Source of the DNA: Xanthobacteraceae bacterium
Lineage (GTDB): Bacteria > Pseudomonadota > Alphaproteobacteria > Rhizobiales > Xanthobacteraceae
Assembly (NCBI GenBank): GCA_029266425.1
Contig: JAQSWY010000034.1
Location: forward strand, 1-64,000
Direction: 5' to 3'
Length of the DNA stretch: 64,000 bases
Made by a program: the position numbers and the translations under genes. Shown in pieces: positions 1-64,000 of the stretch (position 1 is its first letter; the number at the start of each line of letters is the position of its first letter). The notes under the pieces were generated by a model. The model saw nothing but the letters and a program-made list of their open reading frames with translations. It had not been told where the DNA came from and did no database searches.

Positions 1-615
1 ATTCTTCAGGGCGACTTCAAGCGCGCCCTCCTTCACACGGTAGGCCGTGGCATCGGCGTGGCTGCCGCTCGCCAGCGGCGCCGCCTCGTCGAGGAAGGCG
101 CGGGCGCGGGCAATGACGCGGCTGGCGCGGATCGGGTTAAAGCCGCCGGCGCGAGCGGCGCCGCCATCCTCGGGCAGTGCATCGGTGCCGTAGAGCGCAT
201 CATAGAGGCTGCCCCAGCGGGCATTGGCGGCGTTCAGCGCATAGCGGGCATTGGTGACCGGAACCACAAGCTGCGGGCCGGGAATGCGGGCGAGCTCGTC
301 GTCGACCTTGTCGGTCGTGACTTCGAAGGACGGCGGCTCGGGAAGCAGATAGCCGATCTCGGCGAGGAAGACCTCATAGGCGCGCGGATCGAAAGGCTTG
401 GCCTTCTGGGTGCGGTGCCACTTGTCGATCGCCGCCTGGAGCTCGTCGCGGCGCGCCAGCAGGGCGGCGTTGCGCGGCGCGAAGTCGGCCACCAGGGCGG
501 CAAAGCTTGCCCAGAAGGCGGCCGGCGTGAGCCCGGTTCCGACCATGGCTTCGTCATTGACGAAGTTCAGGAGCGCTGAATCGATCTTCAGGCCGGCCAT
601 GTCGACAAGGCTCAT
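1..615 (-). CDS. glcB: Malate synthase G, N-terminal part (cut by window edge)
   Basis: Condenses glyoxylate with acetyl-CoA to malate in the cytoplasm, the second step of the glyoxylate shunt. The 205 visible residues match the N-terminus of the monomeric malate synthase G family: a start region reading LKIDSALLNFVNDEA, then GTGLTPAAFW, and the block PQLVVPVTNARYALNAANAR followed by WGSLYDALYGTD, all typical of GlcB. The family is about 720 residues, so roughly two thirds, including the catalytic barrel, lie beyond the left edge. The ATG at 615 is preceded by GGGAG at a suitable distance. The gene reads away from its neighbour and is probably monocistronic from the right. Identity is secure from sequence; regulation is not visible. 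Confidence 0.9.
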   Translation of the reverse strand, partial: MSLVDMAGLKIDSALLNFVNDEAMVGTGLTPAAFWASFAALVADFAPRNAALLARRDELQAAIDKWHRTQKAKPFDPRAYEVFLAEIGYLLPEPPSFEVTTDKVDDELARIPGPQLVVPVTNARYALNAANARWGSLYDALYGTDALPEDGGAARAGGFNPIRASRVIARARAFLDEAAPLASGSHADATAYRVKEGALEVALKN

Positions 616-802
616 TCCAAATCTCCCGCACATCAGGCGCGACAAAACGCCCCGAATGCTGCTTGCAGCATAAATATGGTGCGGCGCAAGATCGCAGTTA
701 GTCGTGGTCCCCCATGGAGGATGCATGGCTCCCATACGGGTTCGGCATGACCTTAATCATGCCTTTGAAATATATGGCTTTTCGAGGAGGCGACCGCGTG
801 GG

Positions 803-2572
803 TCATTCCCCGGTCAGCTCGCGGTTGCGGCGGCTGACTTCCTCGCCATAGCGGCGGATGGCGTGGGCTTCGCTCAATATGCCGACGAGGCGGCGGCTCT
901 CGCGGTCGGCGACCACGGCAATGGTCTCGCTCTCGGCCTCGTCGAACATGCCGAGGGCATCGCGGATGGGGGTGCCGGGGAGCAGCATGCGCTCGGTGTC
1001 GCGCAGCAGGGCGCGTACCGTCTCCGGCGGCTCCTCCTGATAGAGCAAGGCCGGCGGCACCATGCCGGCATAGGAGCCGTCGGCCTCGACCGCGACGAGG
1101 TAATTGGTCGAGCCCGGCGGGTATTTCCGCCTTGCCTCGGCGACCGTCAGGTCGGCCTCGACCTGCGGCACTTCGAGGCGCATCAGCGTGCCGACGGTGA
1201 GCTCGCGCAGCCAACCAATATCGTGCGCGCTGCGGATGTTCTCGCCGCGCAGATGGAAGCGCCAGGTCGCGAACGAGAAGCCGAATAGCCGGCGCGTGAC
1301 CAGCGAGGCGGCGCCCGCCGCGCCGAGCACGGCAAGGGTCAGATTGAGGTCGCCGGTCATTTCCAAAGCGAGCAGGGTCATCGTCATCGGCCCGCCGACG
1401 ATGGACACGGCGAGCGCGCTCATGCCGACCAGCGCATAGAGCGTGGGATCGGCCGTGAGCTCCCACGGCAGGATGGCAAGGCCGCCGGCGAACAGGCGCC
1501 CCGCCAGCACGCCGAGCAGCAGCGAGGCGAAGAACAGGCCGCCGCGAAAGCCGGAGCCGATCGAAATCGAGGAGGCGAGCGCCTTGCCGAGCAGGATCAA
1601 GGCGATCTGCGGCAGGGTCTGCTCGACCGAGAGAAACGTGTGCACGGCACCGTGCCCGGCGGAGAATACCGCCGGTGAATAGAGCGCCAGAGCGCCGACG
1701 CCGAGCCCGCCGATCGCCGGGCGCAGGAAGACCGGCACGCGGGAGCGGCGGAAGCCCGCCTCGATCAGGGTGGCGCCACGCATCACCGCGATGCCGGCAA
1801 GGCCGCAGGCGATGCCGAGCAGGATCAGCGAGGGCAGGTCGGCGGCCGAGAGGCCGGTGATCGTGAGGGTATCGGCGGCGGTCAGGGAGGGATCGAGCAG
1901 GCGCCGCGTCACTGTCGCGGTGAAGGTCGCCGCCATCACCGGAACGAAGGCGGCGATGGAGTAGCTGCCGAGAATCAGCTCGAACGCATAGAAGGCGCCG
2001 GTCAGCGGCGCATCGAAGGCCGCGCCGATGGCGCCGCCCGCGGCGCAGCCGACCAGGAGCCGCAGATCGGCGCGGCGCACATGGAACAGCAGGCCGATGC
2101 GCGAGGCGAGCCCGCTCGACGCCTGGGTGTAGCCGGCCTCCAGCCCCACCGAGGCGCCGACGCCGCTCGACACCGTGGTCTGCACCGCGACGATGAGGCT
2201 GTCGGTCAGCGACATGCGCCCGCCATGCAGCGCATTGGCCTCGATCGGATCGACCGGCTGCTCGCGCTTGCGGAAGACGAGCCAGGAAGCGAGGCCGAAC
2301 ACCAGTCCGCCGAGCGCCGGGCCGGCGAGCACGAGCGCGGGCGCGATATCCGACGTGGCGGAGAGGTGCTGTCCCGGGTCGATACGGAAGATCAGCTCAT
2401 GCAGCGCCTGCGTCGCCCAGCCCATGGCGAGCACGCAGAACCCGGCGAAGACGCCGATGAGCGAGGCCAGCAGGACGAAGCCGACTTCGCTGGCGCGAAC
2501 GAGCGCGCGCAGGCTATGGGCGCTATCGGGCGCGCCGGCATCCGGGCCGGCCGGAGTGTCGGAGCTTGCCAC
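803..2572 (-). CDS. ClC-family chloride channel/antiporter with C-terminal CBS-like regulatory region
   Basis: Membrane protein of 589 residues moving chloride, possibly in exchange for protons. Residues about 25-445 carry the hydrophobic ClC core. GLEAGYTQ keeps the gating glutamate of the GxEGP loop, and GSGFRGGLFFASLLLG corresponds to the second selectivity-filter motif. The first filter motif (GSGIP in E. coli) is not obvious, so this is a divergent ClC subgroup. The last about 140 residues (from LTVGTLMRLEVPQVEADLTV to ETIAVVADRESRRLVGILSE) look like a CBS pair that would sense a nucleotide. The start is a GTG at 2572 with only a weak ribosome site; no upstream in-frame start is available. 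No operon partner. The ion specificity cannot be read from sequence. Confidence 0.85.
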   Translation of the reverse strand: MASSDTPAGPDAGAPDSAHSLRALVRASEVGFVLLASLIGVFAGFCVLAMGWATQALHELIFRIDPGQHLSATSDIAPALVLAGPALGGLVFGLASWLVFRKREQPVDPIEANALHGGRMSLTDSLIVAVQTTVSSGVGASVGLEAGYTQASSGLASRIGLLFHVRRADLRLLVGCAAGGAIGAAFDAPLTGAFYAFELILGSYSIAAFVPVMAATFTATVTRRLLDPSLTAADTLTITGLSAADLPSLILLGIACGLAGIAVMRGATLIEAGFRRSRVPVFLRPAIGGLGVGALALYSPAVFSAGHGAVHTFLSVEQTLPQIALILLGKALASSISIGSGFRGGLFFASLLLGVLAGRLFAGGLAILPWELTADPTLYALVGMSALAVSIVGGPMTMTLLALEMTGDLNLTLAVLGAAGAASLVTRRLFGFSFATWRFHLRGENIRSAHDIGWLRELTVGTLMRLEVPQVEADLTVAEARRKYPPGSTNYLVAVEADGSYAGMVPPALLYQEEPPETVRALLRDTERMLLPGTPIRDALGMFDEAESETIAVVADRESRRLVGILSEAHAIRRYGEEVSRRNRELTGE

Positions 2573-2675
2573 GCTGCGCTTGCCCGATCTGTCGCGGTAC
2601 TGCGTGACTTCTCATGCGCGCTGCCGGCTGGCAAGGCGCAGCGGATGGAACGCACCTCATTTCAAAATCTTAAAA

Positions 2676-2787
2676 CGACCTCATCCTGAGGTGCGAGCGC
2701 AGCGAGCCTCGAAGGATGCAGAGGCAGCGATGGGGGGCGGGCAACCTTCGAGGCCCGGCTTTGCCGGGTACCTCAGGATGAGGTCGT
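2676..2787. repeat. Long intergenic palindrome, CCTCATCCTGAGG family, copy 1
   Basis: Outer arms CCTCATCCTGAGGT and ACCTCAGGATGAGG face each other across inner arms that include CCTCGAAGG and CCTTCGAGG, with short GC-rich hairpins between them. The whole element can fold into one long imperfect hairpin. It sits between the 3' end of the first ureohydrolase and the 5' end of the ClC gene. Four further full copies, one half copy and a fragment occur before 27.2 kb. It resembles the REP-like elements common in Hyphomicrobiales intergenic regions. It could act as a transcription end or mRNA stabiliser, but no function is shown by the sequence. Confidence 0.85.
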
Positions 2788-2789
2788 AT

Positions 2790-3746
2790 TTACCCCCCGC
2801 GATGGTGCAGCACGCGGCCGATGAAGTTCAGCAGCACTTGCGCCGCGAGGATCGAGGTGACGCCGGCGGGGTCGTATTCGCGCGCCACCTCGACCAGATC
2901 GATGCCGACGACATTTCCCCGCTTCGTCAAACCGTCCAGCAGCTCCAGCACCTCGTAATAGGCGAAGCCGCCATGGCTGGGGGTGCCGGTGCCGGGGGCG
3001 ATGGAGGGGTCGAAGCCGTCGATGTCGATGGTGACGTAATAGCGTGCGCCGGCGGGAATGCGCTCCAGCACCGCGTCGGTCCCCAGCTTGCGGATCTGCC
3101 GCACGCTGAGGATGTCGCTGCCCATCGCGCGCGCCGCCTCATAGCCCTCGCGGGCGGTGGAGGAGACGTTGCGGATGCCGAGCTGGGTCAGGCCGGTCAC
3201 ATAGGGCTTCTCCGCCGCGCGGCGCAGCGGGCTGCCATGGCCGCTGCGCACGCCGTGGCGCTCGTCGACGAAATCGAGATGGGCGTCGAACTGCACGACA
3301 TGGATCGGCGCCTCCTCGGAGAAGGCGGCAATGCAGGGGATGTTGATCGAATGGTCGCCGCCCAGCACCACGGGAAGTGCGCCAGCTTTCAGGATCTTGC
3401 GCACCGCGAACTCGATATTGTCGTGGCTGCGCGCGGTGTCGGTGTGGATCATATCTGCATCGCCGATATCGACGATGCGGGTCTTGCCGGCGGGGAGATA
3501 GACGATGTCGTCCTCATGGTCATAGGCGCCGGCATGGCCGAAGGCGAACAACGTCGAGGCCTCTCGGATCGCCCGCGGGCCGGAGCGCGCGCCGGAGCGC
3601 CATTGCGTGCCGAGATCGAACGGCGCGCCGAGGATCGCGACGTCCGCCTCGATGCGGTCCCAGTCGAGGGCGAGCGGATATTTGCCGAAGGTGCAGATGC
3701 CGACGAAGGGCAGGTCCAGCCGCCCGCTCTCATAGCCGTGACTCAT
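2790..3746 (-). CDS. Ureohydrolase (agmatinase/arginase family), last gene of the creatininase operon
   Basis: Cleaves a guanidino group to release urea; the family uses two Mn (or Ni) ions. The 318-residue protein has all metal ligands: H132 in GGDHSI, D154-H156-D158 in FDAHLDF, and D241/D243 in TIDIDGFDP, followed by PGTGTPSHGG as in agmatinases. The ATG at 3746 is chosen because it has AAAGGAGG seven bases upstream and overlaps the stop of the preceding gene as ATGA, showing translational coupling. It is a distant paralogue of the neighbouring ureohydrolase. The substrate could be agmatine, guanidinobutyrate, guanidinoacetate or another guanidino acid. Family membership is secure; the substrate is inferred only from the creatininase context. 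Confidence 0.85.
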   Translation of the reverse strand: MSHGYESGRLDLPFVGICTFGKYPLALDWDRIEADVAILGAPFDLGTQWRSGARSGPRAIREASTLFAFGHAGAYDHEDDIVYLPAGKTRIVDIGDADMIHTDTARSHDNIEFAVRKILKAGALPVVLGGDHSINIPCIAAFSEEAPIHVVQFDAHLDFVDERHGVRSGHGSPLRRAAEKPYVTGLTQLGIRNVSSTAREGYEAARAMGSDILSVRQIRKLGTDAVLERIPAGARYYVTIDIDGFDPSIAPGTGTPSHGGFAYYEVLELLDGLTKRGNVVGIDLVEVAREYDPAGVTSILAAQVLLNFIGRVLHHRGG

Positions 3747-4705
3747 CGGGCGCCTCCTTTTGCCTTCTCGACCGTGCCGGCGAGCACGCACATCAGCTCG
3801 AACATGATGGTCGCCCCGGTCAGCGCAGTGAGGCCGGACGGATCGAAGGGCGGGGCGACCTCGACGAGGTCGGCGCCGATCAGGTTCAGGCCATCGAGCC
3901 GGCGCACCATCTGCTGCGCTTCGCGGGTGGAAAAGCCGCCGATCTCCGGCGTGCCGGTGCCCGGCGCTTGCGAGGGGTCGATGCCGTCAATGTCGAAGGT
4001 CACATAGGTGCGCCCGTCGCCGACGATGGAGCGGGCCTCGTCCATCACGTCGGCAACGCCTCGCTCGACGAACTCCTCAATGAAGATCATCCGGATGCCG
4101 CAGGCTTTGGCGAAGTCGTAATTGTCGGCGGCGGAGATGGCGCCGCGCAGGCCGATCTGCACGAAGCGCTTCGGGTCCACCAGCTCTTCCTCGATGGCGC
4201 GGCGGAACGGCGTGCCGTGATTGTAGCGGCTGTGGCCGAAGAAGCTGTCATAGGTGTCGGAATGGGCGTCGAACTGGATCAGCCCGACCGGCCCGTCGCT
4301 GGCGAGGCCGCGCAGGATCGGCAGGGTCACGAGATGGTCGCCGCCGGCGGAGAGTGGACGGGCGCCGGCGTTCTTCACATCCGCATAGAAGCCGGAGATC
4401 AGGTCCAGCGTGCGCATCAGGTCGATCGGATCGATCGGCACGTCGCCGCAATCGGCGATGCGGGCGCGGTCATAGGGCGAGAGGCCGGTGACATGGTGGA
4501 CGCGCCGCGTCAGGCTCGACTGGTTGCGCAGTTCGCGCGGGCCGTGGCGGGTGCCGGCGCGATTGGTCACGCCGCCATCGAACGGTACGCCGAGAACGGC
4601 GATGTCGACCTCGGCCGGAGTTGCCAGCGGCAGCCGCATGAAGGTCGGGATGCCGGCAAAGCGCGGCACGCTGCCGGAATCGACGGGTTCGAAACGCGTG
4701 GTCAT
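3743..4705 (-). CDS. Ureohydrolase, guanidinobutyrase/guanidinopropionase-like
   Basis: A 320-residue member of the ureohydrolase family that hydrolyses a guanidino acid to urea and an amine or amino acid. The N-terminal VPRFAGIPTFMRLP block resembles the start of guanidinobutyrases. Metal ligands are H124 (GGDHL), D146-H148-D150 (FDAHSD) and D238/D240 (TFDIDGIDP), followed by APGTGTPEIGG. The usual Ser after the first metal His is Leu here. It lies upstream of and overlaps the second ureohydrolase by 4 bases and is separated from creatininase by a palindromic repeat. Together with that gene it suggests that a ring-opened guanidino compound is cleaved to urea. The exact substrate cannot be decided from sequence. 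Confidence 0.85.
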   Translation of the reverse strand: MTTRFEPVDSGSVPRFAGIPTFMRLPLATPAEVDIAVLGVPFDGGVTNRAGTRHGPRELRNQSSLTRRVHHVTGLSPYDRARIADCGDVPIDPIDLMRTLDLISGFYADVKNAGARPLSAGGDHLVTLPILRGLASDGPVGLIQFDAHSDTYDSFFGHSRYNHGTPFRRAIEEELVDPKRFVQIGLRGAISAADNYDFAKACGIRMIFIEEFVERGVADVMDEARSIVGDGRTYVTFDIDGIDPSQAPGTGTPEIGGFSTREAQQMVRRLDGLNLIGADLVEVAPPFDPSGLTALTGATIMFELMCVLAGTVEKAKGGAR

Positions 4706-4749
4706 TTTGTTGTTTTCCCTGGGGTCCGACTCAAGTCTTCATCTGGAGC

Positions 4750-4860
4750 CACCTCATCCTGAGGTGCTCGGCGAAGCCGGGCCTCGAAGGATGCTCCAGC
4801 AGAGCGCCGTCTGCTTCAGTATGCTTCGAGGCCGCTTCGCGGCACCTCACGATGAGGTTG
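4750..4860. repeat. Long intergenic palindrome, copy 2 (degenerate)
   Basis: Same family as the element at 2676. The left outer arm CCTCATCCTGAGGTG is intact, while the right arm has decayed to CACCTCACGATGAGG, and the inner right arm reads ATGCTTCGAGG. It lies inside an apparent operon, between creatininase and the guanidinobutyrase-like gene. It could therefore lower expression of, or uncouple, the two ureohydrolases from the upstream genes. Confidence 0.8.
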
Positions 4861-4863
4861 ATC

Positions 4864-5640
4864 TCATAACCCGAACTCCTTGCGGACCGCCTTGGCGATC
4901 AGCTCGACATGATTGGCCATCAGCCAGCCGCCCTTCTCGGCGGAGGAGCCTCTGGCGTCGGCCAGCACGCCGGAGGGCGGCAGGCCGTAATCCTTGGGCA
5001 CCGGGAAGCGGTCATAGGTCGGGAACTTGGCCGGGCCGTCGGAGGGCACCTTGTCCATCTCCACGAGTTCCGGCTTCAAGAGCAGCATGAGCGAGGTCTC
5101 CAAGAGGCTCGCATGCTCCAGTTCGGTGCCGGGGAAGCCGTTCGGGAACAGCCGGTCGAGCGTCGCGCGCTCGACGAAGTCCCAATATTCGAGACGCATG
5201 ACCTGCATGTCGGTAATGCCGTCGCGGCGCAGCTCGCGCAGGCCGAGATCGAGGCCCTCGACCGAGGGCCAGGCATTCTCGAAATGGCCGTTCAGCACGA
5301 CGAGCCGGCGCACGCCGTGATGGCCGAGACCGCGAATGACGTCGCGCACCACCAGCGAGAAGGTGTTGGCGTCCAGGCTCAGCGTACCGGGAAAGGCCTC
5401 GCCGCCGCCCGAGCGCGGCATGGACTTGTAGCCGTAGGGGATAGTCGGAGCGACGAGGCCGCCGACCTCGCGGGCGACGCGCTCGCACACGCCGGTCGGC
5501 AGCACGACATCGACGTTCAAGGGAAGGTGCGGGCCGTGCTGCTCGGTGGTGCCGAGCGGCAGGAACACCGGCGCGCCGGCGCCCACTTTCTCCGCGAATT
5601 GCGGCCAGCTCAGCTCGGCCAGATAGACGCTGTCGACCAT
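4864..5640 (-). CDS. Creatininase (creatinine amidohydrolase) family enzyme
   Basis: Opens the lactam ring of creatinine to creatine in characterised Pseudomonas homologues. The 258-residue protein carries the binuclear metal site: E33 and H35 in TTEQHGPH, D44 in NVDVVLP, and H119/E121 in LNGHFEN. It also keeps YGYKSMPRSGGG, EYWDFV and EHASLLETSLML, blocks that track true creatininases rather than the wider creatininase/MftE superfamily. The start at 5640 has AAGGGG upstream. It is embedded with two SDR dehydrogenases, a transporter and two ureohydrolases, but no creatinase (creatine amidinohydrolase) gene is present. The substrate may therefore be creatinine or another cyclic guanidino or lactam compound. 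Family confidence is high, substrate moderate. Confidence 0.85.
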   Translation of the reverse strand: MVDSVYLAELSWPQFAEKVGAGAPVFLPLGTTEQHGPHLPLNVDVVLPTGVCERVAREVGGLVAPTIPYGYKSMPRSGGGEAFPGTLSLDANTFSLVVRDVIRGLGHHGVRRLVVLNGHFENAWPSVEGLDLGLRELRRDGITDMQVMRLEYWDFVERATLDRLFPNGFPGTELEHASLLETSLMLLLKPELVEMDKVPSDGPAKFPTYDRFPVPKDYGLPPSGVLADARGSSAEKGGWLMANHVELIAKAVRKEFGL

Positions 5641-5657
5641 GTGTTGCCCCTTGTTTC

Positions 5658-6383
5658 TCAGTGCATCGCAGCGCCGCCATCGACGCTGATGCATTGCCCG
5701 GTGATGAAGCCGCTCGCCCGGCTCGAAAGGAACAGCACCGCCTCGGCGACCTCTTCCGGCCTGCCGATCCGGCCGAGCGGGTTGTTGGTTTCGAGCGCGC
5801 GCTGCGCCGGGTTCATGGCAGCGAAATTGAGGAGCGGCGTATCGACCGGGCCCGGCGCCACGGCATTGACCAGCACGCGCGGCGCCAGCTCCCGCGCCCA
5901 GGAGCGGGTCAGCGAGATGATGGCGCCCTTGGTGGCGCAATAGCCGGATGCGCCGGCGCGGCCGAGATAGGCGAGTTCGGAGGCGGTGTTGATGATGCGG
6001 CCTTGCTCGCCGAAGTGGCGCAGCGCCTCGCGGGCGACGAGGATGGTGCCCCGAACATTCACCGCGACCATGCGGTCGAAGGCCTTGAGATCGAACGCTT
6101 CCAGCGGGCTTTCGAGATCGATGCCGGCGCAATTCACGGCGACGTCGAGCCCGCCGAGATGTGTCGCCGCCGCCTCCATGGCGCGCACCACCTGCGCTTC
6201 GTCGGCGATGTCGGCGGCGATCATTTGCCACTCGCCGTCGCCGGGGGTGAGGTCGAGACCGACGACATCAGCGCCGGCGGCGGCGAGGCGCGCCGCGCAG
6301 GCGCGGCCGATGCCGCTCGCCGCGCCGGTCACCACGATGCGCAGGTCCTTGTGCGGCGGCTCCTTGTGAAAGTCGTTCACCAC
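5658..6383 (-). CDS. SDR-family oxidoreductase (second dehydrogenase of the operon)
   Basis: NAD(P)-dependent short-chain dehydrogenase of 241 residues, cytoplasmic. The cofactor motif TGAASGIG lies near residue 20, NCAG near 90, and the Ser-Tyr-Lys triad is in NTASELAYLGRAGASGYCATK-type spacing. The C-terminus ends in ITGQCISVDGG, as in classical SDRs. The start is taken as GTG at 6383 because GGAG lies seven bases upstream; the adjacent GTG at 6380 would give a GTGA overlap with the preceding gene. It is 17 bases from creatininase and clearly co-transcribed with it. It probably oxidises or reduces a hydroxyl/keto group on the compound imported by the operon's transporter. The substrate is unknown. 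Confidence 0.85.
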   Translation of the reverse strand: MVNDFHKEPPHKDLRIVVTGAASGIGRACAARLAAAGADVVGLDLTPGDGEWQMIAADIADEAQVVRAMEAAATHLGGLDVAVNCAGIDLESPLEAFDLKAFDRMVAVNVRGTILVAREALRHFGEQGRIINTASELAYLGRAGASGYCATKGAIISLTRSWARELAPRVLVNAVAPGPVDTPLLNFAAMNPAQRALETNNPLGRIGRPEEVAEAVLFLSSRASGFITGQCISVDGGAAMH

Positions 6384-7135
6384 GGGAATTCTCCACGATC
6401 GACCCCGAGGCTCTGACCGGTGATGTTGCCGGCGAGGTCGGAAGCGAGGAACAGATAGGTGCCGGCGATATCGTCCGGGTCCATGAAGCCCGGCATCACC
6501 TGCGCCGCGACGATGTCGCTCAAGAGCGCGTCCGGCTCGACGCCCTGGCGCTCGGCCATGGCATGGAGCGAGCGGAGCGAGGCCTCGGTGCGCACCCAGC
6601 CGGGACACACCGCGTTCACATTGATGCCGCGCGGGCCGAGCTCCTTGGCCCAGGTCTTGGTGAGGCCGATGACGGCGTGCTTGGAGGCGACATAGGCGCC
6701 GAACAGCGCTTCCGAGCCGCGCGACCACACCGAGGCGGTGTTGATGATGCGTCCGCCGAGCGGCATGCGAGGCAGCATGGCGCGGGTGGCGAGGAAGGTG
6801 CCGACGACATTGATCTCGACGACGCGCCGGAACGTCGCCTCGTTCGCAGGGCCGGCGTCGTCGAGAGGGGTGATCAGCTCCAGTCCGGCATTGTTCACCA
6901 GCACATGGAGCTGCGGGATCGCTTCCGCGACTTTGGCGAGCTGGTCGGCCTGCGTGATGTCGGCCTGATACCCCTTGGCGCCGAGCCTCTCGGCGACTTC
7001 GAGGATGCCCTTATTGTCCGCGAGCATGTGGAGATCCGCGCCCGCCGCGGCGAAGGCACGGGCGATGCCGAGACCGATGCCGCGGCTCGATCCGGTGACG
7101 AGGACGGTGCGTCCCGATAGTCCGCCGAGCTTCAT
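6377..7135 (-). CDS. SDR-family oxidoreductase (first dehydrogenase of the operon)
   Basis: A 252-residue classical short-chain dehydrogenase with TGSSRGIG at the cofactor site, LVNNAG, and the catalytic Ser-Tyr-Lys in NTASVWSRGSEALFGAYVASK-type spacing. It ends with ITGQSLGVDRGEFPW, where most relatives have VDGG. The region around residues 190-215 (substrate lid) is longer than in its neighbour, so the two dehydrogenases are not simple duplicates and probably act on different steps. The start ATG at 7135 overlaps the stop of the ABC ATPase gene as ATGA. Substrate unknown; role in the creatininase operon inferred from tight coupling. Confidence 0.85.
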   Translation of the reverse strand: MKLGGLSGRTVLVTGSSRGIGLGIARAFAAAGADLHMLADNKGILEVAERLGAKGYQADITQADQLAKVAEAIPQLHVLVNNAGLELITPLDDAGPANEATFRRVVEINVVGTFLATRAMLPRMPLGGRIINTASVWSRGSEALFGAYVASKHAVIGLTKTWAKELGPRGINVNAVCPGWVRTEASLRSLHAMAERQGVEPDALLSDIVAAQVMPGFMDPDDIAGTYLFLASDLAGNITGQSLGVDRGEFPW

Positions 7136-7905
7136 GCTGCGCTCCCGGCGTAAGTGCGCACGAGATGGAGCACCTCGTTGCGCAGGGCGAAGAAATCGGC
7201 ACCGTCACGCATTTCCAGCGTGCGCTCCTCGCCGAGGCGGGCGCGCACGTCGATATCGGCCATGATGCGGGCCGGGCGCGGCGAGAACACCACGACCCGG
7301 TCGGCGAGGAACACGGCTTCCTCGACATCGTGGGTGACGAACACCACGGTCTTGGCGTCGCGGCGCTGGATGCGGCGCAACTCGGTCTGCAATTGCTCGC
7401 GGCGGAGCGCGTCGAGCGCGCCGAACGGCTCGTCCATCAGCAGCACGTCGGAGCCGCAGGCGAGCGTGCGGGCGATGGCGATGCGCTGGCGCATGCCGCC
7501 GGAGACCTGGTTGGGATAGGCGTTGGAGAATTCCTGGAGGCCGACCAGATCGAGATAGTGATCGCGGCGGGCGAGCTTCTCCTCCTCCGAGAGGTCGTCG
7601 CGATATCGCATGCCGAAGGAGACGTTCTGCTCGACCGTCAGCCAGGGGAAGGAGGAATAGGACTGGAACACCATGCCGCGGCGGCGGTCCGGCCCGCCGA
7701 CGGCTTTGCCTCTCAGGCGGATCTCGCCGGTGCTCGGCGTGTCAAGCCCGCCGACCATGCGCATCAGCGTGGTCTTGCCGCAGCCGGAGGGGCCGAGGAA
7801 GACCACGAACTGCTTGTCGTCGATCGCCAGGTCGAACGGCGTCGCGACTACGTCAACGGCACCGAAATGCTTGGTGACATGGACGAATTCGAGATGGGCG
7901 ACCAT
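7132..7905 (-). CDS. ABC transporter ATP-binding protein, nitrate/sulfonate/taurine type
   Basis: Cytoplasmic ATPase of 257 residues powering uptake with the adjacent permease and binding protein. Walker A GPSGCGKT is at residues 38-45, the signature VSGGMRQRIAIAR is in the middle, Walker B is VLLMDEPFGALD, and the switch histidine is in FVTHDVEEAV. The FVTHDVEEAVFLADRVVVFSPRPARI block is typical of SsuB/TauB/NrtD relatives. Start ATG at 7905 has GGAG upstream, 11 bases after the permease stop. This transporter class imports small organic anions and nitrogen or sulfur compounds. A guanidino or lactam substrate is inferred from neighbouring enzymes. Confidence 0.9.
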   Translation of the reverse strand: MVAHLEFVHVTKHFGAVDVVATPFDLAIDDKQFVVFLGPSGCGKTTLMRMVGGLDTPSTGEIRLRGKAVGGPDRRRGMVFQSYSSFPWLTVEQNVSFGMRYRDDLSEEEKLARRDHYLDLVGLQEFSNAYPNQVSGGMRQRIAIARTLACGSDVLLMDEPFGALDALRREQLQTELRRIQRRDAKTVVFVTHDVEEAVFLADRVVVFSPRPARIMADIDVRARLGEERTLEMRDGADFFALRNEVLHLVRTYAGSAA

Positions 7906-7916
7906 CGCATTGCTCC

Positions 7917-8804
7917 TCACAGATAGCGGAAGGCGCGCCGGTGGAGGAGGCGCAGCAACTGGTCGGTGAGAAGGCCGATCAAGCCGATGAGGACGACGCC
8001 GGCCATCACTTCCGGCGTCTTCATGTAGCGGCGCGCGGTCCAGATGACGAAGCCGAGTCCCGAGCTTGCGGCGACGATCTCGGCGATGATCAGATAGGTC
8101 CAGCACCAGCCGAGGGTGATGCGCAGATTGTCGACGAGGCCGGGCAGCATGGCGCGGAAGGCGACATCCTTCAGCACCTGCCATTGCTTGGCGCCGATGG
8201 TGTAGGCGATCTCGATATATTCGTGCGGCACCCGGCGCATGTCGTCGGCGACCAGCAGCACCAGCTGGAAGAAGGTGCCGAGCCAGAGCAGGAAGATCTT
8301 GGTCTCCTCGCCGACACCGAACCAGATGATGGAGAGCGGCACCAGCGCTGGGACGGGCAGATAGCGGATGAAGTCGATCACCGGCTCGATGGCGGCGCCG
8401 AAAGCGCGGTAACCCGACATCAGCATGCCGATCGGGATCGCCATCACGGCGGCCAGCAGGAAGGCGGCCCAGACCCGGAGGATCGAGACGCCGGCGTGCC
8501 AGGCGAGGTTCTGCTCGGCGAACATCCGCCGCATCGCATCCAGCACGGCGCTGGGGGCGGGGAAGAACAGCGGATTGGTGAGGCCGGCGCGGGCGACGAC
8601 CTCCCAGAGCGCGAGCAGCAGAAGACTGGCCCCGACTGCAATGGAGCCGCTGACGATCGGCGGCAGCGTTCCGCGCAACCGGAACAGGTCGCTGGCGCGG
8701 AAGCCGCCCGGGGCGGTGCGGGTATCTGCCAGCGCCGTCGAATGCGCGGCGCCGGCAGAGGCGTCGCGGCCGAGGGGGGCGGGACCGGCCGCGATTTCCG
8801 TCAT
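7917..8804 (-). CDS. ABC transporter permease, nitrate/sulfonate/taurine type
   Basis: Inner-membrane permease of 295 residues with about six membrane segments and the BPD_transp_1 fold. The EAA-like cytoplasmic loop reads EYIEIAYTIGAKQWQVLKDV, followed by MLPGLVDNLRI, as in SsuC/TauC. The first about 45 residues form a hydrophilic N-terminal tail. The ATG at 8804 is preferred over upstream in-frame starts because GGGAG stands six bases before it. It lies between the binding protein (44 bases upstream) and the ATPase, completing a three-part importer. Confidence 0.9.
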   Translation of the reverse strand: MTEIAAGPAPLGRDASAGAAHSTALADTRTAPGGFRASDLFRLRGTLPPIVSGSIAVGASLLLLALWEVVARAGLTNPLFFPAPSAVLDAMRRMFAEQNLAWHAGVSILRVWAAFLLAAVMAIPIGMLMSGYRAFGAAIEPVIDFIRYLPVPALVPLSIIWFGVGEETKIFLLWLGTFFQLVLLVADDMRRVPHEYIEIAYTIGAKQWQVLKDVAFRAMLPGLVDNLRITLGWCWTYLIIAEIVAASSGLGFVIWTARRYMKTPEVMAGVVLIGLIGLLTDQLLRLLHRRAFRYL

Positions 8805-8848
8805 CTCATTCTCCCGGGATCGAGGCGTCTCGCTCACGTGTCTCCCGT

Positions 8849-9865
8849 TCACTTGGCGCCGGCGATGGCGGCCATCACCGAGGGGTCGATCTGCTGGGCG
8901 GCGACGAGCTTGTTGTCGGCGGCGCCGTTCTCGAGATTGAGCGTCATGACGGTGTCGAAGATGCCGTAGAGCGTGCCGGGCTTGTCCGGCGTGCCGATCA
9001 GCGCGGCAGCATCTTCCAGGCTGGTATAGACCAGCGAAGTGTCGAGGATCTCCTTCACCTCGGCTTCGCTCAGATTGTAGTGCGGAGCAGCGAGCTTGAT
9101 GAAGTCGGCGGGGTTGCTCTTGTAATAGGCAACCGCCTTGTAGATGCCCTTCAGGAAGTTCTGATACTTCTTCGGATTGGCCTTGAGGTCGTCCTGCCGG
9201 GCGGTGATGACATCGACGATGATGTCGCTGTCCTTCGACGAGAGCAGGACCTTCGGCTTGCGCGCGGCATGGGCGGTGACCGCCTGCGACATGAAGGGCT
9301 CGTAGCTCGCGACCGCGGCGACCGAGGAATCCGCGAACACCGCGACGGTGTCGGCGGTGGCGATCTCCTTGATGTCGAGGTCTTTCAAGGTCAGCCCCTT
9401 CTGCTTCAAAGCGAGCTGGAGCAAGAGTCGGGCCGGAATGTTGGGCTCGGCGGCGATGGTCTTGCCCTTGAGGTCGGCGACGGTAGCGATGGAGCCTTCG
9501 GCGATCACGCCGTCACCGCCGAGCGACTTGTCTATGGTGCCGATGATGATGCCCGGGGTCGAGGCGTCGCGCGGGCGGCCCTGATGCTCGCCGACGGTGC
9601 GCATGTCGACTTCGATGTCGCCGCGGGCAAAGGCGGCCATTACATTGGCGCGGTCGTCCTCGAACTTCATGTCGACGGTGAGCCCGAGTTCCTTGAAATA
9701 GCCGAGGTCGGAAGCCACCAGCACCGGGGCGAAGCCCGGCCAGGTTGGGGCCAGCACGCGGATGGTGTCGGCGGCGTTGGCGGGGCCGGCCGCGAGGAGG
9801 CCCAGGGTGGCAAATGCGGCGAAAGCGGCAAGGCGGATATTGCCGTTGCGGGTCTTGGCGATCAT
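8849..9865 (-). CDS. ABC transporter periplasmic binding protein, nitrate/sulfonate/taurine type
   Basis: A 338-residue secreted binding protein. A signal peptide of about 31 residues (LAAFAAFATLGLLAAGPANA) precedes a mature domain beginning ADTIRVLAPTWPGFAPVLVA. GYFKELGLTVDMKFED and DLKGKTIAAEP are hallmarks of the NMT1/SsuA/TauA fold. Its ATG at about 9865 has AAAGGAG upstream. As first gene of the operon it is transcribed divergently from the LysR regulator. In other systems this fold binds sulfonates, nitrate, riboflavin precursors and other small ligands; here the enzymes suggest a guanidino compound, which is inference. Confidence 0.88.
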   Translation of the reverse strand: MIAKTRNGNIRLAAFAAFATLGLLAAGPANAADTIRVLAPTWPGFAPVLVASDLGYFKELGLTVDMKFEDDRANVMAAFARGDIEVDMRTVGEHQGRPRDASTPGIIIGTIDKSLGGDGVIAEGSIATVADLKGKTIAAEPNIPARLLLQLALKQKGLTLKDLDIKEIATADTVAVFADSSVAAVASYEPFMSQAVTAHAARKPKVLLSSKDSDIIVDVITARQDDLKANPKKYQNFLKGIYKAVAYYKSNPADFIKLAAPHYNLSEAEVKEILDTSLVYTSLEDAAALIGTPDKPGTLYGIFDTVMTLNLENGAADNKLVAAQQIDPSVMAAIAGAK

Positions 9866-9900
9866 TGGCGTCGCTCCTTTGGAAGGCGACGCATGCTCCC

Positions 9901-9925
9901 GCAATTTCACATGCGGAGAAATTGC
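9901..9925. promoter_or_regulatory. Inverted repeat in leader of the creatininase operon
   Basis: GCAATTTC and GAAATTGC form a perfect 8-base stem around a 9-base loop, about 40 bases upstream of the binding-protein start. It could be a leader hairpin in the minus-strand mRNA or a second regulator site. Read on the plus strand it is followed by TTTT, so it could also act as a weak terminator toward the lysR side. Confidence 0.45.
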
Positions 9926-9940
9926 TTTTAATGAAAGCTT

Positions 9941-9960
9941 ACATTGATAAGCTTCAATGT
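9941..9960. promoter_or_regulatory. Candidate LysR-type operator
   Basis: ACATTGA and TCAATGT form a perfect 7-base dyad with a six-base spacer, in the AT-rich gap between the divergent lysR-type gene and the transporter operon. Size, spacing and position fit a LysR-type recognition dyad (the T-N11-A class). The assignment is inferred from position. Confidence 0.55.
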
Positions 9961-9982
9961 TAGCTGATCTGGAAGCTCTCCC

Positions 9983-10960
9983 ATGCGCCGCCTCGACAAT
10001 ATCGACCTCCGGCTGTTGCGCGTGTTCGTCGTGCTGGCGGAGGAGGGCGGCTTCCATGATGCGCAGATCGCGCTCAACCTCACCCAGTCGACGCTCTCGA
10101 CGCATCTCGCCGCGCTGGAGCGCAAGCTCGGCAGCCAACTCTGCGAGCGAGGGCGCGGCGGCTTCCGCCTGACCCCGTTCGGTGAATCCACCTTCGCCGC
10201 CGCCAAGCAATTGTTCGACGACATCGACGCCTTCCAGGGCCGCGTCGGCCGCGACCAGCGCCGGCTGGTCGGGCGCTTGCGGGTCGGCATCGTCGATGGT
10301 GTCGTCACCTGCCCGCAGCTCGGCCTGCAGACCGCGCTCTCCCGCTACATGACCTATGGCGCCGAGGTCTTCGTGGATCTGGAGCTTGGTACGCCGCTGG
10401 CGCTGGAGCGAGGGCTTATGGACGGGCTGCGCGACATCGTGGTCGGTCCGTTCTCGCAGAAGGTGCCGGGCATTTCCTACATCCCGCTCTATCGCGAGCC
10501 GCAGGCGCTCTATTGCGGGCGCGGCAACCCGCTCTACGAATTGCCGGCGCGCGAGATCAGCCATCAGCGGATCGAGGAGGCGCTGTTCTCGGTGCGCGGC
10601 TATCGCCACCTGGACGACCTCTACCGGGTCAACCACCCGCGGGCCAGCGCCTCGGTGGTGCACATGGAGGCCCAAGTGATGATGATCCTGTCCGGGCGCT
10701 TCATCGGCTACCTCCCGCGCCATATCGGCGAGGATTGGGTGCGCCGCGACCAGATGCGGGTGCTGCGGCCGGAGAGCTATGGTTTCGAATCCCCGCACTT
10801 CGTCGCGACGCGCCGGCTGAAGGGCGAGCAGCCGCTGGTCGATGCGTTCATCCAGGAATTGAGGGCGCAGGCGCGTGGGGGTGAGGAGCGTTCCCCTTCA
10901 GCATCCTTCGAGGCTCACGAGGGGCAACTCACACCGGCCGAAAAAGCTCCAGCACGGTAG
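9983..10960 (+). CDS. LysR-family transcriptional regulator
   Basis: A 325-residue regulator: winged helix-turn-helix at about residues 8-67 (LRLLRVFVVLAEEGGFHDAQ, LTQSTLSTHLAALERKLG), then an effector-binding domain. It is transcribed divergently from the transporter/creatininase operon and most likely senses that operon's substrate. The last about 25 residues (RSPSASFEAHEGQLTPAEK) are translated from a fragment of the CCTTCGAGG palindromic repeat. The gene runs 32 bases into the 3' end of the convergent phosphatase gene. The usual LysR length is about 300, so the tail looks like an acquired extension. Confidence 0.88.
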   Translation: MRRLDNIDLRLLRVFVVLAEEGGFHDAQIALNLTQSTLSTHLAALERKLGSQLCERGRGGFRLTPFGESTFAAAKQLFDDIDAFQGRVGRDQRRLVGRLRVGIVDGVVTCPQLGLQTALSRYMTYGAEVFVDLELGTPLALERGLMDGLRDIVVGPFSQKVPGISYIPLYREPQALYCGRGNPLYELPAREISHQRIEEALFSVRGYRHLDDLYRVNHPRASASVVHMEAQVMMILSGRFIGYLPRHIGEDWVRRDQMRVLRPESYGFESPHFVATRRLKGEQPLVDAFIQELRAQARGGEERSPSASFEAHEGQLTPAEKAPAR

Positions 10961-11573
10961 ACAGCCGATCCGTCGCGAAGTCGACCTCGCCGAAATCGCC
11001 GCCCGAAGGCAGATACCCGACCACATGGAGCCCGGCGCTGCGAGCAGACGTGACGCCGGAACGGCTGTCCTCCACCGCGACGACCTTGGCCGGCGCGAGG
11101 CCGAGCCTGCGGCAGGCGGCGAGATAGGGTTCGGGGTCCGGCTTGCCGACGGTGACGTCGTCGAAGCTCAGCGAGAATTCGATGATACCCTCGATGCCGA
11201 GGGCCTTGAGATTGGCGTCGACCACGCGGCGGGCAGAATTCGACACGCACACCTGCCGGACGCCGAGCTTGGCGAGCGCGTGCATGGTGGCGACTGCCTC
11301 GGGGATGGCGACGAGGCGCTCATAGTGGCCGACATAGTGCGCGTTGATCGCCTCGTGCCAGTCGGCTTCCACGATGCCCACGGGCAGACGCGGGGTAAGC
11401 AGCTTCCACACGTCACCGACATGGATGCCGCGGAACGCCTGGTCCGGAAGGTCCGAGAGGTCGACGTCCCAATTGCGGCCGGCGGCGAGCAGCGCCTCGT
11501 GGTGCAGCGGCTCGCTATCGACCAGCGTGCCGTCGATGTCCCAGGCAATCGCGCGGAAGCGGGGCAGGTTCAC
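10929..11573 (-). CDS. HAD-family sugar phosphatase / beta-phosphoglucomutase-like hydrolase
   Basis: A 214-residue HAD subfamily IA hydrolase acting on a small phosphorylated metabolite in the cytoplasm. Motif I DIDGT has nucleophile D12 and acid D14. SNS supplies motif II, the Lys of GKPDPEPYL motif III and VEDSRSGV motif IV. The cap domain is helical, as in phosphoglycolate phosphatases and beta-phosphoglucomutases. The GTG start at 11573 overlaps the kinase stop as GTGA. It is the last gene of the DeoR-BtpA-kinase operon and may remove or move the phosphate of the pathway intermediate. Its 3' end overlaps the lysR tail on the other strand. Confidence 0.85.
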   Translation of the reverse strand: MNLPRFRAIAWDIDGTLVDSEPLHHEALLAAGRNWDVDLSDLPDQAFRGIHVGDVWKLLTPRLPVGIVEADWHEAINAHYVGHYERLVAIPEAVATMHALAKLGVRQVCVSNSARRVVDANLKALGIEGIIEFSLSFDDVTVGKPDPEPYLAACRRLGLAPAKVVAVEDSRSGVTSARSAGLHVVGYLPSGGDFGEVDFATDRLSTVLELFRPV

Positions 11574-13063
11574 GGCAGATCCCTCAGCCGGCGATAAAGC
11601 TCGCGGAAACGGCGATAGCCCGCCGCGTAGACGTCGGCTGCGCCAGGGTCGGGCTGGACCTCTTCGCCGTAATGGACGAAGCGGGAGATGCCCGGCCAGT
11701 CGGCGAGGCCGACGCCGACCGCAGCGGTCCAGGCGGCGCCGAGTGAGGAGCCGGGATGGCCCTTCAGCCGCTGCAGCGGGTGCTGCAGCACGTCGGCGAC
11801 GATCTGCATCCACACGTGGCTATTCGAGCCGCCGTCGGAGACAAAGAAGCGCTCGCTCCGGTGGCCCATGTCATTCAGCACCTCGACGTGGTGGGCGATG
11901 GCATAGGCATAGCCCTCCAGCAGCGCCCGCCAGAGATGGCCGATATCGTGGGAGAGCGTCAGCCCCTCGATGACGCCGCGCGCTTCCGGATCATGGATCG
12001 GGGTCTTCTCGCCGAGCAGATAGGGCAGGAAGGTGAGGCCGTCGGCGCCAGCCGCCTTCCCGCCCGCGAGGCGATCGAGATGCTGGTGGATGCTGATGCC
12101 GTCGCGCTCGGCAGCCGCCATCTCGCCACCGGCGAAGGTGCGCACGAACCAGTTGAGCCCCGAGCCGCCGGTCGACATGCAGCCGTTCGGCATGAACAGG
12201 CCCGGCACCAGATGATAGTCGAGATAGAGCCGCGGGTCGGGCTGCACGCGGTCGGTGGCGGTGAGCACGTCAATGGCGCCGCCAAACTTCAACAACACGT
12301 CGCCGGCCTGCGTCACGCCTGCGCCGAGCGCCGAGGCGATCATATCGGCGGCGCCGCCGACCACGGGTGTGCCGACCTTGAGGCCGGTCGCGGCGGCGGC
12401 TTCGGGCGTCACATGGCCGATCACTTCGTGCGAGGCGGCCTTGCGCGGCATGGCGCGGCGCGGGATGCCCGCCCAGGCGACGAGCTCGTCGTCGATCTCG
12501 TGGCAGGCGACATCGACGAAGCCGGCCTCCAGCGCCCAATTCTGCTCGACAACGCGCTCTCCGGTGAGCTTCCAGTTCACATAATCGTAGGAGCCGAACA
12601 CGGTGGCGATGCGGGTGAAGACCTGCGGCTCGTGCCTCGCGATCCAGCGCAGCTTGGCGGTGACGAGCTGCTGGTTGATGCCGTTGCCGGCCCTGGCGAT
12701 GAAGGTGGCTTCGTCCTTCTCGGCGCGAAGCTCGCCGACCTCGGTGCCGCAGCGCCCGTCGCTCTGCTGGATGGACGGACGCAGCACGGCGCCGGCCTCG
12801 TCCAGCAGCACGACGGCCGGCAGCATGCCGGTGACGCCGACGGCGGCGATCTCGCTCGGATCGATGCCGCTCGTGGCGATCAGCTCGGCCGTGATGGCGC
12901 GGACATTCGCCCACCACTCCGCCGGGTCTTCTTCAGCCCAGCCGACGTGAGGGGAGGAGAGCGCCACCGGCCGTGACGCGACACCCAGCACCTCGTCCGG
13001 TAGCCGGACGAGGAGGCCGATGGTCGAGGTGGTGCCGATGTCGAGGCCGAGGACGCAGGGCAT
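11570..13063 (-). CDS. FGGY-family carbohydrate kinase
   Basis: A 497-residue kinase of the xylulokinase/glycerol kinase family that phosphorylates a sugar or polyol with ATP. GLDIGTTSTIGLL forms the N-terminal phosphate loop. The central VGGAADMIASALGAGV and the C-terminal VSDGGSNSHVWMQIVADVLQ with GSSLGAAWTAAVG fit the FGGY signature and adenosine-binding regions. HVGWAEEDPAEWW matches xylulokinase-type sequences. Thirteen bases separate it from the BtpA gene upstream, and it overlaps the phosphatase downstream. The substrate is probably the sugar brought in by the nearby ABC transporter after oxidation by the divergent dehydrogenase. The exact sugar cannot be read from sequence. Confidence 0.88.
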   Translation of the reverse strand: MPCVLGLDIGTTSTIGLLVRLPDEVLGVASRPVALSSPHVGWAEEDPAEWWANVRAITAELIATSGIDPSEIAAVGVTGMLPAVVLLDEAGAVLRPSIQQSDGRCGTEVGELRAEKDEATFIARAGNGINQQLVTAKLRWIARHEPQVFTRIATVFGSYDYVNWKLTGERVVEQNWALEAGFVDVACHEIDDELVAWAGIPRRAMPRKAASHEVIGHVTPEAAAATGLKVGTPVVGGAADMIASALGAGVTQAGDVLLKFGGAIDVLTATDRVQPDPRLYLDYHLVPGLFMPNGCMSTGGSGLNWFVRTFAGGEMAAAERDGISIHQHLDRLAGGKAAGADGLTFLPYLLGEKTPIHDPEARGVIEGLTLSHDIGHLWRALLEGYAYAIAHHVEVLNDMGHRSERFFVSDGGSNSHVWMQIVADVLQHPLQRLKGHPGSSLGAAWTAAVGVGLADWPGISRFVHYGEEVQPDPGAADVYAAGYRRFRELYRRLRDLP

Positions 13064-13076
13064 GGGGTCAGCCGGT

Positions 13077-13877
13077 TCAGCGCAGCGTGTTCACGACATC
13101 CATGAAGCGGGCGACGCGGCTAGCGTCGACCGCGTTCCAGGTGTTGCCGTCGACCTTGAAGTGCGTGCCGATGACGACGCCGCTCGCCAGCGAAAGGATG
13201 TCGCGCACATTGTCGATGTTCACGCCGGTATTGGCGAACACCGGCACGTCCTTCACCGTCTCCGCGACGCTGCGCAGATGGGACTGGTCGGCCGGCTGGC
13301 CGGTGATCGGACCGGAGACGAGGATGGCGTCGGCGAGTGAGGAGAAAACCGCGCTCTTGGCGCGCAATTCTATCGGCCGCTGGTCGAGCGAATGGGCGAA
13401 CTCGGCATTGATGTTGAACAGGAGCTTCATGTCGTCGCGGCGCAGATCGTGGCGCAGGCGCGCGGCGGCGGCGCAGTTTGGCTCCCACAGGCCCATGTCG
13501 GAGGCGAACAGGCCGGTGAAGATCTCGCGCACGAAGCTCGCGCCGGTGACCGCGCCGATGGCGACGCTGGCCTGCGGATCCCACAGATAGTTCACGCCGA
13601 ACGGCACCTTGAGCGAGGGCTTCACCGCCTGGACGATAGTCGACATGGCGGCGATGCCTTCGGGCGCGGCCTTGAAGACATAGGGCCGGTCGTTCTCATT
13701 GCCGAACATGATGGCGTCGACGCCGCCGTCCTGCAGCTTCTCGATGTCCGCCAGCACGCCCTCGATCAGCTTGTCGAGGCCGCCATCGGCATCATAGAGC
13801 GGGGCGCCGGGCAGGGCGCCGATATGGGCCATGGCGATGACGACCTTCTTCTTGTCGCCGAAGCACTCGAAAACCAT
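13077..13877 (-). CDS. BtpA/SgcQ family TIM-barrel protein
   Basis: A 266-residue protein of the BtpA family. Plant and cyanobacterial members are tied to photosystem I assembly, and the E. coli member SgcQ lies in a sugar operon; the chemistry of the heterotrophic branch is not established. The sequence has VIAMAHIGALPGAP near the N-terminus, GVDAIMFGNENDRPY, LFNINAEFAHSL and ILVSGPITGQPAD, as the family does. It is coded between a DeoR regulator (26 bases upstream, with AAGGAG before the ATG) and an FGGY kinase. An enzymatic role in the sugar-phosphate pathway is therefore more likely than one in photosynthesis. That role is inference. Confidence 0.82.
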   Translation of the reverse strand: MVFECFGDKKKVVIAMAHIGALPGAPLYDADGGLDKLIEGVLADIEKLQDGGVDAIMFGNENDRPYVFKAAPEGIAAMSTIVQAVKPSLKVPFGVNYLWDPQASVAIGAVTGASFVREIFTGLFASDMGLWEPNCAAAARLRHDLRRDDMKLLFNINAEFAHSLDQRPIELRAKSAVFSSLADAILVSGPITGQPADQSHLRSVAETVKDVPVFANTGVNIDNVRDILSLASGVVIGTHFKVDGNTWNAVDASRVARFMDVVNTLR

Positions 13878-13903
13878 CGTGGATACTCCTTGGGAAACGA
13901 AAA

Positions 13904-14767
13904 TCAGGCGCCGGCCGCCGCTGGCGCGATGCGCACATCGATGCGCGCCGCGGCGAGGGCTGCGGCAATGCGCGGCGGCGGCTCGGCATCGGTGACGAGG
14001 ATGTTGATGTCGGTGAGCGCGCCGACCTGGACCAGCGACATGCGCTGGAACTTGGCGGCGTCGCACAACAGGATGCGGACGCCGGCACGGCGCAGATAGA
14101 CGCGCTTCATGTCGGCATCCTCGAAGGAATAGTCGAAGAAGCCGTCGGCGGTGACGCCGGAGGCGCCGATCACCGCGACATCGAACCAGAGCTTCTCGAA
14201 CTGGGCGATGGCGGTCGGTCCCCAGACCGACATCTCGTCGGTGCGCACCCGGCCGCCGGCGACATAAACTTCCGCCGATGCGCCATCGAGCGCGGCGGAG
14301 ACCCGCAGGCTGTTGGTGAAGACCTTGATGTGCGGGACCTCGCGAAGGTGCTTGGCCATCAGGTAGGTGGTGGTGCCGACATCGACAGCGACGGTGCGAT
14401 GGCCAGCGACCAGCGAGGCGGCAAGCGCAGCGATGGCGCCCTTGGCATCGAGGCCGCGGCGCAGGCGCGCATCGAAGCTCGGTTCGTCGGCGTCCATGAT
14501 TGCCGCGGGGGGCGCTTCGGGCGCCACGGCGCCGCCATGGACGCGCACCAGCCGGCCCTCGCGCTCGAGTTCGAGCAGGTCGCGGCGGATGGTCATGTCG
14601 GAGACGCCAAGCTCGGCGGCAATGGTGGCGACGCTCACCGCACCGGTGGCGCCCAGCTGATCGAGGATGCGGGCGTGGCGCACGGGGGAGAGCACGCGCG
14701 CACGCTCCTCGCCGCCGCGTGGCTCGTTCGGCGCAGAAGGCTCAAGGGAGAGTTCGTCGGCCATCAT
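13904..14767 (-). CDS. DeoR-family transcriptional regulator of the carbohydrate locus
   Basis: A 287-residue repressor with an N-terminal winged helix (ILDQLGATGAVSVATIAAEL, VSDMTIRRDLLELEREGRL, then VHGGAV) and a C-terminal DeoR sensor domain with AVDVGTTTY and the GASGVTADGFFDYSFEDADMK region, which binds a phosphorylated sugar. It heads the operon with BtpA, the kinase and the phosphatase and faces the divergent dehydrogenase/ABC arm. It probably controls both arms from the shared intergenic region. The effector is likely the kinase product (inference). Either ATG of the doublet at 14767/14764 could be used. Confidence 0.88.
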   Translation of the reverse strand: MMADELSLEPSAPNEPRGGEERARVLSPVRHARILDQLGATGAVSVATIAAELGVSDMTIRRDLLELEREGRLVRVHGGAVAPEAPPAAIMDADEPSFDARLRRGLDAKGAIAALAASLVAGHRTVAVDVGTTTYLMAKHLREVPHIKVFTNSLRVSAALDGASAEVYVAGGRVRTDEMSVWGPTAIAQFEKLWFDVAVIGASGVTADGFFDYSFEDADMKRVYLRRAGVRILLCDAAKFQRMSLVQVGALTDINILVTDAEPPPRIAAALAAARIDVRIAPAAAGA

Positions 14768-14833
14768 CGCATCCGCAGGTCGGCCCGGCGGGGAATCCTT
14801 TTCCGCCGGCTGCTATTAGTCCTACTGCACATA

Positions 14834-14882
14834 TCAAACAATTTCAAACACAAGAATGCTCTTGATGTGCGTTTGTGTTTGG
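14834..14882. promoter_or_regulatory. Candidate DeoR operators between divergent carbohydrate operons
   Basis: ATCAAACA and TTCAAACACAA are followed, about 20 bases later, by the reverse match TTTGTGTTTG, giving one direct and one inverted copy of a CAAACA(CAA) unit. Spaced A/T-rich repeats of this kind are typical DeoR-family sites. A TTTGTGTT(C/T)G unit also precedes the ABC ATPase gene near 15954, which supports a shared regulator. Confidence 0.5.
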
Positions 14883-14916
14883 ATACTGTACGCACCTTAC
14901 ATGAGGATTCCATGCC

Positions 14917-15717
14917 ATGATGAGCCTTGCCCCCGGTTCCGTTTCCTATGCCGAGCTCGCCGGCCGTCGCGCCTTCGTCACCGGCGCCGCCGCCGGGATC
15001 GGCCGTGCCATTGCGCGGGCGCTGGCACGGCAGGGTGTGAAGGTGGCGGTCGGGGATATCAATCTCGACGCGGCCCGGCGCACCGCGACGGAGCTCGGCG
15101 GCGGCGGGATCGCGATCGAGGTCGATGTGCGGCACCGCGAGTCGGTGAATAGCGCGTTCGCCCGGGTGCTGGAGGGGCTCGGCGGCTGTGAGTTGCTCAT
15201 CGCCAATGCGGGCGTTTCCACCATGAACCCGGCGCTGGAGCTCACCGACGAGGAGTGGGACTTCAATTTCGCCGTCAATACGCGCGGCGTGTTCCTCACC
15301 AACCAGATCACCGCCCGGCATTTCGTGGCAACCGGCAAGGGCTGCATCGTCAACACCGCCTCGCTCGCCGCCAAGGTCGGCGCGCCGCTACTGGCGCATT
15401 ATTCGGCATCGAAGTTCGCCGTGCTCGGCTGGACCCAGGCGCTGGCACGCGAACTCGCGGGGAAGGGCATTCGCGTCAATGCGGTGTGCCCCGGCTTCGT
15501 CACCACCAGCATGCAGTCGCGCGAGGTGCAGTGGGAGGCGAGCTTAAGGGGGATCACGCCGGAGCACGTCATCGCCGACTATGTGGCGCAGACCCCGTTG
15601 GGGCGGCTCGAGCAGCCCGAGGACGTTGCCGACGTGGTCGTGTTCCTGTGCTCCGACCAGGCGCGCTTCATGACCGGGCAAGGGATCAACGTGACCGGTG
15701 GCGTCTATACGACTTGA
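14917..15717 (+). CDS. SDR-family sugar/polyol dehydrogenase
   Basis: A 266-residue short-chain dehydrogenase: TGAAAGIG cofactor loop, LIANAG, the Ser-Tyr-Lys triad in NTASLAAKVGAPLLAHYSASK-type spacing, and MTGQGINVTGG near the C-terminus. It is similar to sorbitol and other polyol dehydrogenases. It starts at 14917 (GAGGATT upstream; an ATG at 14911 is out of frame and closes at once). It is divergent from the DeoR-kinase operon and upstream of the sugar ABC transporter. It likely oxidises an imported polyol before phosphorylation by the FGGY kinase. The polyol is unknown. Confidence 0.87.
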   Translation: MMSLAPGSVSYAELAGRRAFVTGAAAGIGRAIARALARQGVKVAVGDINLDAARRTATELGGGGIAIEVDVRHRESVNSAFARVLEGLGGCELLIANAGVSTMNPALELTDEEWDFNFAVNTRGVFLTNQITARHFVATGKGCIVNTASLAAKVGAPLLAHYSASKFAVLGWTQALARELAGKGIRVNAVCPGFVTTSMQSREVQWEASLRGITPEHVIADYVAQTPLGRLEQPEDVADVVVFLCSDQARFMTGQGINVTGGVYTT

Positions 15718-15750
15718 GGGCTGTTCGAGAGCCTGCCTTGAGCCAGCGCA

Positions 15751-15868
15751 ACCTCATCCTGAGGTGCTCGGGCGAAGCCCGAGCCTCGAAGGATGTTCGC
15801 ATCGAGCGACATCGTCCTGCTTCACCATCCTTCGAGGCTCGCTGGGCTCGCACCTCAGGATGAGGTGG
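15751..15868. repeat. Long intergenic palindrome, copy 3
   Basis: A full-length copy of the CCTCATCCTGAGG element. Outer arms ACCTCATCCTGAGGTG and CACCTCAGGATGAGGT are intact, as are the inner CCTCGAAGGATG and CATCCTTCGAGG arms. It occupies much of the 304-base gap between the dehydrogenase and the ABC ATPase gene and may end the first transcript. Confidence 0.85.
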
Positions 15869-15943
15869 TCGAGTCTGCGACGGAGTCCATCATGTTCGAA
15901 TCCCTCGCCATTAACGTGACATTGCGTTCATATTAGCGCTTGC

Positions 15944-15970
15944 CATGTTCGGATTTGTGTTCGTACTATT
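15944..15970 (+). promoter_or_regulatory. Candidate regulator site upstream of the sugar ABC transporter
   Basis: Two TGTTCG-like units (TGTTCGG and TGTGTTCG) lie about 55-75 bases before the ABC ATPase gene. TTTGTGTTCG matches the TTTGTGTTTG unit in the DeoR intergenic region at 14872. This suggests that the transporter has its own promoter under the same repressor. The evidence is a short match only. Confidence 0.35.
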
Positions 15971-16021
15971 CGCCGCCTAGTCCGACCGCCCCCCCCCTGC
16001 GGGAGTGAAGCGGCCAAGGGA

Positions 16022-17155
<1,134 letters not shown>

Positions 17156-17171
17156 GGCACGGGAGACGATC

Positions 17172-17969
17172 ATGGGACGCATCGGACTTCATCTCGGCCT
17201 CATCATCGTCTCGGCGATCATCCTGCTTCCCCTGTTCTGGGTGATCCGCACCAGCCTGCTGCCCGAGTCTCTCTCCTATTCGCCGGAACTGCTGCCCGAG
17301 GTGACGTTCGACAATTACGTCGCGCTGTTCACCAGCACGCGCTACGGCCAGTCCTATCTCAACAGCCTGATCGTCGCCTTCGGTTCGGTCGTGGTGGCGC
17401 TGCCCTTCGCGGCGATGGCCGGCTACGCCTTCGCCCGCTTCAAGACCAGCGGCAAGGCCGGGCGCTTCGCCGTGCTGGCGACGCAGATGCTGCCCCCCGT
17501 CGCCATCGTGCTGCCGACCTTCGCGCTGTTCCGCATGTTCGGCCTCACCAATTCGCTGACCGGCCTGATCATCGTCTATGCGGCGCTGAACCTGCCCTTC
17601 CTGATCTGGATCCTGATGGGCTTCTTCGAGGGCATCCCGGTCGATCTCGAATGGGCGGCGATGACCGATGGGGCCACTGCCTGGGGCGCGTTCTGGCGCA
17701 TCGTGCTGCCGGTCTCGCTGCCCGGCATCGCGGCGGCGGGCGTGCTCGGCTTCATCCTCACCTGGAACGAATTCCTGTTCGCGCTGGTGCTGAGCGGTCC
17801 GCAGACCGCGACCGTGCCGGTCGCGCTCGCCGCCCTGCAGACCTCCAATGGCGTGCAGATCGCCAAGGTCGCCGCCGGGGTGGTGCTCGCCGTCCTACCG
17901 CTGGTGATCGCCTCGCGCTTCATCCAGCGCTTCATCGTGCAGGGCCTGACCTTCGGCAGTGTGAAGTAA
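17172..17969 (+). CDS. Sugar ABC transporter permease (MalG/UgpE type)
   Basis: A 265-residue membrane protein with about six segments. The EAA loop reads EWAAMTDGATAWGAFWRIVLP, and the C-terminus ends in IQRFIVQGLTFGSVK, a signature of CUT1 MalG-like permeases (RFIVRGLTAGAVK). It lacks the longer N-terminus of MalF types; the partner of that type lies downstream at 19617. ATG at 17172 is preceded by GGGAGACG. It pairs with the ATPase and binding protein on either side. Confidence 0.92.
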   Translation: MGRIGLHLGLIIVSAIILLPLFWVIRTSLLPESLSYSPELLPEVTFDNYVALFTSTRYGQSYLNSLIVAFGSVVVALPFAAMAGYAFARFKTSGKAGRFAVLATQMLPPVAIVLPTFALFRMFGLTNSLTGLIIVYAALNLPFLIWILMGFFEGIPVDLEWAAMTDGATAWGAFWRIVLPVSLPGIAAAGVLGFILTWNEFLFALVLSGPQTATVPVALAALQTSNGVQIAKVAAGVVLAVLPLVIASRFIQRFIVQGLTFGSVK

Positions 17970-18000
17970 TCCGCCATGCCCTCCGGCATGCGCCAACAAG

Positions 18001-18017
18001 GCGGACGGAACGTCCGC
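18001..18017 (+). promoter_or_regulatory. Intercistronic hairpin before the binding-protein gene
   Basis: GCGGAC and GTCCGC form a perfect 6-base stem around GGAAC, 22 bases ahead of the binding-protein ATG and after the permease stop. No T-run follows. A hairpin here could act as a processing site or stabiliser that raises binding-protein expression over the membrane components, a common arrangement in ABC operons. Confidence 0.4.
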
Positions 18018-18038
18018 ACCAGAGAACAGGAGAACGAG

Positions 18039-19316
18039 ATGACAAGAAAGCGCAGCCTATTGGCGGCATTGCTCGGGGCCAGCCTCCTCGCCGGCGGCAT
18101 CCCCGCGAAGGCGGAACCGGTCACGCTCCGCGCGCTGATGGAGGACGTGCCGGAGACGCAGATCATCGAGGCGATGCTGCCGGAGTTCACCAAGGAGACC
18201 GGGATCAAGGTCGAGTTCGAGAAGATCGGCTATGGCGACATGCACGACAAGCTGGTCGCGCAGCTAGTCTCGCCGGAGAGCTACTACAATCTGCTCGAAG
18301 TCGACTTCCTGTGGGCCGGCGAGTTCCCGGCGGCCGGCTGGCTGGTGGACCTGAAGCCCTTCGTCGAGAAGTCCGGCTTCGATCTCAAGCCGTTCATCCC
18401 GTCGATGCTGGAGCTGCTCGGCCAGACCAAGGACCAGCTGCCGATCATCCCGATGTACAATTACTCGATGGGACTGATCTACCGTACCGACCTGCTTGCC
18501 GATCCCAAGCTGCAGGCGGCGTTCAAGGCGGAGACCGGCAAGGATCTCGCGCTGCCGGCCACGCTCGAAGACTATGTGCGCCTTTCCAAGTTCATGAAGG
18601 CGAAGGGCAGCATCAACGGCGCGGCGATGCAGGCCCAGCGCGGCGACCCGAACGCCATGGAGTTCTCCAACTATCTGTTCTCGGTGGGCGGCGCCTATCT
18701 CGATGCCGACCGCAAGGTGGTGCTGAACAGCCCGGCCGGCATCAAGGCGCTGGAGCTCTATGCGGACAACGTCAAGAACGGCGCCCAGCAGGGCGCGCTC
18801 TCGGCGACGCTCGACGACACGATGCGGCTGATGTGCGCGGGCCAGGCCTTCAGCATGGTCACCTATTGGTGGATGCTGCCGCAGATCGACAACAAGGAGA
18901 AGTGCCCGGCGGTGGCCGGCAAGGTGTCGCTCTCGGTGATGCCGGGCGGCCATGGCGAGAGCGGCGGCTGGGGCTGGGGCATCCCGAAGAACACCACGCC
19001 GGAATCCCAGGAAGCGGCGTGGAAGTTCATCCAGTGGGTGCAGAGCCAGAAGGTCTCGGTGGCCCGCGCGCTGCAGGGCCATGCCCCGGTGCGCAGCGAC
19101 GTCTATCAGGATGCCGCGGTGCTGAAGAAGTACCCGTTCTACAAGACCGGCCTCGATGTGGTGGCTTCGGGCAAGTCGTTCCCGATCTTCGCCTATTCCG
19201 CGCAGTATGAGGATGTGCTGGGCGCGCAGCTCTCGCTCGCCGCCGGTGGCCAGGCGAAGCCCGCGGACGCGCTGAAGGCGGCCGCGGACGGCCTGACCCA
19301 GCTCCTCAATAAGTGA
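18039..19316 (+). CDS. Sugar ABC transporter substrate-binding protein
   Basis: A 425-residue secreted binding protein with signal peptide cleaved near AKA|EPV (residue 25). Mature sequence VTLRALMEDVPETQIIEAML, TGIKVEFEKIGYGDMHDKLV and MYNYSMGLIYRTDLL fit the family 1 (MalE-like) extracellular solute-binding fold. The ATG at 18039 has AGGAG upstream; an ATG 63 bases earlier would remove the signal peptide and is rejected. A strong terminator follows. It selects the sugar or polyol for this importer. Confidence 0.9.
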   Translation: MTRKRSLLAALLGASLLAGGIPAKAEPVTLRALMEDVPETQIIEAMLPEFTKETGIKVEFEKIGYGDMHDKLVAQLVSPESYYNLLEVDFLWAGEFPAAGWLVDLKPFVEKSGFDLKPFIPSMLELLGQTKDQLPIIPMYNYSMGLIYRTDLLADPKLQAAFKAETGKDLALPATLEDYVRLSKFMKAKGSINGAAMQAQRGDPNAMEFSNYLFSVGGAYLDADRKVVLNSPAGIKALELYADNVKNGAQQGALSATLDDTMRLMCAGQAFSMVTYWWMLPQIDNKEKCPAVAGKVSLSVMPGGHGESGGWGWGIPKNTTPESQEAAWKFIQWVQSQKVSVARALQGHAPVRSDVYQDAAVLKKYPFYKTGLDVVASGKSFPIFAYSAQYEDVLGAQLSLAAGGQAKPADALKAAADGLTQLLNK

Positions 19317-19344
19317 TGCCGGGCCGCCAAGGCGGTCCCGCGCA

Positions 19345-19390
19345 GCCCGGCGCGGCATTCCAGCCCCCCTGCCGCGCCGGGCGGTTTTCT
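19345..19390 (+). terminator. Intrinsic terminator after the binding-protein gene
   Basis: GCCCGGCGCGGC and GCCGCGCCGGGC form a 12-base stem with a 14-base loop, followed by GGTTTTCT. It begins 29 bases after the stop codon. It implies that the downstream permease is made at a lower level or from a separate promoter. Confidence 0.75.
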
Positions 19391-19410
19391 CCAGAGCCGC
19401 CCACCTTCGT

Positions 19411-19537
19411 CCCTCTCCCCCGCTGAACTCGGCTGTTGCCGAGTTCAGCCTTCCAAGAGGTCAAAGTCGGATACATCCGACTTTGACGGGAGAGGTGGCC
19501 CGCGAAGCCCGAGCCTCTCCCCATCGGGGAGAGGGGG
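19411..19537. repeat. Cluster of perfect hairpins flanked by CCTCTCCCC arms
   Basis: Three separate perfect hairpins stand in a row: a 12-base stem around TGTT at 19422-19449 (GCTGAACTCGGC arm), a 12-base stem around AC at 19461-19486 (TCAAAGTCGGAT arm), and a 9-base stem around ATC at 19514-19534 (CCTCTCCCC arm). A CCCTCTCCCC at the left edge pairs with GGGGAGAGGG at the right, enclosing the block. It looks like a compound repeat element inserted between two genes of one transporter. Confidence 0.75.
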
Positions 19538-19552
19538 AAGAACGCCAAATCG

Positions 19553-19594
19553 ACATCCTTCGAGGCCGCTTTGCGGCACCTCAGGATGACGTCG
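19553..19594. repeat. Half copy of the CCTCATCCTGAGG palindrome
   Basis: Only the right half is present: CATCCTTCGAGG, a short GCCGC..GCGGC hairpin and CACCTCAGGATGACG. It lies directly before the downstream permease gene, 23 bases from its start, and so forms part of the likely 5' leader. Confidence 0.75.
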
Positions 19595-19616
19595 TAGAGA
19601 GTGAGAACGAGATCGC

Positions 19617-20498
19617 ATGCGCGTACTTGCCTTCGCGGATCGGGACTGGCGCACCGGCTGGGCGTTCGCCCTGCCGGGCCTCCTCACCCTCGTCGTGGTG
19701 ATGGGCTTTCCGCTGGTCTATGCGCTCCTGATCTCGCTCTCCTCGCTGACGCTGCTGAAGCCGGCGCTTACGCCCTTCGTCGGCTTCCGGAACTTCGCGG
19801 CGGTGATGGCCGATCCGCTGTTCTGGGGCGCGCTGTGGCTCACCGTCAAATATTCGGTCGTCACGGTGCTCGGCGAATTCGTCATCGGGCTCGGCGTCGC
19901 GATGATGCTGAACCGCACCGTGACGATGAAGCCGGTCTATTTCGCCATCCTCACCATTCCGATGGCGATGTCGCCGGTGAGCGTTGCGCTGATCTGGCGC
20001 ATGCTGCTGCAGCCCAATCTCGGCATCGTCAACCAGATGATGGAGACGCTCGGCCTGCCGCGGCTCGACTGGCTCGGCTCGGCCGATCTCGCGCTCTGGA
20101 CCATGGCCGGCATCGATATCTGGCAGCAGACCTCGTTCGTGGTGCTGATCCTCGCTGCCGGCCTAGCCGCCCTGCCGCGTGACCCTTATGAGGCGGCCGA
20201 GGTCGACGGCGCCAGCCAGTTGCAGCAATTCTGGTACATCACCCTGCCGATGCTGCGGCCGGTGGCGATGATCGCGGTGATCATCCAGCTCATCAACGAG
20301 TTCCGCACCTATGACCTCGTCTATGTGCTGACCAAGGGGGGACCCGGCACTTCGACCGAGATGCTGAGCTTCTTCGCCTATCGCCGCGCGTTTCTCGGCC
20401 TGCACCTGAATGAAGGCGCGGCCGCCGCCTTCATCCTGCTGCTGATCGTGCTCGGCCTCACCATCGCGTTCTTCGCGACCCTGGAGCGGCGGCGCTAG
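19617..20498 (+). CDS. Sugar ABC transporter permease (MalF/UgpA type)
   Basis: A 293-residue inner-membrane protein with six predicted segments. The EAA loop reads YEAAEVDGASQLQQFWYITLP, and LTKGGPGTSTEMLSFFAYRRAF near the C-terminus is characteristic of MalF/UgpA-like CUT1 permeases. It is the partner of the MalG-type permease at 17172 although 300 bases of repeats and a terminator now separate it from the binding-protein gene. The order ATPase, permease, binding protein, permease is unusual. The start at 19617 follows GAACGAGATCGC, a weak ribosome site. Confidence 0.9.
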   Translation: MRVLAFADRDWRTGWAFALPGLLTLVVVMGFPLVYALLISLSSLTLLKPALTPFVGFRNFAAVMADPLFWGALWLTVKYSVVTVLGEFVIGLGVAMMLNRTVTMKPVYFAILTIPMAMSPVSVALIWRMLLQPNLGIVNQMMETLGLPRLDWLGSADLALWTMAGIDIWQQTSFVVLILAAGLAALPRDPYEAAEVDGASQLQQFWYITLPMLRPVAMIAVIIQLINEFRTYDLVYVLTKGGPGTSTEMLSFFAYRRAFLGLHLNEGAAAAFILLLIVLGLTIAFFATLERRR

Positions 20499-20522
20499 CC
20501 GACCTACAGCGTCAAGAGCGAC

Positions 20523-20605
20523 GTCATCCCCGGCTTGTCCCGGGGATCTCGATTCCGGGCAGTGCTTCAGGGGCCGAGATGGCCGGGACAAGCCCGGCCA
20601 TGACG
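20523..20605. repeat. Intergenic palindrome, second family (TCATCCCCGGCTTG)
   Basis: GTCATCCCCGGCTTGTCCCGG and the opposing GCCGGGACAAGCCCGGCCATGAC arms surround an inner GAGAT..ATCTC pairing. This is a second REP-like family, unrelated to the CCTCATCCTGAGG type. It fills the gap between two convergent genes (permease and nitrilase) and may act as a two-way transcription stop. Confidence 0.75.
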
Positions 20606-20620
20606 GTGGAAATGAAGCTC

Positions 20621-22348
20621 TCACGTCCGCCGGATCAGCTCCAGATACTGGTGTGGCTGGCGCATCAGCACGAGATCCTTGCGGCGCACCACATTGGTCG
20701 GATAGCGGCTGTCGAGGTTCGAGGTGTCGGCCTCGCTGGCGGTGACGCCTTCGCCCGAGGCGATGATCGCCTCGCGACGTGGGAACTCGAACGTATCGGG
20801 GCCGAACACGCCGCTCTTGCCCTCATAGCCGCGGGCCTCATCAATCACATTGGCGAAGGCGAGGAACACATTGTTCTCGCCGGCGCGGGCGCGGAAATGG
20901 TGCCAGTGATGCGGGTCGGCGCCGGTCGGAATCGGGTAGTTCTGCGCCACTTTCGAGCCGGCATGCGAGGTAACGAAACGGCCCTGGATCGCTGCCGGGC
21001 AGGCGATGATATCGCAGCCGCGCAAGGCGAGGATGCGCCCTGATTCCGGGAAGGCGGCATCATGGCCGATAAGCAGGCCGACGCGGCCGAGCCGGGTGTC
21101 GAACACGCCCCATTCCTCGCCGGCACTTGCCCAGTTGCCGTCTTTGGCGTCGAGATGGATCTTGCGATAGGCGCCGACGCGGCCCTCCGGCCCGATCAGC
21201 ACGGCGCTGTTGTAGCGCCGCTCGCCATCCGCCTCCGCAAGGCCGGCGACGATGTAGAGGCCGTGGCGCGCGGCGATCGCTGCCAGCCGCTCGGTCGCTG
21301 GGCCGGGGATCGCCTGCGCCGCCAGCTCGTCGAGCCCGGTTATGGCGCGCTCGGGGAAAACCACCATCTCGGCGCCCTCGTCGCGCTTCGCGGCAAGGGC
21401 GAGTTCCTCGATACGGTCGAGATTGGCGGCGCTGTCGTTGGTCGGCGCGAACTGCGCGACGGCGATCCGCGCCCGGCCACCCGGCGGCAGCGGGCGGTGG
21501 CCATAGAGGCCGAAGAAATCGAGCGGGTTCCAGCTATAGGTAGTGGTCGGCAGCTCCATATAGAGCTCGGGCCGGCGCTGCCCGAACACCGGCTCGTCGA
21601 AGACGCGGCGTTCGCGTGCGCGGTCGAGGTCGATCTCCGCGAGCGCGACGCCGTCGCCGCCATCGATCACGGCGTCGATCGTGCCATCCGGGGCGATCAC
21701 GCAGCTGCCGCCGGAGAATTGCACGGTGCGCTCCAGGCCCCAGCGATTGGACTCGATCAGATAGCAGCCATTCTCGAAGGCACGGCTGATCCAGTAGGGC
21801 GCCGGGGTGCGCTCGGCCAGCCAGTTGGAGATATGGCAGATGACGTCGGCGCCTCCGAGCGCGGCGAGCCGCGCGGTCTCGACGAAATGGATGTCCATGC
21901 AGATCAGCAGCGCGACGCGCCCGACCGGGGTGTCGAACACCTGATGGCCGAGATCGCCCGGCGCCGACCATTTCGGCTCCGAAATATAGGGATGGGTCTT
22001 GCGGTGCTTGCCGACGACCCCTTCGGGGCCGACCAGCACCGCGCTGTTGTAATAGAGGCCGCTCGCCGCATCGACCTCGGGCATGCCGACGACGATGTAG
22101 CAATCGTGCTTCGCTGCCAGTTCCTGGAAGCGCTCCGTGGTCGGGCCGGGAATAGTCTCGACGAAGGGCGCGACCTCCTCGCGGTCGAACCAGCAATAGC
22201 CGGTGGTGCCCATTTCCGGCGTCACGATCAGCCGGGCGCCCGACTGCGCCGCCTCTTCGACCAGCGTCAGCAGGCCCGCGATGTTGCGGTCCTTCTCGAA
22301 CATGGTCGGTTCGAACTGGACGGCGGCAACCTTGTGAAGCGTCGGCAT
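20621..22348 (-). CDS. Tandem nitrilase-superfamily amidohydrolase; second domain lacks catalytic Cys
   Basis: A 575-residue protein with two carbon-nitrogen hydrolase domains in one chain. Domain 1 (about 1-265) has the full triad: E45 in TPEMG, K117 in KHRKTHPY and C150 in LLICMDIHF. Domain 2 (about 293-565) keeps E333 (FPERA) and K396 (AYRKIHL), but the nucleophile is replaced in LLIGHD (G428). It is therefore probably inactive and structural or regulatory. Single-domain relatives are about 270-300 residues. The start at 22348 has GAGAGGTG upstream, and the upstream in-frame ATG lacks one. It lies 3' of the formamidase and transporter genes and likely releases ammonia from an amide or nitrile. 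Exact substrate unknown. Confidence 0.85.
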   Translation of the reverse strand: MPTLHKVAAVQFEPTMFEKDRNIAGLLTLVEEAAQSGARLIVTPEMGTTGYCWFDREEVAPFVETIPGPTTERFQELAAKHDCYIVVGMPEVDAASGLYYNSAVLVGPEGVVGKHRKTHPYISEPKWSAPGDLGHQVFDTPVGRVALLICMDIHFVETARLAALGGADVICHISNWLAERTPAPYWISRAFENGCYLIESNRWGLERTVQFSGGSCVIAPDGTIDAVIDGGDGVALAEIDLDRARERRVFDEPVFGQRRPELYMELPTTTYSWNPLDFFGLYGHRPLPPGGRARIAVAQFAPTNDSAANLDRIEELALAAKRDEGAEMVVFPERAITGLDELAAQAIPGPATERLAAIAARHGLYIVAGLAEADGERRYNSAVLIGPEGRVGAYRKIHLDAKDGNWASAGEEWGVFDTRLGRVGLLIGHDAAFPESGRILALRGCDIIACPAAIQGRFVTSHAGSKVAQNYPIPTGADPHHWHHFRARAGENNVFLAFANVIDEARGYEGKSGVFGPDTFEFPRREAIIASGEGVTASEADTSNLDSRYPTNVVRRKDLVLMRQPHQYLELIRRT

Positions 22349-22393
22349 GGGCACCTCTCGGGCATGGGAAGGCATGGGCCTGAGACAAAATTC

Positions 22394-22516
22394 ACCACGT
22401 CATCCTGAGGTGCGAGCACAGCGAGCCTCGAAGGATGCTGAAACCGAGCAATGTCGTTCGATGACGAACATCCTTCGAGGCTCGGGCGATGCCCGAACAC
22501 CTCAGGATGACGTGGT
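22394..22516. repeat. Long intergenic palindrome, copy 4
   Basis: A full copy with outer arms CCACGTCATCCTGAGGTG and CACCTCAGGATGACGTGG, slightly altered from the other copies by the same compensating change on both sides, so pairing is preserved. It lies between formamidase and the nitrilase gene. Confidence 0.85.
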
Positions 22517-22544
22517 CCTTTATCGGGCGGGTCCGATCAGGCTC

Positions 22545-23546
22545 TCAGACCAGGAAGGACTTCTTGATCGAGGCGCCCATCGTGTATTTCGGGTCGACCA
22601 TGTTGCCGAGACGGACGCGGCCGCACTGGGTCAGCAGCATGTAGGCCTCGATCTCCTCATAGCCGTAGTCGGCCGCCATCCAGCGGATCAGGTCGCGATA
22701 GGCCATGCGGGTGGCGTCTTCCATCGGCCGGCTGGAGCCGATGGACATGATGAAGTCCTTGGTCTCGAGACGCGGAATGCGGACCGACCAGCCCTTGATG
22801 AGATCGATCTGGATGGTGGAAACGGTGGGGTGCTCGATGGCGACGCCGCAGAGTTCGCCGTCGCCCTGCGCAGCATGGCAGTCGCCGAGATAGAGCAGGG
22901 CGCCCTTGCGGTTCACCGGCAGATAGATGATGGCGCCGACGCCGACATCCGGCAGGTCCATGTTGCCGCCGTAATAATCCGGCTGCAGCGCGGTGATCGC
23001 CTCGATCTCCGGAGATGTCCCGATGGTGCCGATGAACGGCTCATAGGGAAGCGTGATCTTGTCGTTCCACCTGGTGCCGTTCTCGTCGATGTGCAGCTTC
23101 TTCACCCGCTCGGGCAGCGGCGCGTTCATCATCGCGGTGTCCGCGGTCGGCACCAGGCCGCCGAAGTTCGGCATGATGACGGTGGTGCCGCGCGGCTGCT
23201 CGCCGCGGGGGACGATGCTCTTGATGTAGACCGCGAGCGTGTCGCCCTTCTCCGCGCCATTGACGAAGATCGGACCGTTCTGCGGGTTGAGATAGGGGAA
23301 GTTGAGGATCTCGGTCGGCTTGTCGGTCTCGTACCTGATCTGGCCCTCGAAGGCGTCGTGGGTCTCGGCCGAGACCACCGCGCCGGGATCGACGGTCAGC
23401 ACCGGATCGACATAGGGACCGTAGACATAGTGGTACTTGCCCTGCACCGCCTCGGTGATGGCGTGGGACTGCCCGGCGCGGCCCTTGGCGAGACCTCTGC
23501 GAGCCATGATGGAATCGTCGAGCCAGGACGTTTCGTGAGACGACAT
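22545..23546 (-). CDS. fmdA: Acetamidase/formamidase family enzyme
   Basis: Hydrolyses short aliphatic amides such as formamide or acetamide to the acid and ammonia. The 333-residue protein belongs to the FmdA/AmdA family: THDAFEGQI, PYLNPQNGPIFVNGAEKGD, GGNMDLPDVGVG, LPVNRKGALLYLGDCHAAQG and GDGELCGVAIE are conserved blocks. FmdA of Methylophilus is about 400 residues; this shorter form is common in proteobacteria. The ATG at 23546 is preceded by AAAGGAG. It follows the Urt-type transporter genes and shares their AmiC/AmiR control by position. Formamide is the most likely substrate, but acetamide or another small amide is possible. Confidence 0.85.
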   Translation of the reverse strand: MSSHETSWLDDSIMARRGLAKGRAGQSHAITEAVQGKYHYVYGPYVDPVLTVDPGAVVSAETHDAFEGQIRYETDKPTEILNFPYLNPQNGPIFVNGAEKGDTLAVYIKSIVPRGEQPRGTTVIMPNFGGLVPTADTAMMNAPLPERVKKLHIDENGTRWNDKITLPYEPFIGTIGTSPEIEAITALQPDYYGGNMDLPDVGVGAIIYLPVNRKGALLYLGDCHAAQGDGELCGVAIEHPTVSTIQIDLIKGWSVRIPRLETKDFIMSIGSSRPMEDATRMAYRDLIRWMAADYGYEEIEAYMLLTQCGRVRLGNMVDPKYTMGASIKKSFLV

Positions 23547-23572
23547 TGGTTAGCTCCTTTTGACTCTCTCGT

Positions 23573-24286
23573 TCAGACGGCGAGGTGGCGGCGCATGGCG
23601 TCGCCATCGGCGAGCGCGTCGCGGTCCAGCTCGGCGACGATGCGGCCCTTGTCCATGACGTAGCAGCGCTGGGCCATGGCCCGGATCATGTCGATGTTCT
23701 GCTCGACCAGGACCACCGTGACGCCGGTCGCGCGGTTCAGCTCGACCATGATGCGGGCGATGTCCTGCACGATATTGGGCTGGATGCCCTCGGACGGCTC
23801 GTCGAGCAGGATCAGCGACGGGTCCGCCACCAGCACGCGGCCGATGGCGAGCTGCTGCTGCTGGCCGCCGGACATGGTGCCGGCGCGCTGGCTCCAGCGC
23901 TCCTTCAGGATCGGGAAATAGCCGAGCACGCGCTCGCGGTCGGCCGCCGTCACCTCGCGCTTCAGCATGCCGCCGACCTCGATGTTCTCGGCGACGCTGA
24001 GGCGCGGGAACACGTCGCGGCCCTGCGGCACGTAGCCGATGCCGAGCCGGGCGCGCTTGTGCGCAGCCTTCCGCTCGATCGCCTCGCCGCGATAGACGAT
24101 GGAGCCGTCCATTGCCGGCACGAGCCCGATCAGGCTCTTCATCAGCGTCGACTTGCCGACGCCGTTGCGGCCGATCACGGCGACAATCTCGCCTTCGCGC
24201 ACTTCGAGATCGAGCCCCTGCAGCACCGGCTTGCCGCCATAGCCGGCACGCAGGCCGAGAGTGGAGAGCAGCACTTCCCTACGCAT
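23573..24286 (-). CDS. ABC transporter ATP-binding protein, UrtE/LivF type
   Basis: A 237-residue ATPase with Walker A GRNGVGKST, signature MSGGQQQQLAIGR, Walker B LILLDEPSEGIQP and YVPQGRDVFPRLSVAENI, the pattern seen in UrtE/LivF. The start is the ATG at 24286, preceded by GGAGAAGG and overlapping the UrtD/LivG-type gene by 8 bases. With its partner it energises uptake of a small amide, urea or branched-chain-like ligand. The amide island context favours an amide. Confidence 0.9.
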   Translation of the reverse strand: MRREVLLSTLGLRAGYGGKPVLQGLDLEVREGEIVAVIGRNGVGKSTLMKSLIGLVPAMDGSIVYRGEAIERKAAHKRARLGIGYVPQGRDVFPRLSVAENIEVGGMLKREVTAADRERVLGYFPILKERWSQRAGTMSGGQQQQLAIGRVLVADPSLILLDEPSEGIQPNIVQDIARIMVELNRATGVTVVLVEQNIDMIRAMAQRCYVMDKGRIVAELDRDALADGDAMRRHLAV

Positions 24287-25010
24287 GGGCCTTCTCCGGC
24301 GCCGTTTGCCCCAGATAGATGGCGGCGACGCGCTCATCGGCGACGATCTCGTCGATCGTGCCCTGCGCGAACACCTGGCCGAGATGTAGCACCGTGACCT
24401 TCTGCGCGACCTGGCGGACGAAGGCCATGTCGTGCTCCACCGCGAGCACCGTCATGCCCTCGGCATTGAGCTGCTTGATCATGTCGCCGGTGGCGTGGGT
24501 CTCTTCCGGCGACATGCCGGCGGTAGGCTCGTCCAGCAGCAGGAGCCGCGGCCTGAGGCTGATCGCCATGCCGATCTCCAGCCACTGCTTCTGGCCATGG
24601 CTGAGATTGCCGGCGAGCTGCTTCGCCTCGGCCGCCAGCTTGAGGAATTCGAGCAGCCGGTCGACCTCCTCATGGAGGTGCGCGGGCGCGTAATGGTGCT
24701 GCATCGCGATTTCGAGGTTCTGCCGCACGCCGAGCGCCTTGAAGATGCCGGGCACCTGGAACTTCACGCTCATGCCGCGGCGGATGCGGGCGAAGGACTT
24801 CAGCGCTGTGATGTCCTCGCCGGCGAACAGGATCTGTCCGCTGCTCGGTGAGTGCTCGCCGAGGATAAGACGGAATAGCGTGCTCTTGCCGGCGCCGTTC
24901 GGCCCGATCAGGCAGTGGATCTCGCCGGGCTCGAGCGTGAGGTCGACATTGTTGGTGACGTGCAGGCCGCCGAAATGCTTGTTTAGCGCGCGGGTCTCGA
25001 TCATCGACAT
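24279..25010 (-). CDS. ABC transporter ATP-binding protein, UrtD/LivG type
   Basis: A 243-residue ATPase with Walker A GPNGAGKST, Walker B LLLLDEPTAGMSP and the modified signature LSHGQKQWLEIGMA, which is typical of UrtD rather than LivG. FQVPGIFKALGVRQNLEIAM resembles the urea transporter subunit too. It overlaps the permease stop by one base (TGATG) and the next ATPase by 8 bases. The Urt-like features suggest urea or simple amides as ligand. Confidence 0.9.
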   Translation of the reverse strand: MSMIETRALNKHFGGLHVTNNVDLTLEPGEIHCLIGPNGAGKSTLFRLILGEHSPSSGQILFAGEDITALKSFARIRRGMSVKFQVPGIFKALGVRQNLEIAMQHHYAPAHLHEEVDRLLEFLKLAAEAKQLAGNLSHGQKQWLEIGMAISLRPRLLLLDEPTAGMSPEETHATGDMIKQLNAEGMTVLAVEHDMAFVRQVAQKVTVLHLGQVFAQGTIDEIVADERVAAIYLGQTAPEKAHA

Positions 25011-26074
25011 CAGGCGTCTCCGCGCTGGCGTTTGCGGAACAGGCGGCCGATGAGTGAGGCGCCGGAGAGGATCAGCCCGCGCGGGGCGATCAGCACGGTG
25101 AGCACCAGCAGGATGCCCATCACCACCAGCGCATACTGGCTGCCGTGGATGGTCAGCGCTTGGAAGGCGGAGAGCACCACCAGCGTGCCGACCAGCGTCG
25201 AGGTGAGGTCGGAGCGCCCACCGACCGCGACCCAGACAATGGGCAGCGCCGCGGCGGTCATCCCCATGCTGGACGGGGTGATGTACTGGCCCCAGGTGGT
25301 GTAGAGCACGCCCGACAGCCCGGCGAGCGCGGCGCCGATGACGAAGGCGCCGAGCTGATATTTGCGGATGTCATAGCCGAGCATCTCGGCGCGCTCTGGG
25401 TTCTCGCGAATGGCGACGAGCACATTGCCGAAGGGCGAGTTCACCAGGATGCGCAGGCCGAGATAGACCAGCACCAGCAAGCCGAGCACGACGTAATAGA
25501 GCTCGATGTCGGGAAACAGCACGAGGTCGCCGCCCGGCCAGGGAATGGTGAGCGGCGGCATATTGCTCATGCCGTTGAAGCCGTTCAGCCGCGCCGCGCC
25601 GATGCGCCATTCCGGGCCCGCGGTCTGCGCCATGAAGCGCTCCAGCACCAGCGTCACCGACAAGGTGACGATGCCGAGGAACACGCCCGATATGCGCCCG
25701 AAGAACAGGAAGTAGCCGAGCAGCACGGCGAACGCCGCGGCGACCGCGATCGCCAGCAGCACGGCGATGAGGGTGAAGCCGTAGGCGGCACCGAAATTGA
25801 TGGTGAGGATGCCGTAGCTGTAGCCGGCAATGCCGAAGAAGGCGGTCTGGCCGAAGCTGAGCGAGCCGCCATAGCCCCAGATCAGGCTCAGCCCCAGCGC
25901 CATGAACACCCAGGTGAAGAAGTACACGGTGTTGCCGACGGTGTAGCCGTCGCTGAACAGCGGATAGGAACACGCGCCAGCAAGCACGACGAGGAAGCCG
26001 ATCCAGAAGAGCGGACCGCGACCCACGGTCTGCGGGCCTTCGAGCCGGCTGAAGATGCGAGATAGGAGGTTCAT
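25010..26074 (-). CDS. ABC transporter permease, UrtC/LivM type
   Basis: A 354-residue membrane permease with about ten hydrophobic segments. It has SLSFGQTAFFGIAGYSYGI, AIRENPERAEMLGYDIRKYQ and the substrate-pathway block SMGMTAAALPIVWVAVGGRSDL, typical of the UrtC/LivM family. It follows the UrtB-type permease by 18 bases and overlaps the first ATPase gene. It forms the heterodimeric channel with the 26093 gene product. Confidence 0.9.
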   Translation of the reverse strand: MNLLSRIFSRLEGPQTVGRGPLFWIGFLVVLAGACSYPLFSDGYTVGNTVYFFTWVFMALGLSLIWGYGGSLSFGQTAFFGIAGYSYGILTINFGAAYGFTLIAVLLAIAVAAAFAVLLGYFLFFGRISGVFLGIVTLSVTLVLERFMAQTAGPEWRIGAARLNGFNGMSNMPPLTIPWPGGDLVLFPDIELYYVVLGLLVLVYLGLRILVNSPFGNVLVAIRENPERAEMLGYDIRKYQLGAFVIGAALAGLSGVLYTTWGQYITPSSMGMTAAALPIVWVAVGGRSDLTSTLVGTLVVLSAFQALTIHGSQYALVVMGILLVLTVLIAPRGLILSGASLIGRLFRKRQRGDA

Positions 26075-26092
26075 GGATCCCGTTTCCCCGGC

Positions 26093-26965
26093 TCAGGCTC
26101 GTTCGCGCAACAGGAAGCCGGAAATGCCTTTCGGCAGCACCCGGATGACGATGATGACGGCGATCAGCAGCCCGATCTGGCCGAACAATTGGCCCTGCCA
26201 GGAGGTCATCACCGATTTGACGATGGCGAGCACGGCAGCGGCCGGAGCGGTGCCGAGGAAGACGTCCGCCCCGCCGACCACGACGGTGACGAAAGCCTCC
26301 ATGATGAAGGTGGTGCCCATGGTCGGTACCAGCGTCATGGTTGGCGCATAGAGCCCGCCGGTCAGCCCGGCGAGGCCGGCGCCGAGCGCAAAGGTGAGGC
26401 TGTAGACCCGTCTTGTGTCGACGCCCAGCGCGGCTGCCATGTGCGGCACCTGGATGGTGGCGCGGGCCATGACGCCGAAACGCGTCCAGTTGAACAGCGC
26501 ATAGAGCCCGCCAAGCACCGCGAGCGCCATGGCGAACAGCACCAGGCGATAGACCGAATAGGAATAGCCGCCCATCTGGAAGCTGCCGTACGGCGTGCCG
26601 ACGCCGGCCATGGTCGAGCCGAGCACGATGAGCGTGCCCTGCGTCGCGATCAGGCTGAGGCCCCACGTGGCGACGATGGTATCGAGCGGGCGTTCATAGA
26701 GATGGCGGATGACCACCGCCTCGACCAGCGCGCCGACGAGCGCCGAGACCAGAGCGCCGGCGGCGATGGCGAGCGGCAGCGGCAAGCCGGCATGCGCGGC
26801 GGAGACCGTCACATAGGCGCCGCACATGATGAACTCGCCATGGGCGAGATTGATCACGCCCATCATGCCGAAGATCACGGCCAGCCCGCAGGCGGACAGC
26901 ACTAGGAAGGCGAAGGCGTCGCCGAACTGGTAGAGCGCGGAGAAGGCGAGGGTACCGACATCCAT
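26093..26965 (-). CDS. ABC transporter permease, UrtB/LivH type
   Basis: A 290-residue permease with eight or so membrane segments. FGMMGVINLAHGEFIMCGAY is the family hallmark, and AAALGVDTRRVYSLTFALGAGLAGLTGGLYAP matches the EAA-like region of UrtB/LivH. It starts at 26965, and a 277-base gap holding a palindromic repeat separates it from the binding-protein gene upstream. It acts with the UrtC-type subunit. Confidence 0.9.
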   Translation of the reverse strand: MDVGTLAFSALYQFGDAFAFLVLSACGLAVIFGMMGVINLAHGEFIMCGAYVTVSAAHAGLPLPLAIAAGALVSALVGALVEAVVIRHLYERPLDTIVATWGLSLIATQGTLIVLGSTMAGVGTPYGSFQMGGYSYSVYRLVLFAMALAVLGGLYALFNWTRFGVMARATIQVPHMAAALGVDTRRVYSLTFALGAGLAGLTGGLYAPTMTLVPTMGTTFIMEAFVTVVVGGADVFLGTAPAAAVLAIVKSVMTSWQGQLFGQIGLLIAVIIVIRVLPKGISGFLLRERA

Positions 26966-27004
26966 GTTCGGACGGACCTTTTCGGTTCGGTTCTACTGCT
27001 TGGA

Positions 27005-27122
27005 AGACCTCATCCTGAGGTGCCGGCCGCAAGGCCGGCCTCGAAGGATGTTCGCGAGGAGCCGCGCTCTGCGTGAGCATCCTTCGAGGCTCGCTACGCT
27101 CGCACCGCAGGATGAGGTCGTC
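27005..27122. repeat. Long intergenic palindrome, copy 5
   Basis: A full copy: GACCTCATCCTGAGGTGC, a GCCGGCC..GGCCGGC hairpin, CCTCGAAGGATG, then CATCCTTCGAGG and CACCGCAGGATGAGGTC. It lies between the binding-protein and permease genes of one transporter, where it could reduce read-through so that binding protein is made in excess. Confidence 0.85.
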
Positions 27123-27242
27123 TGGGGTCTGCTCATGATGGGGCAGGCGATCGCCCCGGCCTGGTCAGGGGGCCGGCCGGGGCGATGCCGGCGGATGCCG
27201 TCGAAGGGAAGCAGGCGGCAACCGCTATGGGGCCTCAGCCGA

Positions 27243-28481
27243 TCACGGCTTCGGCGGCGGGTTGGAGGGCGTGTACTGCGCGCTCGGGTCCTTCTTGGTC
27301 AGGTCGCAGCCGGCTTCACCGAGCCAATACGGCTTGATGTTTTCCCAGACCTTCGGGAAGGAGATGGAGTGGTCGGCACCGACCTTCGCCAGATAGATAG
27401 TGTGGGACATGTGCTGGCTCTTCGGATCGAGGCAGACCTTGCCCTCGGGAGCGTCCATGCAGACGTCGCCCTTGGCGATCTCCTTGCGCAGGTCGTCGCG
27501 CTTGGTCGACTTCGCCCGCTCCACCATCTGCTTGTAGAGATAGACGGCGAGATAGGAGTTTTCGGCCTCCTGGTTCACGTACGGCTCGCTCGGGAACATC
27601 TTCTTGAACTTGGCGAAGAATTCCTTGGAGGCCGGGGTGTCGATCTCTTCGATGTAATTGGTGGTGACGTACATGTCCTTCAGGCTTGGCGGCTTGAAGC
27701 GCTTGTGCTCGTAGCCCTGGCCGACATTGACCGACGAGGCCATCGGCAGGTTCACGTTCGCCGCGGCGGCCTGCTCGTAATACGAGGCCTGTGCGGTGCC
27801 CACGAGGAGCGTCACCACGAAGTCGGGCTTGGCCTTCTGGATGTTCTGGATCGACTGCGAGAATTGCGACACGCCGAGCGGGATGAACTCCTCGCCGACC
27901 ATCTCGCCGCCATTCTCCTTGACGATGTTGCGGACCCATTCGGCGGAGATCTGGCCGAAATTGTAGTCGGCGGCGAGCGTGTAGACCTTCTTGCCGTACT
28001 TCTCCATCATCCAGGGGATGAGGGTGGAGAATTGCTGCTCGGGCACCGCGCCGGTGACGATCATGTTGGCGTCGCAGACGCCGCCCTCATACTGATTGTT
28101 GTAGAAGGCGAGCCCGTCGAACTGGTTGACGATCGGACGGTAGGCCTCGCGCGAGGCCGAGGAGAATCCGGCGAACACGGCGTCCACCTTGTCGCGCTGG
28201 AGCACGCGGCGCATGAACTCCTGATAGCGCGTGTTGTCGGACTGGGTATCGTAGATGACGAGCTCCAGCGGACGGCCATTGATGCCGCCGGCCTTGTTGA
28301 TCTCGTCGGCGGCGAGCTGGATCGCGTGCAGCTTGCCGATGGTGGCCGCGGCGAAGTCGCCGGACTGGTCTTCCAGCACGCCGAGCTTGATCGGGTCGGC
28401 GGCATAGGCCGCGCCGGCGCCGAGCACAAGCGTCCCCGTGAGGGCCGCGGCACGCAGCCCCCGCAACAACTTCCGAGACAT
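27243..28481 (-). CDS. ABC transporter binding protein for urea/short amides (Peripla_BP_6 family)
   Basis: A 412-residue secreted binding protein: signal peptide with cleavage near AYA|ADP (residue 27), then IKLGVLEDQSGDFAAATIG, ELVIYDTQSDNTRYQEFMRR and VYTLAADYNFGQISAEWVR, typical of UrtA/FmdD/amide-binding members of the Leu/Ile/Val fold. The C-terminus ends in a proline-rich tail (TPSNPPPKP). Only 20 bases separate it from the AmiR-type gene, so it is in the same transcript. It presents an amide or urea to the Urt-type permease. Confidence 0.88.
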   Translation of the reverse strand: MSRKLLRGLRAAALTGTLVLGAGAAYAADPIKLGVLEDQSGDFAAATIGKLHAIQLAADEINKAGGINGRPLELVIYDTQSDNTRYQEFMRRVLQRDKVDAVFAGFSSASREAYRPIVNQFDGLAFYNNQYEGGVCDANMIVTGAVPEQQFSTLIPWMMEKYGKKVYTLAADYNFGQISAEWVRNIVKENGGEMVGEEFIPLGVSQFSQSIQNIQKAKPDFVVTLLVGTAQASYYEQAAAANVNLPMASSVNVGQGYEHKRFKPPSLKDMYVTTNYIEEIDTPASKEFFAKFKKMFPSEPYVNQEAENSYLAVYLYKQMVERAKSTKRDDLRKEIAKGDVCMDAPEGKVCLDPKSQHMSHTIYLAKVGADHSISFPKVWENIKPYWLGEAGCDLTKKDPSAQYTPSNPPPKP

Positions 28482-28501
28482 TTGGTCTTCTCCTCTGTGG
28501 G

Positions 28502-29158
28502 TTATTTTCGGTCGGCGCGCCGGCCCATAGCGTGGGAGAGCGCCGGCCGTTCGGGCGTGTTCGCCCTGCTGCCGAGATAGTCTTCGCAGTATTCCTCGAG
28601 ACTCCGGCGCGATCGCATGCTCTCGCGCCGGAGCCGGTCATAGGCTTCGTCGTCGTCGATGCCGGCGCGGCTCATCAGGTCCACGATGGCCTTGATGACC
28701 GAGCGGCGCCCGCGACGGCGACGATCCATCTCCTCGAGACGCCCGTTCAGCTCGGCCCGCAGCAGGAACTGGTTGATGCCGAGGAACAGCGACGTGTAGA
28801 CGGCGGCGCCGTGCACCGGCTTGCGCAGGAACGAGGTGGCCCCGAGATTGATGAGGTTCTTGAGGCGGCTCGGCGCTTCCACGCCCACCAGGCCGATGAC
28901 CGGCACCGGCGGCAGGCGCGCCGGCTCCTCGATGTCGATCGCCAGCACGCCGTCGAGATCGCCGTCGACGAACACGATGTCGCGCTCCGGATTGAGCGCG
29001 GCGACGTCGAGCTGGGCGCGTCCGTCCAGGATGGCGGGGTATTCGGCGCCGACGCCGAGCTTGGCGAGCGTGCTCTCCAATGCTTCGACCGCGCTGGGAT
29101 TGGCGGTCACGATCAGTGCCCGTCCGCCATTGAAATTCTGAAGCAGCCGAGGAGCCAT
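28502..29158 (-). CDS. AmiR-type ANTAR-domain antitermination regulator
   Basis: A 218-residue RNA-binding regulator. Residues about 10-120 form a receiver-like domain without the normal phosphorylation pattern (ALIVTANPSAVEALESTLAK, VPVIGLVGVEAPSRLKNLIN). A coiled coil follows, then a C-terminal ANTAR domain (RSVIKAIVDLMSRAGIDDDE, AYDRLRRESMRSRRSLEEYC). ANTAR proteins bind paired hexaloop hairpins and block a terminator. The start at 29158 overlaps the stop of the amiC-type gene by one base (TGATG), so sensor and antiterminator are coupled, as in Pseudomonas amiCR. A candidate RNA target lies in the leader at 30325-30450. Confidence 0.88.
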   Translation of the reverse strand: MAPRLLQNFNGGRALIVTANPSAVEALESTLAKLGVGAEYPAILDGRAQLDVAALNPERDIVFVDGDLDGVLAIDIEEPARLPPVPVIGLVGVEAPSRLKNLINLGATSFLRKPVHGAAVYTSLFLGINQFLLRAELNGRLEEMDRRRRGRRSVIKAIVDLMSRAGIDDDEAYDRLRRESMRSRRSLEEYCEDYLGSRANTPERPALSHAMGRRADRK

Positions 29159-30312
29159 CACCTTACCACTCTCAGATTGGGGCCACGGGATACCGCGTAG
29201 CGCGGCGACGACTGGACGAGATAGGGGTCCGGCTTCACCGGCGCCGGCTCCTCGATGAGCAATTCGTAGCGGGCCTGTGCGGTGGATCGGCCGATACGCG
29301 GCGTGAGCCAAGCGTGCAGCGTCGCCGGTTCGATCCAGACATCGCCCTGCGGTGCGTTGAGGCGCAGATGCACCACCGCCTCTTTCACCGCGCCGACCTC
29401 GTCGGTGCCGGCGCGAGCGAGCGCGCCCGCCAGCAGCTTCACCGCGTTGTACGAGGCTTCCGCATCGGCGGAGGTGGCGGGACCATCCGGGAACGCCTTG
29501 GTATAGGCGCTCGTGAAGGCGGTGTTGGCGGGATTCTCCAGCGAAGAGAAGTAGACGCTCGAGGTCAGATGGCCGTCGACCGCCTCAAGGCCGATCTCCT
29601 CGAGCTCCGGTTCCGAGAGCGTGCAACTCGCCACCGGTATCTGCCGCGGCTGGTCGATGCCGTGCGCCCTGCAGGCGGCGCGGAAGAGGCGGAAGAAGGC
29701 ATAGGCGCTGGTGCCGATCAGATTGTTGAAGACGAAGTCCGGCCGCGCCGCGAGGATGGCGTCGACCACCTGCTGGAGCTCGGTGTCGCCGACCGCGTAG
29801 TAGCGCTCCGCCAGGACCTCGCCGCCCTGTGCGGTCATCGCCTCGCGGAAGATGCGGTTGTTCTCCCAGGCCCAGATGTAATTGGAGCCGACGCAGAAGG
29901 CGCGTGGCCCGACATTGGCCAGCATGTGGTCGACGAGGGGGAGCACATGCTGGTTCGGCGAGGCGCCGGTGTAGATGACGTTGGACGAGCTCTCGAAGCC
30001 CTCATAGTGCGAGGGATACCAGAGCAGCGCGTCGTGCTTCTCGAAGCAGGGGATCACCTCCTTGCGGCTGGAGGAGGTGTAGCAGCCGACGACGTGGCGG
30101 ATGCCGGCGCCGGTGAGTTCCTGGCTGAGCTTGGCATAACGGCGCAGATCGCCGCCCGGATTGACGATGACCGGCTCGATGGAAACGCCGGTCTGCGTCA
30201 CGGCGCTCTCGCGGAAGGCGAGGAGTGCGCCGTTCAGCATCGAGCGGGCCACCACGCAGTAGGGCCCGGTCGTTGAAAACAACACTCCGACGCGATAGTG
30301 CTTCGACGGCAT
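29158..30312 (-). CDS. AmiC-type amide sensor (cytoplasmic binding protein)
   Basis: A 384-residue protein of the periplasmic-binding fold without a signal peptide: it starts MPSKHYRVGVLFSTTGPYCV. CYTSSSRKEVIPCFEKHDALL, LLWYPSHYEGFESSSNVIY, GSNYIWAWENNRIFREAM and RYYAVGDTELQQVVDAI are AmiC/UrtA-like blocks, and the aromatic WYPSHYEGFE segment lines the amide pocket in AmiC. It should hold the ANTAR protein inactive until an amide binds. It is first in the operon and lies just after a leader terminator. The protein could also sense urea or another small ligand. Confidence 0.87.
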   Translation of the reverse strand: MPSKHYRVGVLFSTTGPYCVVARSMLNGALLAFRESAVTQTGVSIEPVIVNPGGDLRRYAKLSQELTGAGIRHVVGCYTSSSRKEVIPCFEKHDALLWYPSHYEGFESSSNVIYTGASPNQHVLPLVDHMLANVGPRAFCVGSNYIWAWENNRIFREAMTAQGGEVLAERYYAVGDTELQQVVDAILAARPDFVFNNLIGTSAYAFFRLFRAACRAHGIDQPRQIPVASCTLSEPELEEIGLEAVDGHLTSSVYFSSLENPANTAFTSAYTKAFPDGPATSADAEASYNAVKLLAGALARAGTDEVGAVKEAVVHLRLNAPQGDVWIEPATLHAWLTPRIGRSTAQARYELLIEEPAPVKPDPYLVQSSPRYAVSRGPNLRVVR

Positions 30313-30324
30313 TCGTCAGACCCA

Positions 30325-30362
30325 AAATAAAAAACGCCCGCCGGCCTATCGGCCGTGGGCGT
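30325..30362 (-). terminator. Leader attenuator terminator upstream of the amiC-type gene
   Basis: On the minus strand ACGCCC..GGGCGT with an inner CGGCC-GATA-GGCCG stem is followed by a run reading TTTTTTATTTT, a strong intrinsic terminator ending about 12 bases before the amiC-type ATG. It stands before the first gene, so it must be an attenuator rather than an end-of-operon signal. Its left stem overlaps a hexaloop hairpin, as expected for ANTAR control. Confidence 0.85.
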
Positions 30363-30371
30363 CCTTGCCAC
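30355..30371 (-). promoter_or_regulatory. Candidate ANTAR hexaloop hairpin P2, overlapping the attenuator
   Basis: Minus-strand GTGGC-AAGGAC-GCCCAC folds with a 5-base stem (one bulged C) and a six-base loop that has A at position 1 and G at position 4, the identity rule for ANTAR RNA ligands. Its 3' arm uses the GCCC of the terminator stem, so the two structures exclude each other. Confidence 0.6.
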
Positions 30372-30434
30372 CAACCACACGGGCGCGAATCTCGCGCGCG
30401 TTCGTTGGAAATGTTCCCCGGAATGGCGCGTTAA

Positions 30435-30450
30435 TAAGCATCCTTGCTCC
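30435..30450 (-). promoter_or_regulatory. Candidate ANTAR hexaloop hairpin P1
   Basis: Minus-strand GAGC-AAGGAT-GCTT gives a 4-base stem (one G-U pair) with a hexaloop again carrying A1 and G4. It lies about 65 bases before P2, a longer linker than in most described pairs, so the pairing of the two elements is tentative. A TTGACA at 30487-30492 upstream is a possible -35 box. Confidence 0.45.
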
Positions 30451-30621
30451 GCGCTCTAAATTTAGGCTCGCGCGGATCGCCGCCATTGTCAAGCGGCTTC
30501 ATGGCATCCCGCCGGCACATTTAGCCCAGCGGGACGTGGAGATGGCCGGACGAGGATCAGCGCCCTATAACAGGCACTCGGATGCCGTCGGGCGGCTCGG
30601 CATCGAACAGTGGGGGCCATC

Positions 30622-31242
30622 ATGTCTCGTCTCTTTTCCCTTGCCGGCACCTTTCGTTCCGCGCGTGCGCCGTGGCTGGCGGTGCTGCTGGCGTTCAGCC
30701 TCGCCGGTTGCGGTATCAACAATATCCCGACCAATGAGGAAAAGGCGAAGGCCGCGTGGAGTGACGTTCTCAACCAGTATCAGCGCCGCGCCGAACTGAT
30801 CCCGAACCTGGTCGAGACGGTGAAGGGCTTTGCCCAGCAGGAGAAGGACGTGCTGACGCAAGTGACGGAAGCGCGCGCCAACGCCACCTCGATTAAGGTC
30901 GATGCCTCGACCATCACCGATCCCGAGACGTTCAAGAAGTTCCAGGACGCGCAGGCCCAGCTCTCCGGCGCGCTCGGCAGGCTGCTCGCTGTCTCGGAGG
31001 CCTATCCGGACCTCAAGTCCAACCAGAACTTCCTCGCTTTGCAGTCGCAGATCGAGGGCACCGAGAACCGCATCTCCGTGGCGCGGCGCGACTATATCGA
31101 GGCGGTGCGGGTCTATAACACCGAGCTGCGCACCTATCCCGGCGCGATCTGGGCGATGACGCTCTATCGCAACAACAAGCCGATGGAGACCTTCACCATC
31201 CCTGAAGAGCAGATGAAGGTGCCGCAAGTGAAGTTCAATTGA
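30622..31242 (+). CDS. LemA family lipoprotein
   Basis: A 206-residue envelope protein. The N-terminus has a hydrophobic stretch ending in a lipobox LAFSLAGC, so it is probably a lipoprotein. NIPTNEEKAKAAWSDVLNQY, RRAELIPNLVETVKGFAQQE and the helical body that ends SLKSNQNF-like (DLKSNQNFLALQSQIEGTEN, RISVARRDYIEAVRVYN) are the LemA signature. The ATG at 30622 follows GGGGG. It is the first of three genes with two TPM-domain proteins, an association found widely in bacteria. The molecular function is unknown; a link to envelope quality control has been suggested for the family. Confidence 0.88.
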   Translation: MSRLFSLAGTFRSARAPWLAVLLAFSLAGCGINNIPTNEEKAKAAWSDVLNQYQRRAELIPNLVETVKGFAQQEKDVLTQVTEARANATSIKVDASTITDPETFKKFQDAQAQLSGALGRLLAVSEAYPDLKSNQNFLALQSQIEGTENRISVARRDYIEAVRVYNTELRTYPGAIWAMTLYRNNKPMETFTIPEEQMKVPQVKFN

Positions 31243-31271
31243 ATAGATGTTCAACTGAGCGGAGGCGGCTT

Positions 31272-32099
31272 ATGCCGTCGCGCAACGCTTCGCTTGCGTT
31301 CATCGTCGGGCTGGCCTTGTGCCTGCTCGCTGGCGCCCCCGCGCGCGCCGAGCTGACCTTCCCCCCGCTCACCGGACGGGTGGTTGATGCCGCGGGCATC
31401 CTCGACCCCTCGGCGCGATCGGCGCTCGATGCCAAGCTCGCGGCGCAGGAGGGCAAGACCACAGACCAGTTCGTGGTGGCAACCGTGCCCTCGCTGCAGG
31501 GCACCTCGGTGGAAGACTACGCCAACCAACTGTTCCGCCACTGGAAGCTCGGCCAGACGCAGAAGAACAATGGCGTCCTGCTGCTGGTGGCGCCGAATGA
31601 CCGGCGGGTGCGCATCGAGGTCGGCTACGGGTTGGAAGGCGTGCTCACCGATGCGGTGTCGAGCACCATCATCCAGACCGCCGTGCTTCCCGCCTTCCGC
31701 AATGGCGATTTCGCCGGCGGCGTCGCCAAGGGCGCGGACGCGGTGATCGAGGTGCTGAACCTCGATCCCGAGGAGGCCAAGGCCCGCGCCCGGCAGGCCG
31801 AGCAGCCGGCGATGACCGAGGACGAGTGGATCCATCTGATCTTCCTCGTGCTGATGATCGCCTTCTGGCTCTACGTCTTCTACCGCGCGACGCGTGGTGG
31901 CGGAGGCGGGCCGGGAGGCGCCTATCGGCGCGCGGGACGTGGCGGCGCCGTTGTGCTGCCGGGCGGCATCTCGACGTGGGATTTCCCGCGCGGCGGCCGC
32001 GGCGGCGGCTGGTCGGGCGGGGGTGGCTTCGGGGGCGGTGGGGGCTTTGGCGGCGGTGGCGGTTCCTCCGGCGGCGGCGGCGCTTCGGGGAGCTGGTGA
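31272..32099 (+). CDS. TPM-domain membrane protein (YgcG family)
   Basis: A 275-residue protein: signal peptide (cleavage near ARA|ELT, residue 26), a TPM domain at about residues 30-170 (LTGRVVDAAGILDPSARSAL, QFVVATVPSLQGTSVEDYAN, VRIEVGYGLEGVLTDA), a membrane segment near 185-203 (HLIFLVLMIAFWLYVFY) and a very glycine-rich tail (GGGGFGGGGGFGGGGGSSGG) ending in SGSW. The ATG at 31272 has GGAGG upstream. The tail and topology are typical of the family. It is coupled to the next gene by a one-base overlap (TGATG). Confidence 0.88.
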   Translation: MPSRNASLAFIVGLALCLLAGAPARAELTFPPLTGRVVDAAGILDPSARSALDAKLAAQEGKTTDQFVVATVPSLQGTSVEDYANQLFRHWKLGQTQKNNGVLLLVAPNDRRVRIEVGYGLEGVLTDAVSSTIIQTAVLPAFRNGDFAGGVAKGADAVIEVLNLDPEEAKARARQAEQPAMTEDEWIHLIFLVLMIAFWLYVFYRATRGGGGGPGGAYRRAGRGGAVVLPGGISTWDFPRGGRGGGWSGGGGFGGGGGFGGGGGSSGGGGASGSW

Positions 32100-32719
32100 T
32101 GGCGGACATGCTGAGCGAGAGCGAACACCACACCGTCGCGGCTGCGATCCGGGCCGCCGAGGCGATGACCGCCGGAGAGATCCGCGTCGTCGTCACCACC
32201 CAGCCGCTGGTACGCCATCCCTTCTACGCGCTGATGTGGGCGGCGCTCGCCGCGCTGGTCCTGCCCTGGCCGCTGGCACTGTTCACCGCGTTCAGCGTGC
32301 CGATGTTGCTGTCCCTGCAGGCCATCGTCTTCGTGCTGGTCGGCGCCGTGCTGCTGTTCACGCCGCTCGGCCCGCTGGTGGTGCCGCCCTCGGCGAGTCG
32401 TGCGGCGGCACGCGGTGCCGCGATCGACCATTTCCTCGCCCACGGCATGCACCAGACGGAAGCGCGCACCGGCGTGCTGATCATGGTGGCGCTGCGAGAG
32501 CATATGGTCGAGGTGGTGGCCGACCAGGGCATCCATTCGCGCGTCGGCCACGAGGCGTGGGGCAATGTGTGCGCCGCGGTGCTCATCGGTGCGCGCGCGG
32601 GCCGGCTCGCCGACGGGCTGAGTGCGGGCGTGGCGGAGGCCGGCCGGATCCTTGCCGCGCATGTGCCCCCTCAGCCCGGCGACAGCAACGAGCTCCCGGA
32701 CCGGGTCGTCATCATCTGA
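32099..32719 (+). CDS. Second TPM-domain membrane protein
   Basis: A 206-residue protein with two or three central membrane segments (HPFYALMWAALAALVLPWPL and the following hydrophobic block) between an N-terminal piece (HTVAAAIRAAEAMTAGEIRV) and a C-terminal TPM-type domain (GVLIMVALREHMVEVVADQG). It has no signal peptide. It overlaps the preceding TPM gene and, at its 3' end, the convergent AraC-type gene by 8 bases. Function unknown; LemA-TPM-TPM order is conserved in many proteobacteria. Confidence 0.82.
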   Translation: MADMLSESEHHTVAAAIRAAEAMTAGEIRVVVTTQPLVRHPFYALMWAALAALVLPWPLALFTAFSVPMLLSLQAIVFVLVGAVLLFTPLGPLVVPPSASRAAARGAAIDHFLAHGMHQTEARTGVLIMVALREHMVEVVADQGIHSRVGHEAWGNVCAAVLIGARAGRLADGLSAGVAEAGRILAAHVPPQPGDSNELPDRVVII

Positions 32720-33794
32720 CCGGCTCTACCCTCGGCGTCATCGATCGCGCGTTGCGGAACTCGCGCGGCGAGGCGTCGAACATGTGCCGGAACTCGCGCG
32801 AGAAATGCGCGGCATCCGAGAAGCCGCAGTCGAAGGCGATCTGGGTGATGCTGCGCGGGCTGTTCTCCAGCAGCCAGCGGGCATAGTCGAGCCGCAGCCG
32901 CCGCTGGAAGGCCGCTGGCGAGGCCGACAGCGCCGCCGCGAAGGCCCGCTCCAATTGCCGTGGGCTGCATCCGACATAGCGGGCGATGGCGTCGATCGAG
33001 GGCGGATCGTCGAGCCGCTGCTCCATGAAGTGCACGGCCTGGTGCACCCGTGCATCGGCGATGCCGGCGAGATCGGCATAGAAATGCGCCTGCGGCAGCG
33101 AAGCCGGGCGCATGCCCTGCAGCATCATGTGCCGGACCGCCTGGTTGGCCTTGCCGCTCCCGCAGTGGCGGGTAACCAGGTAGAGACCGAGATCGATCGC
33201 GGCGGTCGACCCGGCACAGGAGAGCAGGTCGCCCTCGTCGACGAACAGCTTGTCCATCACCGGGGCGAGGTTCGGGAATTGCGACTGGAAGGCCTCCAGC
33301 ACGTTCCAGTGGATGCACACGGTACGCGTGCCGACGAGGCCCGCCTGGGCGATGGCGAAGGTGCCGGTGCAGATCCCGATCAGCCGCACCCGGTGCTCGA
33401 AGGCGCGGCGCATATAGTCGATGAGCGCCGGCGGATGGTGCTCATTCAGATAATCGTTACCCCCGCATATCGCGATGTAGTCGAAATTCGTCGGGTTCAG
33501 CAAAGGCTTGTTGCCGCTCGCGATCACCCCGCAGCTCGATTGCCGGTCGGCGCCGCCTAAGCTCATCACCGTCCAGGAGGCGTGGATCTGCCGGCTGCGG
33601 CCGCCATGGTCGGCGGCGAGGCGCAGCGCGTCGATCAGGCCGCCGAAGGCGGCGAGGGTGAACTGGTCGAGCAGCACGAAGCCGACGCGCAACGGCGATT
33701 GCCGGGCGGGCAGAGTCCCGGCGACGGAGGCGGCAGGCGTGCCACCAAGGGCGAGGTCCGTGCGTTCGACGAGGGTACGCTCCATGTCGTCCAT
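32712..33794 (-). CDS. GlxA-family transcriptional regulator (DJ-1-like sensor plus AraC HTH)
   Basis: A 360-residue regulator. The N-terminal half is a DJ-1/PfpI-like amidotransferase fold (LRVGFVLLDQFTLAAFGGLI, YIAICGGNDYLNE, IGICTGTFAIAQAGLVG with the elbow Cys). The C-terminal about 100 residues are an AraC DNA-binding domain with two helix-turn-helix units (IDAIARYVGCSPRQLERAFA and ITQIAFDCGFSDAAHFSREF). It belongs to the family that includes GbdR, CdhR and ArgR, which control amine and amino-acid catabolism. It is divergent from the polyamine-type transporter and the racemase gene. The ATG at 33794 lacks a clear ribosome site; an in-frame ATG at 33845 is possible. Confidence 0.85.
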   Translation of the reverse strand: MDDMERTLVERTDLALGGTPAASVAGTLPARQSPLRVGFVLLDQFTLAAFGGLIDALRLAADHGGRSRQIHASWTVMSLGGADRQSSCGVIASGNKPLLNPTNFDYIAICGGNDYLNEHHPPALIDYMRRAFEHRVRLIGICTGTFAIAQAGLVGTRTVCIHWNVLEAFQSQFPNLAPVMDKLFVDEGDLLSCAGSTAAIDLGLYLVTRHCGSGKANQAVRHMMLQGMRPASLPQAHFYADLAGIADARVHQAVHFMEQRLDDPPSIDAIARYVGCSPRQLERAFAAALSASPAAFQRRLRLDYARWLLENSPRSITQIAFDCGFSDAAHFSREFRHMFDASPREFRNARSMTPRVEPVR

Positions 33795-33878
33795 ATCAAA
33801 GTTTCTGGCCTGTTCCTGCAAGCCCGGCAGGCGACGCAACGTCATGATCACGGCGCCTGCACATGAGGGGAGAACAAC

Positions 33879-34919
33879 ATGGCACGCATCCACGGTCTGA
33901 TTACGGCTTCGGTGGTCGCGCTCGCGGCCGGTGTTGCACCCGCCTCCGCGCAGGAAGCGATCCATGTCGCCTGGTATGGCGGCAATTGGGGCGACGCCTT
34001 CAAGGCGTGCGTCGCCGATCCGTTCACCAAGGCGACCGGAGTGCCCGTGGTGCCGGAAGTCGGCACCTCCACGGTGACGCTCGCCAAGCTCCAGCAGCAG
34101 AAGGAGGCGCCGACCATCGATGTCGCCTGGATGGATGGCGGGGTGAGCGAGCTCGCCGCCACCGCCGGCGTCGTCGAGAATCTCGACCCTGCCGGCATTC
34201 CGAACCTGAAGAACGTGCTGCCGGAGGCGATCTACAAGAATGGCGGCACAACCTATGCCGTTGGAACAGGATATTACTCGCTCGGGCTCACCTACAACAC
34301 GAAGGACGTGAAGACCCCACCGACGTCCTGGAACGACCTCTGGAAGCCGGAATATGCCGACGCGGTGACGATCCCGTCGCCGTCCAATTCTTCCGGCGTG
34401 CCGTTCCTGTTCTTCCTGGCCAAGATCTGGAACGCCCCGGCCGGCGACTTCGCCCCGGTGTTCGCCAGGATCAAGCAGCTGAAGCCGGCGCTGTTCTTCG
34501 ATTCCTCGGGGGCCGCCAGCAACGCCTATCAGAGCGGTGAGGCGATCATCGGCGCGCATTTCAATGTCGGGGCCTTCGATCTTGCCGCCAAGGGCCTGCC
34601 GATCGGCTTCACGGTGCCGAAGGAAGGCGTGTGGGCGACCGATGCGCGCCTGCATCTCGTCAAGAACGCGCCGCGCAAGGCCTCGGCGCAGAAGTTCATC
34701 GACACCGCGCTGACCCCCGATGCCTCCAGGTGCCTCGCCGAGAAGCTCTATCTCGGACCGTCGGTTAAGGGCGTGAGCGTCGCGCCGGAAGCAGCGCGCA
34801 AGCTGCCCTGGGGCGAGAACGGCTCGGTCGCCAATCTCTTCCTGCTCGACTGGAACCAGGTGAACGCCAAGCGTGCCGAGCTGGTCGACACCTGGAACCG
34901 CGAAATCGCCCGCAAGTGA
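33879..34919 (+). CDS. ABC transporter binding protein, spermidine/putrescine type
   Basis: A 346-residue secreted binding protein with a signal peptide (cleavage near ASA|QEA, residue 24). HVAWYGGNWGDAFKACVADP, VPEVGTSTVTLAKLQQQKEA, DVAWMDGGVSELA and TPPTSWNDLWKPEYADAVTI are typical of PotD-like extracellular solute-binding proteins. The ATG follows GGGGAG. It is first in a four-gene transporter set and is followed by a racemase-family gene. The ligand may be a polyamine, a hydroxyproline or proline derivative, or another amino compound. It is inferred from position only. Confidence 0.88.
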   Translation: MARIHGLITASVVALAAGVAPASAQEAIHVAWYGGNWGDAFKACVADPFTKATGVPVVPEVGTSTVTLAKLQQQKEAPTIDVAWMDGGVSELAATAGVVENLDPAGIPNLKNVLPEAIYKNGGTTYAVGTGYYSLGLTYNTKDVKTPPTSWNDLWKPEYADAVTIPSPSNSSGVPFLFFLAKIWNAPAGDFAPVFARIKQLKPALFFDSSGAASNAYQSGEAIIGAHFNVGAFDLAAKGLPIGFTVPKEGVWATDARLHLVKNAPRKASAQKFIDTALTPDASRCLAEKLYLGPSVKGVSVAPEAARKLPWGENGSVANLFLLDWNQVNAKRAELVDTWNREIARK

Positions 34920-35989
34920 GCTCGTCCCTAAACGTGAGCGCGCTGCTGACCATAGATGCGGTCTCCAAGCGTTTCGCGGCGCATCACGCGCTGCGGGACG
35001 TGCGGCTCGAGGTCGGGGCAGGGGAGTTCATCGCCCTGCTCGGCCCGAGCGGCTGCGGCAAGACCACGCTGCTGCGGTGCATCGCCGGCTTCCTCACTCC
35101 GGAGGAAGGCCGCATCCTGATCGACGGCGAGGATGTGACAAACGCCCCGCCTTACCGGCGTCCGCTCAACACTGTGTTCCAGAGCTACGCGTTGTTCCCG
35201 CACATGAATGTGCTGGAGAATGTCAGCTATGGCCCGCGACGGCAGGGCGTCGCCAAGGACGAGGCGAAGCGCCGCTCGCTGGAGGCGCTCGGCCTGGTCG
35301 GCCTCGCCGATTTCGGGAACCGCCTGCCGCGCCAGCTCTCCGGCGGCCAGCAGCAACGCGTGGCGCTCGCCCGCGCCATCGTCAACCGGCCGAAGCTGCT
35401 GCTGCTCGACGAGCCCCTGAGTGCGCTCGATCTCAAGCTGCGCCGGCGCATGCAGATCGAGCTGAAACACATCCAGGAGAAGCTCGGCATCGCCTTCATC
35501 TTCGTCACCCACGACCAGGAAGAGGCGATGACGATGGCGAACCGCATCGTCGTCATGAATGCCGGGCAGATCGAGCAAACCGGCACTGCGGCGGAGATTT
35601 ACCGCGCCCCGCGCACCCGCTTCGTCGCCGAGTTCGTCGGCGAGGCCAATCTCATTGCCTCGACGCCGGCGACCTCCGGGCGCATACGGCTGGCGTTCAA
35701 TGGCGCCGAGCTCGCCGCGCCCGCCGGCGGTACCGTTTCCCGCGGTACCCTCGCCATGGTGCGGCCGGAGGATGTCGCGCTGCTTGAGGGGCCGCAGGAC
35801 GGCTTCGTGTCGGCACCCGGCATCATCGAGGATGTCGTCGCCATCGGCGGCACCACGACAGTGCATGTGCGGGCCGGCGACATCGCTCTGAAGGCGACCC
35901 GTCTCGGCCTGCCCGACACGGCGCTGCACACCGGCGCGAGCGTCACGGTCGGCTTCCGCCCGGCCTCCGTGCACCTGATCGCGGAGTAG
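34916..35989 (+). CDS. ABC transporter ATP-binding protein, PotA type
   Basis: A 357-residue ATPase with Walker A GPSGCGKTT, signature LSGGQQQRVALARA, Walker B LLLLDEPLSALD and VTHDQEEAMT, followed by a TOBE-type domain (AMVRPEDVALLEG). YRRPLNTVFQSYALFPHMNV marks it as a polyamine-type (PotA) subunit. The GTG start at 34916 overlaps the binding-protein stop as GTGA. A later GTG is possible but gives no overlap. Confidence 0.9.
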   Translation: MSSSLNVSALLTIDAVSKRFAAHHALRDVRLEVGAGEFIALLGPSGCGKTTLLRCIAGFLTPEEGRILIDGEDVTNAPPYRRPLNTVFQSYALFPHMNVLENVSYGPRRQGVAKDEAKRRSLEALGLVGLADFGNRLPRQLSGGQQQRVALARAIVNRPKLLLLDEPLSALDLKLRRRMQIELKHIQEKLGIAFIFVTHDQEEAMTMANRIVVMNAGQIEQTGTAAEIYRAPRTRFVAEFVGEANLIASTPATSGRIRLAFNGAELAAPAGGTVSRGTLAMVRPEDVALLEGPQDGFVSAPGIIEDVVAIGGTTTVHVRAGDIALKATRLGLPDTALHTGASVTVGFRPASVHLIAE

Positions 35990-35992
35990 GCG

Positions 35993-36829
35993 GTGACCGG
36001 CGCGCGCACAACGCTCCTCTTCCTGCTGTTCGCGCCGGTGGCGTTCTTCGCCGGCTTCTTCCTGGCGCCGATGGCGGTGGTGCTGTTCTCCAGCTTCACC
36101 GCGCCGGACGGCAGCCCGACGCTCGCCCATTACGCCCGCGTGCTGCTCGACCAGTATCATTGGGACGTGCTGTGGGTGACATTCCGCATCGCGCTCGTCA
36201 CCACCGCGCTGTGCATGCTGATCGGCTTTCCGCTCGCCTGGTACCTGGTGCGCATCGTCAAGTGGCGGGCGTGGCGGCGGGCCTGCGTCATCCTCATCAT
36301 CGTCCCGCTCTTCACCTCCAATATCGTCCGCTCCTTCGGCTGGATGGTGCTGCTTGGACGCACCGGGCTGGTGAATGATGGCCTCACCTCGCTCGGCATC
36401 CTCGAGCGGCCGATGCGCTTCCTTGGCACCGAGACCGGCATACTGATCGGCCTCGTCTACATATTGCTGCCCTTCGTGGTGCTCTCGGTCGGCAACGCGC
36501 TGGCCAAGATCGACACCGCCTATGAGCAGGCCTCCGCCGACCTCGGCGCCGGGCCGGCGCGCACCTTCTGGTTCGTCACCTTCCCTCTCTGCCTGCCCGG
36601 CGCGGTCTCCGGCGCCATCATGGTGTTCGCCCTGGCGGTCAGCGCCTACGTGACGCCGGCACTGCTGAGCGGCGGGCAGATCACCGTCTTCTCCATGCTG
36701 ATCTTCCAGCAGTACAGCTCGGTGTTCGATTTCCACTATGGCGCGGCGCTCAGTGTCACGCTTCTCGTGCTGACGCTCATCTTGGTCGGCATGGCCGGGC
36801 GGATCGGCGAGAAGGGGAGGCGGGCATGA
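35993..36829 (+). CDS. ABC transporter permease, PotB type
   Basis: A 278-residue permease with six membrane segments. The EAA loop reads YEQASADLGAGPARTFWFVT, followed by FPLCLPGAVSGAIMVF, typical of PotB. Start GTG at 35993, three bases after the PotA-type stop. Its last codons overlap the next permease by 4 bases (ATGA), giving translational coupling between the two channel subunits. Confidence 0.9.
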   Translation: MTGARTTLLFLLFAPVAFFAGFFLAPMAVVLFSSFTAPDGSPTLAHYARVLLDQYHWDVLWVTFRIALVTTALCMLIGFPLAWYLVRIVKWRAWRRACVILIIVPLFTSNIVRSFGWMVLLGRTGLVNDGLTSLGILERPMRFLGTETGILIGLVYILLPFVVLSVGNALAKIDTAYEQASADLGAGPARTFWFVTFPLCLPGAVSGAIMVFALAVSAYVTPALLSGGQITVFSMLIFQQYSSVFDFHYGAALSVTLLVLTLILVGMAGRIGEKGRRA

Positions 36830-37620
36830 TCGCGCGCCTCATCGTCCGCCTCGTCGCGCTGCTGGCGCTCGCCTATCTGGTGCTGCCGCTCGTCGTCATC
36901 GTCGGCGCCTCGCTGACCACGACGAGCTACCTCGCCTTCCCGCCGGAGAGCCTGACGCTGCACTGGTATCGCGTGATGCTGGACGACCCGTCCTACGTCG
37001 CCGCCTTCACCACCTCGACGCTGCTGGCACTGGCGGCCACCGCGGTCGGCATCGTGCTGGCGGTGCCGGCGAGCCTCGCCATCGCCCGCTTCGAGTTTCC
37101 CGGACGCGCCGCGCTCTCGGCAATGCTGCTCTCGCCCCTGGTGCTGCCTTACGTCGTGCTCGGTGCGGCACTGCTGCAATACGGCGCGGCGATCGGGCTG
37201 GTGCGTTCGTTTGCGGCGCTGCTGGTCGGGCACGTCATCATCGTCATGCCCTTCGTGCTGCGCTCCATCCTGCCGCTGCTGACCCCGGAGCAGCGGGCGC
37301 TGGAGGAGGCCTCCGCCGATCTCGGCGCGCGGCCGGTGACGACCTTCTTCCTCGTCGTTCTGCCGCAGATCCGCTCAGGCATCGTTGCCGGCGGGCTGCT
37401 CGCCTTCATCTCCTCCTGGATCAATGTCGAGTTGTCGATTTTCAACACGACATCGGAGTTGAACACCATTCCCGTGAAGATGTTCAACTACGTCCAATAC
37501 ACGATCGACCCGACGATCGCGGCAGTATCCGCAATAACCATTGTCGTCGCCGCTATCACCATCATCCTCATCGACCTTCTGATCGGCCTCGACATGCTGT
37601 CGGAGCCGCGTCAGCCTTAA
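36826..37620 (+). CDS. ABC transporter permease, PotC type
   Basis: A 264-residue permease with six segments. EEASADLGARPVTTFFLVVLP forms the EAA loop, and FISSWINVELSIFNTT with the following TIPVKMFNYVQYTIDP matches PotC-like subunits. The gene ends 15 bases before the proline-racemase-family gene, so import and that enzyme are made together. Confidence 0.9.
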   Translation: MIARLIVRLVALLALAYLVLPLVVIVGASLTTTSYLAFPPESLTLHWYRVMLDDPSYVAAFTTSTLLALAATAVGIVLAVPASLAIARFEFPGRAALSAMLLSPLVLPYVVLGAALLQYGAAIGLVRSFAALLVGHVIIVMPFVLRSILPLLTPEQRALEEASADLGARPVTTFFLVVLPQIRSGIVAGGLLAFISSWINVELSIFNTTSELNTIPVKMFNYVQYTIDPTIAAVSAITIVVAAITIILIDLLIGLDMLSEPRQP

Positions 37621-37635
37621 CCTACGGAGCCTTCC

Positions 37636-38652
37636 ATGATGCGCAAGCAGGATATATTCGACGTCATCTACACGCATACGGAGGGCGAGCCGCTCTGCAT
37701 CATCCATAGCGGCATCCCCTATCCTGCCGGCTCCACCATCCTGGAGAAGCGTGCCTTCCTCGAAGCGAACTATGACTGGGTGCGCCAGGCGCTGATGCGC
37801 GAGCCGCGCGGCCACAAGGACATGTTCGGGGTGTTCCTCACCCCGCCGTCCTCGCCGGACTACGATGCCGGCCTCATCTATATCGACGGCACGCAGTATT
37901 CGCACATGTGCGGGCACGGCACGATCGCCGTCGCCATGGCGATGGTGGCGCTCGGCATGGTGCCGCGCAATCCGGACGGCGTGACCACGATCCGATTCGA
38001 GACCACGGCCGGTCTGGTGCTGGCCGAGGTGGGCTCCGACGGCGATGAGGTGCTGTGGACCCGCTTCGAGAATGTGCCGGCCTATGTGGCGGCGCAGGAC
38101 GTGCCGTTCGAGCTGCCGGGCATCGGCCCGCTCAAGGCCGACATCGTGTGGGGCGGCAATTATTTCGGCATCATCGATCTGCGCGGCACCTCGCTGCGCA
38201 TCTCGCCGGAGAACGGTTCGGTGCTGTCGCGCTACGGCGTGATGGCCCGCGAGCAGATCCGCCAGCGCGTCAATATCCAGCACCCGACGGCCGGGCACAT
38301 CAACAATTTCAACTTCGTCACCTTCTGGCACGAGCCGACGATCGAGGGCGCCTTCTACAAGAACGTCCACGTCTTCAGCGCCGGCCAGCTCGACCGCTCG
38401 CCGGGCGGCACCGGCACCAGCGCAATGATGGCGATGTTCGAGGCGCGCGGGCAGCTTGGCTTGAACCAGCCGATCCGCTCCGAGGGCCTGCTCGGCACCG
38501 GCACCTTCGAGGGCTGCCTGATCGGCGAAGCCAAGCTCAACAGCGTGCGCGCGGTGCGCCCCACGGTGAAGGGCAAGGCCGGTCTGCTCGGCACCGCGCG
38601 CTGGGTGATCGACCGCAACGATCCGGTGGGTGCAGGATTTCTCGTGGCGTAG
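37636..38652 (+). CDS. Proline racemase family enzyme with Cys/Gly active-site pair
   Basis: A 338-residue member of the proline racemase fold; family members act as proline racemase, 4-hydroxyproline epimerase or trans-3-hydroxy-L-proline dehydratase. The first catalytic residue is present as C92 in SHMCGHGTIAVA. The second site, usually Cys (racemase/epimerase) or Thr (dehydratase) in DRSPxGTG, is Gly (G257 in QLDRSPGGTGTSAM). The gene follows a PotABCD-type importer and is opposed to a GlxA-type regulator, as expected for a catabolic module. It could be a dehydratase-like or altered-activity enzyme, or inactive. The family call is firm; the reaction is not. Confidence 0.82.
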   Translation: MMRKQDIFDVIYTHTEGEPLCIIHSGIPYPAGSTILEKRAFLEANYDWVRQALMREPRGHKDMFGVFLTPPSSPDYDAGLIYIDGTQYSHMCGHGTIAVAMAMVALGMVPRNPDGVTTIRFETTAGLVLAEVGSDGDEVLWTRFENVPAYVAAQDVPFELPGIGPLKADIVWGGNYFGIIDLRGTSLRISPENGSVLSRYGVMAREQIRQRVNIQHPTAGHINNFNFVTFWHEPTIEGAFYKNVHVFSAGQLDRSPGGTGTSAMMAMFEARGQLGLNQPIRSEGLLGTGTFEGCLIGEAKLNSVRAVRPTVKGKAGLLGTARWVIDRNDPVGAGFLVA

Positions 38653-38746
38653 ACCTGCACCACGCGTCGTGCCGTTCGCAAGGCGACGCGAAAGGTAGGG
38701 CGGCCGGGTCGCCGAACCGGCCAGCCTGGCCTATCCTCACCGGACC

Positions 38747-40012
38747 ATGGCACAGAGAGCCGGAAGCGCTGATCTTCCTCTGCATGGCGGCCGCGTGCCG
38801 CCATGGCTGGCGGAGCGCATGACGCGGCTCAGCGCGGTGATCTGCGAGGCCATCGTCCAGCACTACGGCCGCGACGAGCTGCTGCGACGGCTCTCCCATC
38901 CCTTCTGGTTCCAGTCCTTCGGGGCGGTCATGGGGATGGACTGGCACTCCTCCGGCATCACCACCAGCGTCATCGGCGCGCTGAAGCGCGGATTGACGCC
39001 GCTCTCCGGCGAGCTCGGGCTTCATGTCTGCGGCGGGCGCGGCAAGCATTCGCGCAAGACGCCGCAGGAGCTGGAGACGATCGGCGCACGCGTCGGTTTC
39101 GACGGCGCGGCGCTCGCCCAATCGAGCCGGCTCGTCGCCAAGGTCGACAGCGCCGCGGTGCAGGACGGCTTCGATCTCTATCTGCACGGCTTCATCGTCA
39201 CGGACGATAGCAAGTGGGTGATCGTCCAGCAGGGCATGAGCGACGCGCGCCGGCAGGCCCGGCGCTATCACTGGCTCTCCGAGGGGCTGAGCAGCTTCCT
39301 CGATGATCCGCACGCCGCGATCGAGGGGGAGGGGGCGGGGCAGATCGTCAATCTCGCGGACAGGCGGGCGGAGAAATCGCGCCATGCGCAGCTGGAACTC
39401 CTCGCCGCGCTCGGCCCGGACCGCATCGCGCGGGAATATGCGGCGCTCGCCAAGGTGCCGGAGCCGGAATCCGAAGCCGTGCCCGAGCCGGAGGCCGAGC
39501 AACTCGTGCTGCCGCATCTGGTGATGCCCGAACATCATGAGGTGCGGGCCGAGGACGTGGTGCAGCGGCGCCTGCAGGCGGCGCTCGCCGCCGCCGCCGA
39601 TCGCGGCCCGAAGGATTTCGCCGACCTCCTGCTGGTCCCGGGTGTCGGCGCCCGCACGGTCGAGGCGCTGGCGCTGGTCGCCGAAGTAGTCCACGGCACG
39701 CCCTGCCGCTTCACCGATCCGGCGCGCTTTTCATTCGCCCATGGCGGCAAGGACCGGCATCCGTTCCCGGTGCCGATCCGGGTCTATGACCAGACCATCG
39801 AGGTGATGAAGTCGGCGATCGCCAAGGCCAAGCTTGGCGAGTCCGAGGAGCTGGCGGCGATCCGGCGGCTCGACGACCAGACCCGCCGGCTGGAGCGCGC
39901 CGCTGGCGGCCGCAGCTGGGACGAGGTCGTCGCCGACGAGATGCGCATGTCGCCAGACTATGGCGGACGCAGCGTGTTCGGCTGGGAGGCAACGACCCAC
40001 CGTTCAAGCTGA
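38747..40012 (+). CDS. DUF763 domain protein
   Basis: A 421-residue protein of the DUF763 family, known from archaea and scattered bacteria, without assigned chemistry. ADLPLHGGRVPPWLAERM, SHPFWFQSFGAVMGMDWHSS, LHVCGGRGKHSRKTPQEL and QDGFDLYLHGFIVTDDSKW are family blocks. LLVPGVGARTVEALALVAEV looks like a helix-hairpin-helix DNA-binding motif, and PARFSFAHGGKDRHPFPVPI follows. It is soluble. A nucleic-acid role is possible because of the helix-hairpin-helix-like piece (inference). It is followed 21 bases later by the DUF3182 gene, suggesting one transcript. Confidence 0.75.
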   Translation: MAQRAGSADLPLHGGRVPPWLAERMTRLSAVICEAIVQHYGRDELLRRLSHPFWFQSFGAVMGMDWHSSGITTSVIGALKRGLTPLSGELGLHVCGGRGKHSRKTPQELETIGARVGFDGAALAQSSRLVAKVDSAAVQDGFDLYLHGFIVTDDSKWVIVQQGMSDARRQARRYHWLSEGLSSFLDDPHAAIEGEGAGQIVNLADRRAEKSRHAQLELLAALGPDRIAREYAALAKVPEPESEAVPEPEAEQLVLPHLVMPEHHEVRAEDVVQRRLQAALAAAADRGPKDFADLLLVPGVGARTVEALALVAEVVHGTPCRFTDPARFSFAHGGKDRHPFPVPIRVYDQTIEVMKSAIAKAKLGESEELAAIRRLDDQTRRLERAAGGRSWDEVVADEMRMSPDYGGRSVFGWEATTHRSS

Positions 40013-40033
40013 AGGCATCGCACTCCGGAACCC

Positions 40034-41230
40034 ATGAGCCCTCCGCTCGTTGCCGTTGAGGTTGAAGCACGGCGAGGGGCCTTCATGCAGCAGGTTTCGC
40101 TCACTGAGGAGCGCGCCGGACACGGCGTGACAGGGCGGCCCGTGGTCTTCCTGCCGGCGGACGACAGCGCCGCAGACCATAGGCGGCTGACGGCGAAGGA
40201 ATTGGCGCGCCGCATCGCTCGACTGACATCGAGCGAATTCCTGGGTAACCACAGCGAGCACGCTCCGGACGAGCGTCCGCTTTATTTCGTGCCGGATGCG
40301 ACGCTCGATACGGCGCGGGCGGAACGCCTCCGTATCGCAGGGCCACGCGACCTGTTCGGCGGGGTCGTTCGTTTTCCCTTCATGGCCACCAAGGCGATAT
40401 CGCACGGGCTGGTCTCGCCCGAGGCGGCACGCGTCGAAGGCTGGCAGCCGGCTTTCACCGATGCGGTGCGCGAGGCGACGCTCAACGGATTCACCGCTTT
40501 CTCGATCGCCGATGCCAAGGCAGCGACGGCGCTGCTGCTGGCAAGCGGTCCTGTCCGGCTGAAGGCGCCGGCCGCTGACGGCGGCGTGGGACAGAGCGTC
40601 ATTGCCGATGTGCGCGAGCTTGACCAGGCACTCGCGGCTGCCGACGAGGCCGATCTGAGCACGCACGGCCTCGTCGTTGAGGAGGATCTCGCCGACGTCA
40701 CCACCTTCAGTGTCGGCGAGGTGAGGATCGGCGAGAGCGTCGCCGCCTATTGCGGCACGCAGCGCACGACCCTCGCCAATGACCGCTCGATCGCCTATGG
40801 CGGCTCGCGCCTGTTCGTGGTGCGCGGCGGCTTTGCCGAACTCGCCGGCACCCGGCTGGCGCCGCTCGCCCTCCAGGCGGCTTCCCTCGCGCATCTTTAT
40901 GACGCCGCCGCCGACGCGCATCTGCCGGGCCTGATCGCGTCCCGGCGCAATTACGACGTGGCCGCCGGCACGGACGGCCGGGGCATGCTGCGCGTCGGGG
41001 TGCTGGAGCAGTCCTGGCGCCTCGGTGGCGCGAGCGGCGCCGAGATCGCCGCGCTGGAGGCCTTCGAGGCCGATCCGGGACTGGTCGCGGTCGATGCCTG
41101 CTGCATCGAGGTCTATGGCCACCATCCGCGCATCCCCGAGGAGGCGATCGTCTATTTCGAGGGGAGTGATCCCGAGGTCGGCCCGCTCACCAAATATGCG
41201 CTGATCGAGGCCCGCTACCATGCATTGTGA
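40034..41230 (+). CDS. DUF3182 family protein, ATP-grasp-like
   Basis: A 398-residue protein matching the DUF3182 family. Residues about 175-210 (GPVRLKAPAADGGVGQSVIA) resemble the ATP-grasp glycine-rich loop, where a conserved Lys and GG-GV hold ATP, and LVVEEDLADVTTFSVGEVRI could be the next strand. This points to an ATP-dependent carboxylate ligase, but the fit is inferred by eye. The start could be the ATG at 40034 or the one at 40085. It overlaps the downstream hydrolase by 11 bases, so the two products are probably functionally linked. No characterised function is known to me. Confidence 0.65.
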   Translation: MSPPLVAVEVEARRGAFMQQVSLTEERAGHGVTGRPVVFLPADDSAADHRRLTAKELARRIARLTSSEFLGNHSEHAPDERPLYFVPDATLDTARAERLRIAGPRDLFGGVVRFPFMATKAISHGLVSPEAARVEGWQPAFTDAVREATLNGFTAFSIADAKAATALLLASGPVRLKAPAADGGVGQSVIADVRELDQALAAADEADLSTHGLVVEEDLADVTTFSVGEVRIGESVAAYCGTQRTTLANDRSIAYGGSRLFVVRGGFAELAGTRLAPLALQAASLAHLYDAAADAHLPGLIASRRNYDVAAGTDGRGMLRVGVLEQSWRLGGASGAEIAALEAFEADPGLVAVDACCIEVYGHHPRIPEEAIVYFEGSDPEVGPLTKYALIEARYHAL

Positions 41231-41948
41231 CGCCGTCTGCATTCCCGTCGACGGCACCCATGTCGACGGTACGTTCGCCGTGCCGCGCACCGGGGTGCCG
41301 GGCATATTGTTCCTGCATGGCTGGACCGGCAGCCAGGCCGGCGACCTGAAGCGTGCATCGAAGATCGCGACGCTCGGCTGCGTGTGCCTCACCTTCGACC
41401 TGCGCGGTCACGCGGCGACCGAGGCGATGCGCATGAACGTGACGCCGCGCGAGAATCTGCACGACGCGGTCGCCGCCTATGACGCGCTCGTCGACCATCC
41501 CATGGTCGACAAATCCGCCATCGCGGTGGTGGGCAGCAGTTACGGCGCCTATCTCGGCACCATATTGTCGACCTTCCGGCCGGTGCGCTGGATGTCGTTG
41601 CGAGTCCCGGCGCTCTATCGCGATACGCATTGGAGCCTTGCCAAGGGCCAGCTCGACCGCATTGACCTCACCAGCTACCGCAATGAGAAGGTCGATCCCG
41701 AGAACAATCGCGCCCTGCGTGCCTGCGCCCGATTCGAGGGCGACGTGCTGATGATCGAATCCGAGCATGACGATCTGGTGCCGCATTCCACCATCGCCAA
41801 CTACATGACGGCGTTCCGCCACGCGCGCTCGATGACCTATCGCGTCATCGCGGACGCCGATCACGCCCTGTCGGAGGTTCCCAGTCGCCAGGCCTATACG
41901 GCCCTGCTGGTCGACTGGATCCGCGAAATGGTGCTCGGCGCCCGGTAG
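41220..41948 (+). CDS. Alpha/beta hydrolase
   Basis: A 242-residue serine hydrolase. GILFLHGWTGSQAGDLKRAS carries the oxyanion HG motif, VVGSSYGAYLG the nucleophile elbow (Ser in GSSYG), SEHDDLVP the acid and DADHALSEV the catalytic His. The fold resembles dienelactone hydrolases and acyl-peptide esterases. Start at 41220 lies inside the DUF3182 reading frame. A peptide, ester or amide made by the preceding putative ligase would be a natural substrate, but that is speculation. Confidence 0.8.
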   Translation: MHCDAVCIPVDGTHVDGTFAVPRTGVPGILFLHGWTGSQAGDLKRASKIATLGCVCLTFDLRGHAATEAMRMNVTPRENLHDAVAAYDALVDHPMVDKSAIAVVGSSYGAYLGTILSTFRPVRWMSLRVPALYRDTHWSLAKGQLDRIDLTSYRNEKVDPENNRALRACARFEGDVLMIESEHDDLVPHSTIANYMTAFRHARSMTYRVIADADHALSEVPSRQAYTALLVDWIREMVLGAR

Positions 41949-41960
41949 GGATCTGCCCGG

Positions 41961-42176
41961 TCAGGATGCTTTCGCCTTCGGCCTCGGTTCGTCGTCGGTG
42001 TCCATATCGCCGGCGACTAGCACTTCCAATTCGCGGACGATCGTGGCGAGGTTCGCTTCGCTGACATCGATCTCGAACACCTCGCCCCGGTCGTCGATGA
42101 TATGGATGATGAAACCGTGGTCGCCGCGCTGGGCACCGAAGCCCTCGAGCGTGCGTTTCTGCGGTCGCGCCTGCAT
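41961..42176 (-). CDS. Small acidic/basic hypothetical protein
   Basis: A 71-residue soluble protein with start at 42176 (GGGGGAG upstream). Residues about 18-55 read GDHGFIIHIIDDRGEVFEID and the following VSEANLATIVRELEVLVAGD, a short beta-hairpin then helix, and the end is charged (DEPRPKAKAS). It faces the hydrolase gene tail to tail. Not recognised; the codon pattern and ribosome site support a real gene. Confidence 0.6.
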   Translation of the reverse strand: MQARPQKRTLEGFGAQRGDHGFIIHIIDDRGEVFEIDVSEANLATIVRELEVLVAGDMDTDDEPRPKAKAS

Positions 42177-42359
42177 GGCGGGATCTCCCCCTGGGAAAGC
42201 GGTGGTACTGCTTTCGGTGCAACGGCGAGGGGCGGTTGAGGTTCCAGCCGCAGGTCCAACCGCCTCATGCCGGCGTGATTGCGCGTCGGGAACAGATGGC
42301 GTGCCGAGGCATTCCCCCTGACGAACCCAGTCCATGCCATACCGACAGGAGGCACTGCC

Positions 42360-42743
42360 ATGGCATCATTCACTGGCCGCGTAGCGCTGGCGCTCTGCCT
42401 GTTGCTGGGCGGCGCCGGCGCATCCTGGTCGCAGACCAGCGGAACCGGCGGCACTTCGGGCGGTACCTCGGGCGGGGCGAACTCGCCGAGCACTTTCTCT
42501 CCGAGGAGGGTGTCACCATCGACTACATCGCCGAGCGCAGCATCGCCGAGCGGCACTGGACTGCAGACCAATGCTCCGGCGCTGAACGCCCCCACGGCCG
42601 GCGATCCGGCCCTGCGCAATCCGTCCGCCGCCTCGCCTACGCCGAACAGCGTGGTTCCGCCGCCGCGTGCGGCGACCACGCCGCAGCCGAACTGCGTGAC
42701 GCGCAATTGCGGCGTCCCGAACATCATGGGCCCGCCGCGGTAG
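42360..42743 (+). CDS. Small secreted protein, CVTRxCG family, paralogue A
   Basis: A 127-residue protein with signal peptide (cleavage near SWS|QTS, residue 24), a long low-complexity Ser/Thr/Pro/Gly stretch (GTGGTSGGTSGG, TFSPRRVSPSTTSPSAASPS), and a C-terminal block LQTNAPALNAP..GDPALRNPSA ending QPNCVTRNCGVPNIMGPPR. ATG at 42360 has GACAGGAGG upstream. It is a clear paralogue of the next secreted protein, with the two-cysteine ending preserved. Function unknown; likely periplasmic or exported. Confidence 0.7.
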   Translation: MASFTGRVALALCLLLGGAGASWSQTSGTGGTSGGTSGGANSPSTFSPRRVSPSTTSPSAASPSGTGLQTNAPALNAPTAGDPALRNPSAASPTPNSVVPPPRAATTPQPNCVTRNCGVPNIMGPPR

Positions 42744-42889
42744 CAGCGGGCCGAGGAACCGGGTGCACCTGCCGCAAGGTTGGCTCATGCGGGTGTGATC
42801 GCTCTCGCGCCGCGGTGCCGGGAACGAGCGTTGCAATGCGGTATTCTCTCTCCACGAGGGCGCGCACTCCCGAGGGAGAGGAGAGACCC

Positions 42890-43228
42890 ATGACCTCATC
42901 CACAGCTCGCCTGACGCTCGTGCTCGGCCTGCTGCTCGCCGGCACCGGCGCAGCATCCGCGCAGATGAGCGGGAGTACCAGCAATGGGCTCCAGAGCGGC
43001 GCCCCGGCCCTTGTTGCGCCGACCGGCGACCCGGCGCTGGTCGATCCCTCGGCGATGGAGCCGGTACCGACGATGGTCATACCGGCGCCTCAGGTCCCCG
43101 TGACGCCACAGGCCAGCTGCGTGACGCGGCAGTGCGGCCTGCCCACCACGTCGGCGCCAATCATCGAAACACTACCCAGCACCACGTCGAGGATGACGGC
43201 GCCGAGGACGATGGCGCGCGTGCGTTAA
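42890..43228 (+). CDS. Small secreted protein, CVTRxCG family, paralogue B
   Basis: A 112-residue protein: signal peptide (cleavage near ASA|QMS, residue 24), then GLQSGAPALVAPTGDPALVD and QASCVTRQCGLPTTSAP, matching its upstream neighbour position by position but without the long Ser/Thr/Pro linker. The ATG at 42890 has GAGAGGAGAG upstream. Its stop codon shares the palindrome TTAA with the stop of treY on the other strand. Function unknown. Confidence 0.7.
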   Translation: MTSSTARLTLVLGLLLAGTGAASAQMSGSTSNGLQSGAPALVAPTGDPALVDPSAMEPVPTMVIPAPQVPVTPQASCVTRQCGLPTTSAPIIETLPSTTSRMTAPRTMARVR

Positions 43229-45798
43229 GCGCCTTCGCTGACCTGAACCAGGAACGGCCAGTCGGCGGCGAGGTGCAACGCGCCGTCGCCTGCGATGCGG
43301 CGGCCGGACAACAGGTCCGTGCCCCCGCCGCTCCACCGGTGCAGAATCGGAGCCGCTTGTGCCGACATGCGCGTCGGCACGACGACGGTGACATGGTCGC
43401 CGCGCAATGACCGCCTGAAGCCGAACCAGCGCCACGGCGAGGGGTCGCAAGCGAGCGGCACGTAGTCTCCGATGATGAGCGCGGGCGTGGTTCGTCGCGC
43501 CTGTAGCAGGCGATGCACAATGTCGAACTTCGCACCCTCGCCGTCTTTGGTGCGCGGCGCCGCCATCAGCATGGCCTGACGCTCGTTCCAGTCCACTGGG
43601 CGCCGATTGTCCGGGTCGACCAGCGAGTAGTCCGGAAATTCGGTGCCCTGATAAATGTCGGGTGTGCCGGGCAAGGTGAGCTGAAGGATGGTCTGGGCCA
43701 GGCTGACGAGGCGGGCGGGGCGTTCGATCTCATCCAGCAATGCGAGCAGCGCGGCCCGATAGTCCGCGGCCTCCGGCGCGCCGATCAAGGCGCGGGCAAA
43801 GCGGGTGCAGGCTTCCTCATGGACGAGGTCCGGCGTCTCCCATGAGGAATGGCGCCTGGCCTCGCGCAAGGCTTTCGTGAGATAGGCTTCCATGCGTTCC
43901 GGCGAAATCGGCCAGGCGGCGAACAGGGTCTGCTGGATCAGCCGGAATTCGGTATCGTCGGGAGCCGTTCGCCCGTTCACGGACGCCCGCAGCGGTGCGC
44001 ACAACGTCTCCGCGCCTGCGAGGAAGTCCAGCCAGCGTTCAGGGACGAAGGACAGTGCATTGAGACGCGCCCGTGTTTCGGGACCGCGCTTGGTGTCGTG
44101 GGTGGCGAGCGGAATGGGGTCGCACGCCTCGGCCGCCGCCCGTGCGGCGTAGCACGCGTGGATGTCGTCGGGCTCGCGCCACGGCTGCTCGATGTCGCCG
44201 CCGACCTCGTTCGCCGAGAGCAGCGTCACGTTTCGATAGAATTCCGTGTCCTCGAAGCCCTTGGCCATGGCCGGGCCGGAGACTTGCTGGAAGCGGAGCC
44301 GGAACTGGCGATCGCTCTCCGATTGCGGGGCGCTCAGACGGTCCAGCAAGACGGAGGCGGCGGCAGCCGTGAGCGGGTCTTCGCTGCGGGCGACGGCTTG
44401 CGCAATCCGGCTCCACACCGCCTCGTCCTCTGGCGCATGGCGATCAGCCGTGGCGTAGCTGCGATAGACCGGGCAATGCACCAGTAGGGCGACGACGCCG
44501 CGGCGCAGCGCAGTCTCGGTGAGATCCGCGGCGCGCATGGCTTCGCCGAGGCCCTCGCGGGCGAGGTGGGCGAGGGCGTCGATCTCCGTGGTGAGGCTCG
44601 CCTGCAGCACGTCGCGCTTCGCCGCGGCTATCCGCTCGGCCGGCGTTCCGGACAGCAGATTGCGGGCGCGCAGATCGGCGTCGAAGGCCTGCCAGCCGGC
44701 CTCGTCGATGAACAGGCCGTTGATGTCGGCCAATCGCTCATAGCCGGTGGTGCCCTCGATCGGCCAGTCGCGCAGCGTCTCGCCGCGCTCCAGTATCTTC
44801 TCGACGAAGATCGGCACCTCGTCACCGACGGCGGTGCGCAGATCGTCGAGATAGCGCGCCGGATCCAGCAGGCCGTCTATGTGGTCGACGCGCAAGCCGT
44901 CGACCTTGCCGGCGCGCACCAGGTCGAGCACGAGGGCGTGGGTCGCGGCGAACACGTCCGGATCCTCGACCCGCACGCCGATCAGATCGGTGATGTTGAA
45001 GAAGCGGCGATAATTGAGATCGTCGGCCGCGGTGCGCCACCAGGCGAGGCGCCAGTATTGCGCCTCAAGTACGGTCCGCAGGTCGGCGGCGGCGATCGCT
45101 CGCGCGAGCGCCTCGCGTCCGGACGGCAGCGTGACGCCGAGCGTGGCGCGGGCCTTGGCGATCATGGACGGATCGAGCCGTCCCGTCGCCAGCTCTGCCC
45201 AGATGGTGGCCGCGTCACGTATGCCGGGTTCCTCGCGGGCGGCGGCCGCGAGCAGCGCTGCGGCGCTCGCGGGGGAGAGCGGGTAGCCGTTCTCACCATA
45301 TGTGACGACGAGCAGGCGCCCTGCCTCATAGTCGGCCCTTAGCATGATCGCGCCGGCCTCGATGCTGGCCTGCAATGGCTCCCCGAGCACCGGCAGCAGG
45401 ATCTTGCCGTGGTCGCGTCCGGCGCTCCAATCGATGTCGAACAGCCGCGCAGCCGGCGCCGCTCGGCCGAATTCCAGCACGTCCATCCAGTAGGGATTGT
45501 GCGGGGAGGCGGCCATGTGGTTCGGCACGATGTCGAGGATGAGGCCCAGTCCGTAGTCGCGGAGCGCCGCGTCGAGGCGCTCAAAACCGTCCTCTCCGCC
45601 AAGCTCCGGGTTGATGCGGTTGGGATCGGTGACGTCGTAGCCGTGCTGCGAGCCGGGGACTGCGGCGAAGATCGGCGAGGCATAGAGATGACTGATGCCG
45701 AGTTCGGCGAGGTACGGCACCAGCGCCTCCGCCGCCGCGAACGGAAAGTCGCGGTGGAACTGCATGCGGTAGGTGGCGGTGAGCCGCGGGCGCTTCAT
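43225..45798 (-). CDS. treY: Malto-oligosyltrehalose synthase
   Basis: An 857-residue GH13 enzyme that turns the reducing end of a maltodextrin into a terminal trehalose unit, the first step of the TreY-TreZ trehalose route. TATYRMQFHRDFPFA at the start, DIVPNHMAAS, VDGLRVDHIDGLLDP (nucleophile Asp), PIFVEKILERGETL (acid Glu) and HDTKRGPETRARLN are diagnostic for TreY. The ATG at 45798 overlaps the treZ stop as ATGA. With treZ and glgX upstream, glycogen is trimmed and converted to trehalose, an osmotic and desiccation protectant. Confidence 0.95.
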   Translation of the reverse strand: MKRPRLTATYRMQFHRDFPFAAAEALVPYLAELGISHLYASPIFAAVPGSQHGYDVTDPNRINPELGGEDGFERLDAALRDYGLGLILDIVPNHMAASPHNPYWMDVLEFGRAAPAARLFDIDWSAGRDHGKILLPVLGEPLQASIEAGAIMLRADYEAGRLLVVTYGENGYPLSPASAAALLAAAAREEPGIRDAATIWAELATGRLDPSMIAKARATLGVTLPSGREALARAIAAADLRTVLEAQYWRLAWWRTAADDLNYRRFFNITDLIGVRVEDPDVFAATHALVLDLVRAGKVDGLRVDHIDGLLDPARYLDDLRTAVGDEVPIFVEKILERGETLRDWPIEGTTGYERLADINGLFIDEAGWQAFDADLRARNLLSGTPAERIAAAKRDVLQASLTTEIDALAHLAREGLGEAMRAADLTETALRRGVVALLVHCPVYRSYATADRHAPEDEAVWSRIAQAVARSEDPLTAAAASVLLDRLSAPQSESDRQFRLRFQQVSGPAMAKGFEDTEFYRNVTLLSANEVGGDIEQPWREPDDIHACYAARAAAEACDPIPLATHDTKRGPETRARLNALSFVPERWLDFLAGAETLCAPLRASVNGRTAPDDTEFRLIQQTLFAAWPISPERMEAYLTKALREARRHSSWETPDLVHEEACTRFARALIGAPEAADYRAALLALLDEIERPARLVSLAQTILQLTLPGTPDIYQGTEFPDYSLVDPDNRRPVDWNERQAMLMAAPRTKDGEGAKFDIVHRLLQARRTTPALIIGDYVPLACDPSPWRWFGFRRSLRGDHVTVVVPTRMSAQAAPILHRWSGGGTDLLSGRRIAGDGALHLAADWPFLVQVSEGA

Positions 45799-47555
45799 GG
45801 TGGCGTCCCCCACACGGCGCCGGCGAAGGGGCCGAGCGCGAGCCGGCCATTGGCATCGAGAGCGGCATCGCCGACCAGCTCGGCGGGTGGCGCATCGGGA
45901 GCCTCGATCAAAGCCGGCTGCGTGCCGGCATTGATCGCCATGGTGAGCGTGCCCGCCGCGAAGCGCCAGGTGACGCGCAGGGCGTTGCCTTCGCGCAAGC
46001 TGTCCGCCCCGTGATAGGCACTCGCGGTCAGCGGCCAGACGAGGCGGCGGCGCGCCTGTGCGAGATGGCGGAAGGCGGCAAGCTCCGTCCGCGCCTGCGG
46101 CGTGTCGAAATCGGCGGGCGCGATCTTGGCGGAGCGGAAGGTCGCCTCATCCAGTGGATCGGGGAAGCTGTCGTGGCTGGCGAAAAACTCCGGAAACTCG
46201 CTGCGCCGCCCGTCGCGGACGACGTTCGCCAGCTCGCCGTCGAAGTCGCAGAAGAAGGGGAAGGGCGTCGCCAGCAGCGCCTCCTCGCCCATGAACAGCA
46301 GCGGGATCTCGGGTGAGAGCATCAGCACGAAGCGCAGCAGCGCGAGCCGTTCGGGCGGAGCCGAGCCGGCCAGCCGGTCACCGAGCGGGCGGTTGCCGAT
46401 GTGGTCGTGGTTCTGGATGAAGCTGACGAAGGCGTCCGGCGGCAGCGCACTGGAGGGTGCGCCGCGCGGATGGCCGTCAGCGTCGGGGTAGGGCTCCCCC
46501 TGGAAGACGAAGCCCTCGCTCAGGGCGCGCGCCGCACCTGCGATCGGATCGGCGGCATAGGGCGCGTAATAGCCGCCGCGCTCGCCGGTCGCCAGCACAT
46601 GGAAGACATGGTGCCAGTCATCGTTCCATTGCGCGGTGTAGAGCGCCTCATTGCGCGTCATCCAGCCGGCGGCATTGTCATGGTTTTCCAGCACGAGCCA
46701 GGCGTCGGGCTTGACCGCGCGGCAGCCGCTCGCCAGTTCGCGCAGGAAGGTTTCGACGCCGCTCGTCGCCAACGCATGGACGGCATCGAAGCGCAGGCCA
46801 TCGCAATCGAGAACGCCCAGCCAATACTGCGCGTTCTCGATGAAGAAGGCGCGCACCACTGGATTCTCGAGGTCGATCGCGGCGCCCCAGGGCGTCGCTA
46901 TGTCGTCGCGGAAGAACGACCTGGCATAGAGCGGCAAGTAATTCCCGCTCGGACCGAAATGGTTGTAGACGACGTCGAGCAGCACTTCGAGCCCACGCTC
47001 GTGTGCCGCGTCGATGAGCGCGAGCAGATCCTCGCGGGTGCCATAGCTGCGGTCCGCCGCAAAGGGGAGCACGCCGTCATAGCCCCAGTTCCGGCGGCCG
47101 GGAAAATCCGCGACCGGCATCAGCTCGATCGCGGTGAAGCCGGCTTCTGCATAATGATCGAGCCGGTCGATCAGGGCGCGGAAGGTCCCTTCCGGCGTCG
47201 CCGCGCCGACATGGATTTCCGCGATCACCGCCTGGTGCCAGGGGCGCACCCGGCGAGCGCTCGGCGGCGGCAAGCCGGGCTGGACGACGCTCCAGCCGTC
47301 GGCATCTTCCTTCTGCCCGCGCGAGGCCGGATCCGGCACGTCGTGGCCGGCGATGCGAAAACGATAGGCGATGCCGGGCACTGCGCCGGGGACGCGCAGC
47401 GTGAACCAGCCATGTTCGCCCGGTTGCATCGGATGGGGCTGCGCACCATCGATGACCAGCGCGACGGCGTCGGTGTCGGGCGCCCAGAGCCGGAAGGTGG
47501 TGGCATCAGGCTCGACCAGCGGGCCGAAGCGGGGGATCACGGCCGCCACTCCCAT
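45795..47555 (-). CDS. treZ: Malto-oligosyltrehalose trehalohydrolase
   Basis: A 586-residue GH13 enzyme that releases trehalose from maltooligosyl-trehalose made by TreY. An N-terminal E-set domain (TTFRLWAPDTDAVALVIDG) precedes the barrel. Key blocks are IELMPVADFPGRRNWGYDGV, LRFDAVHAL (nucleophile), LVLENHDN (acid region) and SFIQNHDHIGNRPLGDRL, typical of TreZ. It overlaps glgX by 19 bases and treY by 4, so the three are one operon. A GTG start 15 bases downstream is also possible. Confidence 0.94.
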   Translation of the reverse strand: MGVAAVIPRFGPLVEPDATTFRLWAPDTDAVALVIDGAQPHPMQPGEHGWFTLRVPGAVPGIAYRFRIAGHDVPDPASRGQKEDADGWSVVQPGLPPPSARRVRPWHQAVIAEIHVGAATPEGTFRALIDRLDHYAEAGFTAIELMPVADFPGRRNWGYDGVLPFAADRSYGTREDLLALIDAAHERGLEVLLDVVYNHFGPSGNYLPLYARSFFRDDIATPWGAAIDLENPVVRAFFIENAQYWLGVLDCDGLRFDAVHALATSGVETFLRELASGCRAVKPDAWLVLENHDNAAGWMTRNEALYTAQWNDDWHHVFHVLATGERGGYYAPYAADPIAGAARALSEGFVFQGEPYPDADGHPRGAPSSALPPDAFVSFIQNHDHIGNRPLGDRLAGSAPPERLALLRFVLMLSPEIPLLFMGEEALLATPFPFFCDFDGELANVVRDGRRSEFPEFFASHDSFPDPLDEATFRSAKIAPADFDTPQARTELAAFRHLAQARRRLVWPLTASAYHGADSLREGNALRVTWRFAAGTLTMAINAGTQPALIEAPDAPPAELVGDAALDANGRLALGPFAGAVWGTPP

Positions 47556-49600
47556 AGCACCAGCGTGCGCGCCGGCATGGTGAAGCGCTCGCCGGGACGG
47601 GTGCGCTTGCCCTCCAGATCGCCTCCGGTGCCAAGGATCACTTCCCAGCTGCCGGTCCGCACCTGCGGCACCGTGAAGGGCACATCGACATGGGAGGCGT
47701 TCAGCATGACGAGCAGCGAGTTCTCGTCAGAGGTCGCCGGCGCGAGGCGGACGATGAGGCACTTGCTCTGCGGGTTCTCCCAGTCCGCCGAGGTCATGCG
47801 GGTGCCGCTGTTGGAGTACCATGAGACGTCCGGCTGGCCCATCTCGTTGCGGGCACCGGTCAGGAATTCCGGGCGAGAGAGCGCGCTGTGTCGCTTGCGC
47901 AGGTCGGCGAGGCGAGCGACGAAATCGGGCAGCTCGGGATCGTCATTGCTCCAGTCGACCCAGCCGATCTCATTGTCCTGGCAGTAGGCATTGTTGTTGC
48001 CGCCTTGCGAATTCGCGCGCTCGTCGCCGCCCAGCAGCATCGGCACGCCCTGAGAGAGGAACAGCGTCGCCAGCAGGTTCTTCTTCTGCCGCCGGCGCAG
48101 TTCGAGGATGGCGGGATCCTCGGTCGGGCCTTCAGTGCCGCAGTTCCAGCTCCTGTTGTCGTCGTGGCCGTCGTGATTGTCCTCGCCGTTCGCCTCATTG
48201 TGCTTGTCGTTGTAGGAGACGAGATCCTGAAGCGTGAAGCCGTCATGAGCGGTGATGAAGTTCACGCTCGACCATGGCCGGCGGCGACCCTCGCTGAATA
48301 TGTCCTGCGATGCGGCGAAGCGGGCGGCAAAGCCGGGCAGCAGTCCTTCGGAGCCGCACCAGAATTCGCGCACCACGTCGCGATAATCGCCATTCCATTC
48401 CGAGAAACCGGGCGGGAAGGCGCCGAGCTGGTACCCGCCCTGGCCGATATCCCAGGGCTCGGCGATCAGCTTGAGGCCACCGAGCGTCGGGTCCTGCAAT
48501 ATGGCGTTGAAGAAGGCGTGGCCGGGATCGAAGCCGTCAGGCCGGCGGCCAAGGGTGACGGCGAGGTCGAAGCGGAAACCGTCAACGCCATAGTGCGTGA
48601 CCCACATGCGAAGCGAGTCCATCACCATCTGCAGCACGCGCGGATGGGCGGTGTTCAGCGCATTGCCGCACCCGGTCATGTCGTCGTAGTAACGGGGATC
48701 GTCCGGCAGCAGCCGGTAGTAGGACGCGTTGTCGATGCCCCGCCATGACAGGGTCGGGCCGAGGTGGTTGCCCTCGCAGGTGTGGTTGTAGACCACGTCG
48801 AGGATCACCTCGATGCCGGCCTGGTGCAGCCGGTCCACCGCCTCGCCGATCGCCTCCAGTCCGTCATCGCCAAGATAGCGCGGCTCGGGGGCGAAGAAGC
48901 TCAGCGTGTTGTAGCCCCAGTAGTTGGACAGCCCGCGATCGAGCAGATGCCGATCCTGCGCGAAGGCGTGAACCGGGAGCAACTCCAGCGCGGTGACGCC
49001 GAGGCTCGCCAGATAATCGACCATCTCGGGCTGCCCGAGCGCGGTGAAGGTGCCGCGTATGTCCTCCGGGATGAGCGGATGGCGCATGGTGAGGCCGCGC
49101 ACATGGCCCTCATAGATGACGGTCCTGTGCCAGGGGATGCGCGGATGATGTGGAGCGGCGATCGGCTGGGCGGCGACGACGCGCGCCTTCGGCATGAAGC
49201 GCGCGCTGTCCCGCTCGTCGAGCACGAGGTCGGCGTCGGCGCCGGCACCGATCCTGTAGCCATAGAGCGCGTCATCCCATGTGAGCTCGCCGACCAGCAT
49301 GCGAGCATAGGGATCGAGCAGCAGCTTGTTGGCGTTGAAGCGGTGGCCGTCTTCCGGCGCCCAGGGACCGCGGACGCGCCAGCCATAGACCTGGCCACGC
49401 CCGACCCCGGGCAGATGGCAATGCCAGACGCCATTGGTGCATTCGCGCACCTCGATGCGCTCCAGCTCGGTCTCACCATAGCGATCGAACAGGCAGAGCG
49501 TGACGCCGACGGCGTTGTCCGAAAAGAGCGCGAAATTGGTTCCAGTGCGATCGACGGTAACACCGAGGGGGAAGGCATAGCCGGGATTGACGCGTCTCAT
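47537..49600 (-). CDS. glgX: Glycogen debranching enzyme
   Basis: A 687-residue GH13 isoamylase-type enzyme that cuts alpha-1,6 branches of phosphorylase-limited glycogen. The N-terminal CBM48 region (PGYAFPLGVTVDRTGTNFAL) is followed by the catalytic barrel with GFRFDLAVTLGR, LIAEPWDIGQGGY and FITAHDGFTLQDLVSYNDKH. NNNAYCQDNEIGWVDW is specific for GlgX. The start is set at 49600 because the family begins at this point; the ribosome site (AGAGG) is rather distant. It feeds linear maltodextrin to TreY and TreZ. Confidence 0.94.
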   Translation of the reverse strand: MRRVNPGYAFPLGVTVDRTGTNFALFSDNAVGVTLCLFDRYGETELERIEVRECTNGVWHCHLPGVGRGQVYGWRVRGPWAPEDGHRFNANKLLLDPYARMLVGELTWDDALYGYRIGAGADADLVLDERDSARFMPKARVVAAQPIAAPHHPRIPWHRTVIYEGHVRGLTMRHPLIPEDIRGTFTALGQPEMVDYLASLGVTALELLPVHAFAQDRHLLDRGLSNYWGYNTLSFFAPEPRYLGDDGLEAIGEAVDRLHQAGIEVILDVVYNHTCEGNHLGPTLSWRGIDNASYYRLLPDDPRYYDDMTGCGNALNTAHPRVLQMVMDSLRMWVTHYGVDGFRFDLAVTLGRRPDGFDPGHAFFNAILQDPTLGGLKLIAEPWDIGQGGYQLGAFPPGFSEWNGDYRDVVREFWCGSEGLLPGFAARFAASQDIFSEGRRRPWSSVNFITAHDGFTLQDLVSYNDKHNEANGEDNHDGHDDNRSWNCGTEGPTEDPAILELRRRQKKNLLATLFLSQGVPMLLGGDERANSQGGNNNAYCQDNEIGWVDWSNDDPELPDFVARLADLRKRHSALSRPEFLTGARNEMGQPDVSWYSNSGTRMTSADWENPQSKCLIVRLAPATSDENSLLVMLNASHVDVPFTVPQVRTGSWEVILGTGGDLEGKRTRPGERFTMPARTLVLWEWRP

Positions 49601-49832
49601 CGGGCGGCTGGAACCTCTTTGGCGTGGCGGGAAGCGCCTTGCAGCAACCCCGCTCGTCCGGTTCGCGTTCCCCACGATACCGCCTTTATTTGACGCACCG
49701 TGGTCTCTCCGGACGGTATCCCGCCAACACCCATGCCTACGCCCGCACCGAATTCGCATGAATGGGGAACAAGGCCCGCTCCGATCGGTTGCCCCAAGAG
49801 TCCCGCGAGGCGCGGGCGACGGAGGAAAACCG

Positions 49833-50288
49833 ATGAACGCCAAGCTGTTATTGCTAGCAAGCGTGCTCACGGTGGTAGGCGGGCAAGCCTATGCCGGGCC
49901 CTGCACTGAACGGATCACCGAGATCGAGAAGACGATGAGCACATCGGATGCCGGTTCCGGTCCCACCAAGCCGATGGCATCCGGCCAGTCGGGCGAGGTC
50001 GCCGCGACGCCGCGAGAGGCTCCCAAGGCCGGCGAGACGCCGGAGACCGGCGGCACGGTGACGATGAATACGGCCGTCGGCGACAAGGCCGCCTCGCCCG
50101 GCGATGTGCGCGCGCAGACACAGGGCGCGCCGACCGCCGCGCAGACGGCGCAGACCGGTCGCACCGGCGCGACCAACGCTCGGGAAATCAGCGAGGCGCT
50201 GCGCACCGCCAAGGATGCCGACGCCCGCGGCGACGCGCAGGCGTGCGGTCGCGCGCTCGATGAGGTGGCGAAGTTCCTGAAGGGCTGA
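49833..50288 (+). CDS. Small secreted hypothetical protein
   Basis: A 151-residue exported protein: signal peptide with cleavage near AYA|GPC (residue 21), start at 49833 after GGAGGAAAA. The mature part begins GPCTERITEIEKTMSTSD, has a hydrophilic Thr/Ala/Gly/Gln-rich middle (TAAQTAQTGRTGATNAREIS), and ends in a helix (REISEALRTAKDADARGDAQ, then ACGRALDEVAKFLKG). Two cysteines could form a disulfide. Similar proteins occur in Hyphomicrobiales; function unknown. Confidence 0.7.
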   Translation: MNAKLLLLASVLTVVGGQAYAGPCTERITEIEKTMSTSDAGSGPTKPMASGQSGEVAATPREAPKAGETPETGGTVTMNTAVGDKAASPGDVRAQTQGAPTAAQTAQTGRTGATNAREISEALRTAKDADARGDAQACGRALDEVAKFLKG

Positions 50289-50370
50289 CCTCTCCTGAGA
50301 GGCTGCCCTGGAGTGTCACCGGTGGCCGGCGGAGCCGTTCGCCGGCCAGACATTGCGTGAGGAGATGTAG

Positions 50371-50508
50371 ATGGAACTCGTCTTCGGAATAGGCGCGCTG
50401 CTGCTGCTTGCCGCCATCATCTATGGCACCAATCAGTCGAAGCGCCGCCGGGAGGAGCGCGGCATTGTCCTTCCCGAGGAGAAGGTCGACCGCAAGGACG
50501 CTGCGTGA
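50371..50508 (+). CDS. 45-residue single-span membrane protein
   Basis: MELVFGIGALLLLAAIIYGT forms a membrane helix, followed by a strongly charged tail (NQSKRRREERGIVLPEEKVD, then RKDAA). The start is preceded by TGAGGAGATG. It is short but codon use, ribosome site and hydrophobic/charged layout are convincing. The positive charges after the helix predict a cytoplasmic C-terminus. Function unknown. Confidence 0.65.
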   Translation: MELVFGIGALLLLAAIIYGTNQSKRRREERGIVLPEEKVDRKDAA

Positions 50509-50517
50509 CCCCTCCGG

Positions 50518-50769
50518 TTACGACAGTTCGTGCCAGTCGGTGCCGCCGAGTGCGCTCTCGTCGGCACGCGCTCCCGGTACCAGGATTGAGACGTCGTTGC
50601 CGGCCTTGATGGCGTTGGAAGCCGCGCTCACGGCAGCCTCGAAGGCCGCTTCCTTGGTCGCGTAGGCCATGCTGGTCTGGTCCGCGCCGGCCTCGTCGGT
50701 GTGCGCGACGTGCCACACGCCCTCCAATCCGACCATGCGATAGGTTTCCATGTTCGCCTGCGTGTTCAT
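50518..50769 (-). CDS. Small DUF2188-like protein
   Basis: An 83-residue soluble protein starting at 50769 (AAGAGGTG upstream). GVWHVAHTDEAGADQTSMAY and the helix KEAAFEAAVSAASNAIKAGN with a following VSILVPGARA fit the short beta-alpha-beta pattern of DUF2188-type proteins, in which residues after a TK motif form a helix. It is likely a small stress-associated protein; function unknown. Confidence 0.6.
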   Translation of the reverse strand: MNTQANMETYRMVGLEGVWHVAHTDEAGADQTSMAYATKEAAFEAAVSAASNAIKAGNDVSILVPGARADESALGGTDWHELS

Positions 50770-50885
50770 GGCTTCACCTCTTGCCGCATCTGATGCGTCA
50801 ACGATACCGGCGGCTCTGCGTTCCGCGGGAACCCGCCCGCTATCGCGCCCGTTGAACCGAGCATCCACAAACAACGAGGCGTGCC

Positions 50886-51341
50886 ATGGACGATCGCGAG
50901 CGGCGTATCCGCGAGAAGGCCTTCCAGCTCTGGCTGGAAGAGGGTCAGCCGGAAGGCCAGCAGGATCGGCACTGGGAACTCGCCAGCGAACTGGTGGCGA
51001 TCGAGGACAGCCAGATGGACGCCACCACTCCGGTGGCTGAAGCGAAGGCGGGCGAACCGGTCGAGCCGATCGAGGCGCTGGAGAATACCGGCGAATATCC
51101 GACCACGACCGATCAGGGCGAGATGGAGATCCCGCATCATCCCGAAGATCGTACTTCTGCGATCGATGCGGCCGGCGACAACGAACCGGTGAGCGAGATC
51201 GAGACCATCCGCCGGACCCTGGAGGTGCCGAAGCAGCGCCGCGGGGCGGGTTCGCCGCAAGGCGATCCCCATGGCGCGATGGCCGGCACTCGTGCATCGT
51301 CGGGTGACGGTGCGCCGACCGCGGGGCCTGGACGGCGATGA
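50886..51341 (+). CDS. DUF2934 domain protein
   Basis: A 151-residue protein with an N-terminal DUF2934 motif (RRIREKAFQLWLEEGQPEGQ then QDRHWELASELVAIEDSQMD), a short helical unit common in Hyphomicrobiales. The rest is acidic and disordered (EYPTTTDQGEMEIPHHPEDR). The stop overlaps the next start as ATGA. Molecular role unknown; related genes often lie near stress or envelope genes. Confidence 0.75.
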   Translation: MDDRERRIREKAFQLWLEEGQPEGQQDRHWELASELVAIEDSQMDATTPVAEAKAGEPVEPIEALENTGEYPTTTDQGEMEIPHHPEDRTSAIDAAGDNEPVSEIETIRRTLEVPKQRRGAGSPQGDPHGAMAGTRASSGDGAPTAGPGRR

Positions 51342-51781
51342 AGAACGCGTCGATCTGGAAACGCTATGCCTATGGCTGGGTCACGCTCGGCTTCTTCCTG
51401 ATCACGCTCGCCGGGCACTGGATCTTCGGCTGGTTCGCCTATGTCGATCAGCAGGTACAGCACGGCGCGCCGATCGTCGTCTCCAACTATACGGTCGAGA
51501 TGCTGCGCGACACGCTGGAGAACTGGCAGTCCGAATTCCTGCAATTGCTCTGGCAGATCGGAGGGCTCGCCTTCCTGCTCTATGTCGGCTCGCCGCAATC
51601 CAAGGAAGGCGACGACCGCATGGAAGCGAAGCTCGATGCCATCCTCTCTGCCGTCGATCCGAAGAACGCCGATTGTCTCATCGATGAGATCGATCACGAA
51701 TATGCCGGCCGCCATACCGACCAGCGCTGGATGAGACTGGCGCGCGAAGGCGGCAGGGGGCAAGGCGGCTCGTCGAGCTGA
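51338..51781 (+). CDS. DUF6766-type membrane protein
   Basis: A 147-residue protein with two membrane segments: YGWVTLGFFLITLAGHWIFG near residues 12-32 and LQLLWQIGGLAFLLYVGSPQ near 68-85. YGWVTLGFF, GHWIFGWFAYVDQQ and ENWQSEFLQLLWQ are conserved in the family. The C-terminus is hydrophilic and cytoplasmic. It is translationally coupled to the DUF2934 gene. Function unknown. Confidence 0.7.
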   Translation: MKNASIWKRYAYGWVTLGFFLITLAGHWIFGWFAYVDQQVQHGAPIVVSNYTVEMLRDTLENWQSEFLQLLWQIGGLAFLLYVGSPQSKEGDDRMEAKLDAILSAVDPKNADCLIDEIDHEYAGRHTDQRWMRLAREGGRGQGGSSS

Positions 51782-51898
51782 AGGCACGGCGAGTTCGGCG
51801 AGACGGCCCTGTCGATGCGCATCGAACAGCTTCCGATGACGCGCGTCAGGAGATCGCGGGTCTCGGGCTGCAATCGTCGCGGATGGCCGCGAAGCGCG

Positions 51899-52174
51899 TC
51901 ATGCGGCTTGCGGCCTTCCGACGTCGCTGTTGGCGCGGATTTCGACCTCGATCTCGAGGGTCGACATCGGCGCTCCGCGATCAAGGCGGACCCTCACGCT
52001 GTCGCGATCGCACGGCACGCGCTTGGCGACAGCCGCCAGGATGTCCTCCCTGAGACTGGATAGGAGGTCGTCACCGCCCAGAACCTGTCGCTCATGGGAC
52101 AGCAGGATCTGCAGCCGCTCCCGCGCCTCCGGCGCGCTGTTGCCGGTGGAAAATAGCCTTTTCCAGAGTGTCAT
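51899..52174 (-). CDS. minE: Cell division topological specificity factor MinE
   Basis: A 91-residue partner of MinD that drives MinCD oscillation and keeps the division ring at mid-cell. The N-terminal MTLWKRLFS helix is the membrane/MinD-binding segment. ARERLQILLSHERQ and DILAAVAKRVPCDRDSVRVR with the following STLEIEVEI form the anti-MinCD and topological parts. It is coupled to minD by an ATGA overlap. Confidence 0.93.
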   Translation of the reverse strand: MTLWKRLFSTGNSAPEARERLQILLSHERQVLGGDDLLSSLREDILAAVAKRVPCDRDSVRVRLDRGAPMSTLEIEVEIRANSDVGRPQAA

Positions 52175-52986
52175 GCCGCCCTCCTGAGGAATTTGCCGAA
52201 CAGGCCCATGCGCGGCTTCGTCGGCACTTCCACCGCCAGATTTTCGCCCTTGAGGCGCCGGGCGGCGTCCATATAGGCCCGGGCCGGCGCGCTCGTCGGA
52301 TCGGCGAGGGAAACCGGAACGCCGAGATTGGAGGCTCTCAGCACGTCGGTGCTCTCGGGAACGATGCCGAGCAGCGGGAGCGAGAGAATCTCCAGCACGT
52401 CTTCGGTCTTCAGCATGTCGCCGCGTGCCGCGCGCACCGGGTCGTAGCGCGTCAGCAGCAGGCGCTTGTCGACCGTCTCGCCGCGGATTGCCTTCAAGGT
52501 CTTGGCGTCGAGGAGGCCGACGATGCGGTCGCTGTCGCGGACCGAGGAGACTTCGGGATTCGTGACGACCACGGCGATATCGGCGTGGCGCATGGCGAGA
52601 GTCGCGCCCCGCTCAATGCCCGCCGGACTGTCGCAGATCACCCAGTCGAAGGTGCTCGCCAGCTCGGCGATCACCTTGTCGACGCCTTCCTCGGTCAGGG
52701 CATCCTTGTCGCGCGTCTGTGATGCCGGCAGGAGGAACAGGGTTTCCACCCGTTTGTCCCGGATCAACGCCTGCGAAAGCCGGGCGTCGCCCTGAACGAC
52801 GTTCACGAAGTCGAAGACGACGCGCCGTTCCGCTCCCATGACGAGGTCGAGGTTGCGAAGGCCGACGTCGAAATCGACGACGGCCACGCGATCGCCCGTA
52901 CGCGCCAGCGCCGCGCCGAGGGCCGCGGTCGTTGTGGTCTTGCCGACTCCACCCTTCCCCGATGTGACCGTGATGATCTTAGCCAT
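52171..52986 (-). CDS. minD: Septum site-determining ATPase MinD
   Basis: A 271-residue ParA-like ATPase with deviant Walker A SGKGGVGKTTTT, FDVGLRNLDLVMGAERRVVF and WVICDSPAGIE, as in MinD. The C-terminus GLFGKFLRRAA is the amphipathic membrane-targeting helix. It recruits MinC to the membrane and is released by MinE. It lies between minC (14 bases upstream) and minE. Confidence 0.95.
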   Translation of the reverse strand: MAKIITVTSGKGGVGKTTTTAALGAALARTGDRVAVVDFDVGLRNLDLVMGAERRVVFDFVNVVQGDARLSQALIRDKRVETLFLLPASQTRDKDALTEEGVDKVIAELASTFDWVICDSPAGIERGATLAMRHADIAVVVTNPEVSSVRDSDRIVGLLDAKTLKAIRGETVDKRLLLTRYDPVRAARGDMLKTEDVLEILSLPLLGIVPESTDVLRASNLGVPVSLADPTSAPARAYMDAARRLKGENLAVEVPTKPRMGLFGKFLRRAA

Positions 52987-53000
52987 GCCAGGTCTCGCTC

Positions 53001-53699
53001 CTAAAGTGCGCCAAAGCGCAACGCGTCATTGTTGATCCAGACCCGGACGGCCTGGCTTCGGAGGCTCTGATCGAGGTCTTCCGCCGTCATGTAGGCGCCG
53101 TCGATGGCGATCAATTCCGCTTCCATCCTGCTGCAGAAGATCTGCGCCTTCGAGCCGATCGTCGCACCGGCGATCGCCCGCCCGCAGAGGGCGCCATAGA
53201 CGTGGATCGAACCGCCGGCGATGACTTCCGCTCCCGACGCAACCGATCCCACGATGGTGACGTCGCCTTCCAGGCAGATGATCGACTGCCCCGATCTCAC
53301 TCTCTGCTCGATCAGCATGTTAGCCGGTTCAGCAGGCCTGCTCGGCTCGGCGGGAACAGGTGTTGCGTCGGCGATGGCGAGGGTCGTGTCGCGACCGCCG
53401 CGCAGCAATGGCGGCATGCTCGCATCGACCATGCTGGGGCGGACCCCTTCCAGCCCGACGAGGCGCACGCCCCGCTGCGCGAGTTCGCCGATCCAGCACT
53501 GCACTTCGAGCTTGCTGGCTGCGGTCCCCGCCATGTCGAGGACCACCGTGCGCCCGGTGAAGAACCCGGGCGAGCGCTGCATCCACACGTCGAAATCCGC
53601 GAACCATTGCTGCGGGGATGCGTCAGCCACGAGCGTCATCGCGACAAACGAGCGACCACGGAAGCGAATGGATGGACCGGACCGGCCGACAGCGTTCAC
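53001..53699 (-). CDS. minC: Septum site-determining protein MinC
   Basis: A 232-residue FtsZ polymerisation inhibitor. Residues about 10-110 form the N-terminal domain (IRFRGRSFVAMTLVADASPQ), linked by a Pro-rich stretch (TPVPAEPSRPAEPA) to a right-handed beta-helix domain (VRSGQSIICLEGDVTIVGSV then GAEVIAGGSIHVYGALCGRA). It is first gene of minCDE and transcribed away from the Pvc16-like gene. Confidence 0.93.
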   Translation of the reverse strand: MNAVGRSGPSIRFRGRSFVAMTLVADASPQQWFADFDVWMQRSPGFFTGRTVVLDMAGTAASKLEVQCWIGELAQRGVRLVGLEGVRPSMVDASMPPLLRGGRDTTLAIADATPVPAEPSRPAEPANMLIEQRVRSGQSIICLEGDVTIVGSVASGAEVIAGGSIHVYGALCGRAIAGATIGSKAQIFCSRMEAELIAIDGAYMTAEDLDQSLRSQAVRVWINNDALRFGAL

Positions 53700-53993
53700 C
53701 GTTCGAATCTCCTTACAGTAAGAAGAAATTTGGTTAATCTTGGTTAACGGCCGGTTAAGATGCGGTCACGATTGACGAAGTTCGCCGCTCGGAAGTGTCG
53801 TGCATCGGCTGCACAACCTGCGGTGCTCCCTAATGCGATCCGCGCGCCAAGCGATCCTGCGGGTCGCGGGATATGATCCGGCTCTCTCTCGGGGGGACGC
53901 GAAGGCGGGTGCAGGAGAGCCTGTATTCGATCCCACATGCGGTATTAGACTTCGATGTCGTTGCCCGCCATCGGGCGCAGCCGGAGGTGCCGC

Positions 53994-54566
53994 ATGTTCA
54001 TCGAATTTGCTTCCGTGACGTCGGCCTTGCGCGGGCTGCTGCGCGACGGGCTCGGCGATGATGTCGTGCTATCGAGCCGGCCGATCGACGAATTGCTCAG
54101 CCAGCCGGCCGGGCGGAACACGCTCAATGTGCTGCTGCTGTCGACATCGCCGATACGCCATTCCGCATCCCTGCCGTCGCTTGCCGGAGGCGGCCGCATC
54201 CAGCGACCCTCGCCGACCTTCGAGCTGCTCTATCTGGTGACCGCGCTCGGCACCGAGGATCTGATGGCCGAGGCGCTGCTGGAGCACGCGGCCCGGCGGT
54301 TCGACGAGTTCGCCACCCTGACGTCTGCCCGCGGTCGCCTGTGCCTCGCTGCCGATGGCGCTTCGCTGATCGGAACCGAGCGGGCGGATTGGGTGGCGCA
54401 GGACGGGCGGCTGAACATCACGCCCTTTGCCGCCGACCTGCCGACCTGGCTCAGCGTCTGGTCGACGCTGCGGGCCAGCTGGCGCCTGTCGGCGATGTAC
54501 ACGGTTGCACCCGTCGCGTTGGTGCCGAACGACACGACCCCGCCCGTGCTCGACCATCTGGCCTGA
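53994..54566 (+). CDS. Pvc16-like (DUF4255) protein, solitary
   Basis: A 190-residue protein that resembles the N-terminal domain of Pvc16, the cap component of contractile injection systems. LNVLLLSTSPIRHSASLPSL, IQRPSPTFELLYLVTALGTE and LMAEALLEHAARRFDEF match the family pattern, followed by LWSxL-like DLPTWLSVWSTLRASWRLSA and YTVAPVALV. It is at normal family length with start at 53994 (GGAGGTG upstream). No other injection-system genes are near; the next gene is a Na+/H+ antiporter only 4 bases away. It may be a stray or co-opted piece. Family call moderate. Confidence 0.55.
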   Translation: MFIEFASVTSALRGLLRDGLGDDVVLSSRPIDELLSQPAGRNTLNVLLLSTSPIRHSASLPSLAGGGRIQRPSPTFELLYLVTALGTEDLMAEALLEHAARRFDEFATLTSARGRLCLAADGASLIGTERADWVAQDGRLNITPFAADLPTWLSVWSTLRASWRLSAMYTVAPVALVPNDTTPPVLDHLA

Positions 54567-54570
54567 CGCA

Positions 54571-56112
54571 ATGGCGCTGTTCGAGAGCATGCTGGTGCTG
54601 GTGGCGCTGGCCATCATGCTGCTGCAGGTCTCGCGACGCCTGTCGATCCCTTATCCGACCATGCTGGCACTGGCCGGCGCCGTCGTCGCGGCGCTGCCCT
54701 TCGCGCCGGATATCGCGATCGAGCCGGAGTTCATGCTGGCGCTGTTCGTCGCCCCGGCGCTGCTCGACGCCGGCTACGACTTCCCGCCGCGGGCAGTGCT
54801 GCGGAACTGGCTGCCGCTGCTCGCGCTCGCGGCGGCTGCCGTGCTGCTCACCACGGCAGCCGTCGCCTTCGTCGGCGTTGCGCTCGCCGGCCTGCCGCTT
54901 GCCGCAGCGATCGCGCTCGGCGCCATCGTGGCGCCGCCCGACGCGGCTGCCGCCACCGCCATGCTCGCCCGGTTCTCGCTGCCGCGCCGCACCGTCACCG
55001 TGCTGAAGGGCGAGAGCCTGCTCAATGACGCCGTTGCGCTGCTGATCTTCAGCGCCGCGGTGGGCGCGGCAGGGGCCTCCCAATCGCACGACGGCCTGGT
55101 GCGCGAGATTGCGCTGGCGGTGCCGGGCGGCGTGCTGTTCGGCCTTGCTGCGGGCGCGGCATACCTCACGGTGTATCCGCTTCTCGCAGGGACGCTGGGC
55201 GCCACGATCTTCAGCTTCGTCACCACCTTCGGCGTCTGGATCATCGCCGAACGGCTGCACCTGTCCGCGATCCTTGCGGTGGTCGCCTTGGCCATGACCA
55301 TTGCCCGCTACATACCGGAACGGCAGTCGGCGCGGGAGCGGGTGCATGCCTATGCGGTGTGGGAGGCCGTGGTCTTCCTGCTCAATGTGCTCGCCTTCCT
55401 GCTGATGGGATTGCAGGCGCGCGCCATCGTCACCCGGCTCGATCCGGGCCAGCTCGGCCGCGCGCTGGGCTTCGCCGCGCTCGTCCTCGCCGTGGTCATA
55501 CTGGTCCGCATCGCCTGGGTGATGCTGTACAACCGCGCCATCAACCTGCTCTTCAGGCTGCTGGACAAACCGGACGCGCCGACCCTGGCGCAGGGGCTGA
55601 TCGTCTCCTGGTGCGGCATGCGGGGACTGGTGACGCTGGCGACCGCACTGGCTTTGCCCTTCGACTTCCCGGGCCGCGACCTGATCGTGCTGAGCGCGCT
55701 GGCTGTCGTCCTCGGCACGCTCGTCCTGCAAGGCCTGACGCTGGGGCCGCTCATAAGGGCGCTGCGGTTCCCGCCGGACCGGTCGTTCGATGCGGAGCTG
55801 GCGTCCTCGCGGGTGAAGCTGCTCGATGCCGCCATTGCCGGTCTCGATGGACGGAACGATGACGCCGCCGTGCAGCAGCGCGACGTCTATGCGGCCGATC
55901 GTGCCCTTGCGCTGAAGGGCAAGGATCCGCGCACGGTGGCCGCGGTCGACGATGCCCGGCGCCGGAGCATCGCGGTGAAGCGAACGGAGCTCGCCCGGAT
56001 GCGTCGCCGCGGCGAGATCGAGGACGATGTCTTCCACATTCTGGAGCAGGAGCTGGATTGGGCGGAGCTCGCCGTCGCGACGCCTGAAGATCGCGAGATT
56101 GTCGAGTCTTAG
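54571..56112 (+). CDS. CPA1-type Na+/H+ antiporter
   Basis: A 513-residue membrane exchanger with about 12 segments. VAPPDAAAATAM and LKGESLLNDAVALLIF are the conserved ion-site motifs of NhaP/NHE-like transporters, and WCGMRGLVTLATALALPFDF matches the segment with the structural Arg. The last about 110 residues are hydrophilic (AAVDDARRRSIAVKRTELAR, MRRRGEIEDDVFHILEQELD) and cytoplasmic. It starts four bases after the Pvc16-like gene. It handles Na+ and pH homeostasis; the ion specificity is inferred. Confidence 0.88.
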   Translation: MALFESMLVLVALAIMLLQVSRRLSIPYPTMLALAGAVVAALPFAPDIAIEPEFMLALFVAPALLDAGYDFPPRAVLRNWLPLLALAAAAVLLTTAAVAFVGVALAGLPLAAAIALGAIVAPPDAAAATAMLARFSLPRRTVTVLKGESLLNDAVALLIFSAAVGAAGASQSHDGLVREIALAVPGGVLFGLAAGAAYLTVYPLLAGTLGATIFSFVTTFGVWIIAERLHLSAILAVVALAMTIARYIPERQSARERVHAYAVWEAVVFLLNVLAFLLMGLQARAIVTRLDPGQLGRALGFAALVLAVVILVRIAWVMLYNRAINLLFRLLDKPDAPTLAQGLIVSWCGMRGLVTLATALALPFDFPGRDLIVLSALAVVLGTLVLQGLTLGPLIRALRFPPDRSFDAELASSRVKLLDAAIAGLDGRNDDAAVQQRDVYAADRALALKGKDPRTVAAVDDARRRSIAVKRTELARMRRRGEIEDDVFHILEQELDWAELAVATPEDREIVES

Positions 56113-56240
56113 GGTCTGCTCAGTTGGAATGAAGGTGTTGTAATTTCACTTGGTTATGATGTCTTCCTGATGTGAGCGGCATTCCATTCCCTTGGAAGAT
56201 TCCGCGGGCATCTTCCGTACACACGAGGGCCGCAAATTGC

Positions 56241-56263
56241 ATATTTCAATTATCTTGAAATAT
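56241..56263. promoter_or_regulatory. Candidate ArsR-type operator
   Basis: ATATTTCAA and TTGAAATAT form a perfect 9-base inverted repeat with a five-base spacer, 25 bases before the ArsR-family gene. Its size and place over the expected promoter fit an autoregulated ArsR operator. Confidence 0.65.
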
Positions 56264-56288
56264 TGAAAAACTGCGTTAGTGTTGCGGC

Positions 56289-56597
56289 ATGGTTCGTTCC
56301 CATCACCACCCCTCGATCGATGATCTGACGCTCGATGGCGTACTTCACGCGCTGTCGGACCCGACCCGGCGCGACATTGTCGTGAAGCTGCTGGCGGACG
56401 GTCCCATGAATTGCGGCGACGCCTGCAAGACGCTGCCGCCGTCCACCGTGCATCACCATCACCGCATCCTGAGGGAGGCCGGGCTCATCCGCTCGGAGCG
56501 GAAGGGAGTCGAAGTCGTCAACAGCGTCCGCCGGGGCGACGTCGATCATCGCTTCCCGGGACTACTCGACGCCATACTCGGCCAGCACAGCCCATAG
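56289..56597 (+). CDS. ArsR-family winged-helix regulator
   Basis: A 102-residue repressor: LHALSDPTRRDIVVKLLADG, CGDACKTLPPSTVHHHHRIL and REAGLIRSERKGVEVVNSVR fit the winged helix of ArsR proteins. The recognition helix carries an unusual STVHHHHR, and HHHP is present near the start. Two Cys (NCGDAC) lie before that helix, so metal sensing is possible but not shown. Relatives of this kind (YkoM/SdpR branch) often control oxidoreductases. It starts at 56289 and is followed 11 bases later by an aldo-keto reductase, probably its target. Confidence 0.83.
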   Translation: MVRSHHHPSIDDLTLDGVLHALSDPTRRDIVVKLLADGPMNCGDACKTLPPSTVHHHHRILREAGLIRSERKGVEVVNSVRRGDVDHRFPGLLDAILGQHSP

Positions 56598-56608
56598 AGA
56601 GAGCTTCA

Positions 56609-57640
56609 ATGGATTATCGGCTACTCGGACGTTCAGGCCTCAAGGTGCCCGCGCTCAGCTTCGGTGCGGCCACTTTCGGTGGCACCAATGAATTCTTCCA
56701 GCGCTGGGGGCAGACCGACGTCGCGGAGGCGACCCGCATGGTCGATCTCTGCCTCGACGCCGGGGTGAATTTCTTCGACACCGCGGATGTCTATTCCCAA
56801 GGCGCTTCGGAGGAGATCCTCGGCCAGGCGCTGAAGGGCCGGCGCGACAAGGTATTGATCTCGACCAAGTCGACCTTCGCGATGGGGGAGGGTGTCAACG
56901 ACATCGGCTCCTCGCGCCATCATATCATGCGGGCCTGCGAGGCGAGCCTGAAGCGGCTCGGCACCGATCATATCGATCTTTACTTCATGCACGGCTTCGA
57001 CGCGCTGACGCCGGTCGAGGAGACACTGCGTGCGCTCGACGATCTCGTATCGAGCGGCAAGATCTCCTACATCGGCGCCTCGAACTTCTCCGGCTGGCAT
57101 CTGATGAAATCGCTGGCGACGTCGGAGAAATACGGTCTCGCCCGCTACGTCGTCTATCAGGGCTATTATTCGCTTATCGGGCGCGACTATGAGTGGGAGC
57201 TGATGCCGCTCGGCGTCGATCAGGGCGTCGGGCTGATGGTGTGGAGCCCGCTCGGTTGGGGCCGGCTCACCGGCAAGATCCGCCGCGGCCAGGCACCAAG
57301 CAGCGGGCGCATCGCCTCCGGCGGCGACGAGCGTGGGCCGATCGTCGACGACGAACATCTGTACAAGGTGGTCGATGCGCTTGACGAGGTGGCGCAGGAG
57401 GTCGGCAAGAGCGTGCCGCAAGTGGCGCTGAACTGGCTGCTGCAGCGCCCGACGGTCGCCAATATCGTCATCGGTGCCCGCAACGAGGAACAGCTCAAGC
57501 AGAATCTCGGCGCCGTAGGCTGGTCGCTCACTACCGGGCAGGTGGCTCGGCTCGATGCCGCAAGCCAGCAGATGCCGGCCTATCCCTATTGGCACCAGCG
57601 GACGTTCGACGACCGGAATCCCAAGCCCACCACCTGGTAG
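56609..57640 (+). CDS. Aldo-keto reductase
   Basis: A 343-residue NADPH-dependent oxidoreductase. Catalytic residues D57 and Y62 are in FFDTADVYSQG, K87 in ISTK and H128 in YFMHGFD. LGWGRLTGKIRRGQ, QVALNWLLQRPTVANIVIGA and ARNEEQLKQNL are standard cofactor-binding parts. The start at 56609 follows GAGAGAG and overlaps nothing. The final residues end in PKPTTW. It probably reduces a reactive aldehyde or ketone under control of the ArsR-type gene upstream. The substrate is unknown. Confidence 0.88.
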   Translation: MDYRLLGRSGLKVPALSFGAATFGGTNEFFQRWGQTDVAEATRMVDLCLDAGVNFFDTADVYSQGASEEILGQALKGRRDKVLISTKSTFAMGEGVNDIGSSRHHIMRACEASLKRLGTDHIDLYFMHGFDALTPVEETLRALDDLVSSGKISYIGASNFSGWHLMKSLATSEKYGLARYVVYQGYYSLIGRDYEWELMPLGVDQGVGLMVWSPLGWGRLTGKIRRGQAPSSGRIASGGDERGPIVDDEHLYKVVDALDEVAQEVGKSVPQVALNWLLQRPTVANIVIGARNEEQLKQNLGAVGWSLTTGQVARLDAASQQMPAYPYWHQRTFDDRNPKPTTW

Positions 57641-57650
57641 CTTCATGAGG

Positions 57651-57802
57651 CGTGATGCCGGGCGGCCGGCATCACGTCACGTTCGCGGGAAATGCTCTCG
57701 AGCATTTCCCGATCAGATGGAATCATCTGATCGAAGAGGAATTGCTCCAGCTTATTGAATCTGGAGCACTCATCTGTCGTTCGGATGTTTCCATCCGAAC
57801 GG
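57651..57802. repeat. Five consecutive hairpins between convergent genes
   Basis: In 152 bases there are five stems: CGTGATGCCGG at 57651-57676, GGGAAATGCTC at 57687-57710, GATCAGATG at 57711-57732, GCTCCAG at 57744-57767 and CGTTCGGATG at 57778-57801. All have perfect arms. The first lies between the aldo-keto reductase stop and the block and could end that transcript. The others resemble a composite repeat element. The block fills the gap to ornithine cyclodeaminase. Confidence 0.8.
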
Positions 57803-57810
57803 AAAGGGCT

Positions 57811-58866
57811 CTACGCGGCCGGCTGTGCCGCCTGCGCCCGCAGCAGCATGCCGAAGAGGTCGCGCGGCTCGTCCGGATCGGCCAACAGGTCGAGCTCGTC
57901 ATACAGCCTGGTGCGTTCGATCTGCTCGCGCACATAGCGCAGCGCCGAGAAGTCTTCGATCGCGAAGCCGACCGAATCAAACAAGGTGATCTGTCCGGCG
58001 TCGCGGCGGCCCGGCGCCTCGCCGGCTACCACCTGCCACAATTCGGTAACTGGGTAGTCGGGCGGCAATTGCTGGATCTCGCCCTCGATGCGGGTTTGCG
58101 GCGGATACTCGACGAAGATGTCCGAGCGCCGCAGGATGTCGGCGTGCAGCTCGGTCTTGCCCGGACTGTCGCCGCCCACCGCGTTGATGTGGATGCCGGC
58201 GCCGACCATGTTGTCGGTCAGGATGGTGGCATAGCGCTTGTCGGCGGTGACCGTGGTGACGATCTCGGCACCGACCAGTGCTTCCTCGGCGGTGGCGCAG
58301 ATCTCAAAGTCGAAGCCCAGTCCAGCAAGATTGCGCACGCATTTCAGGCTGGCGGAGCGATCGATATCGTAGAGCCGCAACCGGTTGACGCCGACCAGCG
58401 CCTTGAAGGCGAGCGCCTGGAATTCCGCCTGCGCGCCATTGCCGATCAGCGCCATCGTCCGCGCGCTCGATGGCGCCAGGTATTTCGCCGCGAGCGCCGA
58501 GGTGGCCGCGGTGCGCAGCGCCGTCAGGATCGTCATCTCCGACAGCAGCAGCGGATAGCCGTTCGAGACATTGGCGAGGACACCGAACGCGGTCACGGTC
58601 TGGCGCCCGTCGCGGGTATTCTTCGGGTGGCCGTTGACGTATTTGAAGCCGTAGACGGCGCCGTCGCTGGTCGGCATCAGCTCGATGACGCCCTCCTTGC
58701 TGTGCGAGGCGACCCGCGGCGTCTTGTCGAACAGTTCCCAACGCCGGAAGTCGGCTTCGATGAACCCCGCGAGTTCGATCAGGAAGCGTTCGACGCCGAT
58801 GGCGAGGATGAGCTTCATCATGTTGTCGACGCTGACGAAGGGCACGATGTTGAGCTTGGGCAGCAT
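57811..58866 (-). CDS. ocd: Ornithine cyclodeaminase
   Basis: A 351-residue enzyme that converts L-ornithine to proline and ammonia, continuing the arginase pathway. LIGNGAQAEFQALAFKAL is the NAD-binding glycine loop, HPKNTRDGRQTVTAFGVLAN and TALRTAATSALAAKYL are OCD/mu-crystallin blocks, and GAGIHINAVGGDSPGKTEL is typical of true ornithine cyclodeaminase. The gene lies 3 bases downstream of arginase and is thus co-expressed. It could also act on a related amino acid. Confidence 0.9.
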   Translation of the reverse strand: MLPKLNIVPFVSVDNMMKLILAIGVERFLIELAGFIEADFRRWELFDKTPRVASHSKEGVIELMPTSDGAVYGFKYVNGHPKNTRDGRQTVTAFGVLANVSNGYPLLLSEMTILTALRTAATSALAAKYLAPSSARTMALIGNGAQAEFQALAFKALVGVNRLRLYDIDRSASLKCVRNLAGLGFDFEICATAEEALVGAEIVTTVTADKRYATILTDNMVGAGIHINAVGGDSPGKTELHADILRRSDIFVEYPPQTRIEGEIQQLPPDYPVTELWQVVAGEAPGRRDAGQITLFDSVGFAIEDFSALRYVREQIERTRLYDELDLLADPDEPRDLFGMLLRAQAAQPAA

Positions 58867-58869
58867 GGC

Positions 58870-59808
58870 TTAGTAGCTCCTCGTGGGGCGATCGAGCACA
58901 CGGCGGCCCATCAGGCTTGCGGCGAGGTCGACCATCAGGTGCGCGGTGCGGCCGCGCTCGTCCATGAACGGATTGAGCTCGACCAGATCGAGGCTGGTGA
59001 CGAGGCCGCTGTCGTGCAGCATCTCCATCACCAGATGCGCCTCGCGAAAGGTCGCTCCGCCGGGAACCGTGGTGCCGACACCGGGTGCGATATCCGGGTC
59101 GAGAAAATCGACGTCGAGGCTGACGTGCAGCATGCCGTCCGCGGCCGCGACCTGCTGCAGGAAGCGATGGAGCAGCGTGCCGACGCCGTGCTCGTCAATC
59201 GCGCGCATGTCGTGCACGACGATGCCGGTCGAGGCGAGCGCCTTGCGCTCGGCCGGATCGACGCTGCGAATCCCCATCATGCAGATCCTGCTCGGGTCGA
59301 GCGGCGAGGCGAGCGGTGGGAAGATCCCGGCAAAGCCGGGCTGGCCCGTCGCATAGGCCATGGGCACGCCATGGAGATTGCCGCTCTGTGTGGTGTCGAG
59401 CGTGTGGAAGTCCGGATGGGCGTCGAGCCACAGCACGAAGAGCTTCCGCCCCCTCTCGGCAGCGCGTCGGCTCAGCCCCGACAGCGTGCCCGCGGCGATG
59501 CTGTGGTCGCCACCGAGCGTGATCGGCATGGCGTCGGCGCCTGCCTCATAGACCGCGTCGGCGATGGTCCTGGTCCAGGCGGCGATCTCGGGCAGCGCCT
59601 TGATGGCTTCATTGTCGTGCCGCATCGCCGGCACTGCCGCCGGGACGAGATTGCCGCGGTCGGTGACGGCGTAGCCGAGTTCACTGAGCGCGCCCGCAAT
59701 GTTTGCCGCCCGGAACGCGCTCGGCCCCATGTCGCAACCAAGGCGCCCGGTTCCCTCGTGGACCGGCGCGCCGAGCAAGATGCAGTTCTGCAAGGTGCTG
59801 CTCCCCAT
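58870..59808 (-). CDS. rocF: Arginase
   Basis: A 312-residue ureohydrolase that splits arginine into ornithine and urea with two Mn ions. Ligands are H102 (GGDHSI), D129/H131/D133 (WLDAHPDFH) and the DVDFLDPDIAPG pair, and TTQSGNLHGVPMA contains the arginase substrate loop. The Asn that usually follows the DAHxD block (substrate carboxylate contact) is His (H135). With ornithine cyclodeaminase it makes proline and urea from arginine. The divergent Lrp-type gene upstream is the probable arginine-responsive regulator. Confidence 0.9.
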   Translation of the reverse strand: MGSSTLQNCILLGAPVHEGTGRLGCDMGPSAFRAANIAGALSELGYAVTDRGNLVPAAVPAMRHDNEAIKALPEIAAWTRTIADAVYEAGADAMPITLGGDHSIAAGTLSGLSRRAAERGRKLFVLWLDAHPDFHTLDTTQSGNLHGVPMAYATGQPGFAGIFPPLASPLDPSRICMMGIRSVDPAERKALASTGIVVHDMRAIDEHGVGTLLHRFLQQVAAADGMLHVSLDVDFLDPDIAPGVGTTVPGGATFREAHLVMEMLHDSGLVTSLDLVELNPFMDERGRTAHLMVDLAASLMGRRVLDRPTRSY

Positions 59809-59917
59809 GATGATGCAGGGAGGCTAACGCGAGCGGCCGGCGAAACGAACAGCCAATATTGGCAGAAAGCGCAGCTTGATTTATCGAATCGAGAAGAACA
59901 TTCGCCGAGATGATCAA

Positions 59918-60355
59918 ATGGCCGACCATGATCAGAAGCTTCTGACCCTGCTCCGCCACAATGGACGCCGCAGCATCTCCGATCTTGCCGCCGAGCTCGG
60001 CCTGTCGCGGGCGACGGTCCGCGCGCGGATCGAGCGCATGGAGCGGGAGGGCGATATCGTCGGCTACACCGTGATCCTGCGCGCGGATGCGATCGCGATG
60101 CCGGTGCGCGGCATGATGCTGATCGAGGTGGAGGGACGCGCAGCCGACCGCGTCGTCGACGTGCTGGGCGGATTGCCGGAGATTTCGGCGATCCACACCA
60201 CCAATGGGAAATGGGACCTGATCGTCGAGCTCGGCACCAACAGCCTCACCGATCTCGATGCCGTCCTGCGCCGCATACGCCTGATCCCCGGCGTCACCGC
60301 CTCCGAGACGAACCTCCTGCTGGCGACGCCGCGGACCACCCGCGCACGGTTGTGA
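59918..60355 (+). CDS. Lrp/AsnC-family regulator
   Basis: A 145-residue regulator. The N-terminal winged helix reads KLLTLLRHNGRRSISDLAAE with LSRATVRARIERMEREGDIV, and the C-terminal RAM ligand-binding domain contains GMMLIEVEGRAADRVVDVLG. It is divergent from the arginase-ornithine cyclodeaminase pair and likely activates it in response to arginine. The ATG at 59918 is favoured; a TTG at 59876 would give a longer, less typical start. Confidence 0.88.
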   Translation: MADHDQKLLTLLRHNGRRSISDLAAELGLSRATVRARIERMEREGDIVGYTVILRADAIAMPVRGMMLIEVEGRAADRVVDVLGGLPEISAIHTTNGKWDLIVELGTNSLTDLDAVLRRIRLIPGVTASETNLLLATPRTTRARL

Positions 60356-60383
60356 GTGGGGCGAGCGTTGGCGGCGTGATCCG

Positions 60384-61490
60384 TTACGCCCCTTCGAACA
60401 GCCCCTTGAAGCGGCGCGGCTCGGAGCGGAGATACTGGCTTGGCGCCCGCACCTTGGCGCCCAGCTCGGCGGCGGCGTGCCAGGGCCAGCGCGGGTCGTA
60501 GAGGATCGCCCGCGCCAGCGCCACGAGATCGGCGTCGCCGGTCGCGATGATCGAATCGGCATGCTCGAAGCTGCTGATCATACCCACGGCGACCACCGGC
60601 ATGCGGACAACGGATTTCACGGCGCGGGCGAGCGGGACCTGGTAGCCCGGCCCGATCGGGATCTGCTGGGCAGGATGGAGCCCGCCGCTCGAGACATGGA
60701 GGGCGTCGCAGCCGAGGGCTTGCAGCCGCTCTGCAAGGGCCAAGGTCTGCTCGATGTCCCAGCCGCCTTCGACCCAGTCCGTGCCCGAGACCCGCATGGT
60801 GACCGGCTTGTCCGCCGGGAACGCCGCGCGCACCGCCTCGAACACCTCGAGCGGGAAGCGCATCCGGTTCTCCAGCGAGCCGCCATACTCGTCCTCGCGA
60901 CGGTTGGAGAGCGGCGAGAGGAACTCATGCAGCAGATAGCCGTGCGCGCCATGGATCTGCACCGCATCGATGCCGAGCCGGGCGGCGCGGACGGCGGCGG
61001 CGGCGAAGGCATCCCGCACCCGGTCGAGCCCGGCGCGATCGAGCGCAAGCGGTGCCGCCTGGCCGTCGGCGAACGGTACGGCCGAGGGCGCCACCGTCTG
61101 CCAGCCATGGACATCGCTGGCGGGGATCTGCGCACCGCCCTTCCACGGCACCTCGCTGGAGGCCTTGCGGCCGGCATGGGCGAGCTGGATCGCGATCGGC
61201 ATGTCCGACCAGCGCCGGACGCCTTCCAGCGTCCGGCCCATGGCGGCCTCGGTCTCGTCGTTCCACAGTCCGACATCGGCATAGGTGATGCGGCCTTCCG
61301 GCACCACCGCGGTCGCCTCGATCGTCAACAGCGCCGCGCCGGACAGGGCAAGCTGGCCGAGATGGATGAGATGCCAGTCGGTCATGCGCCCGTCCTCGGC
61401 CGAGTACTGGCACATGGGCGCGATCACGATCCGGTTGGCGAGATCGAGTTTATGGACGCGGAATGGGGTGAACAGAGCGGGCGGGGCCAC
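60384..61490 (-). CDS. Old yellow enzyme (NADH:flavin oxidoreductase, YqjM type)
   Basis: A 368-residue FMN enzyme that reduces activated C=C bonds of enones and related electrophiles. C27 and Y29 in APMCQYS are the YqjM-class residues; HGAHGYLLHEFLSPLSNRRE holds the active-site histidine pair, and VAVGMISSFEHADSIIATGD with DLVALARAILYDP binds the flavin. The GTG at 61490 has AAGGAG upstream. It faces the Lrp-type gene tail to tail and lies 77 bases downstream of an MFS transporter that may be in the same transcript. Confidence 0.9.
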   Translation of the reverse strand: MAPPALFTPFRVHKLDLANRIVIAPMCQYSAEDGRMTDWHLIHLGQLALSGAALLTIEATAVVPEGRITYADVGLWNDETEAAMGRTLEGVRRWSDMPIAIQLAHAGRKASSEVPWKGGAQIPASDVHGWQTVAPSAVPFADGQAAPLALDRAGLDRVRDAFAAAAVRAARLGIDAVQIHGAHGYLLHEFLSPLSNRREDEYGGSLENRMRFPLEVFEAVRAAFPADKPVTMRVSGTDWVEGGWDIEQTLALAERLQALGCDALHVSSGGLHPAQQIPIGPGYQVPLARAVKSVVRMPVVAVGMISSFEHADSIIATGDADLVALARAILYDPRWPWHAAAELGAKVRAPSQYLRSEPRRFKGLFEGA

Positions 61491-61567
61491 GATGAGCTCT
61501 CCTTGAGGCGAGGCGGGGTTGTCCCGATATCTGCCTCGCCGGGCGGTGGCACAAGGTGCCGTGAGGT

Positions 61568-62860
61568 TCAGGCGAGCTTGCCGTGGGCGGTTTCCCGCGT
61601 CGTGAGCACGGTGGCGATGGTCACCATCGCCATGGCGGCGAGGTAATAGGCAGGCGCAGTGTTCGACCCGGTCCAGGCGATCAGCCAGGTGGCGATGAAG
61701 GGGGCGAAGCCGCCGGCGAGCGCGATCCCCACCGCATAGGCGATCGACAGCAGGAGTGAGCGCCCGCGGGTCGGGAACAGTTCCGTCACGGTGACGGGGC
61801 ATACGCCGTGGAAGACGGCGATGACGACGCCGAGCCCGGCCTGCAACTGCATGATCGCGATGAAGCCCGGCATCGAGGCGGCGAAATCGAAGATGAAGGG
61901 GCCGCCGACCAGAAAGAAGGCTGATGCTGCGAGCAGCATCGGCCTGCGCCCGATCCGGTCCGACCACGCGCCCATCAGCGGCGTGAACAGCATCACAATG
62001 ATCAGCCCGATCGTGTTCGACCACAGCGCCTGGCCCTGCGTCAGTCCGCCGAACGTCACCGCATAGGTGGCGAAATAAGTGTAGACGAGATAGGGACCAG
62101 CCACGGGCGCGGCCATGATGCCTATTGCCCGCAGCACCAGCGTTGCCGATGTCCGGGCGGAAGGGGAGGGTGCGTTGCTCTCCTTCGCCGCGATATAGAG
62201 CGGCGTCTCCACTATCCGGCTGCGTATCCAGACGCCGATCGGCAGCAGAACGCCGCCGATCAGGAACGGCACCCGCCAGCCCCATTGCGCCATGTCCTCC
62301 GGCGTCAGCAGCGTGTTCATGAGCGCCGCAAAGCCGGAGCCGAGCAGCAGGCCGGCGATCGTCGAGACCTGCTGGAAGCTCGCATAGAGGCCCCTGCGCT
62401 TGTCGGGCGCCCACTCGATCATGAAGGCCAGCGAGCCGCCGAGCTCGCCGCCCGTCGAGAAGCCCTGGAGCATCCGGCAGATGATGAGGCAGATCGGCGC
62501 CCAGATGCCGATGGCGGCATAGGTCGGGATGAACGCGATCAGCGCGGTTGCGATCGCCATGACGAAGAACGTCGTCATCAATGCCGCCCTGCGGCCATGC
62601 ACCTCGCCGATCCAGCCCACCACGACGGCGCCGAGGGGGCGGGTGACGAAGCCGACGCCGAGGGTCGCGAAGGTGAGCAGGAGCGAGGCGGTGCGATCGT
62701 CGGAGGGAAAGAACGCCGCTCCGATATGGATGACCAGGTATCCATAGGCGGCCCAGTCGTACCATTCGAGCACATTGCCGACCGTGGCGGCGCCGATCAC
62801 GCGGCGCAAGCCAGGAGCCGCCGATGAATTTGCGCGATCCAATCCACCAGCTATTGCCAT
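61568..62860 (-). CDS. MFS transporter, metabolite:H+ symporter (MHS) type
   Basis: A 430-residue membrane transporter with 12 segments. GNVLEWYDWAAYGYLVIHIG in segment 1, TRPLGAVVVGWIGEVHGRRA after segment 2 and QGFSTGGELGGSLAFMIEWA are MHS hallmarks (relatives: shikimate, proline/betaine and citrate carriers). The central loop near residue 225 is hydrophilic. Substrate not predictable; carboxylates are common. Confidence 0.87.
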   Translation of the reverse strand: MAIAGGLDRANSSAAPGLRRVIGAATVGNVLEWYDWAAYGYLVIHIGAAFFPSDDRTASLLLTFATLGVGFVTRPLGAVVVGWIGEVHGRRAALMTTFFVMAIATALIAFIPTYAAIGIWAPICLIICRMLQGFSTGGELGGSLAFMIEWAPDKRRGLYASFQQVSTIAGLLLGSGFAALMNTLLTPEDMAQWGWRVPFLIGGVLLPIGVWIRSRIVETPLYIAAKESNAPSPSARTSATLVLRAIGIMAAPVAGPYLVYTYFATYAVTFGGLTQGQALWSNTIGLIIVMLFTPLMGAWSDRIGRRPMLLAASAFFLVGGPFIFDFAASMPGFIAIMQLQAGLGVVIAVFHGVCPVTVTELFPTRGRSLLLSIAYAVGIALAGGFAPFIATWLIAWTGSNTAPAYYLAAMAMVTIATVLTTRETAHGKLA

Positions 62861-63081
62861 GTGTCCCTACCATTGGCCGAGAAGGTTGTTGAACACCAGC
62901 GCGCGGCGCTGCGCGATAGCCGTGCCGCCAGCGGCCGGGCAAATGTATCAAAGGGTACGGGGCGCGAGATCGGCGACAGGTGACGACAAACTCGGCCATC
63001 CCGCGGGGAATATTCGCGACATTCGCCCGATACGGTTCCTCCATCGAAAGATCAACGCCGCCACGATCGAGGACCCCACCC

Positions 63082-63297
63082 GTGTATGAGCTCGTCATCC
63101 TGGCCGTTGCAGCGACGCTGAACCTCTCCAGCCTCGCCAATGCCAATGCCAATGCCAATGCCAATGCCAATGCCAATGCCAATGCCAATGCCGGTACGCG
63201 TCCGCCTTGCGCTGCCGGCGCTACCGTTCAGACGGTGCAGGCCACACGTCCACTCGCCGTGTGCATGGCCGACCCCGAAATGATCAGCCGGAATTAG
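63082..63297 (+). CDS. Small secreted protein with Asn-Ala repeat
   Basis: A 71-residue protein starting at GTG 63082 (GAGGAC upstream). The hydrophobic N-terminus (YELVILAVAATLNLSSLANA) is a signal peptide whose cleavage site runs into nine Asn-Ala pairs coded by a perfect hexanucleotide repeat. The mature tail GTRPPCAAGATVQTVQATRP continues with LAVCMADPEMISRN and has two cysteines. Not recognised. An alternative is that the reading frame is accidental, but the signal peptide, ribosome site and ending suggest a real small exported protein. Confidence 0.55.
   Translation: MYELVILAVAATLNLSSLANANANANANANANANANAGTRPPCAAGATVQTVQATRPLAVCMADPEMISRN
63139..63192. repeat. Hexanucleotide tandem repeat (AATGCC)9
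   Basis: Nine perfect AATGCC units in the small secreted-protein gene. Loss or gain of a unit keeps the frame and changes only the number of Asn-Ala pairs, so length can vary by slippage without loss of the protein. Confidence 0.9.
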
Positions 63298-63503
63298 CGA
63301 TCAACCAAGCCGCGCCACGCCGGGCTTGCCCCCCACCCGGCATGCGCGAGGCTGCGAGGCCGGCATCGTCCGGCACCAGGCATCGTGTCGCCCGCCACGG
63401 CGCCGCGGGACGCCGGCCTCGCCCATCTTCTCAACCGCCTGCCCTGCAAGGGGCGGCCAACTGACGCGGCAGGCTTTCTGTGCCGCCACGAGGCAAGACC
63501 CGA

Positions 63504-64000
63504 ATGGCTCGTCATCGCACGCTCACCATCAGTGCCGTCCTGTCCGGCGCGGCCCTCGCCGCGCTCGGCTTCATCTGGCAGGGCTTGGACGGGGCGCCGT
63601 CGCGGGCACGGGCGCAGGCCCAGCCGCCGGTCCCGCCCACCGTGGTCGTGGCGCGTCCGCTGGCGCGCGAGATCGTGGAGTGGCGCGAATTCGCCGGGCG
63701 GTTCGAGCCGAGCGCCATGGTCGAGGTTCGTGCGCGGGTCGCCGGGCATCTGCAATCCATCGATTTCGAGGATGGCGAGATAGTCGAGGCCGGCCGGCTC
63801 CTGTTCGTGATCGATCCGCGGCCCTACCGAGCGGCGCTCGATGAAGCGCGGGCGCAACTCGCCAGCGCGGCGGCGCAAGTTGAGCTGTCCGATCTCGAAT
63901 TGCGCCGCGCCGAGCAGCTCATCGGCAGCAATGCGGTCTCGCAGGCGACGCTGGACCAGCGCCGGCAGCAGAAGAAGGCGGCCGATGCTGCCCGCTCGCT
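63504..64000 (+). CDS. RND efflux periplasmic adaptor, N-terminal part (cut by window edge)
   Basis: The first about 165 residues of an HlyD/MexA-type membrane fusion protein. A signal anchor (LTISAVLSGAALAALGFIWQ) is followed by TVVVARPLAREIVEWREFAG, VRARVAGHLQSIDFEDGEIV and LLFVIDPRPYRAALDEARAQ, the typical start, lipoyl half-motif and helical hairpin, running into AEQLIGSNAVSQATLDQRRQ. Full proteins are about 370-400 residues, so the second half and probably the RND pump lie beyond the right edge. It likely exports drugs or toxic organics. Confidence 0.88.
   Translation, partial: MARHRTLTISAVLSGAALAALGFIWQGLDGAPSRARAQAQPPVPPTVVVARPLAREIVEWREFAGRFEPSAMVEVRARVAGHLQSIDFEDGEIVEAGRLLFVIDPRPYRAALDEARAQLASAAAQVELSDLELRRAEQLIGSNAVSQATLDQRRQQKKAADAARS

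Follow-up and report, generated by a model that had tools for sequence, protein, structure and literature searches.

Described targets of ANTAR proteins are dual-hexaloop RNAs in which the second hairpin (P2) overlaps a terminator, and matches to them have been reported before urea transporter genes (Ramesh et al. 2012, PMC3369931). The P. aeruginosa ami operon as a whole is under antitermination by AmiR, and amiC and amiR are themselves among its genes (PMC5259723). In E. faecalis, the eut leaders carry a dual hexaloop with an overlapping terminator, and EutV is activated by the kinase EutW (PMC8934654, PMC3369931). Bradyrhizobium NasT is an ANTAR protein freed by ligand from its sensor NasS, acting through leader hairpins (PMC6759348), and an operon on a Klebsiella plasmid combines amiC and amiR with amiE and a transporter (PMC13209695). 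Here we analyse the leader of an amiC-amiR operon in a 64,000-nt stretch of Xanthobacteraceae DNA (the window, meaning the whole stretch).

Like the ANTAR target RNA of PMC3369931, the window leader combines two short hairpins with six-base A1/G4 loops, an overlapping terminator and adjoining nitrogen genes. Unlike the targets in the available parts of that paper, window-type leaders have a longer first hairpin (P1) with a covarying outer helix near the transcript 5' end, and amiC-amiR leaders have linkers that are 18-27 nt long or bear a hairpin, with a loop rule relaxed in certain lineages. The AmiC sensor, AmiR antiterminator, leader terminator and inclusion of amiC and amiR in the controlled operon are shared with P. 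aeruginosa amiEBCRS (PMC5259723, PMC3369936), where the amidase gene comes first, whereas in the window the sensor and regulator genes lead and those for a urea/amide-type ABC transporter and an FmdA-type amidase follow. The eut system shares the dual hexaloop, the overlapping terminator and several hairpin-contact residues of EutV, and differs in its kinase activation and its linkers of 5-12 nt (PMC8934654, PMC3369931). NasT/NasS occurs in the same host groups, yet it is a nitrate sensor system with a nitrate/denitrification regulon and targets such as the nosR and nirA leaders (PMC6759348); the Klebsiella plasmid operon likewise has sensor and regulator together with transporter and amidase, the amidase being of AmiE type (PMC13209695). 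The initial annotation had set self-antitermination apart from a classical system in which AmiR serves only a separate amidase gene, a contrast that does not hold given the P. aeruginosa operon. Relative to these published systems, the extended P1, the structured linker, the relaxed loop rule and the sensor-first gene order appear to be new. Our literature search found no published description of this leader. The main text of PMC3369931 nowhere contains the terms Bradyrhizobium, Rhodopseudomonas, Methylobacterium, alphaproteobacteria or rhizobi, although its supplementary tables may list some rhizobial members.

The operon encodes the following proteins:

29158..30312, minus strand: amiC-like ligand sensor (Peripla_BP_5; best PDB matches AmiC 1qnl and 1pea/1qo0)
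28502..29158, minus strand: amiR-like ANTAR protein (PF03861 over cut-off; best PDB match AmiR 1qo0_D)
27243..28481, minus strand: ABC transporter substrate-binding protein (TIGR03669 over cut-off)
26965-26093 and 26074-25010, minus strand: two ABC permeases, UrtB/UrtC-like, below curated cut-offs
23573..25010, minus strand: two ABC ATPases, UrtD/UrtE-like, below curated cut-offs
22545..23546, minus strand: acetamidase/formamidase family protein (FmdA-type; PF03069)
20621..22375, minus strand: protein of 584 aa, a single chain with two carbon-nitrogen hydrolase stretches (PF00795)

All of these genes, from amiC to the nitrilase-type gene, are collinear downstream of the leader, and the amiR start overlaps the amiC stop. 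In a PDB sequence search the sensor matched 1qnl_A with an E-value of 5.7e-69, and the window AmiR matched 1qo0_D over residues 80-198 (E 2.2e-7), with EutV also among its PDB matches; the AmiR_N model reached 22.3 bits, under its cut-off of 27. An ANTAR protein is thus encoded in the operon, as the initial annotation had stated. TIGR03669 is an 'archaeal' urea transporter model, and the neighbouring permeases and ATPases fall under the Urt cut-offs; the compound transported may not be urea.

To compare loci, we gathered relatives with an alignment of 11 AmiC orthologues and took the best 80 of 171 from the genome collection, which came from Ancylobacter, Bosea, Kaistia, Labrys, Bradyrhizobium, Tardiphaga, Rhodopseudomonas, Methylobacterium, Xanthobacter, Mesorhizobium, Nitratireductor, Azospirillum and others. 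The order amiC-amiR-transporter-formamidase was kept in 74 of these 80 loci: 57 had the full arrangement of amiC, amiR, substrate-binding protein, both permeases, both ATPases, fmdA and nitrilase, and 17 had the transporter-bearing order without a nitrilase gene, which is absent or lies beyond the examined stretch. A compact amiC-amiR-fmdA arrangement occurred in 6 of the 80, and in the four listed the substrate-binding match is AmiC itself at 23-24%. In six plasmid records, taken from 1168 with an AmiC match, amiC-like and ANTAR genes precede genes for an ABC transporter.

The minus-strand leader (about 30457-30313) runs from a TTGACA promoter through P1, a middle hairpin (M), P2 and the terminator to amiC:

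30487..30492, minus strand: TTGACA, a -35-like element (sequence)
30468-30462, minus strand: AGCCTAA, a putative -10-like element (sequence)
30426..30454, minus strand: P1, a two-part hairpin (sequence, centroid fold, relatives, covariation)
30371..30408, minus strand: M, with a CCAAC/GTTGG lower helix and a variable upper helix (fold, covariation)
30358..30369, minus strand: P2, the predicted antiterminator hairpin GGC-AAGGAC-GCC (sequence, fold, relatives)
30324..30363, minus strand: intrinsic terminator, stem about 30363-30333 and U-rich tail 30334-30324 (fold, covariation)

The transcript probably starts near 30457. The outer helix of P1 is GCGCG/CGCGC (30454-30450 with 30430-30426) and its inner helix GAGC/GCTT, with attaa between GCTT and CGCGC; the inner helix corresponds to the AGC-AAGGAT-GCT hairpin of the initial annotation, whose hexaloop AAGGAT spans 30445-30440. 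A gap of 17 nt separates P1 from M, which ends 1 nt before P2. The P2 loop AAGGAC occupies 30366-30361, and P2's 3' GCC together with the last three loop bases belongs to the terminator left arm, so P2 and the terminator are mutually exclusive. The window leader is therefore one with two hairpins of at least 3 bp and six-base loops that both have A1 and G4, the second overlapping an intrinsic terminator, as ANTAR targets do. The scored terminator segment has -25.5 kcal/mol, and the amiC ATG at 30312 lies 16 nt past the end of the first U run and 11 nt past the last U, where about 12 bases had been noted. Every element noted earlier was thus present, including the P2 overlap with its GCC in common; TTGACA, the P1 outer helix and M had gone unreported.

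Taken by itself, the window leader is only modestly better folded than chance: its z-score is -2.0, and 10 of 200 shuffles fold equally well. A generic promoter scan and a simple terminator scan of the window reported neither element; an asymmetric internal loop in the terminator stem and a -10 box unlike TATAAT probably explain this. Rfam gave no match at curated thresholds in the window, with two matches at E up to 1 that were far below gathering scores. While the single sequence leaves doubt about a chance origin, the relatives confirm that the leader structure is real, because its pairs covary and it is recovered by a model built without the window leader.

Folding the leaders of the window and the best 80 of 171 relatives placed a terminator before amiC in 77 of 81. 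A hexaloop hairpin overlapped its left arm in 76 of these 77, a count made without a shuffle control, leaving 5 of 81 leaders that lack the terminator or the overlapping hairpin. A simple stem scan had found terminators in only 23 of the 81 leaders, some misplaced, because the real stem has an internal loop, and was replaced by folding. The best score for an extended P1-like hairpin had a median of 13.7 in real leaders versus 6.6 in five dinucleotide shuffles of each, and a score of 15 was reached by 24.7% of real leaders versus 1.2% of shuffles, some of the best real hairpins being M rather than P1. TTGAC stood upstream of P2 in all 81 leaders (in L050 and L089 as read from the sequence, the automatic picks there being wrong), and its distance to the P1 loop was 47 nt in 93 of 115 parsed leaders (search range 44-65). 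A sigma-70-like start would then place the first transcribed bases at the P1 outer helix; by sequence, this near-fixed promoter position upstream of P1 speaks against a start downstream of the terminator, which the initial annotation had raised as a contrary outcome.

Covariation was measured in an alignment (A2) of 61 leaders with the CCAAC/GTTGG hairpin, and P1, M and the terminator covary across them, in line with the compensatory changes that the initial annotation had suggested looking for. For P1, M and P2 together, 91.5% of cells were paired and 11 of 23 pairs had changed on both sides, a number of changes reached by 1 of 500 shuffles; the other four measures were reached by none, and the structure slid along the alignment paired only 36-46%. 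For the terminator, 96.7% of cells were paired and 7 of 13 pairs had changed on both sides (0 of 500 shuffles), while for further pair types 46 of 500 shuffles did as well. The register tested for the P1 outer helix was that of Bradyrhizobium and Ancylobacter, in which the innermost outer pair is unpaired in 17 of 61 leaders; the window pairs two columns further on. The M upper helix was 74.6% paired, a shortfall that comes partly from a one-column alignment shift. The inner helix of P1 can change, as in L138 and L140, which have CCTC/GAGG in place of GGGC/GCCC around a loop, AACGGC, that keeps A1 and G4. The P2 stem is invariant in 61 of 61 leaders, so covariation speaks neither for it nor against it; the terminator constrains its GCC as well, yet its 5' GGC lies outside the terminator and is equally invariant.

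We consider it highly probable that the leader, standing at the 5' end of the amiC-amiR-transporter-fmdA-nitrilase mRNA, works as a transcription attenuator of the ANTAR type. It is predicted to act through AmiR that, once freed by ligand, would attach to both P1 and P2 and so keep transcription of its own operon from ending early. Without ligand, AmiC would hold AmiR, the stronger terminator would form and transcription would halt just before amiC. An amide or urea-like ligand would cause AmiC to free AmiR, which would contact the emerging P1 loop first and the P2 loop next, so that P2's GCC would be withheld from the terminator. RNA polymerase could then read the whole operon, amiC and amiR included, giving a positive feedback that would need some basal read-through. 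For the full window leader the terminator fold has -60.7 versus -51.6 kcal/mol for the constrained P1+M+P2 antiterminator; because the terminator fold is favoured, the default state is off. When the leader RNA was ended before the terminator right arm, P2 pairing was 0.65 in the window and had a median of 0.16 over the 61 leaders. P2, with its low pairing and a favoured terminator, thus needs help, consistent with a protein stabilising it. Weighing against this account are the invariance of the P2 stem, the low median P2 pairing, leaders without a parsed P1 hexaloop or without a terminator and overlapping hairpin, the relaxed loop rule, three AmiR residues that differ from EutV contact positions, and the linker lengths that failed in eut. 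On balance the earlier reading of a self-antiterminating leader is supported by these comparisons, which suggest how rhizobia and relatives may regulate a widely conserved amide/urea-type uptake operon.

We built two models of the leader to search genomes. Model R2 was made from 27 leaders without M from Methylobacterium, Rhizobiaceae and similar genomes, the window leader left out; in the window's own 5.67 Mb genome its single strong match was the window leader (E 8e-11), the next being at 0.317. Model R1, built from alignment A2 with the window leader included, matched the window leader with an E-value of 4.6e-31, followed at 0.0136 by a site on contig C26 that overlaps predicted reading frames on both strands. 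Across 61 family genomes R1 gave six matches below 1e-30, each directly before an amiC orthologue, and a next match at 2.2e-5; it is exactly in these six, among the 61, that the amiC match reaches 63% identity. Because R1 had been built with at least four of these leaders, counting the window's, the result supports specificity more than discovery. Weak R1 matches in other family genomes (E 2e-5 to 0.1; loci L194-L214) could be other ANTAR targets or plain terminators. Among 16 further sources, R2 had matches at E up to 1 in six, namely Rhizobium sp. WL3 (9e-12), Skermanella (1.6e-5), Paracoccus aminophilus (1.8e-4) and, more weakly, L143 (0.02), L179 (0.13) and L223 (0.21), and none in the other 10.

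These searches bear on whether the leader might instead be the target of another ANTAR protein of the cell, or be shared by several. The window genome carries three such proteins, including a NasT-like one on contig C30 and a second AmiR on C220, and the contacts of EutV to its hairpin are mostly with the backbone in the account of PMC8934654, so cross-talk is conceivable. We nevertheless regard this as very unlikely: the terminator with its overlapping hexaloop precedes amiC-amiR in 76 of 81 leaders, and the strong R1 matches fall in just the six of 61 genomes that have the amiC orthologue. Neither R1 nor R2 found a second copy of the leader or a trans target of its type in the window genome (dual hexaloops of another shape would be missed), R2 had no match on the C220 and C30 stretches, and the second amiC has no A1/G4 hexaloop hairpin with at least two G-C among three closing pairs in the 330 nt before its match (about 288 nt before its likely start).

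A conserved, structured leader before a transporter and catabolic operon would also suit a riboswitch in which P1 together with M recognises a small molecule and itself governs the terminator. That reading is highly improbable when set against the ANTAR protein encoded in the operon, the lack of an Rfam family at curated threshold, and the linker itself, since 26 of 100 leaders have no room for M and other lineages have unrelated hairpins in its place. The P1 loop contains an ATG from which a closed 31-codon frame starts in the window, as ribosome-mediated attenuation by a short leader peptide might use; closed ATG frames of at least 12 codons occur in only 14 of 81 leaders, at varying positions (GTG and TTG starts not counted), and we give this mechanism hardly any credence. 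That a constitutive terminator of unrelated upstream transcription merely happens to adjoin accidental P1 and P2 hairpins is barely conceivable, for short hairpins are indeed common in GC-rich DNA and the single-sequence z-score is modest, but the upstream lemA-like gene (30610-31239) is divergent from the amiC operon, so that the terminator does not serve it, and the leader shows both covariation and recovery by the model.

Returning to attenuation by AmiR, we compared the loops that it would read. The window and its relatives gave 137 leaders, 123 after dropping 14 duplicates, with near-duplicates remaining (L121, for example, comes from the L055 genome). Parsing that left A1 and G4 free gave a P1 in 115 of the 123 and a P2 in 111; these counts retain misparsed rows (L050, where TTCGGC was chosen over AGTTCG, and L122, L133 and L140 for P2) and the probably chance parses of L143, L144, L177 and L179. 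In P1, A1 was present in 111 of 115 leaders and G4 in 83; in P2, A1 was present in 58 of 111 and G4 in 95. Both window loops follow the A1/G4 rule as the initial annotation had read them, but the rule is not fixed in relatives, only 46 of 106 leaders being strict in both loops. Its relaxation in the amiC-amiR leader group seems new relative to published accounts. Bradyrhizobium and Rhodopseudomonas have often lost the P1 G4 (AGCTCA, AAGACG, AACTAA), and most of these have G at the first position of the P2 loop (GAGGGC), as does Xanthobacter. Conservation of P2 loop positions 4-6 does not reflect protein binding only, because those bases can pair in the terminator. The 8 of 123 leaders without a parsed P1 hexaloop include the close relatives L055/L121 (one genome) and L089; in L055 and L089, both Bradyrhizobium, the P1 loop region has 7 nt (GGGC-AACGGTT-GCCC, or a longer pairing), which breaks the hexaloop form.

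In EutV, G4 is the base singled out for contact, and Glu160 is one of the residues hydrogen-bonding it, according to PMC8934654. Matching residues by eye in an ungapped alignment, we found the loop-contact residues R142, Y164, R168, M172 and R175 identical in the window AmiR, D in place of E160, and I, R and S at the positions of K149, N173 and R177. Among 105 leaders with both loops parsed and a readable AmiR motif, 63 had D at position 160, with G4 in both loops in 58 and in one loop in 5; 39 had E, with G4 in both loops in 9, in one in 28 and in neither in 2 (L063, L090). The remaining three, Mesorhizobium ephedrae L107 with H, Nitratireductor aestuarii L112 with Y and the leader L154, also with Y, all lack G4 in both loops (AAGCAG/AAGCGT, AGGTGA/AAGAAT and AGATGA/AAGAGT). 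The AmiR proteins of L139 and L144 have other residues at 160, and their leaders were not parsed in both loops. A change of loop specificity in the AmiR proteins of L107, L112 and L154 is possible. E160 is found mostly in Bradyrhizobium and its kin, H/Y probably belongs to one clade, and H/Y160 with loss of G4 is probably a single evolutionary event confounded by descent. The relation between loop and residue 160 is only a lead, because L063 and L090 lost G4 with E160, EutV has E160 with G4 loops, and descent confounds the comparison.

The comparative set exceeds 100 leaders, almost every one accompanied by an AmiR from its own operon, and also bears on a question of ANTAR antitermination, whether the dimer must reach two loops at a fixed distance. 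In the eut system, linkers of 3 or 14 nt strongly reduce induction (PMC3369931) and an added 20 nt abolishes antitermination (PMC8934654), whereas amiC-amiR leaders use 18-27 nt of single strand. Linkers of 2-25 nt were accepted in actinobacteria (PMC8164766), and PMC3369931 describes the linker as variable. The window linker of 56 nt lies outside the 2-25 nt range, which is the curation limit of a single actinobacterial study and does not define the mechanism; with M left out, 18 nt of single strand remain. Of 100 parsed leaders (L122, L133, L138, L140, L143, L144 and L177 excluded), 26 had linkers of 18-27 nt (median 22; 22 of them at most 25 nt) and 74 had longer ones (median 52). When the long linkers were folded by themselves, 63 of 74 had their largest hairpin 1 nt before P2, seven had it at 0 nt and one each at 2, 4, 5 or 47 nt; 59 of the 74 had 18-21 nt of single strand left over. 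Long linkers fold moderately better than mononucleotide shuffles (median z -1.4); for the CCAAC-type linkers, covariation is the stronger evidence.

The inserted hairpins are unrelated in sequence between lineages: CCAAC.. in Xanthobacteraceae, Kaistia and Labrys, CGGG.. in Xanthobacter L104, AGCCA.. in Mesorhizobium Root102 (L103) and GGCGCG.. in L132 and L134. A hairpin placed 1 nt before P2 in long linkers, leaving about 19 nt of single strand as in the plain 18-27 nt linkers, appears to be new relative to published accounts. We infer that single strands staying close to 18-22 nt, with hairpins added flush to P2, are consistent with a limit on distance that coaxial insertion preserves. M, flush against P2, would hold the single strand from P1 to P2 at roughly 18-21 nt; by stacking on P2, whose stem is only 3 bp, it may also stabilise that hairpin. 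Whether alphaproteobacterial amiC-amiR leaders form a distinct ANTAR target class with a spacing ruler is a proposal to which we give about even credence: some 18-22 nt of single strand would separate P1 from P2, lineage hairpins of unrelated sequence one base before P2 would stack on its 3-bp stem with the distance unchanged, and loop reading by AmiR may also have drifted (H/Y for D/E at EutV position 160 in three leaders, with G4 lost in both loops). Hairpins inserted naturally at one constant place, and loops that vary naturally next to an AmiR whose sequence the operon itself supplies, make models of spacing and loop recognition directly testable.

With L107 as the query, AmiC matches at E up to 1e-100 occurred in 31 of 397 genomes sampled in the order. 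Matches up to 1e-120 occurred in 22 of 394 genomes in the family of L107's genome; in the phylum, 10 of 398 sampled genomes, the window's included, had matches up to 1e-90, and all ten belong to the window's class. For AmiC genes more distant from the query used (about 41-53% identity), a leader could mostly not be recognised, with no clear P1/P2 in L139, L141, L142, L144 and L178. The second AmiC-AmiR pair of the window genome (L114, G000:C220:22000-30500; minus strand, 2626-3777 and 1999-2613) has 43% identity to the window AmiC; by eye, it is followed by a nitrilase-type gene and preceded by ABC-transporter-like reading frames. About 165-250 nt upstream of this second amiC match, the intergenic region holds a palindromic stretch, CATCCCCGGACTTGATCCGGG with its reverse complement. 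On plasmid pRL11 of Rhizobium johnstonii (L224, upstream of 2986), R2 did not find a leader before a different AmiC-AmiR-ABC operon with 41.6% identity; the leader there carries GGGC-AGTTTC-GCCC and is perhaps a related attenuator.
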